Counted from the first letter of the stretch, positions 1-42,090 are shown. The stretch: 42,090 nucleotides of DNA from an uncultured Holophagaceae bacterium (GCA_903873655.1 CAIQPH010000126.1:1-42090); one strand, 5' to 3'. Numbers and translations: made by a program. The notes: generated by a model from the sequence alone, not told the origin.

Positions 1-1597
1 CCTGGCCCGGGTCCTGGATCCGAAGAAACCCGGCCTCTACGTGTGGGACCTGAAGGCCGCGGCCCCCAGGCCCGCCACCAAGGACCCCGATGAACCGGCC
101 GATCACCTCCCCCTGGCGCCTGTCCTGCCGCCCACCCGCCGCCTGGGTTCTCGCCATGGCGCCCTGCCCTGGAAACCGGTCTGGACCTCACCGACCACCG
201 TGACCTACCAGCTGCGTCTTCCCGATTCGGAAGGCGTCCTGAAGCCCCAGCCAAGGCAATGGCATCTGGACCGGGGAACCGCCGCCACCCGGACCGTGCC
301 CAAGCCAACGGCTCCGGTCGGGCTCTCCTGGAAGGAGGTGGATGGCATCTGGAACCTGGTCGACGGCCAGGGCAGGTCCCTCACCCGCACCCTGGCTGCC
401 GCCTGGAATCCCGTGGCCACTCCCGACGGCAGGTGGATCTACTACACCCAGCTCAGCGCCTCTGGCCTGCAGATCCGGAAGCTGGATGCCAGCCTGCCGC
501 CCCTGGACATGCAACCACTGCCCCAGGATCCCGCGCCCCTCGTGAAGGGCCTGGTGCTGCCGAAGGCCGATGAACCCGATCCCCTCCACGGCCCGTTGCC
601 CGAAGAGCCGCATCCCTATCGGGTGGACGAGAGCCATGACGTCTTCTCGCTCGTCGGCTACAGCAATACCCCTTCGAGCATCAGCTACCAGCTCGGTGGC
701 GGCGGCAACGACATCCTGGGCCGCCTGAACTGGCAGGTGCTCGCGGGCTTTGGCAACGGCACGGGCCCTCGTGGAGGCACCCTGGGCGCGTCCTGGCATG
801 GCTGGAACTGGGCTCCCTCTCTCCAGGTGTTCTCGTCGCTGGAATACCCTTCTCACCAGGACTTCCTCGCTGCGCAGGGTTTCAATCGGCAACGCCGCGG
901 GGCTGAACTGGCCTTTGATTTTGAGGACAAGGGCAAACCCTGGTTCAGCCTCCGCCCAGCCAGTGCCTTTGAGCAGATCACACCCATCGGCGGCAGTGCT
1001 TTCTCCCGTGAGCTAATCGGCGGGGAGGCCACCCTCGGGAACCACTGGAGCTGGGATGGTGAGGGCTTCCGTGGATCCACGGCTTTTCAAGCCTGTCGGG
1101 GCCGCACCGATGGCTCCGCTTGGACCCTCACCCGTCTGGGCCTCACCGTGGGCTGGATCAACCCCTGGGTGCCGGTCACTCTTCGCGCAGAAGAGGGCCG
1201 CGTGGGTGGGAACCCCACGGCTGTCGACAACTTCCATCTTGGAGGCGTGTTCACCTCGCTCGTCCCCACCACGCTGGATGCCAACCGGGTGGTCCAGTCC
1301 GCCCTTCCCGCCTACACCGCCACCGGCAACCGCCTTCAGACCCTCCGGGGCGACCTGGGCCTCGGCTTCGCCACGGCTTACCTGGAACATGCGACGGTCT
1401 GGGAGGATCCCTCCCCCCGGCCAGCTGCCCAGCGGGTGGCGGGGGTGGAACTCGACAGCCGGAATCTGCACCTGCCCATGGATGTGGTCCGCCGCCTCGC
1501 CGGCAATCTTTCTTTCACGCTGGGCCTCCATCGGACCCTCGATGGCGTGATGAAGGGGCGCACCATCGGGACCGTGAGCCTGATCGTCAGGCCCTGA
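1..1597 (+). CDS. C-terminal part of a WD40/TolB-like propeller plus beta-barrel surface protein, truncated at the window start
   Basis: Frame is open upstream of the listed start (LARVLDPKKPGLYVWDLK...), so position 41 is not a true start. Propeller-like segment (TPDGRWIYYTQLSASGLQIRKLD) then repeated beta-strand barrel-like sequence. Confidence 0.6.
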   Translation, partial: LARVLDPKKPGLYVWDLKAAAPRPATKDPDEPADHLPLAPVLPPTRRLGSRHGALPWKPVWTSPTTVTYQLRLPDSEGVLKPQPRQWHLDRGTAATRTVPKPTAPVGLSWKEVDGIWNLVDGQGRSLTRTLAAAWNPVATPDGRWIYYTQLSASGLQIRKLDASLPPLDMQPLPQDPAPLVKGLVLPKADEPDPLHGPLPEEPHPYRVDESHDVFSLVGYSNTPSSISYQLGGGGNDILGRLNWQVLAGFGNGTGPRGGTLGASWHGWNWAPSLQVFSSLEYPSHQDFLAAQGFNRQRRGAELAFDFEDKGKPWFSLRPASAFEQITPIGGSAFSRELIGGEATLGNHWSWDGEGFRGSTAFQACRGRTDGSAWTLTRLGLTVGWINPWVPVTLRAEEGRVGGNPTAVDNFHLGGVFTSLVPTTLDANRVVQSALPAYTATGNRLQTLRGDLGLGFATAYLEHATVWEDPSPRPAAQRVAGVELDSRNLHLPMDVVRRLAGNLSFTLGLHRTLDGVMKGRTIGTVSLIVRP

Positions 1598-1615
1598 TCC
1601 CCGGCCGGGACACGC

Positions 1616-2812
1616 ATGCCCTTCCTCATTGCCCTCATCCTCGTCCTCCTGGTCCAGTGGCTCCACCTGCGGCTGCTGCGCCTGGAGCTTCCCGAGCGGG
1701 CCCAGCGGGTCCTCCCCTGGATCCTCGGCCTGATCCATCTGCCCCTGGTGGCCTTCGCAGGGATGCGCTTGGCCGGGCTGAGCCTGCCTGGCGGATTGCC
1801 CCTGCTGCGCGCACTGGCTCGGTCAGGGTTCTACTTCCAGGCCTTCACCGTGATGCATCTGGTCATCGCCATGCTGGCCGAGGGGGCCTGGCGGATTTTC
1901 CATCGCGACCTACCGCCGGTCACCGAATCAGACACCGACGAGGAAACGGCCACAGACCCGGGGCGCCGCGCCTTCCTCCGCACGGCGGCCCTGGTCAGCA
2001 CGGGAGGAGCGGCGGCCTTCGGGCTGGGCGGCGCAAGGGCGGCCTTCGGGGATCCGGAGATCCTCCGCCGGACGCTGGCCTTCCCGGATCTTCCGCCGGG
2101 CCTGGACGGCCTCCGCCTCGCCCAGCTGAGCGACCTGCACGCGGGCCCCCTCGTCGGCCCGGCCACGCTGCGACGCTGGCGGCAATTGACCGAACGGGAG
2201 CAGCCGGAGCTCCTCCTGATCACGGGCGACCTGGTGGACAGCCGACCGGAGGAGCTGCAGCCCCTGCTCGAGGCATTCCAGGGCTTCCTTCCGCCACTGG
2301 GTCGCTTCGCCGTGCTGGGCAACCACGACTACTTCGATGATCCCCGCCCCATCTGGCGGGATCTTGAGCGGGAGGGAATCCGGTGCCTGGAGAACAGGAC
2401 GGCCCTGATCGCCAGGAACGGCAGCACGCTGGCGCTCATGGGACTGCAGGACCCCATGGCCCGCAACGGGCGGTTCCGCCGCCTGGTTTTCGGACCTGGG
2501 CCCAGGCCTGCGGAGGCTGCCCGGGACCTGCCCGCCGAAGCCTTCCGGATCTGCCTGAACCACCGCCCCAGCGAATGGGAGCAGGCCCTGGCCGCCGGGG
2601 CCCGGCTCACGCTTTCGGGCCACACCCACGGCGGCCAGATCAACCCCATCCCGGGCTTCAACAGCGCCCGGATCCTGGGCCCGCGAACGCATGGCCTCTA
2701 CCGCGAGGGAGAGGCCATGCTCTACGTGAACCGCGGCCTCGGCGTGGTGGGCCTGCCCATCCGGGTCGCGGCCGCTCCGGAAATTGCGGTTCTGACCCTG
2801 AAGCTCGGCTAG
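1616..2812 (+). CDS. Membrane-anchored metallophosphoesterase (YkuE/YaeI-like)
   Basis: N-terminal hydrophobic helices; motifs LSDLHAGP, GDLVDS, LGNHDYF, LSGHTHGGQ typical of calcineurin-like phosphoesterases. Confidence 0.85.
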   Translation: MPFLIALILVLLVQWLHLRLLRLELPERAQRVLPWILGLIHLPLVAFAGMRLAGLSLPGGLPLLRALARSGFYFQAFTVMHLVIAMLAEGAWRIFHRDLPPVTESDTDEETATDPGRRAFLRTAALVSTGGAAAFGLGGARAAFGDPEILRRTLAFPDLPPGLDGLRLAQLSDLHAGPLVGPATLRRWRQLTEREQPELLLITGDLVDSRPEELQPLLEAFQGFLPPLGRFAVLGNHDYFDDPRPIWRDLEREGIRCLENRTALIARNGSTLALMGLQDPMARNGRFRRLVFGPGPRPAEAARDLPAEAFRICLNHRPSEWEQALAAGARLTLSGHTHGGQINPIPGFNSARILGPRTHGLYREGEAMLYVNRGLGVVGLPIRVAAAPEIAVLTLKLG

Positions 2813-3063
2813 GGCGTCTGCTGTTTCAACGCAGCCTGGACTTCTGCCAGGACCTTGGTCGCGGCTTCCGGAACGGCTTCCGGCGGCGTGAGCGCTCTCC
2901 TTGCAAGCCCTGGCAGGGCCCTCATGCCGCGCAGGAACCCGGCGCAGGCTTTGCACAAGAGCAGATGGATCCATATGCCGATCCTGCGGCTCATGGGCAG
3001 CACGCCTTCAGTGTATTCGGTGAGCTCGATCTGAACGTCTCGGCAGGAGGGCATGAATGTCAT
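2809..3063 (-). CDS. Small zinc-finger anti-sigma factor (ZAS-like), soluble
   Basis: 84 aa; HLLLCKAC = HX3CX2C motif; start overlaps the stop of the upstream ECF sigma gene; no transmembrane segment visible. Confidence 0.65.
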   Translation of the reverse strand: MTFMPSCRDVQIELTEYTEGVLPMSRRIGIWIHLLLCKACAGFLRGMRALPGLARRALTPPEAVPEAATKVLAEVQAALKQQTP

Positions 3064-3677
3064 GGGCGACCTCCAAGGACAAAGGTTCGGAGGCGAGCCT
3101 GGAGCACCGTCCGGGAACGGTGGAGCCGCTGACGCACCGTGCCGGGCGTCAGCTGCAGGTGCCGGGCGATATCCTCGGTCTCCCAGTCTTCCAGGTCTTT
3201 CAGGACAAACACGATCCGGTGTGAATCCGGCAACTCGTCAAGAGCCCTGGTCAGGCATTCCCTCAGTTCCTGCCGCTCGACGAGGTTGTGCGCCCGGGCT
3301 TCCTCCTGCCACTCAGGCAGGTGGGCGGGCACCAGGTGGTGACCTCGCTCATCAAAAGGCCCAAGGGCCAGCGGCTCGGGACGTTCCATGTCGTGAATCC
3401 GAACACGGCTCCGCCGCATCATCAGCGCCGCATTGAGGCACACCTTGTAGCCCCAGCTGCTGAAGCGGCTGCGGCCCTCGAACCTGGGGAGATCGCGATG
3501 AATGCTCATGAGGGCGTCCTGCAACGCATCCTGGGTATCGGCATCGTTGCCCAGGATGCGATTGATGCCGTTGTGGAAGAGGGCGAGGTGGGGCCGGACC
3601 AGCGCACCAAAGGCGTCCGAGTCGCCTGTGGCGGCGCGCTGGATCAGTTCCGCTTCAGTGGGAGGAATTTCTTTCAT
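3060..3677 (-). CDS. ECF-type RNA polymerase sigma factor
   Basis: Sigma-70 region 2 (DALQDALMSIHRDLPRFEGRSRFSSWGYKVCLNAAL) and region 4 (LDELPDSHRIVFVLKDLEDWETEDIARHLQLTPGTVRQRLHRSR). Confidence 0.9.
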   Translation of the reverse strand: MKEIPPTEAELIQRAATGDSDAFGALVRPHLALFHNGINRILGNDADTQDALQDALMSIHRDLPRFEGRSRFSSWGYKVCLNAALMMRRSRVRIHDMERPEPLALGPFDERGHHLVPAHLPEWQEEARAHNLVERQELRECLTRALDELPDSHRIVFVLKDLEDWETEDIARHLQLTPGTVRQRLHRSRTVLQARLRTFVLGGRP

Positions 3678-3718
3678 GCCGTTGTCAGTGTCAGCGGCGG
3701 TTTGTGGAGAGGCAAGCC

Positions 3719-4348
3719 CTACTTCTTGGCAGTGCCCGGGGACTTCTTGGTGGTCGCGACCGGCTTGGCGGACGGCGTCGGTTCCACGAAAAACCCCACC
3801 AGCAGCAGGTCCAGTTCCACGGGACGCTTCAGGCTGAGCTTGGCCGCCACACTGTCGGCGCCGAGACCGAAATCCAGGCGGTCCAGAGGCAGCGTCGCCC
3901 GGTAGGACCAGGTGCGCGTCCCCGCCCCATTCAGGCCCTCTGCTGTGACGAAAGGCAGTTCGAGCTCCCTGCTTACGCCATGCATGGTGAGGGTCCCCCG
4001 GACCACCACCCGGTCGCCTTCTTTCCGCACGTTCTGCGAGGTAAAGGTGATTTTGGGGTACTTGGCGATGTCAAAAAAATCCGCTGAGCGGAGATGCTCA
4101 TCGCGGGCCTGGTTGGCGGTGTTGATGGACTTGGTGTCGATGTCGATCTGGACTTTGGCGCTTTCAGGTGCGTCGGGAGCCCCCTGGATGTCGGCCTTGT
4201 ACCGCATGAATCTGCCCGGGACGTCGAAAAGCAGCGTGGAGGCCTTGAAGCCCAGCACCGTATGGTTGTCGTCCACACGGAAGACCCGAGTCTGGGCCGC
4301 CAAGGGAAGGGCCAGCAGCAGGACTGGCATGAGGGAACGAAGAACCAT
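3719..4348 (-). CDS. YceI family periplasmic protein
   Basis: Signal peptide MVLRSLMPVLLLALPLAAQ; YceI-like FRVDDNHTVLGFKAS...FDIAKYPKITFTSQNV...GTLTMHGVSRELELPF. Start chosen at the ATG before the signal peptide; 4366 (ATGA overlap) is an alternative. Confidence 0.85.
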   Translation of the reverse strand: MVLRSLMPVLLLALPLAAQTRVFRVDDNHTVLGFKASTLLFDVPGRFMRYKADIQGAPDAPESAKVQIDIDTKSINTANQARDEHLRSADFFDIAKYPKITFTSQNVRKEGDRVVVRGTLTMHGVSRELELPFVTAEGLNGAGTRTWSYRATLPLDRLDFGLGADSVAAKLSLKRPVELDLLLVGFFVEPTPSAKPVATTKKSPGTAKK

Positions 4349-4362
4349 GGGAGCCTCGTGGG

Positions 4363-5145
4363 TCATTGAGTAGATCGGAAACCGGCGATGGCGCCGTCGC
4401 ATCGAAGGTCGTGCAGAAGGCTCAGCACAGGGACAAGATCAGGCACATTCAGGACGGCAGCGGCCTCTGCCAGAGGCCTGGTTTGGGCCTGCACCAGCAG
4501 CGCCGAGGTAGCCGGTGTCAGCTCCATCAGTCGGACTTCGCCTTCTTCATCACGAAAGGCCAGGAGGTGGGCAGGGCGAGCCTCTGGAATCGGGGCTTCC
4601 AGGCTGCTGTGGTGCACGGCATGAGTGTAGGACACGACTTGGGTGGCTGGATCGAGCACCACGAGATCCTCCGGTCCGGGATTGACATGGAGGTCCTCGG
4701 GCCTAGCCGAATCCGGGAAGCGTGCAACCAGGACCTCCAGCAGCTCGGCATGGGCGAGCTCAAGGAGGAAGGGCCAGCGAACCTGGCCCCAGCGAGTGGC
4801 TGCCAGCCAACCCAGGAAGGCCGGCGCGATGTCGCGGTAATGCCCGCTCCGCACCAGGCGTGCATCCAGGAACCCCTGCACGCAGTCGCTCCAAGAGTCG
4901 GCCCCTTCCAGGAGCGACTTCAGCACCGGGAACATGGTCTCCAGGGGTTCAAGAAGACTCATTCTGGCCAGTTCGCGGTAGGTCATCATCGCCGGACCCT
5001 GGTCCCGGAAGGACCGCTGGTCTGCGCCTGGAAGTTCCTGGTGCAGGGCCACACGACCCGGATCCGCTTCGATGGCTGCCTCATCGGCATCCAGCACCAG
5101 CGCGGCCATGGCACGCTGGAGCCTGAGAGTCCTGGTATCAGGCAT
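4363..5145 (-). CDS. DUF2063 / HvfC-BufC-like partner protein of a MNIO enzyme
   Basis: Immediately follows and overlaps the DUF692 gene (ATGCCTGA overlap); DUF2063-like pattern LQRAMAALVLDADEA...Y..ELARMSLLEPLETMFPVLKSLLEG. Start MPDTRTLRLQ at 5145. Confidence 0.7.
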   Translation of the reverse strand: MPDTRTLRLQRAMAALVLDADEAAIEADPGRVALHQELPGADQRSFRDQGPAMMTYRELARMSLLEPLETMFPVLKSLLEGADSWSDCVQGFLDARLVRSGHYRDIAPAFLGWLAATRWGQVRWPFLLELAHAELLEVLVARFPDSARPEDLHVNPGPEDLVVLDPATQVVSYTHAVHHSSLEAPIPEARPAHLLAFRDEEGEVRLMELTPATSALLVQAQTRPLAEAAAVLNVPDLVPVLSLLHDLRCDGAIAGFRSTQ

Positions 5146-5989
5146 GGTGGACTTCGCTGAGCTCCAGAGCTGCTTCATAAGCGCGCTGGATACGGGCCCG
5201 CTCGGCCAGGAGCTCGTCGAACTCAGGTATGTGGTTGTCCCGCTCGAGAAGCACCGGCACGGGCCGCCCAAGGCGAGCGAGGGTCCACTGCATCAAGTCG
5301 ATTACGGGATCAATGACGTCGGCACCGTGTGTGTCGACGGTGAGATCGCCGAATGATTTGTGCCCGGCGATATGGAGCTGCGCCACACGATAGAGCGGCA
5401 TGGCGGACAGCCATTCCTTCGGATCGAAGCCGAAGTTGAGGGCGTTGACATAGACGTTGTTCACATCGAGCAGCCACCCCGCGTCCGCGCCCTCCAGCAC
5501 CGCGGTGATGAAATCGGCCTCATCCATTTCGGCGGCCCCGAGTTCCGCGTAGTAGCTGATGTTCTCAAGCAGCAGCGGAACGGGAAGCCGGGACTGCAGG
5601 TCTCTCACCCGCGTGATCGTGTGCCTTACAGCTTCCCGCGTGAAGGGAAGAGGCAGCAGCTCGTGCAGGCAGCTCCCGTCCACGGACGTGAAGCAGAGGT
5701 GCTCCGAATGCCATGGCGTTCCGGTGCGGAGGAGGAACTCGCCAAGATCGCGAAGATAATCCTCGTCCCAGGGATCAAACCCGCCCACGGATAGGGTCAG
5801 TCCATGGGTAAGGACGGGGTCCCGATCGAGGATGGCAGAGGCCATCCGGTGGTGGAGCCCACCATCCCCGATGATGTTCTCAGGACAGGTCTCCCAGAAG
5901 GGCACGCCATGGGCCTCCATCTGTGCGACCCGCTCAAGGTGCGGACGGCGCAACCCGAGCCCTACACCCGTGAACTTCTCCTGAACCAT
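5138..5989 (-). CDS. DUF692 / MNIO family enzyme (HvfB/BufB-like)
   Basis: GVGLGLRRPHLERV, WHSEHLCFT, LLLENISYYAE, GWLLDVNNVYVNALN, QLHIAGH, DTHGADV, LLERDNHIPEFDELLAE are characteristic of this TIM-barrel family. Confidence 0.9.
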   Translation of the reverse strand: MVQEKFTGVGLGLRRPHLERVAQMEAHGVPFWETCPENIIGDGGLHHRMASAILDRDPVLTHGLTLSVGGFDPWDEDYLRDLGEFLLRTGTPWHSEHLCFTSVDGSCLHELLPLPFTREAVRHTITRVRDLQSRLPVPLLLENISYYAELGAAEMDEADFITAVLEGADAGWLLDVNNVYVNALNFGFDPKEWLSAMPLYRVAQLHIAGHKSFGDLTVDTHGADVIDPVIDLMQWTLARLGRPVPVLLERDNHIPEFDELLAERARIQRAYEAALELSEVHHA

Positions 5990-6007
5990 GGCCTTCCCCC
6001 CACCTGG

Positions 6008-6355
6008 CTACTTCTTCTCTGCGTCGCTGGGGGCGGCCTTCTTGTCTTTCCCACAGGAGGCTTCCTTCTTGTCCTTCCCGCAGGAGGCTTCCTTCTTGAC
6101 CTTCTTCGTATCCTTGCTTCCGCAGGAGCCCTTGCCGCAGGAACCTTCCTTGGCCTTGCCTTCCTTCGCCTTGGCGGGGGCCTTGCCATCGCCCTTCGGG
6201 TCCTTGGATTCCTGGGCTCCGCAGCTTCCGGCCATGGTAAAGGCGGCTTCGGAACTGAATGGCTCGACGGCCGTGGCACCGACCAAAGTGGAGCCTCCGG
6301 CCACGAGGGAGCCTGCCGCGAAAAGGGTGGCGGCACCGATGAGTTTGGTGATCAT
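6008..6355 (-). CDS. HvfA/bufferin-like secreted RiPP precursor peptide, Lys-rich with five SCG motifs
   Basis: 115 aa from ATG at 6355 with GGAGG ribosome-binding site; N-terminal signal-like MITKLIGAATLFAAGSLVAGGSTLVGATA; Cys at residues 45,73,78,92,101, all within [GA]SCG; directly upstream of DUF692/DUF2063 genes. Confidence 0.75.
   Translation of the reverse strand: MITKLIGAATLFAAGSLVAGGSTLVGATAVEPFSSEAAFTMAGSCGAQESKDPKGDGKAPAKAKEGKAKEGSCGKGSCGSKDTKKVKKEASCGKDKKEASCGKDKKAAPSDAEKK
6041..6094 (-). repeat. Two tandem 27-nt units encoding KEASCGKDK inside the precursor gene
   Basis: cttgtctttcccacaggaggcttcctt followed by cttgtccttcccgcaggaggcttcctt; two differences, both synonymous. Confidence 0.9.
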
Positions 6356-6367
6356 GAATCCTCCGTG

Positions 6368-6403
6368 CGGCCAGGGCCGCAGCAGGGGCCGTCTTGCGGC
6401 CCC
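6368..6403 (-). promoter_or_regulatory. Two GC-rich hairpins in the predicted 5' leader of the precursor mRNA
   Basis: GCGGCC-AG-GGCCGC (6367-6380) and GGGGCCG-TCTTG-CGGCCCC (6385-6403), just upstream of the GGAGG site. Confidence 0.45.
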
Positions 6404-6535
6404 GTTGTGGGAACAGGACAAGGTCAACCCGGGCTGCCCGGTCTGAGCCAAAGTGCTGCTGTTAACCCTTTGGTGCGCCTGCGTCAGCCATTGTGACAAA
6501 TTTTTATTTCTATGCCAAGAGTACGAAAAAGCAGC

Positions 6536-6805
6536 TCAGCCCTTGATCAGCACCCAGAAACCCACCGCAATGAAGGCCGTCCCCGCGACCCACTTGATGG
6601 CGGCTTCGGGAATGTATTTGAAGAGTACGCCCCCCACGGTCACTCCCAAGGCCGTGGCGCAGACCAGGGCCACGCTGGCCGCCAGGAATACAGTCCAGAT
6701 CTGGCCGCTGCGAACCGTGGCAGTCACCGCCGCGAGCTGGGTCTTGTCTCCGATCTCGGCGAGAAAAATGGTTCCGAAGGTGGTCCAGAAGAGCGATCGG
6801 TTCAT
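6536..6805 (-). CDS. TMEM165/GDT1 (UPF0016) family half-size cation transporter
   Basis: 89 aa; AEIGDKTQLAAVTATV signature (E-x-G-D-K-T) and hydrophobic helices. Confidence 0.85.
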   Translation of the reverse strand: MNRSLFWTTFGTIFLAEIGDKTQLAAVTATVRSGQIWTVFLAASVALVCATALGVTVGGVLFKYIPEAAIKWVAGTAFIAVGFWVLIKG

Positions 6806-6871
6806 GGCATTCCCTCGAATTGCGGTGGAGTCTCCAGAGTAATGGGTCCCCCACTAAGGCACACTGAAGAG

Positions 6872-7819
6872 ATGGTGCTCGATCACTTCGACCTCCCCAC
6901 GACCTACGTGGACACGCCCGAGAAGCTGCAGGCGGCGCTGCCGTTGTGGCACGCAGCCGGAGTGCTGTCCGTTGACATAGAGTGCAGCCTCACGGGCATG
7001 CACCACTGCGTGCTCGCCCTCATGCAGGTCGCGACCCATGACCAGGCCTGGCTGGTGGATCCGCTACCCCTCGACGGACTCATGCGCCCTGCCCTGCAGG
7101 CCATGGCTCAGGTGCCCTGGATCGTCCATGACTTCTCGGGCGATGGCATCGTCTTCAAGCGCCTCTACGACGTGGTTCCGGAGAGCATCTTCGACACGAT
7201 GCTGCTCTCCCGCGCCCTGGGCTACCCCCAGCCCGGGCTCAAGACCATGGCCAAGCTCAAGCTGGGCCTCGATATCCCTAAGGAGGAGCAGGATTCCAAT
7301 TGGATGCTCCGGCCCCTGCGCGAGTCCCAGATCAGCTATGCCAGCCGCGATGCCGCCTTGCTGCTGCCCCTGTTGAGGATCCTGGCTGACGAGTGCGACG
7401 CCAACCGGGACCATCCCGAAATCGGCCCCCGCCTCGCCAGTCTGCCGAAAGAGATGCGCCACCTGCTGAAGCGGGTCCGGGCCTATGCGCTCCCCAAGCA
7501 CGATCCCGTGGTCGAAAAGGTCAGGCACCTGGGGGAACTGGCCGTGGCACGAGCCGTGAAGCTGACGGCCATGCGCTGGGCCTGGGGTAATGAAGGCGAC
7601 GTGGGGGCCGTGATGGAAATGGGTAACCGCTGGCTCATGGCCCGATTGACGCACCCCCCGGCCACCAAGGAGGTCTTGGAACGCACCATTCCGAATCCCC
7701 GTTTCCGCCGCAAGCGCCTGGACGCCCTGTGGGAAGTCTTCAGCGAGGGGGCAGATGAAACTCAGAACGAGCCCGAATCATCCGATGGATTAATCTGGAA
7801 CAACCCTGGACAACGATGA
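6872..7819 (+). CDS. rnd: Ribonuclease D-like 3'-5' exonuclease
   Basis: VDIECS (DxE), IVHDFSGDGIVFKRLYDVVPESIFDTMLLSRALGYPQPGL, YASRDAALLLPL. Listed ORF start at 6512 is probably too early. Confidence 0.8.
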   Translation: MVLDHFDLPTTYVDTPEKLQAALPLWHAAGVLSVDIECSLTGMHHCVLALMQVATHDQAWLVDPLPLDGLMRPALQAMAQVPWIVHDFSGDGIVFKRLYDVVPESIFDTMLLSRALGYPQPGLKTMAKLKLGLDIPKEEQDSNWMLRPLRESQISYASRDAALLLPLLRILADECDANRDHPEIGPRLASLPKEMRHLLKRVRAYALPKHDPVVEKVRHLGELAVARAVKLTAMRWAWGNEGDVGAVMEMGNRWLMARLTHPPATKEVLERTIPNPRFRRKRLDALWEVFSEGADETQNEPESSDGLIWNNPGQR

Positions 7820-8250
7820 CACCCAACCCTGCCAACCCCCCAGTGACCACGTCGGATGCCGACGACGGCGCCCTCTTGACCTTTCCCAAGGGCCTTGTGG
7901 GCTTCCCGAACCTCTCCTTGTTCCGGCTGTTCGAGCCCAAGGGCGCCTACCCCCTGAAGTTCCTCCAGTCGGTCGAGTCCCAGGAAGTCTCCTTCGTCTG
8001 CGTCGACCCGGCTTGCGTCAAGCCAGACTACGAAGTGCCCCTGGGCGAGGAGGAGGCGGAAGCCCTCCATCTTGAATCACCGGCAGAAGCCATGGTGCTC
8101 ACCCTGGTGGTGATCCCCGAAGACCCCCGGAACATGACCACCAACTTGGCAGGACCGCTGGTCGTCAACGTGAAGACCCGGACGGGCTTCCAGATCGTCC
8201 TGAACGCCGAGAAATTCCCCCTGCAGTACCCGATCATCGTCCAGAGCTGA
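7816..8250 (+). CDS. fliW: Flagellar assembly factor FliW
   Basis: LLTFPKGLVGFPNLSLFRLFEP...PLKFLQSVESQEVSFVCVDP...VVIPEDPRNMTTNLAGPLVVN; next to csrA. Confidence 0.9.
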   Translation: MTPNPANPPVTTSDADDGALLTFPKGLVGFPNLSLFRLFEPKGAYPLKFLQSVESQEVSFVCVDPACVKPDYEVPLGEEEAEALHLESPAEAMVLTLVVIPEDPRNMTTNLAGPLVVNVKTRTGFQIVLNAEKFPLQYPIIVQS

Positions 8251-8320
8251 CCAGCTCTGTCAACCCTCCTCGGCTGCCGTCCCACCTCAGCCCCCACTCC
8301 TTTCTCGGACACGCGCCAAG

Positions 8321-8572
8321 ATGCTCGTCATCACTCGCAAGCCGGATCAGTCCATCGTCATCGGTGGTGAGATCGAAGTCATCATCCTCGGTATCACCAA
8401 GGATGGGGTCCGGCTTGGCATCAAGGCCCCGAGGAGTGTCCAGGTCCATCGCCGCGAGGTCTTTGAGGCCATCGCGGCCGAGAACCTGGCCGCCACCCAG
8501 GCCAAGGTGCCCATCCAGGATGCCGCCGCCCTGCTCAGGGCCGCTCAAGTCCGGAAGCCGCACGTCCGATAA
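8321..8572 (+). CDS. csrA: Carbon storage regulator CsrA
   Basis: MLVITRKPDQSIVIGGEIEVIILGITKDGVRLGIKAPRSVQVHRREVFEAI. Confidence 0.95.
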   Translation: MLVITRKPDQSIVIGGEIEVIILGITKDGVRLGIKAPRSVQVHRREVFEAIAAENLAATQAKVPIQDAAALLRAAQVRKPHVR

Positions 8573-8590
8573 TCTGCCACTGAGGCTTGC

Positions 8591-8776
8591 ATGGATCCCA
8601 TCGTCGCCAGCGCAGTCGCTCAAACCCAGGCGCAGAGCCAGGCCATGATCCAGGGCCAGGTCGGGGTGGCCATGCTCAAGAAGAGCATTGACATCATGGC
8701 CCAGCAGGGCACGGAGATGGCGCAGCTGATCTCCCAGCAGACCGGCGTGGGCCAGCAGGTGAATCTTCTCGCCTAG
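8591..8776 (+). CDS. YjfB family putative motility protein
   Basis: 61 aa; VAMLKKSIDIMAQQGTEMAQLI pattern; follows csrA. Confidence 0.6.
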   Translation: MDPIVASAVAQTQAQSQAMIQGQVGVAMLKKSIDIMAQQGTEMAQLISQQTGVGQQVNLLA

Positions 8777-8779
8777 ACG

Positions 8780-11611
<2,832 letters not shown>

Positions 11612-11662
11612 GATCCCGTCAGTTTACGCCAATTTTTCGCTTCCGGAAGTTGCGTCTAGGTC

Positions 11663-11679
11663 GTCACCCTGAGGTCACC
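11663..11679. promoter_or_regulatory. Direct repeat GTCACC-N5-GTCACC (11-bp period) between uvrA and the CHAD gene
   Basis: tcGTCACCctgagGTCACCa in the divergent intergenic region. Confidence 0.35.
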
Positions 11680-11771
11680 ATGTGATGCCGGTGGAGCACC
11701 CGACATAAGGCGTCGTAACGAAACAATTAGAAAAGCACTGGTTCTTTCGAAACGACCCCTAAAATCAAGGG

Positions 11772-12683
11772 ATGCATCCAGCTGAACTGGCGATCCTGCT
11801 TCACCGCGCCCTTGAGGTCCGCCTGGCGCGCCTGCGGGAACTGCTGGAGAAGGACCTCTGGTCGGAAGACGCTGAGCAGCTCCATCAGGTCCGCGTGGCC
11901 GCCCGTCGGCTCGGCGCCGTGCTCGACCTGGTGGATGCGGAGATCTACCCGGGACACAAGGGCCACCGCCGCGCACTGAAGGGTCTGGTGGACATCCTTG
12001 GGTTGACCCGCGAACTGGACGTCCACGCTGGACACCTGTGCACCTACCACCAGGAAGCGCGAACGCCCACTGAGGCCGCTGTCATTGAGCACCTGCTCGA
12101 ACAAGTGGATCGAAAACGAGCCAAGGCACGGCGGACCATGGGGAGGGGACTCGAGCGACTGCGGCTGCCAAACCTGGGGCGACTGCTTGAGGTACCCGTC
12201 CTGCGGGACCCCTTCCAGCCCACCTCGCTGCAGGAATCGGCTTGGAACTGTCTCGAACCCCGCTCCACCGCAGCCCTGGGCAACTTGGCCACCCTTGCCG
12301 CCCACGAAGACCCTGTCGCGATGCACCGGGCCCGCGTGAAGATCAAGAAACTGCGCTATGCCATCGAGGCGCTGGAGGGCGCCTTCGCCGGGTGGCCGGA
12401 ATCCGTTCTGAATGATCTTCGAGCCCTCCAGACGGCGCTTGGAGACCACCACGACCTGGCCACCCTCGAAACCCTGCTCTGGGAGATGGAAGGCGGGCTT
12501 CGCCTTCGGGATCGCCCGAACCTGTGCGGAGGCGTGCTCGAACTCCTGGGTGACGTGGCGGAAACGCGCCGCGCGGCCTTCGATCACTTCGTCACCTTAG
12601 CCCAGGCCCAGGATCATGCCGCGTTCGTGCGGGTCGTCCGATCTGCCCTCGGGCTCTCCCAGGCTGACGGATCACAGGCATGA
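11772..12683 (+). CDS. CHAD domain-containing protein
   Basis: Paired HQVRVAARRLGAVLDL and HRARVKIKKLRYAIEAL motifs typical of CHAD. Confidence 0.9.
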   Translation: MHPAELAILLHRALEVRLARLRELLEKDLWSEDAEQLHQVRVAARRLGAVLDLVDAEIYPGHKGHRRALKGLVDILGLTRELDVHAGHLCTYHQEARTPTEAAVIEHLLEQVDRKRAKARRTMGRGLERLRLPNLGRLLEVPVLRDPFQPTSLQESAWNCLEPRSTAALGNLATLAAHEDPVAMHRARVKIKKLRYAIEALEGAFAGWPESVLNDLRALQTALGDHHDLATLETLLWEMEGGLRLRDRPNLCGGVLELLGDVAETRRAAFDHFVTLAQAQDHAAFVRVVRSALGLSQADGSQA

Positions 12684-14305
12684 ACCTCTGGCGTGTCCGG
12701 ATCCGACCCCTGGCTTGGCTGCGCAGCTTGCACGCCAAGCTGTTCCTCCTCCTGGGCCTGGTCACCAGTGTGCTCACCGTGGCCGTGGCCTATTCCATCA
12801 CCCGCAACAGCCGCCGGGAGCTGGAAAGCTACTCGCGAAGACTGGTGATCGAGGCGGCGGGGACGGTGGAGACCGACATCGTGGAGCGCGATCCGACGTT
12901 CAAGGATCCCGACAAGCTGGACCAGCTGCTGGAGAGCATCGCCGGACCCGACCGCAGCATCTTCCAGATCGACGTATTCAAGCAGGTTGGGCGAGGCTCG
13001 GAAGTCGAACTGGTGCGATCCTCCGGTGATGAATCCATCGTCGAGTGGGGCCCGGAGATCGGATCCTACCTGACCCTGCAGGGTCCCCAGGCCGAACTGG
13101 TGGATCTGGAGCCGGCCGGGCGCGCCTGGAAAGTCTACCTGCCCATTCGTACCCACAAACCCGGCCAGCCGCCCCTGGGCCTGATTCGCGCGTACTGCGA
13201 TCTGGAACGGTGGGAGGTGGTCTGGAACAACAACTTCAAGCGGACCTATCGCACCCTCCCGGGCGTGCTGCTGGGTGAATTCATCCTGCTCTGGCTGATC
13301 CTCCGCATGCTCATCAGCGACCCCATCGAGGCCATGGTGATCGCCATGCAGAAACTGGAGCGCGGTGAGGCCAGCGTCCGTGCGCCCGTCCGCCGCAGTG
13401 ACGAGCTGGGCCTCATCGCTTCCCGGTTCAATGCCATGGCCGTAGAGCTTCAGCGTGCCGGCGAGGAGCGCGAGTCCCTAATCCAGGAGATCCGGGGCTT
13501 CAACGCCAACCTGCAGGACCGGATCGACGCCGCCCTTTCTGAACTTCAGGCCAAGAACCGCGAGTTGGCCGCCCTGGTCGAACGCAATGCCCTGCTCCGG
13601 GAGGAGCTGGGCGCCCAGGAACGGCTCGCGGTCGCCGGGCAGCTGACGGCGACCTTTGCCCATGAGGTAGGAACCCCTTTGAACCTCATGACAGGCCATC
13701 TCCAACTCCTGGATGCGCAAGAGGGCCTGCCCGAGAAGGCCCGCGAGCGCCTGCACGTCATCCAGGCCCAGATCCAGCGCGTTGGCGATATCGTGCGCCG
13801 CCTGTTGGACCTCACCCGTCGGCCCCAACTGCACAGGGAACCCCAGCTCTTCCTAGACCTGCTGGCGGATCTGGAGCAGCTGTGGACACCTACCCTGACG
13901 GCCCACGGGGTCACTGTCGAAGCACAGGCGCCTCCTGGTTGCCGCCTGAATGTGGATCGCAAACAGATGGAGCAGCTCTTCCTCAACCTCATGAACAATG
14001 CCCTGGATGCCATGCCCTCCGGGGGCACGGTGCGGATTTCCGTTCAGCCCTCGGAGGAAAGCACCCCGGATGGTCCCTGGTGGGACCTGCGCTTCCAGGA
14101 TTCGGGCCAGGGCATCCCCAGCGAATTGCTTGGCCAGGTCTTCCGCCCCATGTTCACCACCAAGCCCGAAGGCAAGGGCACGGGCCTGGGCCTCAGCATC
14201 TGCCGCGAGATCGTCCGTGGTCACGGCGGGGATATCCGCATCGAGAGCTCCGAAGAGAAGGGCACCTGCGTAGTGTTCACCCTGCCAGGGGCCGTGCCCG
14301 TCTAA
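12680..14305 (+). CDS. Membrane sensor histidine kinase (HAMP)
   Basis: Transmembrane segments, HAMP-like segment, H-box FAHEVGTPLNLMTGHLQLL, N-box NLMNNALDAMPSGG, G-boxes FQDSGQGIP and GTGLGLSICREIV. Confidence 0.92.
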   Translation: MNLWRVRIRPLAWLRSLHAKLFLLLGLVTSVLTVAVAYSITRNSRRELESYSRRLVIEAAGTVETDIVERDPTFKDPDKLDQLLESIAGPDRSIFQIDVFKQVGRGSEVELVRSSGDESIVEWGPEIGSYLTLQGPQAELVDLEPAGRAWKVYLPIRTHKPGQPPLGLIRAYCDLERWEVVWNNNFKRTYRTLPGVLLGEFILLWLILRMLISDPIEAMVIAMQKLERGEASVRAPVRRSDELGLIASRFNAMAVELQRAGEERESLIQEIRGFNANLQDRIDAALSELQAKNRELAALVERNALLREELGAQERLAVAGQLTATFAHEVGTPLNLMTGHLQLLDAQEGLPEKARERLHVIQAQIQRVGDIVRRLLDLTRRPQLHREPQLFLDLLADLEQLWTPTLTAHGVTVEAQAPPGCRLNVDRKQMEQLFLNLMNNALDAMPSGGTVRISVQPSEESTPDGPWWDLRFQDSGQGIPSELLGQVFRPMFTTKPEGKGTGLGLSICREIVRGHGGDIRIESSEEKGTCVVFTLPGAVPV

Positions 14306-15093
14306 ATCTCCACGACCTCGATGTCCCCGAGCGGTTCCTCGAGGAATCGGTTCCCCACTTCCTTCAGACGGCTGCTGGCGTCGGTGAGCTGGACGCGGAG
14401 GGTGCCGCGGGCGCTGGCCGTGCGGTAGCCCAGGCTGCCCTGCAGCAGGCGGTCGACGGCCTTGGCGGTGACCCGGCCGCTGTCGATCCAGCAGGTGCCT
14501 GGGCGGCTGCGTTCCAGGCTCGTCAAGAGGGTCGGGTAGTGCGTGCAGCCCAGCACCACGGTCTTCACCTCGAAGGGCAGCTGGTTCAGATAGCGGCGGC
14601 AGATGCTGTCCGTGACGGGGTCATCGAACCAGCCCTCCTCCGCTAGGGGCACCAGCAGCGCACAGGCCGTGCTGTGAATGATCTTGGTGGGATCACGCCG
14701 GAGGATGGCCGTCTCGTAGGCGGCGCTGCTCACGGTAGCCAGGGTGCCGATGATCCCGACGGGCCCTGGGATCGCCGCAGCAGCTTCGGCCCCGGGTTCG
14801 ATCACGCCGATCACCGGGCAGGGACTCACGGCTTGCAGGGCGGGCAGGCCATGGGCGCTGGCCGTGTTGCAGGCGATCACGATGAGCTTGGGATCGTGGC
14901 GCTGGAGCAGCTCGCCCATCTGCAGCGTGTAGCGCTCGATGGTGCGGTGGCTCTTGGTGCCGTAGGGTAGTCGCGCCGTATCCCCGAGGTAGACCAGGTC
15001 CTCCTGGGGCAGCAGCTGGCGCAGGGCATGGATGACGGTGAGCCCGCCGATGCCCGAGTCGAAAACCCCGATGGGGCGGTCCGCGCGGCTCAT
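14302..15093 (-). CDS. murI: Glutamate racemase
   Basis: RPIGVFDSGIGGLTVIHAL, VYLGDTARLPYG, IACNTASAHGL, VLGCTHYPTL. Confidence 0.95.
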   Translation of the reverse strand: MSRADRPIGVFDSGIGGLTVIHALRQLLPQEDLVYLGDTARLPYGTKSHRTIERYTLQMGELLQRHDPKLIVIACNTASAHGLPALQAVSPCPVIGVIEPGAEAAAAIPGPVGIIGTLATVSSAAYETAILRRDPTKIIHSTACALLVPLAEEGWFDDPVTDSICRRYLNQLPFEVKTVVLGCTHYPTLLTSLERSRPGTCWIDSGRVTAKAVDRLLQGSLGYRTASARGTLRVQLTDASSRLKEVGNRFLEEPLGDIEVVEI

Positions 15094-15968
15094 GCAGGCA
15101 CCCGTTCCGCCAGAATCGCGATCCACTCGCCTTCTTGCAGCACCTTTTCCGGTTTGAAGCCATGGGAAACGAGGCTCACCAGGGCTTCGTCAGTGCGCTC
15201 GGCCAGGATGCCGCTCGCGATGAGCCAGCCACCGGGAGCGGCCACTTCCGCCACGCGCGGCAGGAGTTCCTGGATAGTCTCCAGCAGGATGTTGGCCAGC
15301 AGACCCGAGTAGGGGCCCGCCACACGCGGCTGGTCCAAGGTCCCGATGAAACACTCGTACGGCCGGGCCCCCTTCAACAGGTGAGCGTTCAACGCCATGA
15401 GTTCGTCCATGGCCGGGCCGCAGTCGGGATCGATGTCGAACGCCGTGAGCCCGCGCGCCCCCAAAAGGAAGGCTGCCAGCGACAGGATGCCCGTGCCGGC
15501 GCCAATGTCGAGGATGGGACCCTGGAGCCGCCCTGCCAGCGACAACGCTTCCAGGAGCTTCATGCAGAGGCGGGTGGTCTCGTGACCACCGGTGCCAAAG
15601 GCCAGACCCGGGTTCACCACGAGGTCGATTCGATCCGCGGGCCCGGGTGTCTCATCCCAGAGGGGGCGGACATGAAATAACTTGCCGACCTCGAAGGCGC
15701 CGAAGCCCTGGCGGCTCTTGGCCAGCCAGTCCTCATCGCCGAAGACCTCGGCCTCGAGGAGATACACGCCCGGAAAGGCCTTCAGACCCTCTGCTCCCGG
15801 GGGGTAAACCCCGGGCGAAAAGTAGACATAGCAGGCTTTGGGCGGATCGGCCTCGCGGTAGAAGGCGGCTGAGCCAGCCCCCTCAAGCCACTCACATAAG
15901 GCTTCCTCCTGCTGGTCAGGAACCTCCAGTTTCCATCTCAGATGGGCTGCATTCGTCACGTGGCACAT
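15090..15968 (-). CDS. prmA: Ribosomal protein L11 methyltransferase
   Basis: DLVVNPGLAFGTGGHETTRLCMKLLE, ILDIGAGTGILSLAAFLLGA, LLANILLETIQELLP. Start approximate; longer N-terminus in the ORF track is unlikely. Confidence 0.88.
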   Translation of the reverse strand: MCHVTNAAHLRWKLEVPDQQEEALCEWLEGAGSAAFYREADPPKACYVYFSPGVYPPGAEGLKAFPGVYLLEAEVFGDEDWLAKSRQGFGAFEVGKLFHVRPLWDETPGPADRIDLVVNPGLAFGTGGHETTRLCMKLLEALSLAGRLQGPILDIGAGTGILSLAAFLLGARGLTAFDIDPDCGPAMDELMALNAHLLKGARPYECFIGTLDQPRVAGPYSGLLANILLETIQELLPRVAEVAAPGGWLIASGILAERTDEALVSLVSHGFKPEKVLQEGEWIAILAERVPA

Positions 15969-16052
15969 CCTGTGCCGCGCCCTCCGGGCTTCGGCTTGAC
16001 TCGCGCAACTGGCGCTCGCCCCTCTGGGGCCGTCTGCCGCGCAGTCGGTCCT

Positions 16053-16069
16053 ATTCGCCTTCGGCGAAT
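16053..16069. repeat. Perfect hairpin ATTCGCC-TTC-GGCGAAT upstream of prmA
   Basis: 7-bp stem, 3-nt loop, intergenic. Confidence 0.7.
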
Positions 16070-16265
16070 GGTCGCCAAAGTGGCAATCCGCTCCTGCTCC
16101 ATGCTCATTGGCAAAGGTTAACAGGACCCTGGGAACCATCTGGCCCCAGGCTGCACTCAAGGAATGCGGCAGGCCGGAACGCCGCGGTGAGTGGAGCGTT
16201 GGGGGAAACGGCACGGGGGGACGAATGTCCCTCCGTGTTTGTTTGTAAACGCTGACCCGTAGGGA

Positions 16266-17699
16266 CTACTCTGCCGCTTCAGCCGATTCGGCGTCCTCCA
16301 GGTCCAGCCGCTTCATCTTCTCAAGGAAGGTGGTGCGCTTGAGGCCCAGAAGGTCGGCGGCGCGCTTCTTGTTGCCCCGGGTGATGGCGAGGCTCTGCAG
16401 CATGAGCGTTTTTTCCATGTCTGACACGACCTGGTTGAGATCCAGGCCCTCGGCCGGCAGATCCATGCCGAAGGCCGCCGGCGACTGGGAGGTGAAGGCC
16501 TCGGCAGAGAAGGGCTGGAAACCGGGCCTTGGCGACTCCTGGGCCGGGGGAGCCTCACCCATGCGCTCAGCCAAGAAGGTGAAGTCCTCCCGGGTAAGGA
16601 CGGGGCGAGTGCCCGAGAGCACGATGGCGCGCTCGATGGCGTTCTCCAACTGGCGCACATTCCCGGGCCACGGCAGGGACATGAGCAGAGGGTCCACGCT
16701 GGGGTGCAGGGCCTTGGGATAGAGGCCATGCTCGCGGGCCTTGCGGTTCAGGAAATGCTGAGCGAGGAAGGGCACCTCCTCCCGCCGGGCCCGCAGCGGG
16801 GGCATGGTGATGGGCACGACTTCCAGCCGATAGAACAGGTCCTCTCGGAAGCTGCCGTCCTGAACTTTCTTCCACAAATCCACATTGGAGGCCGTCACCA
16901 CGCGCACGTCCACCTTCACCGGTGCGCCGCCACCCAGGGGCTGCACCTCCCGCTCCTGCAGGACGCGCAGCAGGCGCACCTGGGCGCCCAGGGGCATGGT
17001 GCCCACTTCGTCCAGGAAGACGGTGCCGCCGTGGGCCTCACGGAATTTCCCTGGCGTGTCCTTGCGGGCATCCGTGAAGGCGCCCTTGTTGTAGCCGAAG
17101 AGCTCCGATTCCAGGAGATTTTCGGGGATGGCACCGCAGTGGACAGCCACGAAGGGCGACGCAGGATCTGCGCCCATGCGGTGGATGGCCCGGGCGATCA
17201 CTTCCTTGCCGGTGCCGCTCTCACCCAGCAGCAGGACCGTGGCGCGGGTGGCTGCGGCAGCGCGGGCCCGGATGAGCACGTCCTGCATGGCCGGGCTGGT
17301 GCCCACGAGGCCGAAAGCCAGGGCCTGCGAGGCGCTGAGCTGCGTGGTGGTCCCCGAGCGGGGGCGCAGGCCCGGCATGGGCGGCTCCGGACCCAGCACG
17401 CCCCAGCGCACGGACCCAAGCGATCCCCATTCCGCCAGGGCCTTGGGATCCATGGGCGCCGTATCGGGTTTCAGTCCCAGAAGGATGGGCAGGGCGGCCA
17501 CTTCGGCCATCATTCGATTCAATTCCGGCGGCGGCCAGGCACCCTTGGCACTGATCACCCACAGATCCACATCCCGTGGCGCCAGCGCCGGTGAAGCCCC
17601 CCGATCAAGGGTCACATCCCACAGCGCCGCCCACCGATGCTCCAGCCCCCCGGTATCGTCCCCGAGGGTGGACCAGTGAAGGCGAGGCAGCTGCGTCAT
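16266..17699 (-). CDS. Sigma-54-dependent transcriptional activator (AAA+), with divergent N-terminal domain
   Basis: Walker [15 protein letters not shown] (GAFTGA-position), Walker [31 protein letters not shown]-terminal Fis-like HTH. Confidence 0.92.
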
Positions 17700-17846
17700 A
17701 AACTCCTTGGCTGGAAATAGCCTAGATGCAGGGATCTGAGGGTCAAGTCAAAAAAATGACGTAGAAAATATTGGCGAAGATGACGGAACAGTTTAGCTCC
17801 CGCGCTTCCCCAGCGGGCGTATCTTTGGGATACACCGGAGGTCTTC

Positions 17847-18389
17847 ATGGCGCTCACGGAATCCACCATGGTCCCGCTCGGAGCGGCTTGTCCTGATTTC
17901 ACACTGCCCGGCGTGGACGGGCGGCTCTGGTCCCTCCACGACTTCCATACGCCGGCCCTGGTGGTGGCGTTTATGTGCAACCACTGCCCCTACGTGCAGG
18001 CCATAGATGACCGCCTCAATGCGCTGGCGAAGGCCTACGCTGGGCGCTGCTCGGTGGCGGGCATCAATTCGAATGATGCCGTGACCTACCCGGACGACAG
18101 CTTCGAGGCCATGCGCGCCAGGGCGAAGATCAAGGGCTTTGCATTCCCCTATCTATGGGATGAGGAGCAGTCCGTGGCACGGGCCCTGGGCGCTGCCTGC
18201 ACCCCCGATTTCTTCCTCTTCGATTCCCACCGTCGCCTCCAGTATCGGGGCCGCCTGGATGATAACTGGAAGGACGCCGCCCATGTCACCCGCGAGGAAC
18301 TGAAGGAGGCCATCGAGGGCGTCCTTGCGGGGAGGGAGCCCCTGGAGACCCAGTGCCCAAGCATGGGCTGCAGCATCAAGTGGAAGTAA
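17847..18389 (+). CDS. Thioredoxin/AhpC-TSA-like redoxin family protein
   Basis: ACPDFTLPGVDGRLWSLHDF...VVAFMCNHCPYVQAI (CxxC)...FDSHRRLQYRGRLDDN. Confidence 0.88.
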   Translation: MALTESTMVPLGAACPDFTLPGVDGRLWSLHDFHTPALVVAFMCNHCPYVQAIDDRLNALAKAYAGRCSVAGINSNDAVTYPDDSFEAMRARAKIKGFAFPYLWDEEQSVARALGAACTPDFFLFDSHRRLQYRGRLDDNWKDAAHVTREELKEAIEGVLAGREPLETQCPSMGCSIKWK

Positions 18390-18404
18390 CGCGCTGGCCT
18401 CTTA

Positions 18405-18452
18405 GGAACTGGAACGAATTATAAGCGTTGCCATCGCGCAACGTTCCGTTCC
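18405..18452. repeat. Imperfect inverted repeat between the redoxin and outer-membrane protein genes
   Basis: GGAACTGGAACG (18405-18416) versus CGTTCCGTTCC (18442-18452). Confidence 0.45.
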
Positions 18453-18506
18453 GGCTCCTTAGTGGTTCCTGGCAGGAGGTATGATCGGGGTTCCCACGGA
18501 GCTTTC

Positions 18507-19148
18507 ATGCGCTTGGTCGTCCTGCCGCTCTGCCTTGCCGGTCTGCCCCTCTGCGCCCAATGGGACCTGCGCCTGGAACTGCCCCACCCCACCGGTCAGA
18601 GCTTGCCGCAAACCCTCATCAGTGGGACCGGGAACCTGGTGGCAGGGGACTTCCATACAGGCCGTGGCTACATCGCCACCGTGAGCCGACGGATCCTCCA
18701 GGTGGGTCCTCTGCTGAAGCTGGAAGGTGGCCTGGAATACTCCCAGTTCACGGCAGGCGGCAACCTGGCGAACGGAACAGCCTCCCAGGGCGCCAACCTC
18801 AAGCAGCAGGGCGTGGGCGTGGCTCTCAATGTGCAGCTTTGGGTGCCTTTCACGGGGCTCGCCGGTGAATTCGGGCTCATCCAGCGCTTCCAGCGCTACA
18901 CCCTGGACACCGCGGGAGCCTCCAACGCCAAGGACCTGAGCCGCACCTGGCTGCGGGTGGGCGCCCGCTGGCGGGTTCCTGCGGTGGTGGTGCATCCCTA
19001 TGTGGTCGCCAGCTACCAGCAGCCGGTCACCAATGACAACCCGGTGAAGCTCAATGGTGCCGCGGATCTTGCAGCCTACTTCACAGCCCAGGGCAGTGGA
19101 CAGGAATTCCAGCGCCTCTGGACCTTCGGTGTGGGAGTGGCCTATTGA
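18507..19148 (+). CDS. Secreted/outer-membrane beta-barrel-like hypothetical protein
   Basis: Signal peptide [18 protein letters not shown]; alternating barrel-like strands; [11 protein letters not shown]-terminal aromatic ending. Confidence 0.65.
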
Positions 19149-19846
19149 TGTACCGCGCTGCCCGCATCGTCATTCTCACCGGTGCAGGCATTTCTGCGGA
19201 AAGCGGGCTGCGCACGTTTCGTGGCGCCGATGGCCTCTGGGAGAACCACCGGGTGCAGGAAGTGGCCACCCCCGAGGCCTTCCACCAGGATCCGGAACTG
19301 GTCTACCGCTTCTACAACGAACGGCGGCGAAGCCTCGCCACCGTGCAGCCCAATGCCGCCCACCTCGCCCTGGCTAGGCTGGAGCACGAATGGGGCGGAG
19401 ACCTGCTCCTGGTCACCCAGAACGTGGACGATCTGCACGGCCGGGCCGGATCGAGAAACCTGCTCCACATGCACGGCGAGCTCCTCAAGGGGCGCTGCCT
19501 CGACTGTCGGGCCGTCCGGGCCTGGCCCGGGGACATGGACCAGACCAGTCGCTGTCTCAGCTGCGGCGGTGGCCCCATGCGACCGCACATCGTCTGGTTC
19601 GGCGAGATGCCCCTCGAGACCACCCGCATCTACCAGGCCCTGGACCGATGCGACCTCTTCGTGGCCATCGGCACCAGCGGGCATGTCTACCCTGCCGCTG
19701 GCTTCGTGGAGGCCGTCGGGCCGGGCGCCCGGACGCTGGAACTCAACCTCGAACCCAGCCTTGTGGCCAGCGCCTTCCAGCGATCCCTCACCGGCCGGGC
19801 CACGGACTTGGTGCCAACGTTCGTGAACGAGTTGCTGGGTCCCTAG
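19148..19846 (+). CDS. cobB: Sir2 family NAD-dependent protein deacylase
   Basis: [70 protein letters not shown]. Confidence 0.95.
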
Positions 19847-21037
19847 ATGGCCTCGAGCAGCACTCCTGCCGCATCCCCCTGGCCCGTGGTCATAATGGGG
19901 GCCCTGGCCCTCGCCATCGCCATGGGCATCGGGCGCTTCGCCTTCACACCCCTCATGCCCCTCATGTTGCGCGATGGCACCCTGGACGCTACCACCGGCA
20001 ACGAGTGGGCAGCCGCCAACTACTGCGGATACCTGCTGGGGGCCCTCACCGCGTCCTGGTTCGCCCAGGACCCGAGGCAGGGGCTGCGGCTCGGCCTGGT
20101 GGGCGTGACGCTGACAACCCTAGCGGCGGCCTGGGTCCCTGTCCCCTTCCAGCTCGGCGGGGCCCTGCTTCGGGCAGCCACCGGTGTCCTAAGCGCCTGG
20201 GTCCTGGTCTGCGCCAGTGGCTGGTGCCTGCCCGAGCTGGCCCGCCGGGGCTCGGCCACCCTGAGCGGGTGGATCTATATCGGCGTGGGCCTGGGGATCA
20301 CTCTGGCGGGTTTGATGGCCTGGCTCGGCGGGGGTCAATCCGCTCGGGCCCTCTGGGTGGAACTGGGCCTGCTCGCCACGGTGGGGACGCTCTTCGTCCT
20401 CTTTCACCTAGCTGGGGAGCCAAGTGCAACGATGCACCCCGGGGCGAGCCCTTCGCGGGCGGCGCCTGGGGAAGCCCGGGGGCAGGGCGCCCTGGTGCTT
20501 TGCTATGCGGCCTTCGGCTTCGGCTACATCATCCCCGCCACCTACTTGCCCACCATGGCCCGGCGCCTGGTATCTGATCCCCTTCTCTTCGGGCTCATCT
20601 GGCCCATCTTTGGCTCCGCGGCCACCCTCTCGGTGGCTATGGCCTCCCGTTGGGCCACGGCTTGGCCCAGGCGGAGGGTGTGGGGCTTCGCCCAGGGCCT
20701 CATGGCCGTGGGTACGGCGTTGCCGCTGCTCCACCCCTCCCTCTGGGTGCTGGCGGGCGCGGCCCTCCTGGTGGGCGGCAGCTTCATGGTGGTCACCATG
20801 GCGGGCCTCCAGTTGGCGCGAGAACAGATGCCCGCCCATCCCACTCCCCTGCTGGCCCGCATGACCGCCGGCTTCGCCGTGGGCCAGATCGCGGGCCCCC
20901 TCCTGGTCCGCCTCCTCGGCACTCACCAGGCCAGCGCCTGGGACGCCCTGAGCTGGGCCAGCGCCGCCGCGACCACTGTCCTGGCCGGCAGCGCCTTCTG
21001 GTTGTGGGCCGGAGACGGAGGCGGCAGGAACGCCTGA
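19847..21037 (+). CDS. YbfB/YjiJ family MFS transporter
   Basis: 396 aa polytopic; ALAIAMGIGRFAFTPLMPLML and NEWAAANYCGYLLGAL typical of the family. Confidence 0.85.
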   Translation: MASSSTPAASPWPVVIMGALALAIAMGIGRFAFTPLMPLMLRDGTLDATTGNEWAAANYCGYLLGALTASWFAQDPRQGLRLGLVGVTLTTLAAAWVPVPFQLGGALLRAATGVLSAWVLVCASGWCLPELARRGSATLSGWIYIGVGLGITLAGLMAWLGGGQSARALWVELGLLATVGTLFVLFHLAGEPSATMHPGASPSRAAPGEARGQGALVLCYAAFGFGYIIPATYLPTMARRLVSDPLLFGLIWPIFGSAATLSVAMASRWATAWPRRRVWGFAQGLMAVGTALPLLHPSLWVLAGAALLVGGSFMVVTMAGLQLAREQMPAHPTPLLARMTAGFAVGQIAGPLLVRLLGTHQASAWDALSWASAAATTVLAGSAFWLWAGDGGGRNA

Positions 21038-21064
21038 GGCTCCTTTCGCTCTGGGCCTGCGGGA

Positions 21065-22048
21065 CTACCCCTTCAGCAACCGGTCCTCCGCCAGCCTCAG
21101 CAGGTGCTCGCTGGCGAGGACGCCGTCCTGGTGGTTCATGCGCTGGAAGTGACTCCGGAGATGGCGCAGGGTGCGGGGCACTGCTGAGGCAAAATGGGCC
21201 TTCCTGCGGTGCACGAGCTGGTGGCCGAAGGTGCCCAGGGCCTTGAGGCTCCGCTGCAGGGCGCTGAGATTCAGCTCTTCCAGCAGGGCCTCCTGGTTCC
21301 AGCCCAGTTCGGCCTGGAGGGGCGCCACCAGGACGCGTCCCGCCTCCTTGGACCAGTCCCAGTAGGCGTCATAGAGCAGGCTGGCAAGATCGTAGGTGGC
21401 TGCGCCCCGGCGGGCGTCCTGGAAATCGATGGCCACCAGCCGATCGCCGTGCACCATGAGATTCCGCACATGGAAATCGCGGTGCACGAAAAAGTGTGCC
21501 CGCGTCTCCAGGCTGGCGTGGACATCCTCCATCATCCGGTCCAGCCACCGGGGCGGCTCCCTCTGCAGGAAATCCTGGAAGAAGTTCTGCCGGCAGTGGT
21601 CCCACTCGAACTCGAACTTGGCCTGATCAAAGGCCCGGTTCATGAAGAACGTGTGGCCCGGAGCCCCCAGGGTCAGTGGACCGGCCAGAGTGGCCAGCAG
21701 GTATCCGGCCTGCCGCGCCCAGGTCACTTCCTCCTCAGGATGTTCCACCAGCCGGCGCTCCAGCGTGGTGTCGCCCAGATCCTCCACCAGCAGACAGCGA
21801 TCGTCATCATCGCACTGGATGATCGTGGGCACGCGGAGGAGGGGATCCAGGTAGGCCTGCAGGGCGCGGAACTCGAAGTAGCTGTCGTCGGTCTTCTCCG
21901 CCGTATCCAGCGGGTGCAGCACCACCAGGACCGTGCCCAGTTGGGGATGGCCCACGCGGAAGTACTGACGGGTCCCGGCATCCCCGGCGAGCGACCGGGG
22001 ATCGGTCAGAGCCCAACGCTCGAGGGCGCGTTGCAGACGGGGATCCAT
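21065..22048 (-). CDS. Aminoglycoside phosphotransferase-like sugar kinase (AmgK-like)
   Basis: DAGTRQYFRV, CLLVEDLGDTTLE, FFVHRDFHVRNLMVHGDRLVAIDFQDARRGAATYDLASLL. Confidence 0.85.
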   Translation of the reverse strand: MDPRLQRALERWALTDPRSLAGDAGTRQYFRVGHPQLGTVLVVLHPLDTAEKTDDSYFEFRALQAYLDPLLRVPTIIQCDDDDRCLLVEDLGDTTLERRLVEHPEEEVTWARQAGYLLATLAGPLTLGAPGHTFFMNRAFDQAKFEFEWDHCRQNFFQDFLQREPPRWLDRMMEDVHASLETRAHFFVHRDFHVRNLMVHGDRLVAIDFQDARRGAATYDLASLLYDAYWDWSKEAGRVLVAPLQAELGWNQEALLEELNLSALQRSLKALGTFGHQLVHRRKAHFASAVPRTLRHLRSHFQRMNHQDGVLASEHLLRLAEDRLLKG

Positions 22049-22052
22049 GTCT

Positions 22053-22886
22053 TCAGGTTAAGCCCAACCGCACCTGTCTGCCGCCCTCCTCGAACCAGAG
22101 CGCATCGGTGTCGGTGATGGCCGGCGGAGGTGCGGCCCCCGGGCCCAGGACACAGTGGTCGAGGCGACCCGCGGCGCGGGCGGTGGGATGGAAGTAGCAG
22201 CCCGGAAGGCGGCCTTCCTCCTCTGGTGCCAGCTCCGCGGCGGCCTGGATGAGCGCATCGGCAGTGCCCACTTCCCGCCAGGGGAAAGGCGCCACGACCA
22301 CGCCCAGGTGGAAGCGCAGTCGCGGGCGCAGGTCATCCACTTCGCTCGGTCCTTCGGGAAGGAGGGCGAGGGCCTCCGGCGACCAGGCGGCGGCACCGGT
22401 GAAATGGTAGGGGCCCCGAGGTCCCGCCACACCTTTGGGAAGGATCCGGCCCTGATCGTCCATCCAGACGGCATTCCATCCGCTCCCCGGATGGGGGACG
22501 AGCAGCCAGCTCAGAGTGGCAGCCTCTTCACGGTGGCGGGCCCTAAGGCGGTCGAAGGGCACGGCCTCAGCCCAGACGTCGGCATTCCAGGCGAGCAGTT
22601 CCGAGGCCACGCGACCTCGGGCGTGCAGCAGACTCCCCGCACTGCCCAGGAGCCGGGGTTCCTCGAAGACCTCGAGGCCCAGGGCTACAGTGCGGAGGCG
22701 GTCCGGATGCAGATGGACGTTGCAGCCGATGCGCTGGAGCCCATGGAACCGCAGCGCCTCGGCCCCCCATTGCAGGAGGGACCGCCCCATCAGGGTCCAG
22801 GCAGGTTTGGGCAGGCACTGGCTCAGAGGGCCCATCCTCAGGCCCAGGCCAGCAGCGAGCAGGAAGCCCTCGAGCGGCTCAGCCAT
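22053..22886 (-). CDS. Nucleotidyltransferase family protein (MurU-like)
   Basis: LLAAGLGLRMGPLSQCLPKPAWTLMGRSLLQW; adjacent to AmgK-like gene. Confidence 0.8.
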   Translation of the reverse strand: MAEPLEGFLLAAGLGLRMGPLSQCLPKPAWTLMGRSLLQWGAEALRFHGLQRIGCNVHLHPDRLRTVALGLEVFEEPRLLGSAGSLLHARGRVASELLAWNADVWAEAVPFDRLRARHREEAATLSWLLVPHPGSGWNAVWMDDQGRILPKGVAGPRGPYHFTGAAAWSPEALALLPEGPSEVDDLRPRLRFHLGVVVAPFPWREVGTADALIQAAAELAPEEEGRLPGCYFHPTARAAGRLDHCVLGPGAAPPPAITDTDALWFEEGGRQVRLGLT

Positions 22887-24195
22887 GGGGCTCGCCCAGC
22901 GGCTCTGGGGGCAGGGCTTTCAAGAGGAACTGTCCCGGGGCCAGGCCGCGCATGGACAACACTCGGATCCGCCAACCCTGGAGGCGCAGTTCATCACCCG
23001 GCTGCAGCACTCGGCCCAGCCGCTCCTGGAAAAAGCCCCCGAGGCTGACGGATCCGGCCTCGGTTTCCAGGTTCAGGCGCAGGTGATCCTCCAACTGCTC
23101 GAGCCTGACGTTCCCCTGGGCCAGCCAGGCCCCGCCGCGGGTCTTGCGCAGCTGGATGGCCTCGCGGTCGAACTCGTCCTGGATCTCGCCGACCAGCTCT
23201 TCCAGCACGTCCTCCAGGGTCACCAGGCCGTCCACGCCGCCATGCTCGTTCACCACGAGGGCGACGTGCTGCTTGCGCTGCTGGAATTCCAACAGGAGCC
23301 CCTGGATGGGTTTCATCTCGGGCACGAAGAAGGCGGGCCTGGCCAGTTCGCGCAGATCCACGGCACCACCCCGGTCCTGCATGGCCCAGAGCAGCTCCTT
23401 GAGGTGGATGACGCCCACCACCCGGTCCAGGTCCCCCTCCACCAGCGGGATGCGTGTGTGGGGGGTGGTACGGGCCAGGGCGAGGTTGGCCGCAAGGCTG
23501 CGGGTCAGGTCGAAGCAGACCACCTGGGCCCTGGGCACGGCGATCTCCTTCACCCTGCGGCGGCTGAAATCGAAGAGGTTCTCGATGAGTTCCTTGTGGT
23601 TCAGGTCGAGGTGTCCCTCGGCCTGGCTGCGCTCGAGCATGCGCCGGAATTCGGCCTCGGAGGGCAGATGGTCCTCGGCATCAGCCTCGGGATGCACGCC
23701 GAAGAGCGCCAGCACCAGATGGCTCAGTTGCGTGAGGCACCAGGTGAGTGGCCGCATCAGGCGCGACCAGGCCAGCAGGGGCGCGGCCGTGCGCAAGGCC
23801 CAGGGCAGCGCGGACCGGATGGCCAGATTGCGGGGCACCAGTTCCGCCAGCACCACGTGGAGCGTAGTCATCACCAGCAGGGCCAGGCCCGTGCTGAGCG
23901 GCAGCACCAGGGTGGGCCAGGGCAGCCAGCCGAAGCCGGCCCGGAAGGCATGGCTGAACAGGTCTTTGCCCACGGCGCCAAGAGCCAGGGCGCAGAGCAC
24001 GATTCCGGCCTGGATCGCCGACAGGTGGTGGGAAAGGCCGCGATGGACCTCGATGGCCCGGCGGGCGCGCAGGTCCTGTTCGGCCAGCGCCTCGAGCTGG
24101 GTTTCCCGGACGCGGACCGCCGCAAACTCGGCCATGACGAAGAAGGCGCTGAGGAAAATGAGGGCGGCGCAGATGAGGGCCGCGGCGAGGGTCAC
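22879..24195 (-). CDS. CNNM/HlyC-CorC family protein with CBS domains
   Basis: N-terminal transmembrane DUF21-like domain; MLERSQAEGHLDLNHKELIENLFDF; VNEHGGVDGLVTLEDVLEELVGEIQDEFD. Confidence 0.92.
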   Translation of the reverse strand: MTLAAALICAALIFLSAFFVMAEFAAVRVRETQLEALAEQDLRARRAIEVHRGLSHHLSAIQAGIVLCALALGAVGKDLFSHAFRAGFGWLPWPTLVLPLSTGLALLVMTTLHVVLAELVPRNLAIRSALPWALRTAAPLLAWSRLMRPLTWCLTQLSHLVLALFGVHPEADAEDHLPSEAEFRRMLERSQAEGHLDLNHKELIENLFDFSRRRVKEIAVPRAQVVCFDLTRSLAANLALARTTPHTRIPLVEGDLDRVVGVIHLKELLWAMQDRGGAVDLRELARPAFFVPEMKPIQGLLLEFQQRKQHVALVVNEHGGVDGLVTLEDVLEELVGEIQDEFDREAIQLRKTRGGAWLAQGNVRLEQLEDHLRLNLETEAGSVSLGGFFQERLGRVLQPGDELRLQGWRIRVLSMRGLAPGQFLLKALPPEPLGEPHG

Positions 24196-24200
24196 GGGAG

Positions 24201-25949
24201 TCAGCCCCTGGCTAGGTCGGAGCCGCGTCGAAGCTTGTCCTGGATCTCCTGCAGCAGGCCGTCCAGGTGTTGCAGGCGGTCCCGGTGCTCCGAAAGCTGG
24301 TCATGAACAGCCTGCTTCTCCCCCTGCAAGACCGCAAAGGCTTCCTGCTGGTCTGCCAAAGCCTGGTTGAGTCGTGAGGCCTCTCCCTCCGCCCGCTCCA
24401 GACCTTTCATGAGTTCGAGCTGCTCTGCTTCATGGAGGACCCTGGCCCCATCCAGCTGCTGCCGGACTTCGCTCACCTGGGCTTCGAGCCGGGCGATCTC
24501 CTCATGGTGCTGCTGGATCGTCTCCTGCTTGGCGAAGAGTTGGAGATCCCGCTCGAGGATCTGGGCCTGGCTGGCCTCCCATTCCGCCTCCCGCTGGCGC
24601 AACTGAGTGCCCAGCTCCGCCAGATCACGGCCCTGACCGCGCATGGTGGCCTCCAGTCCGGCCATCTCCAGCTGGCTGGTATGCACCTTCTCCTTCAATC
24701 CCGCCACCTCGAGAAGCGCGGCTTGATGGGCACCCGTGAGGCCGGTGTGCTGCTCCACGAGCTCTTCCAGTGTGGCGTTGAGTTGCGACTGCGCCTGAAG
24801 GGACACCTCCAGTTCCTGCTGCTTGGCAAGCAACGCTTCCTTGTTCTCGGCCCTGATGGACTCTTTTTCCTGTTCCACGGCGGCCAGGGCCTCCGCTTTG
24901 GCGGCCAAGGCCGCCTCCAATTCGTGGGCCTTGGCCCGGAACGGCTCCAGGTCCATGGTCTCGTTCAGGAGCCGGTCGCGTTCCTTGAGCAGTTCGATCA
25001 CCCGTTGGGTCTTCTCGCCCACCTGATGATTGAGGGCCTCCACCTGTTCGATGAGACCGGTGCGCTCGACGAGTGCCTCTTTGAGTTGGGCCTTGAGGGT
25101 TTCCATGGTCTCGCCTTCGCGGCCGCGGGTTTCCTCCAGGTTGCGCAGGGCCGATTCGGTGTCCGCCAGACGCGTCTTGAGGAGTTCGGATTCGCGATTG
25201 CTGCGCTCCACCTCGTCCAGATTGAGTGTCACGGAATTCATCTGCCGCTGAATCTGCTGGGTCTCGGCTTCGGCTGCGAGAATGCGCTGATCCGCCGCTT
25301 CCAGGCGCTGGTCCCGGAGACGCAACTCCTCTCGGAGCGCTGCTACCTGCTCCTCCAGAAGTCGCAGGTGGCTGGAGTCTGGAATGGTTTCAGGGATCCC
25401 CTCGGGCCGGGCGTCCAGGCTGGCGGCCTTGGCGGATGACGGCGAGCGCACGCCGAACACCGGTTCTGAGGCCCCGCTGGCAGCCGGTTTATCCAGGGCG
25501 CTCTTCAGGCCTTCCAGCCAGTCGTCCCCCAACTCGACGTCCACCAACTCGCCGAAGGGATTATCCGGATCCAGGACCTTTCCTGGCACGAAGGGCGTGA
25601 GCGCGGCGACCAGGGCGCTGGGTGGGATGGGTTTGTGCAGGTAGAGGTCGGCCCTGCCCTTGAGGCTCTGGTGGCGCCGGTATTCCTCTTCCGTCGCCTT
25701 GGCGCTGAGGAGTAGGATCTTCAGGCTGTCGAGGCTTGCGTGCTTCCGGATGGTGGAACAGAGGGCGTACCCTTTGTTGTCGGCCACTTCCACGCAGATG
25801 AGCACAGCGGCGTAGGCCCCGCTCTCCAGCTTTGGGATGACGCCATCCGGGGAGGCCATCACCTCCAGGTCGAAAGCCGATTCAAGGCTGACCTGGTGCT
25901 CCTTCAGGAAACTCCGATCGCTGTCCACGAGGAGAAGGCGTTGGCCCAT
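24201..25949 (-). CDS. Pseudo-receiver plus long coiled-coil protein (FrzS-like architecture)
   Basis: N-terminal ~120 aa receiver-like fold (LLLVDSDRSF...LLLSA...LYLHKPIPPSAL) followed by ~400 aa heptad-rich Glu/Gln/Leu sequence. Confidence 0.75.
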   Translation of the reverse strand: MGQRLLLVDSDRSFLKEHQVSLESAFDLEVMASPDGVIPKLESGAYAAVLICVEVADNKGYALCSTIRKHASLDSLKILLLSAKATEEEYRRHQSLKGRADLYLHKPIPPSALVAALTPFVPGKVLDPDNPFGELVDVELGDDWLEGLKSALDKPAASGASEPVFGVRSPSSAKAASLDARPEGIPETIPDSSHLRLLEEQVAALREELRLRDQRLEAADQRILAAEAETQQIQRQMNSVTLNLDEVERSNRESELLKTRLADTESALRNLEETRGREGETMETLKAQLKEALVERTGLIEQVEALNHQVGEKTQRVIELLKERDRLLNETMDLEPFRAKAHELEAALAAKAEALAAVEQEKESIRAENKEALLAKQQELEVSLQAQSQLNATLEELVEQHTGLTGAHQAALLEVAGLKEKVHTSQLEMAGLEATMRGQGRDLAELGTQLRQREAEWEASQAQILERDLQLFAKQETIQQHHEEIARLEAQVSEVRQQLDGARVLHEAEQLELMKGLERAEGEASRLNQALADQQEAFAVLQGEKQAVHDQLSEHRDRLQHLDGLLQEIQDKLRRGSDLARG

Positions 25950-25990
25950 GGTCGATCCTTAGGCAGGTTGAACCTTGGAGTTTAGCGGAA

Positions 25991-26023
25991 TGAACGAAGC
26001 CCCGTTACCCGGGGCTTCGTTCA
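25991..26023. terminator. Hairpin downstream of the DegQ-like gene
   Basis: TGAACGAAGCCCCG-TTACC-CGGGGCTTCGTTCA, 14-bp perfect stem; no clear U-tract. Confidence 0.6.
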
Positions 26024-26050
26024 AGGGCAACTTCTCGCCCTGGTAGCCCC

Positions 26051-27553
26051 TCAGCGAGGCGCCACCGGCAGGGTGATCTTCTGACTGCCGTCGGGGGACT
26101 GGATGTAGAGCAGTAGCGTCCGGCCCCCGGCTTTCTTCACCTGGGCGTTGAACTCAGAGAGGTTGTTCACGGGCTGGCGGCCCACCTCAGTGATGATCAT
26201 ACCCGGCGCCAGGCCTCGGTCTGCGGCCGGCGAGCGTGGATCCACCGAAGTGACCACCACCCCCTTCATCCGGTTCTTGGCGTCTGCGGGCTCCACGGTG
26301 AACCCATAGACCTTCTGGAGGCTGAGGCTCTTCAGGTCGCCCTGGGCCTTCGGGTCGGACTCCCCCTCCGGCGCCTCACCGGCCTCCCGGCGGCGCTGTT
26401 CCTCGAGGGTCTTGCGGTCCCCCAGGGTGGCCGTGAGTTGGATGGTCTTGCCATCCCGGAGGATGGTCAGCTTGAGGGTGTCGCCAGCGCGGCGGTTTGA
26501 GACCACGGCCACCACCTCGTCGGGGCTGCGCACGGCCTGCCCGTCCAGGGCGGTGATGACATCCAGGCGCAACACGCCGGCTTTGTCAGCGGCCTGCCCC
26601 TTCTCCACGGTGCTGACCACCACGCCTTCCTTGGCCCCGAGGGCATCCTGGTAGGCCTGATCGAGTTCCGCGGGACCGATCCCGAGGTAGCCGCGGCTCA
26701 CGGGCTTGCCGCTGCGCAGATCCTTGAGAATGCGATTCACCTGACTGATGGGCACGGCGAAGCCGATGTTCTGCCCGGCCGGATTGATGGCCGTGTTGAT
26801 GCCCACGACCTCGCCCCGGAGGTTCAGCAGGGGGCCCCCTGAATTCCCGCGATTGATCGCCGCGTCGGTCTGGAGGAAGGAACTCAGGCCCGTATCGAGC
26901 TTGCGACCCTTGGCGCTGATGATGCCCTGGGTGACCGTGTGTTCCAGGCCAAGGGGATTGCCGATGGCCACCACCCATTCGCCGATTCGCAACCCGTCGG
27001 AATCGCCCAGCTTGGCGTGGGGCAGGTGAACCGCGTCGATCTTGATGAGCGCGATGTCCAGCTCCTTATCCTTGCCGAGCACGGTGGCCTTGTAGCTCTT
27101 TCCATCGCTGGTCTTCACCTCCAGCGCGTTGTCCGTGCTCCCCATGCTGGCCACCACGTGGTAGTTCGTGAGGATCTCGCCGTTGGGGCTGATGATCACG
27201 CCGGACCCGCCGGATACCGCCCGCTGCTCCTCGTCATCGCCCCGGGGGGTGCGCCGCTGCTGGGGCCCGCCAGGTCCGAAGAAGAAGTCGAAGAAGTCCT
27301 GGCCACCGACCTGGGGATGGTCGAAGCGGCGGTTCTTGACGAAGCTGGTATTGGTGATTGCCACCACCGTGGGATTGAGTTTCTCGGCCACCTCCGCGAT
27401 GGGCGGCAGCCGGTCCAACCCCTTGGCATCAACCACCACCGGTTTCTCTTCCTGGGCCGCCACGACCCAGCCGTGGCTGAGGCCCATTCCCAGGGCCATG
27501 CACCCGGCCGCGAAGACCGATAACCCCAACACCTGTTTGACCTGACGATTCAT
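26051..27553 (-). CDS. DegQ/HtrA-like periplasmic serine protease with two PDZ domains
   Basis: TNYHVV (His), DIALIKID (Asp), GNSGGPL (Ser); PDZ segments; signal peptide from MNRQVKQVLGLSVFAAG. Confidence 0.95.
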   Translation of the reverse strand: MNRQVKQVLGLSVFAAGCMALGMGLSHGWVVAAQEEKPVVVDAKGLDRLPPIAEVAEKLNPTVVAITNTSFVKNRRFDHPQVGGQDFFDFFFGPGGPQQRRTPRGDDEEQRAVSGGSGVIISPNGEILTNYHVVASMGSTDNALEVKTSDGKSYKATVLGKDKELDIALIKIDAVHLPHAKLGDSDGLRIGEWVVAIGNPLGLEHTVTQGIISAKGRKLDTGLSSFLQTDAAINRGNSGGPLLNLRGEVVGINTAINPAGQNIGFAVPISQVNRILKDLRSGKPVSRGYLGIGPAELDQAYQDALGAKEGVVVSTVEKGQAADKAGVLRLDVITALDGQAVRSPDEVVAVVSNRRAGDTLKLTILRDGKTIQLTATLGDRKTLEEQRRREAGEAPEGESDPKAQGDLKSLSLQKVYGFTVEPADAKNRMKGVVVTSVDPRSPAADRGLAPGMIITEVGRQPVNNLSEFNAQVKKAGGRTLLLYIQSPDGSQKITLPVAPR

Positions 27554-27662
27554 GAAACCCCTCGCTTGGCCGGACTCCCGGCACGTCTGTTCGATGACCG
27601 CAGTGCGCCGAAGGTTCCCGCTGGTCATCCGGAACCGTACAGGATAATCTGAATGGTCCGAC

Positions 27663-27740
27663 GGCGGCTGTAGCTCAGTTGGTTAGAGTACTGGATTGTG
27701 ATTCCAGGTGTCGGGGGTTCGAGTCCCCTCAGCCGCCCCA
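27663..27740 (+). tRNA. tRNA-His (GTG)
   Basis: Cloverleaf: acceptor GCGGCTG/CAGCCGC, anticodon loop TTGTGAT, TTCGAGT loop, encoded G-1 opposite C73, encoded CCA. Confidence 0.95.
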
Positions 27741-27781
27741 ATAGCCAAAGGGCCTCGCGTGCGAGGTCCTTTGGCTATTGG
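27738..27781 (+). terminator. 44-nt hairpin starting at the tRNA-His CCA
   Basis: CCAATAGCCAAAGGGCCTCGC-GT-GCGAGGTCCTTTGGCTATTGG; 21-bp stem with a single G-T wobble. Confidence 0.75.
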
Positions 27782-27788
27782 AACGGTC

Positions 27789-27931
27789 AGGGCTCGAACC
27801 CCCGACAGTGGACCCGCGAAGACAGCGCGGGGCGCTGTCGGGAGCAGGGCCAGCGGACGGCAAAGCCGGACGCGGGGGGTCCGAGTCCCGACCGAGTGGG
27901 TCGCGGTGATCATTTGACTCGAACCCGCGAC
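27789..27931. repeat. Three tRNA T-arm-like scraps downstream of tRNA-His
   Basis: GGGCTCGAACCCCCGACA (27789-27806, inverted), GGGGGGTCCGAGTCCCG (27873-27890, direct), GACTCGAACCCGCGAC (27916-27931, inverted). Confidence 0.5.
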
Positions 27932-27979
27932 AACCAGACCGACCAACCGTGCCGCGGGATGCGGTGTCGGACCGAGACA

Positions 27980-28625
27980 GTAAAACATCCCCCGGCAGAG
28001 CCGGGGGCTTTGAATTGTGAGCCGCTCAAAGCGGCAGGCGGGGTCGCTAACGCGGCCCCGAATCGTGTTTGGCCACCATCGGGTGGCTCACCTCACCAAG
28101 GCAGCATCTGCTCCAGGCGCTGGTCCTCCTTCTCCTGATTGCGGATGTAATCACGGACCGTTGCTTCATCTCGCCCCACCGTGGACACGAAGAATCCCCG
28201 TGCCCAGAAATGCTGTCCTACGAAATTTCGCTTTCTCTCTCCATACACCCTGGCCAAGTGAATCGCACTCTTCCCCTTGATGAACCCGATCACCTGCGAC
28301 ACCGCATACTTTGGTGGAATTGAGATCAGCATGTGCACGTGGTCGGCCAGCAGGTGCCCTTCCAGGATCCGGCTTTCCTTCTGCTCCGCCAGCTTCCTGA
28401 ACACCTCCCCCAGGTGCGGCCTGAGTTTTTCGTAAAGCGTCTTCCTCCGACATTTCGGGATGAAGATCACGTGATACTTACACTCCCATCTGGAGTGGCT
28501 TAGACTTTCCGTTGAGTCCATCTCGGTTCTCCTCATGTGTGCTTGGCGGCTCACATGAATGTTTTCGAGGTGGACTCCCGTCTATGTCAAACATCTGCTG
28601 CCTCCCCGGCAGAGCCGGGGGGTCT
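27980..28625 (-). mobile_element. IS200/IS605-family (IS200-type) element, boundaries approximate
   Basis: Y1 transposase gene flanked by matching hairpins CCCCCGGC-AGA-GCCGGGGG (27989-28007) and CCCCGGC-AGA-GCCGGGG (28594-28610), each preceded nearby by AAACATC. Confidence 0.75.
28093..28539 (-). CDS. tnpA: IS200-type Y1 transposase (TnpA)
   Basis: WECKYHVIFIPKCRRKTLY, HUH motif DHVHML, catalytic-Tyr helix VRDYIRNQEKEDQ. Start approximate. Confidence 0.93.
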   Translation of the reverse strand, partial: HMRRTEMDSTESLSHSRWECKYHVIFIPKCRRKTLYEKLRPHLGEVFRKLAEQKESRILEGHLLADHVHMLISIPPKYAVSQVIGFIKGKSAIHLARVYGERKRNFVGQHFWARGFFVSTVGRDEATVRDYIRNQEKEDQRLEQMLPW

Positions 28626-28718
28626 CCTGTTAGGTTGCTAGCCACTCTCCAAACGCGAACCCGCCCCAAGTCGTAGCGTAGATCCACATCCCACCCGACC
28701 CGCTAGACTATCCCCTGC

Positions 28719-28795
28719 GCGCCCATAGCTCAGGTGGATAGAGCAGCAGCCTTCTAAGCTGCAGGTCGCTGGTTCGAGTCCAGCTGGGCGCACCA
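28719..28795 (+). tRNA. tRNA-Arg (TCT)
   Basis: Acceptor GCGCCCA/TGGGCGC, anticodon loop CTTCTAA, TTCGAGT loop, encoded CCA. Confidence 0.95.
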
Positions 28796-28812
28796 GCGCC
28801 CAGCTGGACTCG
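28775..28812. repeat. Perfect 17-bp inverted repeat of the tRNA-Arg 3' arm, abutting hypE
   Basis: CGAGTCCAGCTGGGCGC-ACCA-GCGCCCAGCTGGACTCG. Confidence 0.95.
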
Positions 28813-28814
28813 GG

Positions 28815-29858
28815 CTAGCAGATCCGGGGCAGCTGCTCGCCGGTGGGCAGATCCAGGATGCGGTCAGTACCCAGGCGGGTGCGCAGGGTGACCGGGACCG
28901 GGGCGCGTTCGAGCACCTGCCCGATGATGGCCGCGCCTGCCCCTTCCGGCAGTCGGCGCAGGGCCGCCAGGGCCGCCTCGGCCTGGGCTCCGGGGACAAA
29001 GGCCACCAGCCGGCCCTCACAGGCCACATGGAGCGGGTCGAGACCCAGCAGTTCGCAAACCGCTGCCACGGCTGCGGCGATCGGGATGTCCCGCTCCCGC
29101 ACCTCCACGGCCAGGCTGCTGTCCAGGGCGATCTCGTTGAGCACCGCCCCGAGGCCGCCCCGGGTCGGATCGCGCAAACAGTGAACATCGATGTCCGCAG
29201 CCCAGAGTGCTTCGCAAAGGTGATGGATCGGAGCGCAGTCGCTTTGCACGGGGGCCTCGAAGGCGAGTCCTTCCCGCACGGAGAGCACGGCCACGCCATG
29301 CCGGCCCAGGTCGCCGGAGACGAGGATGGCATCGCCCGGGCGGACCTGGCGGGGCCCGACCTGGCGTCCCTGGGGCACCAGGCCGATCCCCGCGGTATTG
29401 ATGTAGAGGCCGTCGCCGCGGCCGCGGTCCACCACCTTGGTGTCCCCGGTAACGATGGCCACACCGCAGCGGGCGGCAGCGCGCTGCATGGAGGCCACCT
29501 GGCTTGCCAGCTCTGCCAAAGGAAGACCTTCCTCCAGGAGGAGGGCGCAGCTCAGGAAGCGGGGCTGGGCCCCTCCGCAGGCCAGGTCGTTCACCGTTCC
29601 GTATACTGCCAGCTCGCCGATATCGCCACCGGGAAAGGTCCTGGGCGTGACCACGAAAGTGTCCGTAGTGAAAGCCAGGCGGACGCCATCCAGATCCAGC
29701 AGCGCGGCATCGTGGCGGGCGTCCAGGGCCTGATTCGCGAAGGCTGGGACCAGCAGGGATTCGATGAGCTGACGCATGACCCGGCCGCCACCCCCATGGG
29801 CCATCTGGACGGTTTCGGCAGGGAGGAGGAGCGGGCATTCCAGGTGGAAGTCGGCCAT
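28815..29858 (-). CDS. hypE: Hydrogenase expression/formation protein HypE
   Basis: MAHGGGGRVMRQLI, AFTTDTFVVTP, DLACGGAQPRFLSCALLLEEGLPL, C-terminal PRIC. Confidence 0.97.
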   Translation of the reverse strand: MADFHLECPLLLPAETVQMAHGGGGRVMRQLIESLLVPAFANQALDARHDAALLDLDGVRLAFTTDTFVVTPRTFPGGDIGELAVYGTVNDLACGGAQPRFLSCALLLEEGLPLAELASQVASMQRAAARCGVAIVTGDTKVVDRGRGDGLYINTAGIGLVPQGRQVGPRQVRPGDAILVSGDLGRHGVAVLSVREGLAFEAPVQSDCAPIHHLCEALWAADIDVHCLRDPTRGGLGAVLNEIALDSSLAVEVRERDIPIAAAVAAVCELLGLDPLHVACEGRLVAFVPGAQAEAALAALRRLPEGAGAAIIGQVLERAPVPVTLRTRLGTDRILDLPTGEQLPRIC

Positions 29859-29859
29859 G

Positions 29860-30954
29860 TCAGGCTTCTCCGGGACGACGGTAGCGGTAATAGGCAGCGC
29901 AGGCACCTTCGGTGCTGACCATGGTGGCGCCGAGGGGATGTTCCGGGGTGCAGCGGGTACCGAAGGCGGGGCAGTCCGGGGGCGACAGGATCCCCTGAAG
30001 CACTTCGCCGCTGCGGCACTCGGGAGATTCGACGCCACCCATGGTCGCCACCCCGAAGCGGAGCTCCGCGTCCATATCCGCGAAGGCCTCCCGCAGGGCG
30101 AACCCGCTTCGCGGGATCTTCCCCAGGCCCCGCCAAGCGCGATCCACCACTTGGAAGACCTCCTCCAAGAGCGCCAGGGCCGTGCGGTTGCCACCGGGGG
30201 CGACCACCCGTTCGTAGGCATTGGTCACCTCAGCCCGGCCTTCCTCCAGTTGCGTCACGCAGTCCAGGATGCCGCGCAGCAGGTCCACCGGTTCGAACCC
30301 GGTGACCACGATGGGAACGTGGTAGCGAGCTGTTAGCGGCAGGTATTCCGTCGTGCCCATGACGGCACATACATGGCCCGCAGCAAGGAAACCGTCAACT
30401 TGTGCCTTGCCGGACGCCAGTAGCATCTCCAGGGCCGGGGGCACCCGCACGTGGGAGACCAGCAGACTGAAGTTGCGCAATCCCAGCCGACGCGCTTCCC
30501 GCACCGCCAGGGCATTGGCGGGTGCCGTCGTCTCGAAGCCCACGGCGAAGAACACCACCTCCCGCTCAGGCAGGCGCGCGGCCAACTGGACGGCGTCCAG
30601 GGCCGAGTAGACGATCCGGACGTCCCCGCCGCGGGATTTCACCCGCAGCAGATCCTCTGCGGAACCCGGCACACGGAGCATGTCCCCGAACGAGCAGAAC
30701 ACCACGCCAGGCCGTTCGGCGATGGCCAGGGCCTTGTCGATGAAGGCCACCGGGGTCACGCAGACCGGGCAGCCGGGACCGTGGATCAGGCGGATGGCGG
30801 GGGGCAGCAGGCGGTCGATGCCGAAGCGCATGATGCTGTGGGTCTGCCCACCGCAGACCTCCATGAGGGTCCAGGGACGGGTCACCCGCCGCTGCAGGGC
30901 CTCCACCAGGGGCCGGACCGCCTCGCCATCCCGATACTCATCCAGGAACTTCAT
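29860..30954 (-). CDS. hypD: Hydrogenase formation protein HypD
   Basis: [64 protein letters not shown]. Confidence 0.97.
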
Positions 30955-31190
30955 GGCGCTTCCTCCCCAGGCGGGTCCAACTGGGCCAGCGCCTCCCAGG
31001 TTCGGGCCGCCGCGGCCTCGTCGATGATCTCCAGGGCCGTCCCGGCGTGGACGATCACGTAGTCTCCGGTCCGGGCTTCGGGAACCAGGGCCAGACTGAC
31101 CTGCTTCACCACCTCGCCGAAGGCCACATGGCCGAAGTGGAGGGGGGCTTCCCCCAGGTCCAGGATGCGTCCGGGAATGCCAAGGCACAT
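30951..31190 (-). CDS. hypC: Hydrogenase chaperone HypC
   Basis: [61 protein letters not shown]. Confidence 0.95.
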
Positions 31191-31191
31191 G

Positions 31192-33438
31192 TCATTGCTC
31201 CAGGGGGATACGGGAGGCCGCCCAGGCCTGGCCGAGGGAGAGGGCGCCGTCGTTGGCGGGGAACCGGGCCGGCCGGAACACCCGGAACCCCGCCAAGGCC
31301 AGCCGTTCCTGGCAGAGCTTCGACAGCAGGGCATTTTGGAAACATCCCCCGGAGAGTACCACCTGCGGGTGCCCAGCGGCTTCAGCGAAGGCCAGGGCCA
31401 GGTTAGCCAGGGCGGCGTGGAACCGGAAGGCCATGGCCGACAGCTCTTCGCCCCGCCTGAGGTCATCGAGCAGGGCCCCGAGGAGGGGGGCGGGGTCCGC
31501 CTGGCCTTCCTTCAGAGGGAACGGATACGCCCCAGCTCCCCGCCCGCGCCGGGCCTGAAACTCCAGGGCCATGGCGGCCTGCCCCTCGAAGCCCGCCCCG
31601 CTGCGGATGCCCGCCAGGCTGGCCACGGCGTCGAACAGCCGGCCCACGCTGGAACACAGGGGCGAGTTGATACCGCGTTCCACGCTGCGGCAGAGCACGG
31701 CCAATTCCTCCCGGCTGAAGGCGGCGGCGGCCGGTGAGGGTTCACCAAGGATAGCCAGACAGAGGCCCAGAGCTGAGCGGCGGGGCTCCCGCACGGCCTG
31801 CTCGCCCCCGGGCAACGGGAACGGGCACAGGTGGCCGACGCGGCGGAAGCCGGTGTCGTCCACCTCCAGGGCCTCGCCGCCCCACACGGTGCCGTCGGGA
31901 CCCCAGCCCGAGCCGTCCCAGGCCAACCCCAGCACGGGCCCCTGGAGGCCGTGCTCGGCCATGACGGCGGCTACGTGGGCATGGTGGTGCTGAACCCGCA
32001 CGAGGGGCAGGCCCAGGCGGCGGGCCAGAGCTTCAGCCACACGGGTGCTGCCGTAATCAGGATGGAGGTCGCAGGCCAGGCGCTGCGGCGTCACCTCCAG
32101 AAAGGCCAGCAGGTCCGTCACGGTGCGCTCCAGCAAGGCCAGGCCCTGGGGGCTGTCCAGATCGCCCAGATGCTGGCTCACCACGGCCTGGCCCCCGACC
32201 AGGAGGGTCACGGTGGACTTCATATGGCCGCCCAGAGCCAGCACGGAGGGTCCCGTCATGGGCAGGGGCAGGGGCGCGAAACCCCGGGCCCGCCGGAGCA
32301 GGTGAAGGACACCTTCCTCCATTCGCCCCACTGAATCATCCAGCGGGCGCAGCACCGGACGATCATGGTGGAGGAACCCGTCGGCGATATCCCCGAGCCG
32401 GGCCAGGGCCTCGGCATTGCCGATGGCCATGGGCTCCTCCGAGCGGTTACCACTAGTGTAGACCAGCGGACCGCCGAAATCCCCCAGCAGCAGGCGGTGC
32501 AGGGGCGTATAGGGCAGGAAGGCGCCCAGGTCCGGGTTATCCGGAGCCACCGCCGCGGCCACCGGGGAACCTTCCCGGCGCGGCAACAGCAGGATCGGGG
32601 CTGCAGGTCCTTCCAGGACAGTCAGGTCGGTGGGGGCCACGACACAAGAAGTCTCCAGGCACTCCACATCGGGGAACATCACCGCGAAGGGTTTCTCCGC
32701 CCGCCCCTTCCGGTCCCGCAGCCGCTGGACCGCCGCCTGGGAGCTCGCGTCCACCAGCAGCTGATAGCCGCCCAGTCCCTTGACGGCGAGAATGCCGCCG
32801 CCCTTCAGCAGGTTCAGGGCCGCAACCAGGGCGGCCTCCGCCTCGGGCCCGGGGCCACCCGCCGGGCCGCAATAGCCCAACCTGGGACCACAGCGGGGAC
32901 AGGCCACGGGCTGGGCGTGGTGGCGGCGGTCCAGGGGATTCTCGAACTCGGCACGGCAGTCCGGGCAGAGCGGGAAGGCTGCCATGGCAGTACGCGGGCG
33001 ATCGTAGGGCAGGGCCGAGATGATCGAATACCGGGGACCGCAGGCCGTGCAGTTGGTGAAGGGATAGCGGTACCGGCGGGCGCCGGGATCCAGGATTTCC
33101 TGCCTGCATTCGGGGCAGAGGGCCAGGTCCGCGGGGATGGAAGGCCGGCGGTCCCCCTGGTTTTCGCTCGGCAGGATCTGGAATCCCAGCTCATCCGCCG
33201 CCTCGGGCAGAGGCTCGCAGGTCACGCTGTGGATGGCAGCCGCGCTGGGTGCCTCGGCCTGGAGCCGATGCAGAAATTCCTCCGAGCCAGGACCCGAACC
33301 CTGCACCTCGATCCGGAGTCCTTCCGGGCGGTTCTGCACCCAGCCCCCGAGACCGAGTTCGTGGGCAAGGCGATACACGAAGGGGCGGAAACCGACGCCC
33401 TGGACCACGCCCTGGACCTGGATGCGGAGGCGGGGCAC
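31192..33438 (-). CDS. hypF: Carbamoyltransferase HypF
   Basis: Acylphosphatase QGVVQGVGFRPFVYRLA, zinc-finger CPECRQEI..CTACGPRYS..CPDC..CPRCG, YrdC and Kae1-like VQHHHAHVAAVMAEH. Confidence 0.97.
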   Translation of the reverse strand: MPRLRIQVQGVVQGVGFRPFVYRLAHELGLGGWVQNRPEGLRIEVQGSGPGSEEFLHRLQAEAPSAAAIHSVTCEPLPEAADELGFQILPSENQGDRRPSIPADLALCPECRQEILDPGARRYRYPFTNCTACGPRYSIISALPYDRPRTAMAAFPLCPDCRAEFENPLDRRHHAQPVACPRCGPRLGYCGPAGGPGPEAEAALVAALNLLKGGGILAVKGLGGYQLLVDASSQAAVQRLRDRKGRAEKPFAVMFPDVECLETSCVVAPTDLTVLEGPAAPILLLPRREGSPVAAAVAPDNPDLGAFLPYTPLHRLLLGDFGGPLVYTSGNRSEEPMAIGNAEALARLGDIADGFLHHDRPVLRPLDDSVGRMEEGVLHLLRRARGFAPLPLPMTGPSVLALGGHMKSTVTLLVGGQAVVSQHLGDLDSPQGLALLERTVTDLLAFLEVTPQRLACDLHPDYGSTRVAEALARRLGLPLVRVQHHHAHVAAVMAEHGLQGPVLGLAWDGSGWGPDGTVWGGEALEVDDTGFRRVGHLCPFPLPGGEQAVREPRRSALGLCLAILGEPSPAAAAFSREELAVLCRSVERGINSPLCSSVGRLFDAVASLAGIRSGAGFEGQAAMALEFQARRGRGAGAYPFPLKEGQADPAPLLGALLDDLRRGEELSAMAFRFHAALANLALAFAEAAGHPQVVLSGGCFQNALLSKLCQERLALAGFRVFRPARFPANDGALSLGQAWAASRIPLEQ

Positions 33439-33443
33439 GGGGT

Positions 33444-34172
33444 TCAGCGGGCCAGTGCCGCGCTCCGGGTCAGGATCCAGTCGATCCAGGCTTGCAGGCC
33501 CTCACCGCTGCGGGCGCTGGTACGGATCACCTCCAGGTTGGGATTCACCCGCTTGGCGAAGCCGAGACAGGCCTCCTCGTCGAACTCCACATAAGGGAGG
33601 AGGTCCACCTTGTTGAGCAGCATGAGGTCGGCGGCCGCGAACATGTCGGGGTACTTCAGTGGCTTGTCCTCGCCCTCCGTGACCGAAAGGATCACCACCT
33701 TGTGGTTCTCACCCAGATCGAAGGGCGCGGGGCAGACGAGGTTGCCCACATTCTCGATGAACACCAGGCTGCCCTCTCCGGGCGCCAAGTCGAGGATCGC
33801 GTGCTCGACCCCGTGGGCATCCAGGTGGCAGCCCTTGCCGGTGTTGATCTGGATGGCGGGGGCACCGGCGGCGCGGATGCGGTCGGCATCCCGGCTGGTC
33901 TGCTGATCGCCTTCCACCACCGCCACCGGGTGGGATCCCGCCAGCCGTTCGAGCGTGGCCACCAGCAGGCTGGTCTTGCCGGAGCCTGGGCTGGAGACCA
34001 GGTTCAGCGCCAGGATCCCCCGTTCCTGGAAGTGACGGCGGTTGCGGGCCGCGAAGGCGTCGTTCTTCTCCAGCAGGTTGCGCTCGAGCGAGACCCGGCG
34101 GAGGCGCCCGGTGGCCTCGCCGTTTGCGCGCGGGGCATGCGAGTGGTCTTCGCAACCACAGGTGGTGCACAT
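33444..34172 (-). CDS. hypB: Hydrogenase nickel incorporation GTPase HypB
   Basis: [57 protein letters not shown]. Confidence 0.97.
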
Positions 34173-34175
34173 GGG

Positions 34176-34517
34176 CTACTCCACATCCAGGGAAAGGATT
34201 GTCATTGTACGGCCGGCCACGATCTCCTGGGGCATCTGGCCACAGGCAGCGCAGGGTTCGTAGAAGACCAGGACTGGCGCCTCCTGGCCGCAGGCAGGGC
34301 AGCGGGCCCACCCTTCGGTCTCCTCGATGAGCAGTTCGGCCCCTTCGGCCACGGAATCCTGGGTGCCCACGTCGAAGGCGAAGCGCATGGCCTCCGGGTC
34401 CACGCCTGCCAGTCGGCCGATCTCCAGGGTGACCCGGGTGACCTGGTGAAACCCATCGAGGCGTGCCTGCTCCTCGATGATCTCCAGCATGCTGGCCATG
34501 AGGCTCATCTCGTGCAT
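34176..34517 (-). CDS. hypA: Hydrogenase nickel metallochaperone HypA
   Basis: MHEMSLMASMLEIIEEQA; zinc Cys pairs CPACGQEAP..CAACGQ. Confidence 0.95.
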   Translation of the reverse strand: MHEMSLMASMLEIIEEQARLDGFHQVTRVTLEIGRLAGVDPEAMRFAFDVGTQDSVAEGAELLIEETEGWARCPACGQEAPVLVFYEPCAACGQMPQEIVAGRTMTILSLDVE

Positions 34518-34784
34518 TCAGCCTTCCCTCGGAAACAATGGCCTGAGGATAGCGCGAGCTCGCGAGGCTGTCCGGCAGTGGCATCGACCCGCTTCCTGCT
34601 GGTCTAAGAAGCAAGGCTGTGGGCCATTCCGCCCCAGGAAAAGACGACTTGCCTGTCGTGATATCAATTCGAAATTCATGCGCTTGACAGAGGGATGAGA
34701 CCTCGTAGCCTGGGATAAATACACACCCAGAAGGTCTTTTTTAAGACGCAGTCTCAACCAAGGCTTTTCTGCCGAGGAGGGAGC

Positions 34785-35903
34785 ATGTCAGGTGCCAAGC
34801 ACACCCTGTGGGCGGTGATGCGGGACAAGGGCTACAGCCGGCGGGACTTCATGCAGTTCTGCACCTTCGCGGCCGCGGCCGCGGGACTGGGTCCCGGCGC
34901 ATCGGCCGCCGTGGCCAAGGCCTTCGAAAAGAAGGCCCGCCCCCCGGTCGTCTGGCTGCATTTTCAGGAGTGCACCTGCTGCAGCGAGTCCTTCATCCGG
35001 GCCTCGCATCCCATCGTGGCGGACGTGCTGCTGGACGCCATCTCCCTCGACTACTCGGAGACCCTGCAGGCCGCCGCTGGCCACCAGGCCGAAAAGTGCA
35101 AGGCCGACACCCTGAAAGCCTATGCCGGCAAGTACATCCTGCTGGTGGAAGGCTCCGTGCCCACCAAGGAAAACGGCGTCTACTGCACCATCGGCGGCCG
35201 CACGGCGGAGGATCTCCTCAAGGAAGCGGCAGCAGGTGCCGCGGCCATCGTGGCCTGGGGCAACTGCGCCTCCTACGGCTGTGTGCAGGCCGCCAAGCCG
35301 AACCCCACCGGGGCCACTCCCATCCAGAAACTGGTGAGCAAGCCGGTCATCAACGTGCCGGGCTGCCCGCCCATCGCCGACGTAATGGTGGCACTGGTCA
35401 CGCACCTCCTGCTGTTCGGCCGGGCACCGGAGCTCGATGCTCAGGGCCGGCCGAAGGAATTCTATTCCAGGCGGGTCCATGACACCTGCTACCGGCGAGC
35501 CTACTTCGATGCCGGCATGTTCGTGGAATCCTTCGACGACGACCATGCCCGGAAAGGCTATTGCCTCTACAAGATGGGTTGCCGCGGGCCGGTCACCTAC
35601 AACGCCTGTTCGGTCACCAAGTGGAACGAGGGCACCAGCTACCCGATCCAGTCCGGCCATGGCTGCCTGGGCTGCAGCGAGAACGGGTTCTGGGACAACG
35701 GCCCCTTCTACCGGCACTTGCCCTCTTTCCCGGGCTTCGGAATCGAATCGACCGCCGACTCGATCGGTGTGGCCCTAGGAGCCGCCGCTGCCGTCGGTGT
35801 GGCGGCCCATGCGGTCTCCACCAACATCCGGAAACGCAAGCTCATCCATGAGCAGGTGGCCGAAGACGTCAAGAACACATCGAAGAGCGAGAAGGTGGAC
35901 TGA
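34785..35903 (+). CDS. hyaA: [NiFe]-hydrogenase small subunit, Tat-exported, group 1d-like
   Basis: Tat motif SRRDFMQFCTFAA; QECTCCSESFIRASHP; WGNCASYGCVQAAKPNPTGA; VPGCPPIADVM; C-terminal hydrophobic anchor. Confidence 0.97.
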   Translation: MSGAKHTLWAVMRDKGYSRRDFMQFCTFAAAAAGLGPGASAAVAKAFEKKARPPVVWLHFQECTCCSESFIRASHPIVADVLLDAISLDYSETLQAAAGHQAEKCKADTLKAYAGKYILLVEGSVPTKENGVYCTIGGRTAEDLLKEAAAGAAAIVAWGNCASYGCVQAAKPNPTGATPIQKLVSKPVINVPGCPPIADVMVALVTHLLLFGRAPELDAQGRPKEFYSRRVHDTCYRRAYFDAGMFVESFDDDHARKGYCLYKMGCRGPVTYNACSVTKWNEGTSYPIQSGHGCLGCSENGFWDNGPFYRHLPSFPGFGIESTADSIGVALGAAAAVGVAAHAVSTNIRKRKLIHEQVAEDVKNTSKSEKVD

Positions 35904-37621
35904 TGAGCAACCGCATCGTCATTGATCCCGTCACCCGCATCGAAGGCCACCTCCGCATCGAGGCGGTGGTGGAAAACGGCGTCGTCAAGGACGCCTTCAG
36001 CGCCGGCACCATGGTCCGCGGCATCGAGAAGATCCTGAAGGGTCGCGATCCCAGAGACGCCTGGGCCTTCACCGAGCGCGTCTGCGGCGTCTGTACGACC
36101 GTGCATGCCTTGGCCAGCTGCCGCAGCGTCGAAGATGCCCTGGGCATCACGGTCCCCAAAAACGCCGAGCTGGTCCGCAATCTGATGTTCTGCGCCCAGT
36201 ACGTGCAGGATCATGTGGTGCACTTTTACCACCTGCACGCCCTCGACTGGGTGGACGTAGTCAGCATGCTGAAGGCCGACCCCGTGGCGACCTCCAAACT
36301 GGCCCAGTCGCTCTCCCCCTGGCCCAAGTCCAATCCCGGCCACTTCGCCGCGGTGCAAAAGCGCCTCAAGTCCTTTGTGGAAAGCGGCCAACTGGGCATC
36401 TTCGCCAACGGCTACTGGGGGCACAAGGCCTACAAGCTGCCGCCGGAAGTGAACCTGCTGGCCGTCTCCCACTACCTCGACGCACTGGAATGGCAGAAGG
36501 AGTTGGTGAAAATCCACGCCATCTTCGGCGGCAAGAACCCCCACCCCAACTACCTCGTGGGTGGCGTCCCCTGCTCGTTCAATCTAGAAGAGCTGAACGC
36601 CATCAACACCGAGCGGCTCACCCATGTGGGCAGCCTCATCAACGACGCGATCACCTTCGTGGAGCAGGTCTACATTCCCGACCTCCTCGCGATTGCGAGC
36701 TTCTACAAGGACTGGGGCGCCATCGGCGGCGGGCTCCAGAACTACCTGGCCTACGGCGACCTGCCAACCAGGAGCTACGGGGATCCCTCCTCCTTCCTGC
36801 TTCCCAGAGGCGCGATCCTGAACCGGAACCTCAACGAAATCCACGAGGTGAACGGCAAGGACGCCAACGAGATCAAGGAATACATCAGCCACTCCTGGTA
36901 TCAGTACAGCGGTGGCGACGGCGTCGGGCTCCACCCCTTCAAGGGCGAGACCGAATTCAATTACACCGGGCCAAAACCCCCGTATGAGCAGCTCGATGTG
37001 GGCGGGAAGTACTCCTGGCTGAAGACGCCGCGGTGGAAGGACCACGCCATGGAGGTGGGGCCGCTCTCCCGCATGCTGGTGGCCTATGCCAAGGGCAACA
37101 CCGACGTGAAGGAACTGGTGGGCGTCGTGCTGAAGAAGCTCGACGTGCCGGTCACCGCCCTCTTCTCGACCCTCGGCCGGACAGCCGCCCGGGGCGTGGA
37201 GACCCAGGTGGTCGCCCACTGGATGAAGGGCTTCTTCGATGACCTGATCACCAACCTGAAGAACGGAGAAACGAAGACCTTCAACCCCATCCGCTGGGAA
37301 CCGGACACCTGGCCCGCCACGGCCGAGGGGGTGGGCATGACCGAGGCACCTCGAGGTGCCCTGGCCCACTGGATCAGCATCAAGGACCGGGTCATCGACA
37401 ACTATCAGCTGGTGGTGCCGAGCACCTGGAACGCCTCACCCCGTGATGCGAAGGGCCAGCGCTCCGCTTACGAAGAAGCCCTCATCGGCACGCCGGTGGC
37501 GAATGTAGAACAGCCGGTGGAGATCTTGAGGACCATCCACTCCTTCGATCCCTGCATCGCCTGCGCCGTCCACCTCTACGACCCCGAAGGCAAGCAGGTC
37601 CACCAGATCCAGTTCAGCTGA
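35903..37621 (+). CDS. hyaB: [NiFe]-hydrogenase large subunit
   Basis: DPVTRIEGHLRIE; ERVCGVCTTVHALASCRSVEDAL; C-terminal DPCIACAVH with cleavable tail LYDPEGKQVHQIQFS. Confidence 0.98.
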   Translation: MSNRIVIDPVTRIEGHLRIEAVVENGVVKDAFSAGTMVRGIEKILKGRDPRDAWAFTERVCGVCTTVHALASCRSVEDALGITVPKNAELVRNLMFCAQYVQDHVVHFYHLHALDWVDVVSMLKADPVATSKLAQSLSPWPKSNPGHFAAVQKRLKSFVESGQLGIFANGYWGHKAYKLPPEVNLLAVSHYLDALEWQKELVKIHAIFGGKNPHPNYLVGGVPCSFNLEELNAINTERLTHVGSLINDAITFVEQVYIPDLLAIASFYKDWGAIGGGLQNYLAYGDLPTRSYGDPSSFLLPRGAILNRNLNEIHEVNGKDANEIKEYISHSWYQYSGGDGVGLHPFKGETEFNYTGPKPPYEQLDVGGKYSWLKTPRWKDHAMEVGPLSRMLVAYAKGNTDVKELVGVVLKKLDVPVTALFSTLGRTAARGVETQVVAHWMKGFFDDLITNLKNGETKTFNPIRWEPDTWPATAEGVGMTEAPRGALAHWISIKDRVIDNYQLVVPSTWNASPRDAKGQRSAYEEALIGTPVANVEQPVEILRTIHSFDPCIACAVHLYDPEGKQVHQIQFS

Positions 37622-37631
37622 GGAGGTGCCC

Positions 37632-38315
37632 ATGTCGTCGCCCTACCTCTACCGCCGCATCTATGTCTGGGAGCTGCCGGTCCGGGCTTTCCACTGGATC
37701 AACGCCCTGGCCATCACCACCTTGGGCCTCACCGGGCTGCTCCTGGGGAAACCCTTTTCCGTTGGCAATGCCCAGGAGGCCTCCTTCCAGTACTGGGTCG
37801 GTACCGTGCGGTTCATCCACTTCACCGCCGGGTATGTCTTTCTGTTCAACATGCTGGTCCGCACCTACTGGGGTTTCGCGGGCAACAAGTTCGCCCGCTG
37901 GAGCACCTTCATCCCCACCACCCGGGCCGCCTTCCAGGAGATCGTCGAGGTGTTGAAGATCGACATTCTCCAGATGAGAGTGAAGGGCAGCATCCACATC
38001 GGCCACAACCGGCTGGCCGGGCTGATCTACTTCATCACCACCTTCATCTTCTTCTTCCAGGCCCTGACGGGCTTTGCCCTTTACGGCCCCATGAGCCGCA
38101 CCATCCTGGGGAAGTTGGCCGCCTGGGTCGTCCCCCTCATGGGCGGCGAAATGGCGGTTCGCCAGTGGCACCACACCATGCTCTGGTTCTACGTGCTCTT
38201 CACACTGGTGCATGTCTACCTGGTCTTCTACCACGACTACGTGGAAGGACGAGGCACCACCTCCTCGATGGTGGGTGGCTGGAAGTTTGAGCGGGAAGAC
38301 CGGCTTGACCCTTGA
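37632..38315 (+). CDS. hyaC: Ni/Fe-hydrogenase b-type cytochrome subunit
   Basis: Multi-pass membrane protein: YVWELPVRAFHWINALAI, FIHFTAGYVFLFNMLVRTYWGF, QWHHTMLWFYVLFTLVHVYLVFYHDYVEGRG. Confidence 0.93.
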   Translation: MSSPYLYRRIYVWELPVRAFHWINALAITTLGLTGLLLGKPFSVGNAQEASFQYWVGTVRFIHFTAGYVFLFNMLVRTYWGFAGNKFARWSTFIPTTRAAFQEIVEVLKIDILQMRVKGSIHIGHNRLAGLIYFITTFIFFFQALTGFALYGPMSRTILGKLAAWVVPLMGGEMAVRQWHHTMLWFYVLFTLVHVYLVFYHDYVEGRGTTSSMVGGWKFEREDRLDP

Positions 38316-38784
38316 CCGCTCCGTAAGCTCTAAATCCCGCATCCTGATCCTCGGCATCGGCAACACCCTCCTTGGTGACGAAGGGGTCGGTGTGGCCGTC
38401 ATCGACCATCTGAAAACCCTGGGAAACATCCCTGGCGACGTGGAACTCCTGGATGGGGGAACGGGCAGCATGGTGCTGCTCGAACCCATGCGGGAGGCCC
38501 GTCGCATGATCCTGGTGGATGCCACTGCGGACGGTTCCCCGCCCGGTACGATCCATCGCCTGGTCCCGCGCTTCTCCACGGACTTTCCGCCCAGCCTCAC
38601 GGCCCACGACATTGGCCTCCGCGACCTGCTGGACACCTTCTATCTGCTGGGCGAAACGCCGGAAGTCGTGCTCTACGCCATCTCCATCCGGTTTCCCCAG
38701 GAGATCAACTTTGGGCTGAGCGCCGAAGCCGCGGCCGCCGTGCCCCGGGTGGCCGATCAGATCCGGCTCGAGTTGGGCTTTTAG
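38305..38784 (+). CDS. hyaD: Hydrogenase maturation endopeptidase (HyaD/HupD family); start approximate
   Basis: ILILGIGNTLLGDEGVGVAVIDHL; ELLDGGTGSMVLL; ILVDATADGSPPG. No ATG near the true N-terminus; TTG at 38305 is one option. Confidence 0.92.
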   Translation: MTLDRSVSSKSRILILGIGNTLLGDEGVGVAVIDHLKTLGNIPGDVELLDGGTGSMVLLEPMREARRMILVDATADGSPPGTIHRLVPRFSTDFPPSLTAHDIGLRDLLDTFYLLGETPEVVLYAISIRFPQEINFGLSAEAAAAVPRVADQIRLELGF

Positions 38785-38921
38785 AGGTTCTCGAGCAGCT
38801 TCCGGGCGTCCACGCAGATGGGGCAAAGGCAGATGGAACGGGAGGAGGATTTGGCGTGCTCCATCAAGAACCGGCGCACCAAGGCTATCAGCTTCGCATT
38901 CGAGATGGGATCCGATGACAC
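38781..38921 (-). CDS. Small hypothetical protein with CLCPIC motif (46 aa, GTG start)
   Basis: GGAG 7 nt upstream of GTG at 38921; MSSDPISNAKLIALVRRFLMEHAKSSSRSICLCPICVDARKLLENL; stop overlaps the convergent hyaD stop. Confidence 0.4.
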   Translation of the reverse strand: MSSDPISNAKLIALVRRFLMEHAKSSSRSICLCPICVDARKLLENL

Positions 38922-39100
38922 GGTGGCTCCATGGTTGGGTCGGCTGCCTTGGAGGGAGGGGCGCACCCCAGCGGAAGGCAGTTGATGCCGATTAAGCGTG
39001 GAAGTGCAGCGTGGATGCCAAACCATGGCCGGGGACCCACCCCATCTCATCGACAGGAAGGTGCGTGCTCTACACTGAAGGCCGCTCGCAAGGATTCAGG

Positions 39101-40783
39101 GTGACGAACAAATACAGCGATTTTCGGGTCACCATGAACCCGGCCGCGCCCGGACAAGTGTCCATGGCCCGGGGCAAGGGGGCCGTCGCCTCCGCTTCCC
39201 GGCAGGCGTCGGAGCTGGCCATCCAGGTGCTGCAGGGCGGCGGCAATGCCTTTGATGCTGCCTTCGCCACAGCCTTTTCCCTCTGCATCTACCACCCCCA
39301 GGCGGGCAATCTCGGTGGCGGGGGGTACCTCCTTTTCCAGGAAAGAGGGGGGCAGCCCAAGGTTTTCAACTACCGGGAGCAGGCCCCCAGTGGCGCCTCA
39401 CGCGAAGCCTTCCTGTTGGCGGATGGCACACCGGATCCAGACAAGACGGCCTTCGGGCCAAGGTCCGTCTGCGTGCCCGGTACGGTCAAGGCTTTCTTTG
39501 AACTCCAGAAGCGCCATGGCGCCTTGCAGGCCAAGGATCTCCTGCTTGCGGTAGCCCAGCTGGCCGAGCAGGGGGCGACCCTCACCCAGTACGAAGCGAA
39601 TTGCCTCAACCGCCTTGGCCCCAGGCTCGCGGCATCGCCCGAGGCCAGGCGGATCTACGTCCGCGCGGAGCCGTTCCGGGCCGGCGATCTCCTGCCCAAT
39701 CCCGCCCTTGCCAAGACCCTCACCCTCCTGGCCCAGGAAGGTGAACGGGCCTTCTACCGGGGCCGGATCGCCGAGCAGATGGTAGCTGATCTGCAGGGCA
39801 ACGGCGGGTTCATGACGGCGGAAGATCTTGCTGCATACGAGCTTCGGGATGTGCCCCCCATCCACATGGAAATCGCAGGCCGACAGGTCTGGACCGTGCC
39901 CCCGGAAGGCGGCGGCGCCATGGTCCTGGAGATCCTGGGCATCCTGGATCGAGCGGCCTTCAAGCGCTGGGCGTATGGCAGTCCTGATTACTATCACCAT
40001 CTGGCGCAGGCCTCCAAGCTGGCCTTCATCGACCGCATGGACTACCTGGGGGATGTCCCCCTCGGAGCCCCGTATCAACGACTCCTCACACGGGAGAACA
40101 CCGATCGGCTCTTCGGACTCATCGACCCTGCACGGGACACTCCCACAGAACGCCTGGCGACCAGGAACCGCGAGCCGAAGGCATCAGGAAAGAACACCAC
40201 CCACTTCGCCATCATGGACGCCGAGGGCAACGCGGTCTCCAACTCCTACACCATGAACCTCCGCTACGGTTCGAAATGGGCCGTGGCCGGAGCCGGGTTC
40301 CTGCTCAACGGCAGCATTGATTCCTTTTCCTTCGTCGAGGGGAAAGAGAACTACTTCGGCGTCCGCGGCAGCGGACCCAACCTCTTCGCCCCGGGCAAGC
40401 GCCCCGCCAGCAACATGGCCCCCGTAATCGTGACTTCGGACGGTGCCGTGGACATGCTGCTGGGAACGCCCGGGGGACCCACCATTCCCACCACCCTGGC
40501 ACACATCCTCATGGCCACGCTGATTCATGGAGAGGACCCGGCTCCTTTGATCCGCGCCAGCCGCCTGCACCACCAGGGCTGGCCTGACGTTCTTTCCCAC
40601 GAACCCGGCTTTGACCGGCCCGAACTGCTCACCGCCCTAGCCGGAATGGGCTACACCCTCAAGGACAAGCAGGAACTCATATCCGATGTGCAGGGCCTCT
40701 TCAGGAGAGGCGACCAGCTCCTGGCCGTCAGCGACTACCGCCGGGAAGGGCAGGCCATGGCGTATCCTGATGAACATGGCTAA
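39101..40783 (+). CDS. ggt: Gamma-glutamyltransferase family protein
   Basis: GKGAVASASRQASELAIQVLQGGGNAFDAAFATAFSLCIYHPQAGNLGGGGYLLF; nucleophile region NTTHFAIMDAEGNAVSNSYTMN; GTPGGPTIPTTL. Start GTG 39101 (RBS AAGGA) or ATG 39134. Confidence 0.93.
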   Translation: MTNKYSDFRVTMNPAAPGQVSMARGKGAVASASRQASELAIQVLQGGGNAFDAAFATAFSLCIYHPQAGNLGGGGYLLFQERGGQPKVFNYREQAPSGASREAFLLADGTPDPDKTAFGPRSVCVPGTVKAFFELQKRHGALQAKDLLLAVAQLAEQGATLTQYEANCLNRLGPRLAASPEARRIYVRAEPFRAGDLLPNPALAKTLTLLAQEGERAFYRGRIAEQMVADLQGNGGFMTAEDLAAYELRDVPPIHMEIAGRQVWTVPPEGGGAMVLEILGILDRAAFKRWAYGSPDYYHHLAQASKLAFIDRMDYLGDVPLGAPYQRLLTRENTDRLFGLIDPARDTPTERLATRNREPKASGKNTTHFAIMDAEGNAVSNSYTMNLRYGSKWAVAGAGFLLNGSIDSFSFVEGKENYFGVRGSGPNLFAPGKRPASNMAPVIVTSDGAVDMLLGTPGGPTIPTTLAHILMATLIHGEDPAPLIRASRLHHQGWPDVLSHEPGFDRPELLTALAGMGYTLKDKQELISDVQGLFRRGDQLLAVSDYRREGQAMAYPDEHG

Positions 40784-41186
40784 CCCCTCTGGTCGCAAAC
40801 CACCCGCTCCGAAAACCAAGTCAGGCAAGCCAACGACTGAAGCGCCCAAACGTTCGTCCCAACCGTCCCTCCGCTTCCACTTCTCCGAAGACCTGCACCG
40901 GAGGACCTGCTCTGTGCTCGACGCAGTAGAACGGGCCAAGGATCCTGTCTCGCAGCGCGAGGCTGTCGCAGAAGTGGTCGTGGAACTGACCGACAGTGGC
41001 CTGGACGCCTACTTCATGGAACCCCTCAAGCTCGCCAACACCGGCTTCCTCGTGCAGCAGTCGGCATCTCTGGGCATGGCAGGGGCCAGAAAGGTCATGG
41101 GTTCTGTCATCCGCAACATCATCGGACGCATGGATGGCCCTCAGTTGCTTTCCGTGTGTGGCTCCATCCGCAAGTTCATGGCCTGA
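40776..41186 (+). CDS. Hypothetical protein
   Basis: Start overlaps ggt stop; Lys/Pro-rich N-terminus then helical domain; intact frame. Confidence 0.6.
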   Translation: MANPSGRKPPAPKTKSGKPTTEAPKRSSQPSLRFHFSEDLHRRTCSVLDAVERAKDPVSQREAVAEVVVELTDSGLDAYFMEPLKLANTGFLVQQSASLGMAGARKVMGSVIRNIIGRMDGPQLLSVCGSIRKFMA

Positions 41187-41213
41187 GTTCTTCCAACCTC
41201 AACCGTGAATATT

Positions 41214-41663
41214 TCAGGCGGAGACCGCCTGGCAGCACCAAACTTCGGCCCACCGGTCCTCCACCTTTCCCTTGACCGCGTTGACGAACTGGATGTCCAT
41301 TTTCGTCATGTGGATCATTAGCCAATCGACCAGGGCTGTGCTCAATTCGGTTGCCCTGGCCCTGGTTGGATCACGCTTGTACTGCGACCTGTAGCTGGCA
41401 ACCTGCTCCAGAAATTGATGATGTTCAGTCCGGCACTCCGAAGCCCCCGGGTGATCGACAGCTACCATCAGGGTTTCTTCTTCCCTGAGGTGAGTGAGGA
41501 TGTCTCCAAAAAGAGCGTCCAGGGCAAGGGGGATCTGTTTCTCGCCTCCTTCCGAGTGGATGGCCTCGTGCAGCCGGTTCATCGCATTGAATAGATTCCA
41601 GTGCCGAAGATCGAGGCTCGGAATCCCGACCTCGTACCATTCGCTCCACTTTACGACTGTCAT
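41214..41663 (-). CDS. Bacteriohemerythrin-like protein
   Basis: WSEWYEVGIPSLDLRHWNLFNAMNRLHEAI; HLREEETLM; CRTEHHQFLEQV; WLMIHMTKMDIQF. Confidence 0.88.
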   Translation of the reverse strand: MTVVKWSEWYEVGIPSLDLRHWNLFNAMNRLHEAIHSEGGEKQIPLALDALFGDILTHLREEETLMVAVDHPGASECRTEHHQFLEQVASYRSQYKRDPTRARATELSTALVDWLMIHMTKMDIQFVNAVKGKVEDRWAEVWCCQAVSA

Positions 41664-41735
41664 GGTGAATCTCTCAGAATGAGCGGCGTGACCCGCCTGG
41701 TGAGACAACCCATCCCCCTGGCTCACCCTTCACGG

Positions 41736-41933
41736 TCAGCCTGCTATGGACTGCCGACCCAGAGGGGTGAGGATGATGGCCTGATCCCGGCCTCTTGCCA
41801 GCAGGCCCTGCTTCACCAGGCGGGAAACGACTTCAGGGTTGCCGGGTGAGATGCAGTCCCCCTGGGCGATCACAAGGGCTGGCAAGTACCTGCTCGCTTC
41901 GGAAAAGAACATGCGTCCATGCCCGGAACGCAC
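41736..41933 (-). CDS. Small hypothetical protein, possibly winged-helix
   Basis: SPGNPEVVSRLVKQGLLARGRDQAIILTPLGRQSIAG resembles a winged-helix tail. Confidence 0.35.
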   Translation of the reverse strand: MRSGHGRMFFSEASRYLPALVIAQGDCISPGNPEVVSRLVKQGLLARGRDQAIILTPLGRQSIAG

Positions 41934-41993
41934 CGTGGAACATAGAACCTCTAGTGTAGTGCGCTCAAAATAGTGGGACCTTTGTTTGAGTCA

Positions 41994-42025
41994 CCGCACT
42001 TGATACTGAGAGGTATCGAGTGCGG
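41994..42025 (+). promoter_or_regulatory. Hairpin enclosing the RBS (loop) and GTG start (stem) of the downstream probable transposase
   Basis: CCGCACTTGATAC-TGAGAG-GTATCGAGTGCGG; 13-bp stem with one U-G wobble. Confidence 0.7.
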
Positions 42026-42090
42026 GATTTTGTGCGAATCGAACTGACCACCATCGAGCGTGAGCGCCTGGAAAGCACGGCGAGGAGTCG
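42020..42090 (+). CDS. 5' end of a probable IS630-like transposase, truncated by the window end
   Basis: GTG start preceded by GAGAGG; VRDFVRIELTTIERERLESTARS resembles transposase N-termini (L-T-x-x-E-R-x-x-L). Confidence 0.45.
   Translation, partial: MRDFVRIELTTIERERLESTARS

Follow-up and report, generated by a model that had tools for sequence, protein, structure and literature searches.

The window, a 42,090-nt stretch of DNA from an uncultured Holophagaceae bacterium placed by its named relatives among Geothrix and other Holophagaceae of the Acidobacteriota, carries six genes that run head to tail on the minus strand from 6355 to 2809. In order, they encode a precursor peptide, an MNIO (an iron enzyme), a partner combining DUF2063 with an RRE, a YceI protein, an ECF sigma factor and an anti-sigma factor, and they are preceded by a predicted promoter and two leader hairpins:

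6472–6498, minus strand: predicted ECF promoter TGTCACA-N15-GCACC, some 145 bp upstream of the precursor ATG
6385–6403, minus strand: predicted leader hairpin H1, GGGGCCG-CAAGA-CGGCCCC, from stem conservation compared with shuffles
6366–6381, minus strand: predicted leader hairpin H2, TGCGGC-CCTG-GCCGCA, 1 nt before the Shine-Dalgarno sequence GGAGG (6360–6364)
6008–6355, minus strand: precursor peptide of 115 aa with Sec signal, Lys-rich core and five [GA]SCG cysteines (open reading frame and comparison of homologues)
5138–5989, minus strand: MNIO (DUF692, HvfB/BufB-like) of 283 aa (PF05114, 2.4e-89, 299.5 bits; PRK05409/HvfB, 277.7 bits)
4363–5145, minus strand: partner, PME type 1 (DUF2063 plus NGO1945-type RRE), HvfC-like, 260 aa (PF09836 and PF22106)
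3719–4348, minus strand: YceI-family lipocalin of 209 aa with signal peptide (PF04264, 1.6e-35, 123 bits)
3060–3677, minus strand: ECF sigma factor of 205 aa (Sigma70_r2 and Sigma70_r4_2)
2809–3063, minus strand: small soluble zinc-type anti-sigma factor of 84 aa with HxxxCxxC (NCBIfam antisigmaE, 1.3e-10)

The intergenic gaps along the operon are 18, -8, 14, 41 and -4 nt. The MNIO gene overlaps the partner start at 5145 by 8 nt, the partner stop at 4363 lies close to the YceI ATG at 4348, the YceI stop at 3719 is separated by 41 nt from the sigma ATG at 3677, and the sigma and anti-sigma genes overlap by 4 nt (3060–3063). These overlapping head-to-tail genes had been proposed in an initial annotation of the DNA, and the open reading frames proved to be real at the coordinates it gave. 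An alternative in-frame ATG upstream of the YceI start overlaps the partner stop as ATGA. A simple scan for terminators between the operon genes returned a handful of weak hits within genes of the minus strand (4092–4080 and 4100–4085 in YceI, and 3809–3795), none of them convincing. A DoxX gene, a frequent but not strict trait of the captophorin class, had been reported as lacking nearby; none was found hidden in the operon or elsewhere in the window, and the single DoxX match of the genome was on another contig.

Searches with HMMs assigned the second and third genes to DUF692 and DUF2063, respectively, as predicted. The enzyme, the only MNIO encoded in the genome, aligns with PDB 3bww (1.7e-54), and the partner exceeded the Pfam cut-offs for both DUF2063 (42.7 bits) and NGO1945_C (42.5 bits) and matched the NCBIfam HvfC model at 1.2e-28. 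However, the NCBIfam equivalog cut-offs were missed for HvfB (277.7 of 360 bits), BufB (258.8 of 310 bits) and HvfC (100.6 of 142 bits). Solved homologues of the YceI protein included E. coli 1y0g (1.3e-18), and these solved relatives are isoprenoid-binding lipocalins. Regions 2 and 4 are present in the sigma factor and HxxxCxxC in the anti-sigma factor, which scored 18.0 bits against zf-HC2, below the Pfam cut-off of 22.2.

No Pfam or NCBIfam family was matched by the precursor. It had been described as a secreted 115-aa peptide with all five cysteines in [GA]SCG, and the sequence agrees: the motifs are AGSCG, EGSCG, KGSCG, EASCG and EASCG, behind a Sec signal judged by eye and from conservation. 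In 48 homologous precursors, which contain 3–12 cysteines each in a flexible, Lys-rich core, 277 core cysteines were counted, 247 of them followed by Gly, and the contexts included 146 SCG, 36 GCG and 29 KCG. KGSCG occurs once in the window precursor and 32 times in the family. The EGKCG (Lys-Cys) repeats that are a trait of the captophorin class are absent from the window precursor, and mixed KCG and SCG motifs are confined to relatives; in genus g6, DHKCGKDMKDGKCG and DASCGKGSCG stand within one peptide and DHKCG/DGKCG repeats are mixed with DASCGKGSCG, indicating that SCG and KCG form one continuum. The earlier suggestion that the SCG core is a variant of EGKCG gains support from such mixed peptides. 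Furthermore, the conserved DGSCGKGSCG pair has a five-residue cysteine spacing, equal to that of EGKCGEGKCG in HvfA. Signal positions 1–18 are the best conserved part of the precursors (76% mean identity, with L11, F12 and A14 invariant), compared with 42% for residues 26–48. Such a difference is expected if the signal doubles as a leader, as reported for HvfA and bufferin (PMC13419390), and the Sec signal here likely serves as a leader as well.

An MNIO was found in 46 of the 77 genomes of the order, and 51 relative loci were compared with the window. The full six-gene order was present in 17 loci including the window, i.e. in 16 other Holophagaceae genomes (Geothrix and kin), with one of the 17 (L050) belonging to another genus; this recurrence, like the Gly after most core cysteines, goes beyond chance. 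The initial annotation had called the composition unusual, which holds against the published MNIO landscape but not within the group, where it is conserved across a genus. Sigma and anti-sigma genes occurred without YceI at three loci (L044, L047 and L080), YceI occurred without sigma at three others (L037, L040 and L078), and precursor, MNIO and partner stood alone at loci such as L031. At two loci (L043 and L046) the precursor and MNIO genes were separated by a radical SAM/SPASM gene, and YceI lay downstream. These variants indicate that YceI accompanies MNIO operons in two YceI lineages. A secreted FKBP isomerase followed the partner at L063, L066 and similar loci. A candidate DoxX, the 156-aa gene that follows the partner at loci of the Geothrix fuzhouensis type, proved to be an FKBP isomerase as well. 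In nearly every relative, MNIO and partner lay directly downstream of the precursor.

In the 3.47-Mb genome, YGTCACA-N15-GCACC had one exact match, before this operon, and one-mismatch matches were at the level of a reversed-pattern control, so the candidate existence of further sigma targets was rejected. Among 46 leaders, including incomplete ones, the bipartite site was located 110–155 bp upstream of the precursor ATG in 30, or in 37 with relaxed matching. At loci with a local sigma it preceded the precursor in 19 of 20 cases (17 strict, 2 relaxed), and 13 loci without a local sigma also retained a strict site, indicating that another sigma factor can serve this promoter. Across 47 genomes of the genus, 26 of 40 strict sites were at an MNIO operon, as counted from coordinates, and the remainder did not exceed the reversed-pattern number. 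The bipartite site is read as the predicted promoter of the sigma factor with essentially one target, and its position before most homologous precursors together with its singularity in the genome suggests that the sigma factor probably serves this operon alone. The autoregulation by the operon's own sigma/anti-sigma pair that was first proposed gains support from the predicted promoter.

The operon-borne sigma factors formed one clade (support 98/90). The next sigma factor, at 61% identity, came from genome G069, whose Buf2-like, DoxX-bearing MNIO operon (L051) lies away from that sigma gene and has the same promoter motif. A commoner paralogue of about 50% identity is paired with a ChrR-type anti-sigma factor containing a cupin domain, and we infer that it may serve loci without a local sigma. 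In genome G035, a YceI–sigma–anti-sigma triplet (L133) was found apart from the MNIO operon (L031), which has none of the three genes, and the L133 sigma falls in a different clade from the operon-borne ones.

Conservation of the leader hairpins was compared with dinucleotide shuffles in 45 relatives, which are not independent, so that the following percentages are counts rather than probabilities: an H1 stem of at least 5 bp was present in 80% of relatives and 13% of shuffles, an H2 stem of at least 4 bp in 96% and 21%, and both together in 78% and 2.7%. Double-sided arm changes were observed in H1 (GGGGCCGC/GCGGCCCC, GGGTCC/GGACCC, GAGCCGC/GCGGCTC and GGGGTCGC/GCGACCCC) and in H2 (GCGGC/GCCGC, GGCGGA/TCCGCC and GCGGG/CCCGC). 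The H2 pattern occurs once in the genome, and a search of the leader against Rfam gave nothing above gathering. Outside the family, neither promoter nor hairpins were found among the loci compared from other Acidobacteriota and from Myxococcota, except for two single stems near the Shine-Dalgarno sequence. A switch in which H1 and H2 mask the Shine-Dalgarno sequence was seen in about 10 relatives and was dropped, being absent from the window and most others. mRNA stability and translation control are candidate roles for the hairpins.

The MNIO retains the catalytic Asp (D251, equivalent to FonB D249), an RR pair (R14 and R15) and invariant H/D/E/N residues of metal-ligand type. At the position of FonB Phe250, the window enzyme has Asn252. 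An AlphaFold model puts Phe250 in contact with the Lys and Gly of the substrate, and Lys-Cys MNIOs conserve it (PMC13097082). The residue varies across the family (Asn, Ser, His, Gln or Thr). Asn or Gln takes this place at Myxococcota loci carrying EGSCG repeats, and in Buf2-like Acidobacteriota enzymes an EWD motif is followed by A, D, E, G or K. The co-occurrence of SCG repeats with a changed substrate-contact residue (Asn for Phe) is a correlation that follows lineage in part; Asn or Thr also stands there in g6 enzymes whose substrates are rich in KCG. With FonBC, the Lys before Cys can be replaced by Ala, Arg or Thr (PMC13097082), which makes SCG a plausible substrate. FonB does not accept Arg, a basic residue, at motif position 1, so not every cysteine need be modified, and by this analogy KGSCG sites may stay unmodified.

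The gene content, its conservation, the unique predicted promoter, the leader hairpins and the active-site residues are read from sequence. The locus is probably an operon, complete in itself and inducible by metal or oxidative stress of the envelope, for a metallophore of the captophorin (5-thiooxazole, HvfA/oxazolin-like) class and of a Ser-Cys-Gly subtype. For the modification, the metal, the inducer and the roles of YceI and the hairpins, we infer the following working. The ECF sigma factor would be held in the cytoplasm by the small zinc-type anti-sigma factor until metal or oxidant stress acts on the Cys/His site of the latter. Once free, the sigma factor would transcribe almost exclusively from the promoter of its own operon, and this positive loop would produce a burst of precursor. 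The RRE partner would read the Sec signal of the precursor as a leader, and the MNIO would convert SCG cysteines into copper-binding 5-thiooxazoles by four-electron oxidation (-4 Da each). Exported to the periplasm, the peptide would sequester a soft metal, most likely Cu(I); captophorins bind copper (PMC13097082). The co-induced YceI lipocalin would shield the envelope from metal-driven radicals. This protective role beside metal capture is suggested by analogy with the YceI-fold protein BcnA, which limits lipid peroxidation, and with Neisseria YceI, which carries ubiquinone-8 (PMC9113575). The scores under the equivalog cut-offs, the KGSCG sites, a sigma module that is not always linked to the MNIO and the loci without YceI count against the metallophore-operon reading.

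The low scores, together with Asn252 in the clade and the Asn or Gln of Myxococcota enzymes with EGSCG repeats, would also fit an MNIO that modifies Ser-Cys-Gly in another way (oxazolone-thioamide, Ser/Cys crosslink or thiol excision), giving a product outside the captophorins with another metal or a redox role. However, the catalytic Asp and the PME1 partner are kept, all characterised MNIO–PME1 pairs install 5-thiooxazole (PMC13097082), and FonB F250A and F250D still made it, so this alternative appears unlikely. A peptide comparable to a small metallothionein, in which the MNIO modifies few sites and most SCG cysteines are left as thiolates that bind metal, is very improbable. The flexible Lys-rich core, the varying number of cysteines and the possibly poor KGSCG substrate, by analogy with FonB, would suit such a peptide, whereas the motif geometry is that of HvfA and the enzyme and partner genes come right after the precursor in nearly all relatives.

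The separate triplet in G035 raises the question of whether YceI, sigma and anti-sigma are an independent stress module that merely lies downstream, its sigma having no special link to the peptide. Against this, the L133 sigma stands outside the single clade of operon-borne sigmas, nearly all loci with an operon-borne sigma have the promoter before the precursor, and the genome contains no second copy of the site, which makes an independent module quite unlikely. A more far-reaching form of the metallophore-operon reading can be offered tentatively: the locus may represent a distinct Ser-Cys-Gly MNIO metallophore subclass with its own specificity (Asn for Phe), in which sigma factor, two-hairpin leader and quinone-type YceI jointly form a one-promoter cassette, and metal capture and lipid-radical defence act as one unit.

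MNIO operons under the control of a sigma factor have precedents in Caulobacter sigF-nrsF and H. influenzae RpoE2-HrsE. Among the closest known systems are the hvfABCX oxazolin/captophorin operon of Haemophilus influenzae and fontiphorin (PMC13419390, PMC13097082), which share the Sec-signal precursor, C-terminal Cys-Gly repeats of the same spacing, the MNIO and the DUF2063-RRE partner. In H. influenzae, RpoE2 with a small cytoplasmic anti-sigma factor, HrsE, induces the four-gene, hvf-type DoxX cluster under HOCl (PMC7907618). In contrast, the window peptide has SCG where HvfA has EGKCG, and its enzyme has Asn rather than Phe at the substrate contact; DoxX is absent, the scores fall below the NCBIfam equivalog cut-offs, and YceI, sigma and anti-sigma genes lie within the operon. 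The Caulobacter bufferin operon CC3254-3257 likewise combines precursor, MNIO and DUF2063 with an adjacent ECF sigma and anti-sigma, and its very small regulon is induced by metals (chromium and cadmium; PMC3511200), as is predicted for the window operon. However, it has a DUF2282 precursor, DoxX and the six-TM anti-sigma NrsF in a separate operon, whereas the window anti-sigma is soluble, of zinc type and in the same operon. Other bufferin traits also differ: the precursor has no DUF2282 (no Pfam match), and, judged by cysteine pattern, its five SCG cysteines contrast with the 6/12 of Buf2, beside the BufB score below cut-off. Buf2-type (Cys-Lys) clusters of other Acidobacteriota belong to the same phylum, and L051, of the same family, shares the promoter motif, but they have CKGKGGCK precursors, the EWD active-site motif and, in L051, DoxX. 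The BcnA/YceI-LcoA system (PMC9113575) also has a secreted YceI-fold protein; the window operon differs in having no cytochrome b561 gene and in linking YceI to an MNIO peptide.

In the literature searched, no paper was found on an SCG-type core or a Geothrix MNIO, nor one combining YceI with DUF692, and YceI goes unmentioned in the main text of the published paper on the MNIO landscape. The following predicted features are new: the SCG subtype, a sigma factor encoded within the operon and having a soluble anti-sigma and a single promoter, YceI as a partner, and the RNA leader. On the captophorin reading, thiooxazole metallophores would extend to the Acidobacteriota with a new core motif, and enzyme specificity becomes testable in combinations of SCG or KCG substrates with enzymes of the Asn or Phe type. 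Since the sigma factor apparently serves only its own operon, it would report cleanly on what these peptides respond to, and YceI offers a testable peptide partner other than DoxX. All six genes are present in the culturable Geothrix limicola Red804 (locus L096/L073).

Two loci (L043 in genome G070 and L046 in G007, Geothrix fermentans) encoded an SCG-type precursor followed by a radical SAM/SPASM gene and then the MNIO gene, with the partner and YceI genes located after the latter; a thioredoxin-like gene also occurred in L043. This gene set possibly represents a two-enzyme RiPP. At three loci of genus g9 (L045, L049 and L079), the repeats of the MNIO precursors were RCGRRCA in place of SCG, and the MNIO enzymes exhibited RL in place of the arginine pair (R14 and R15 of the window MNIO). 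The predicted GTCACA promoter was not present at these g9 loci, and the leader hairpins were retained.

Most of the Myxococcota loci L123-L127 contained precursors with EGSCG repeats upstream of the MNIO and partner genes, and no YceI or sigma homologs were found there. A YceI-sigma-anti-sigma triplet of a second lineage occurred without an adjoining MNIO gene at L133 (G035:C27), and the MNIO operon of the same genome lacked all three genes. Distant MNIO genes at six loci (L141, L144, L145, L148, L158 and L081) were preceded by membrane proteins with Cys/Gly-rich SSCGG tails, designated TIGR04222-like by eye.

Directly upstream of the window operon was one further gene:

6536-6805, minus strand, GDT1/UPF0016 cation-transporter half (89 aa)

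Its occurrence near the operon in 18 further loci probably reflects plain synteny.
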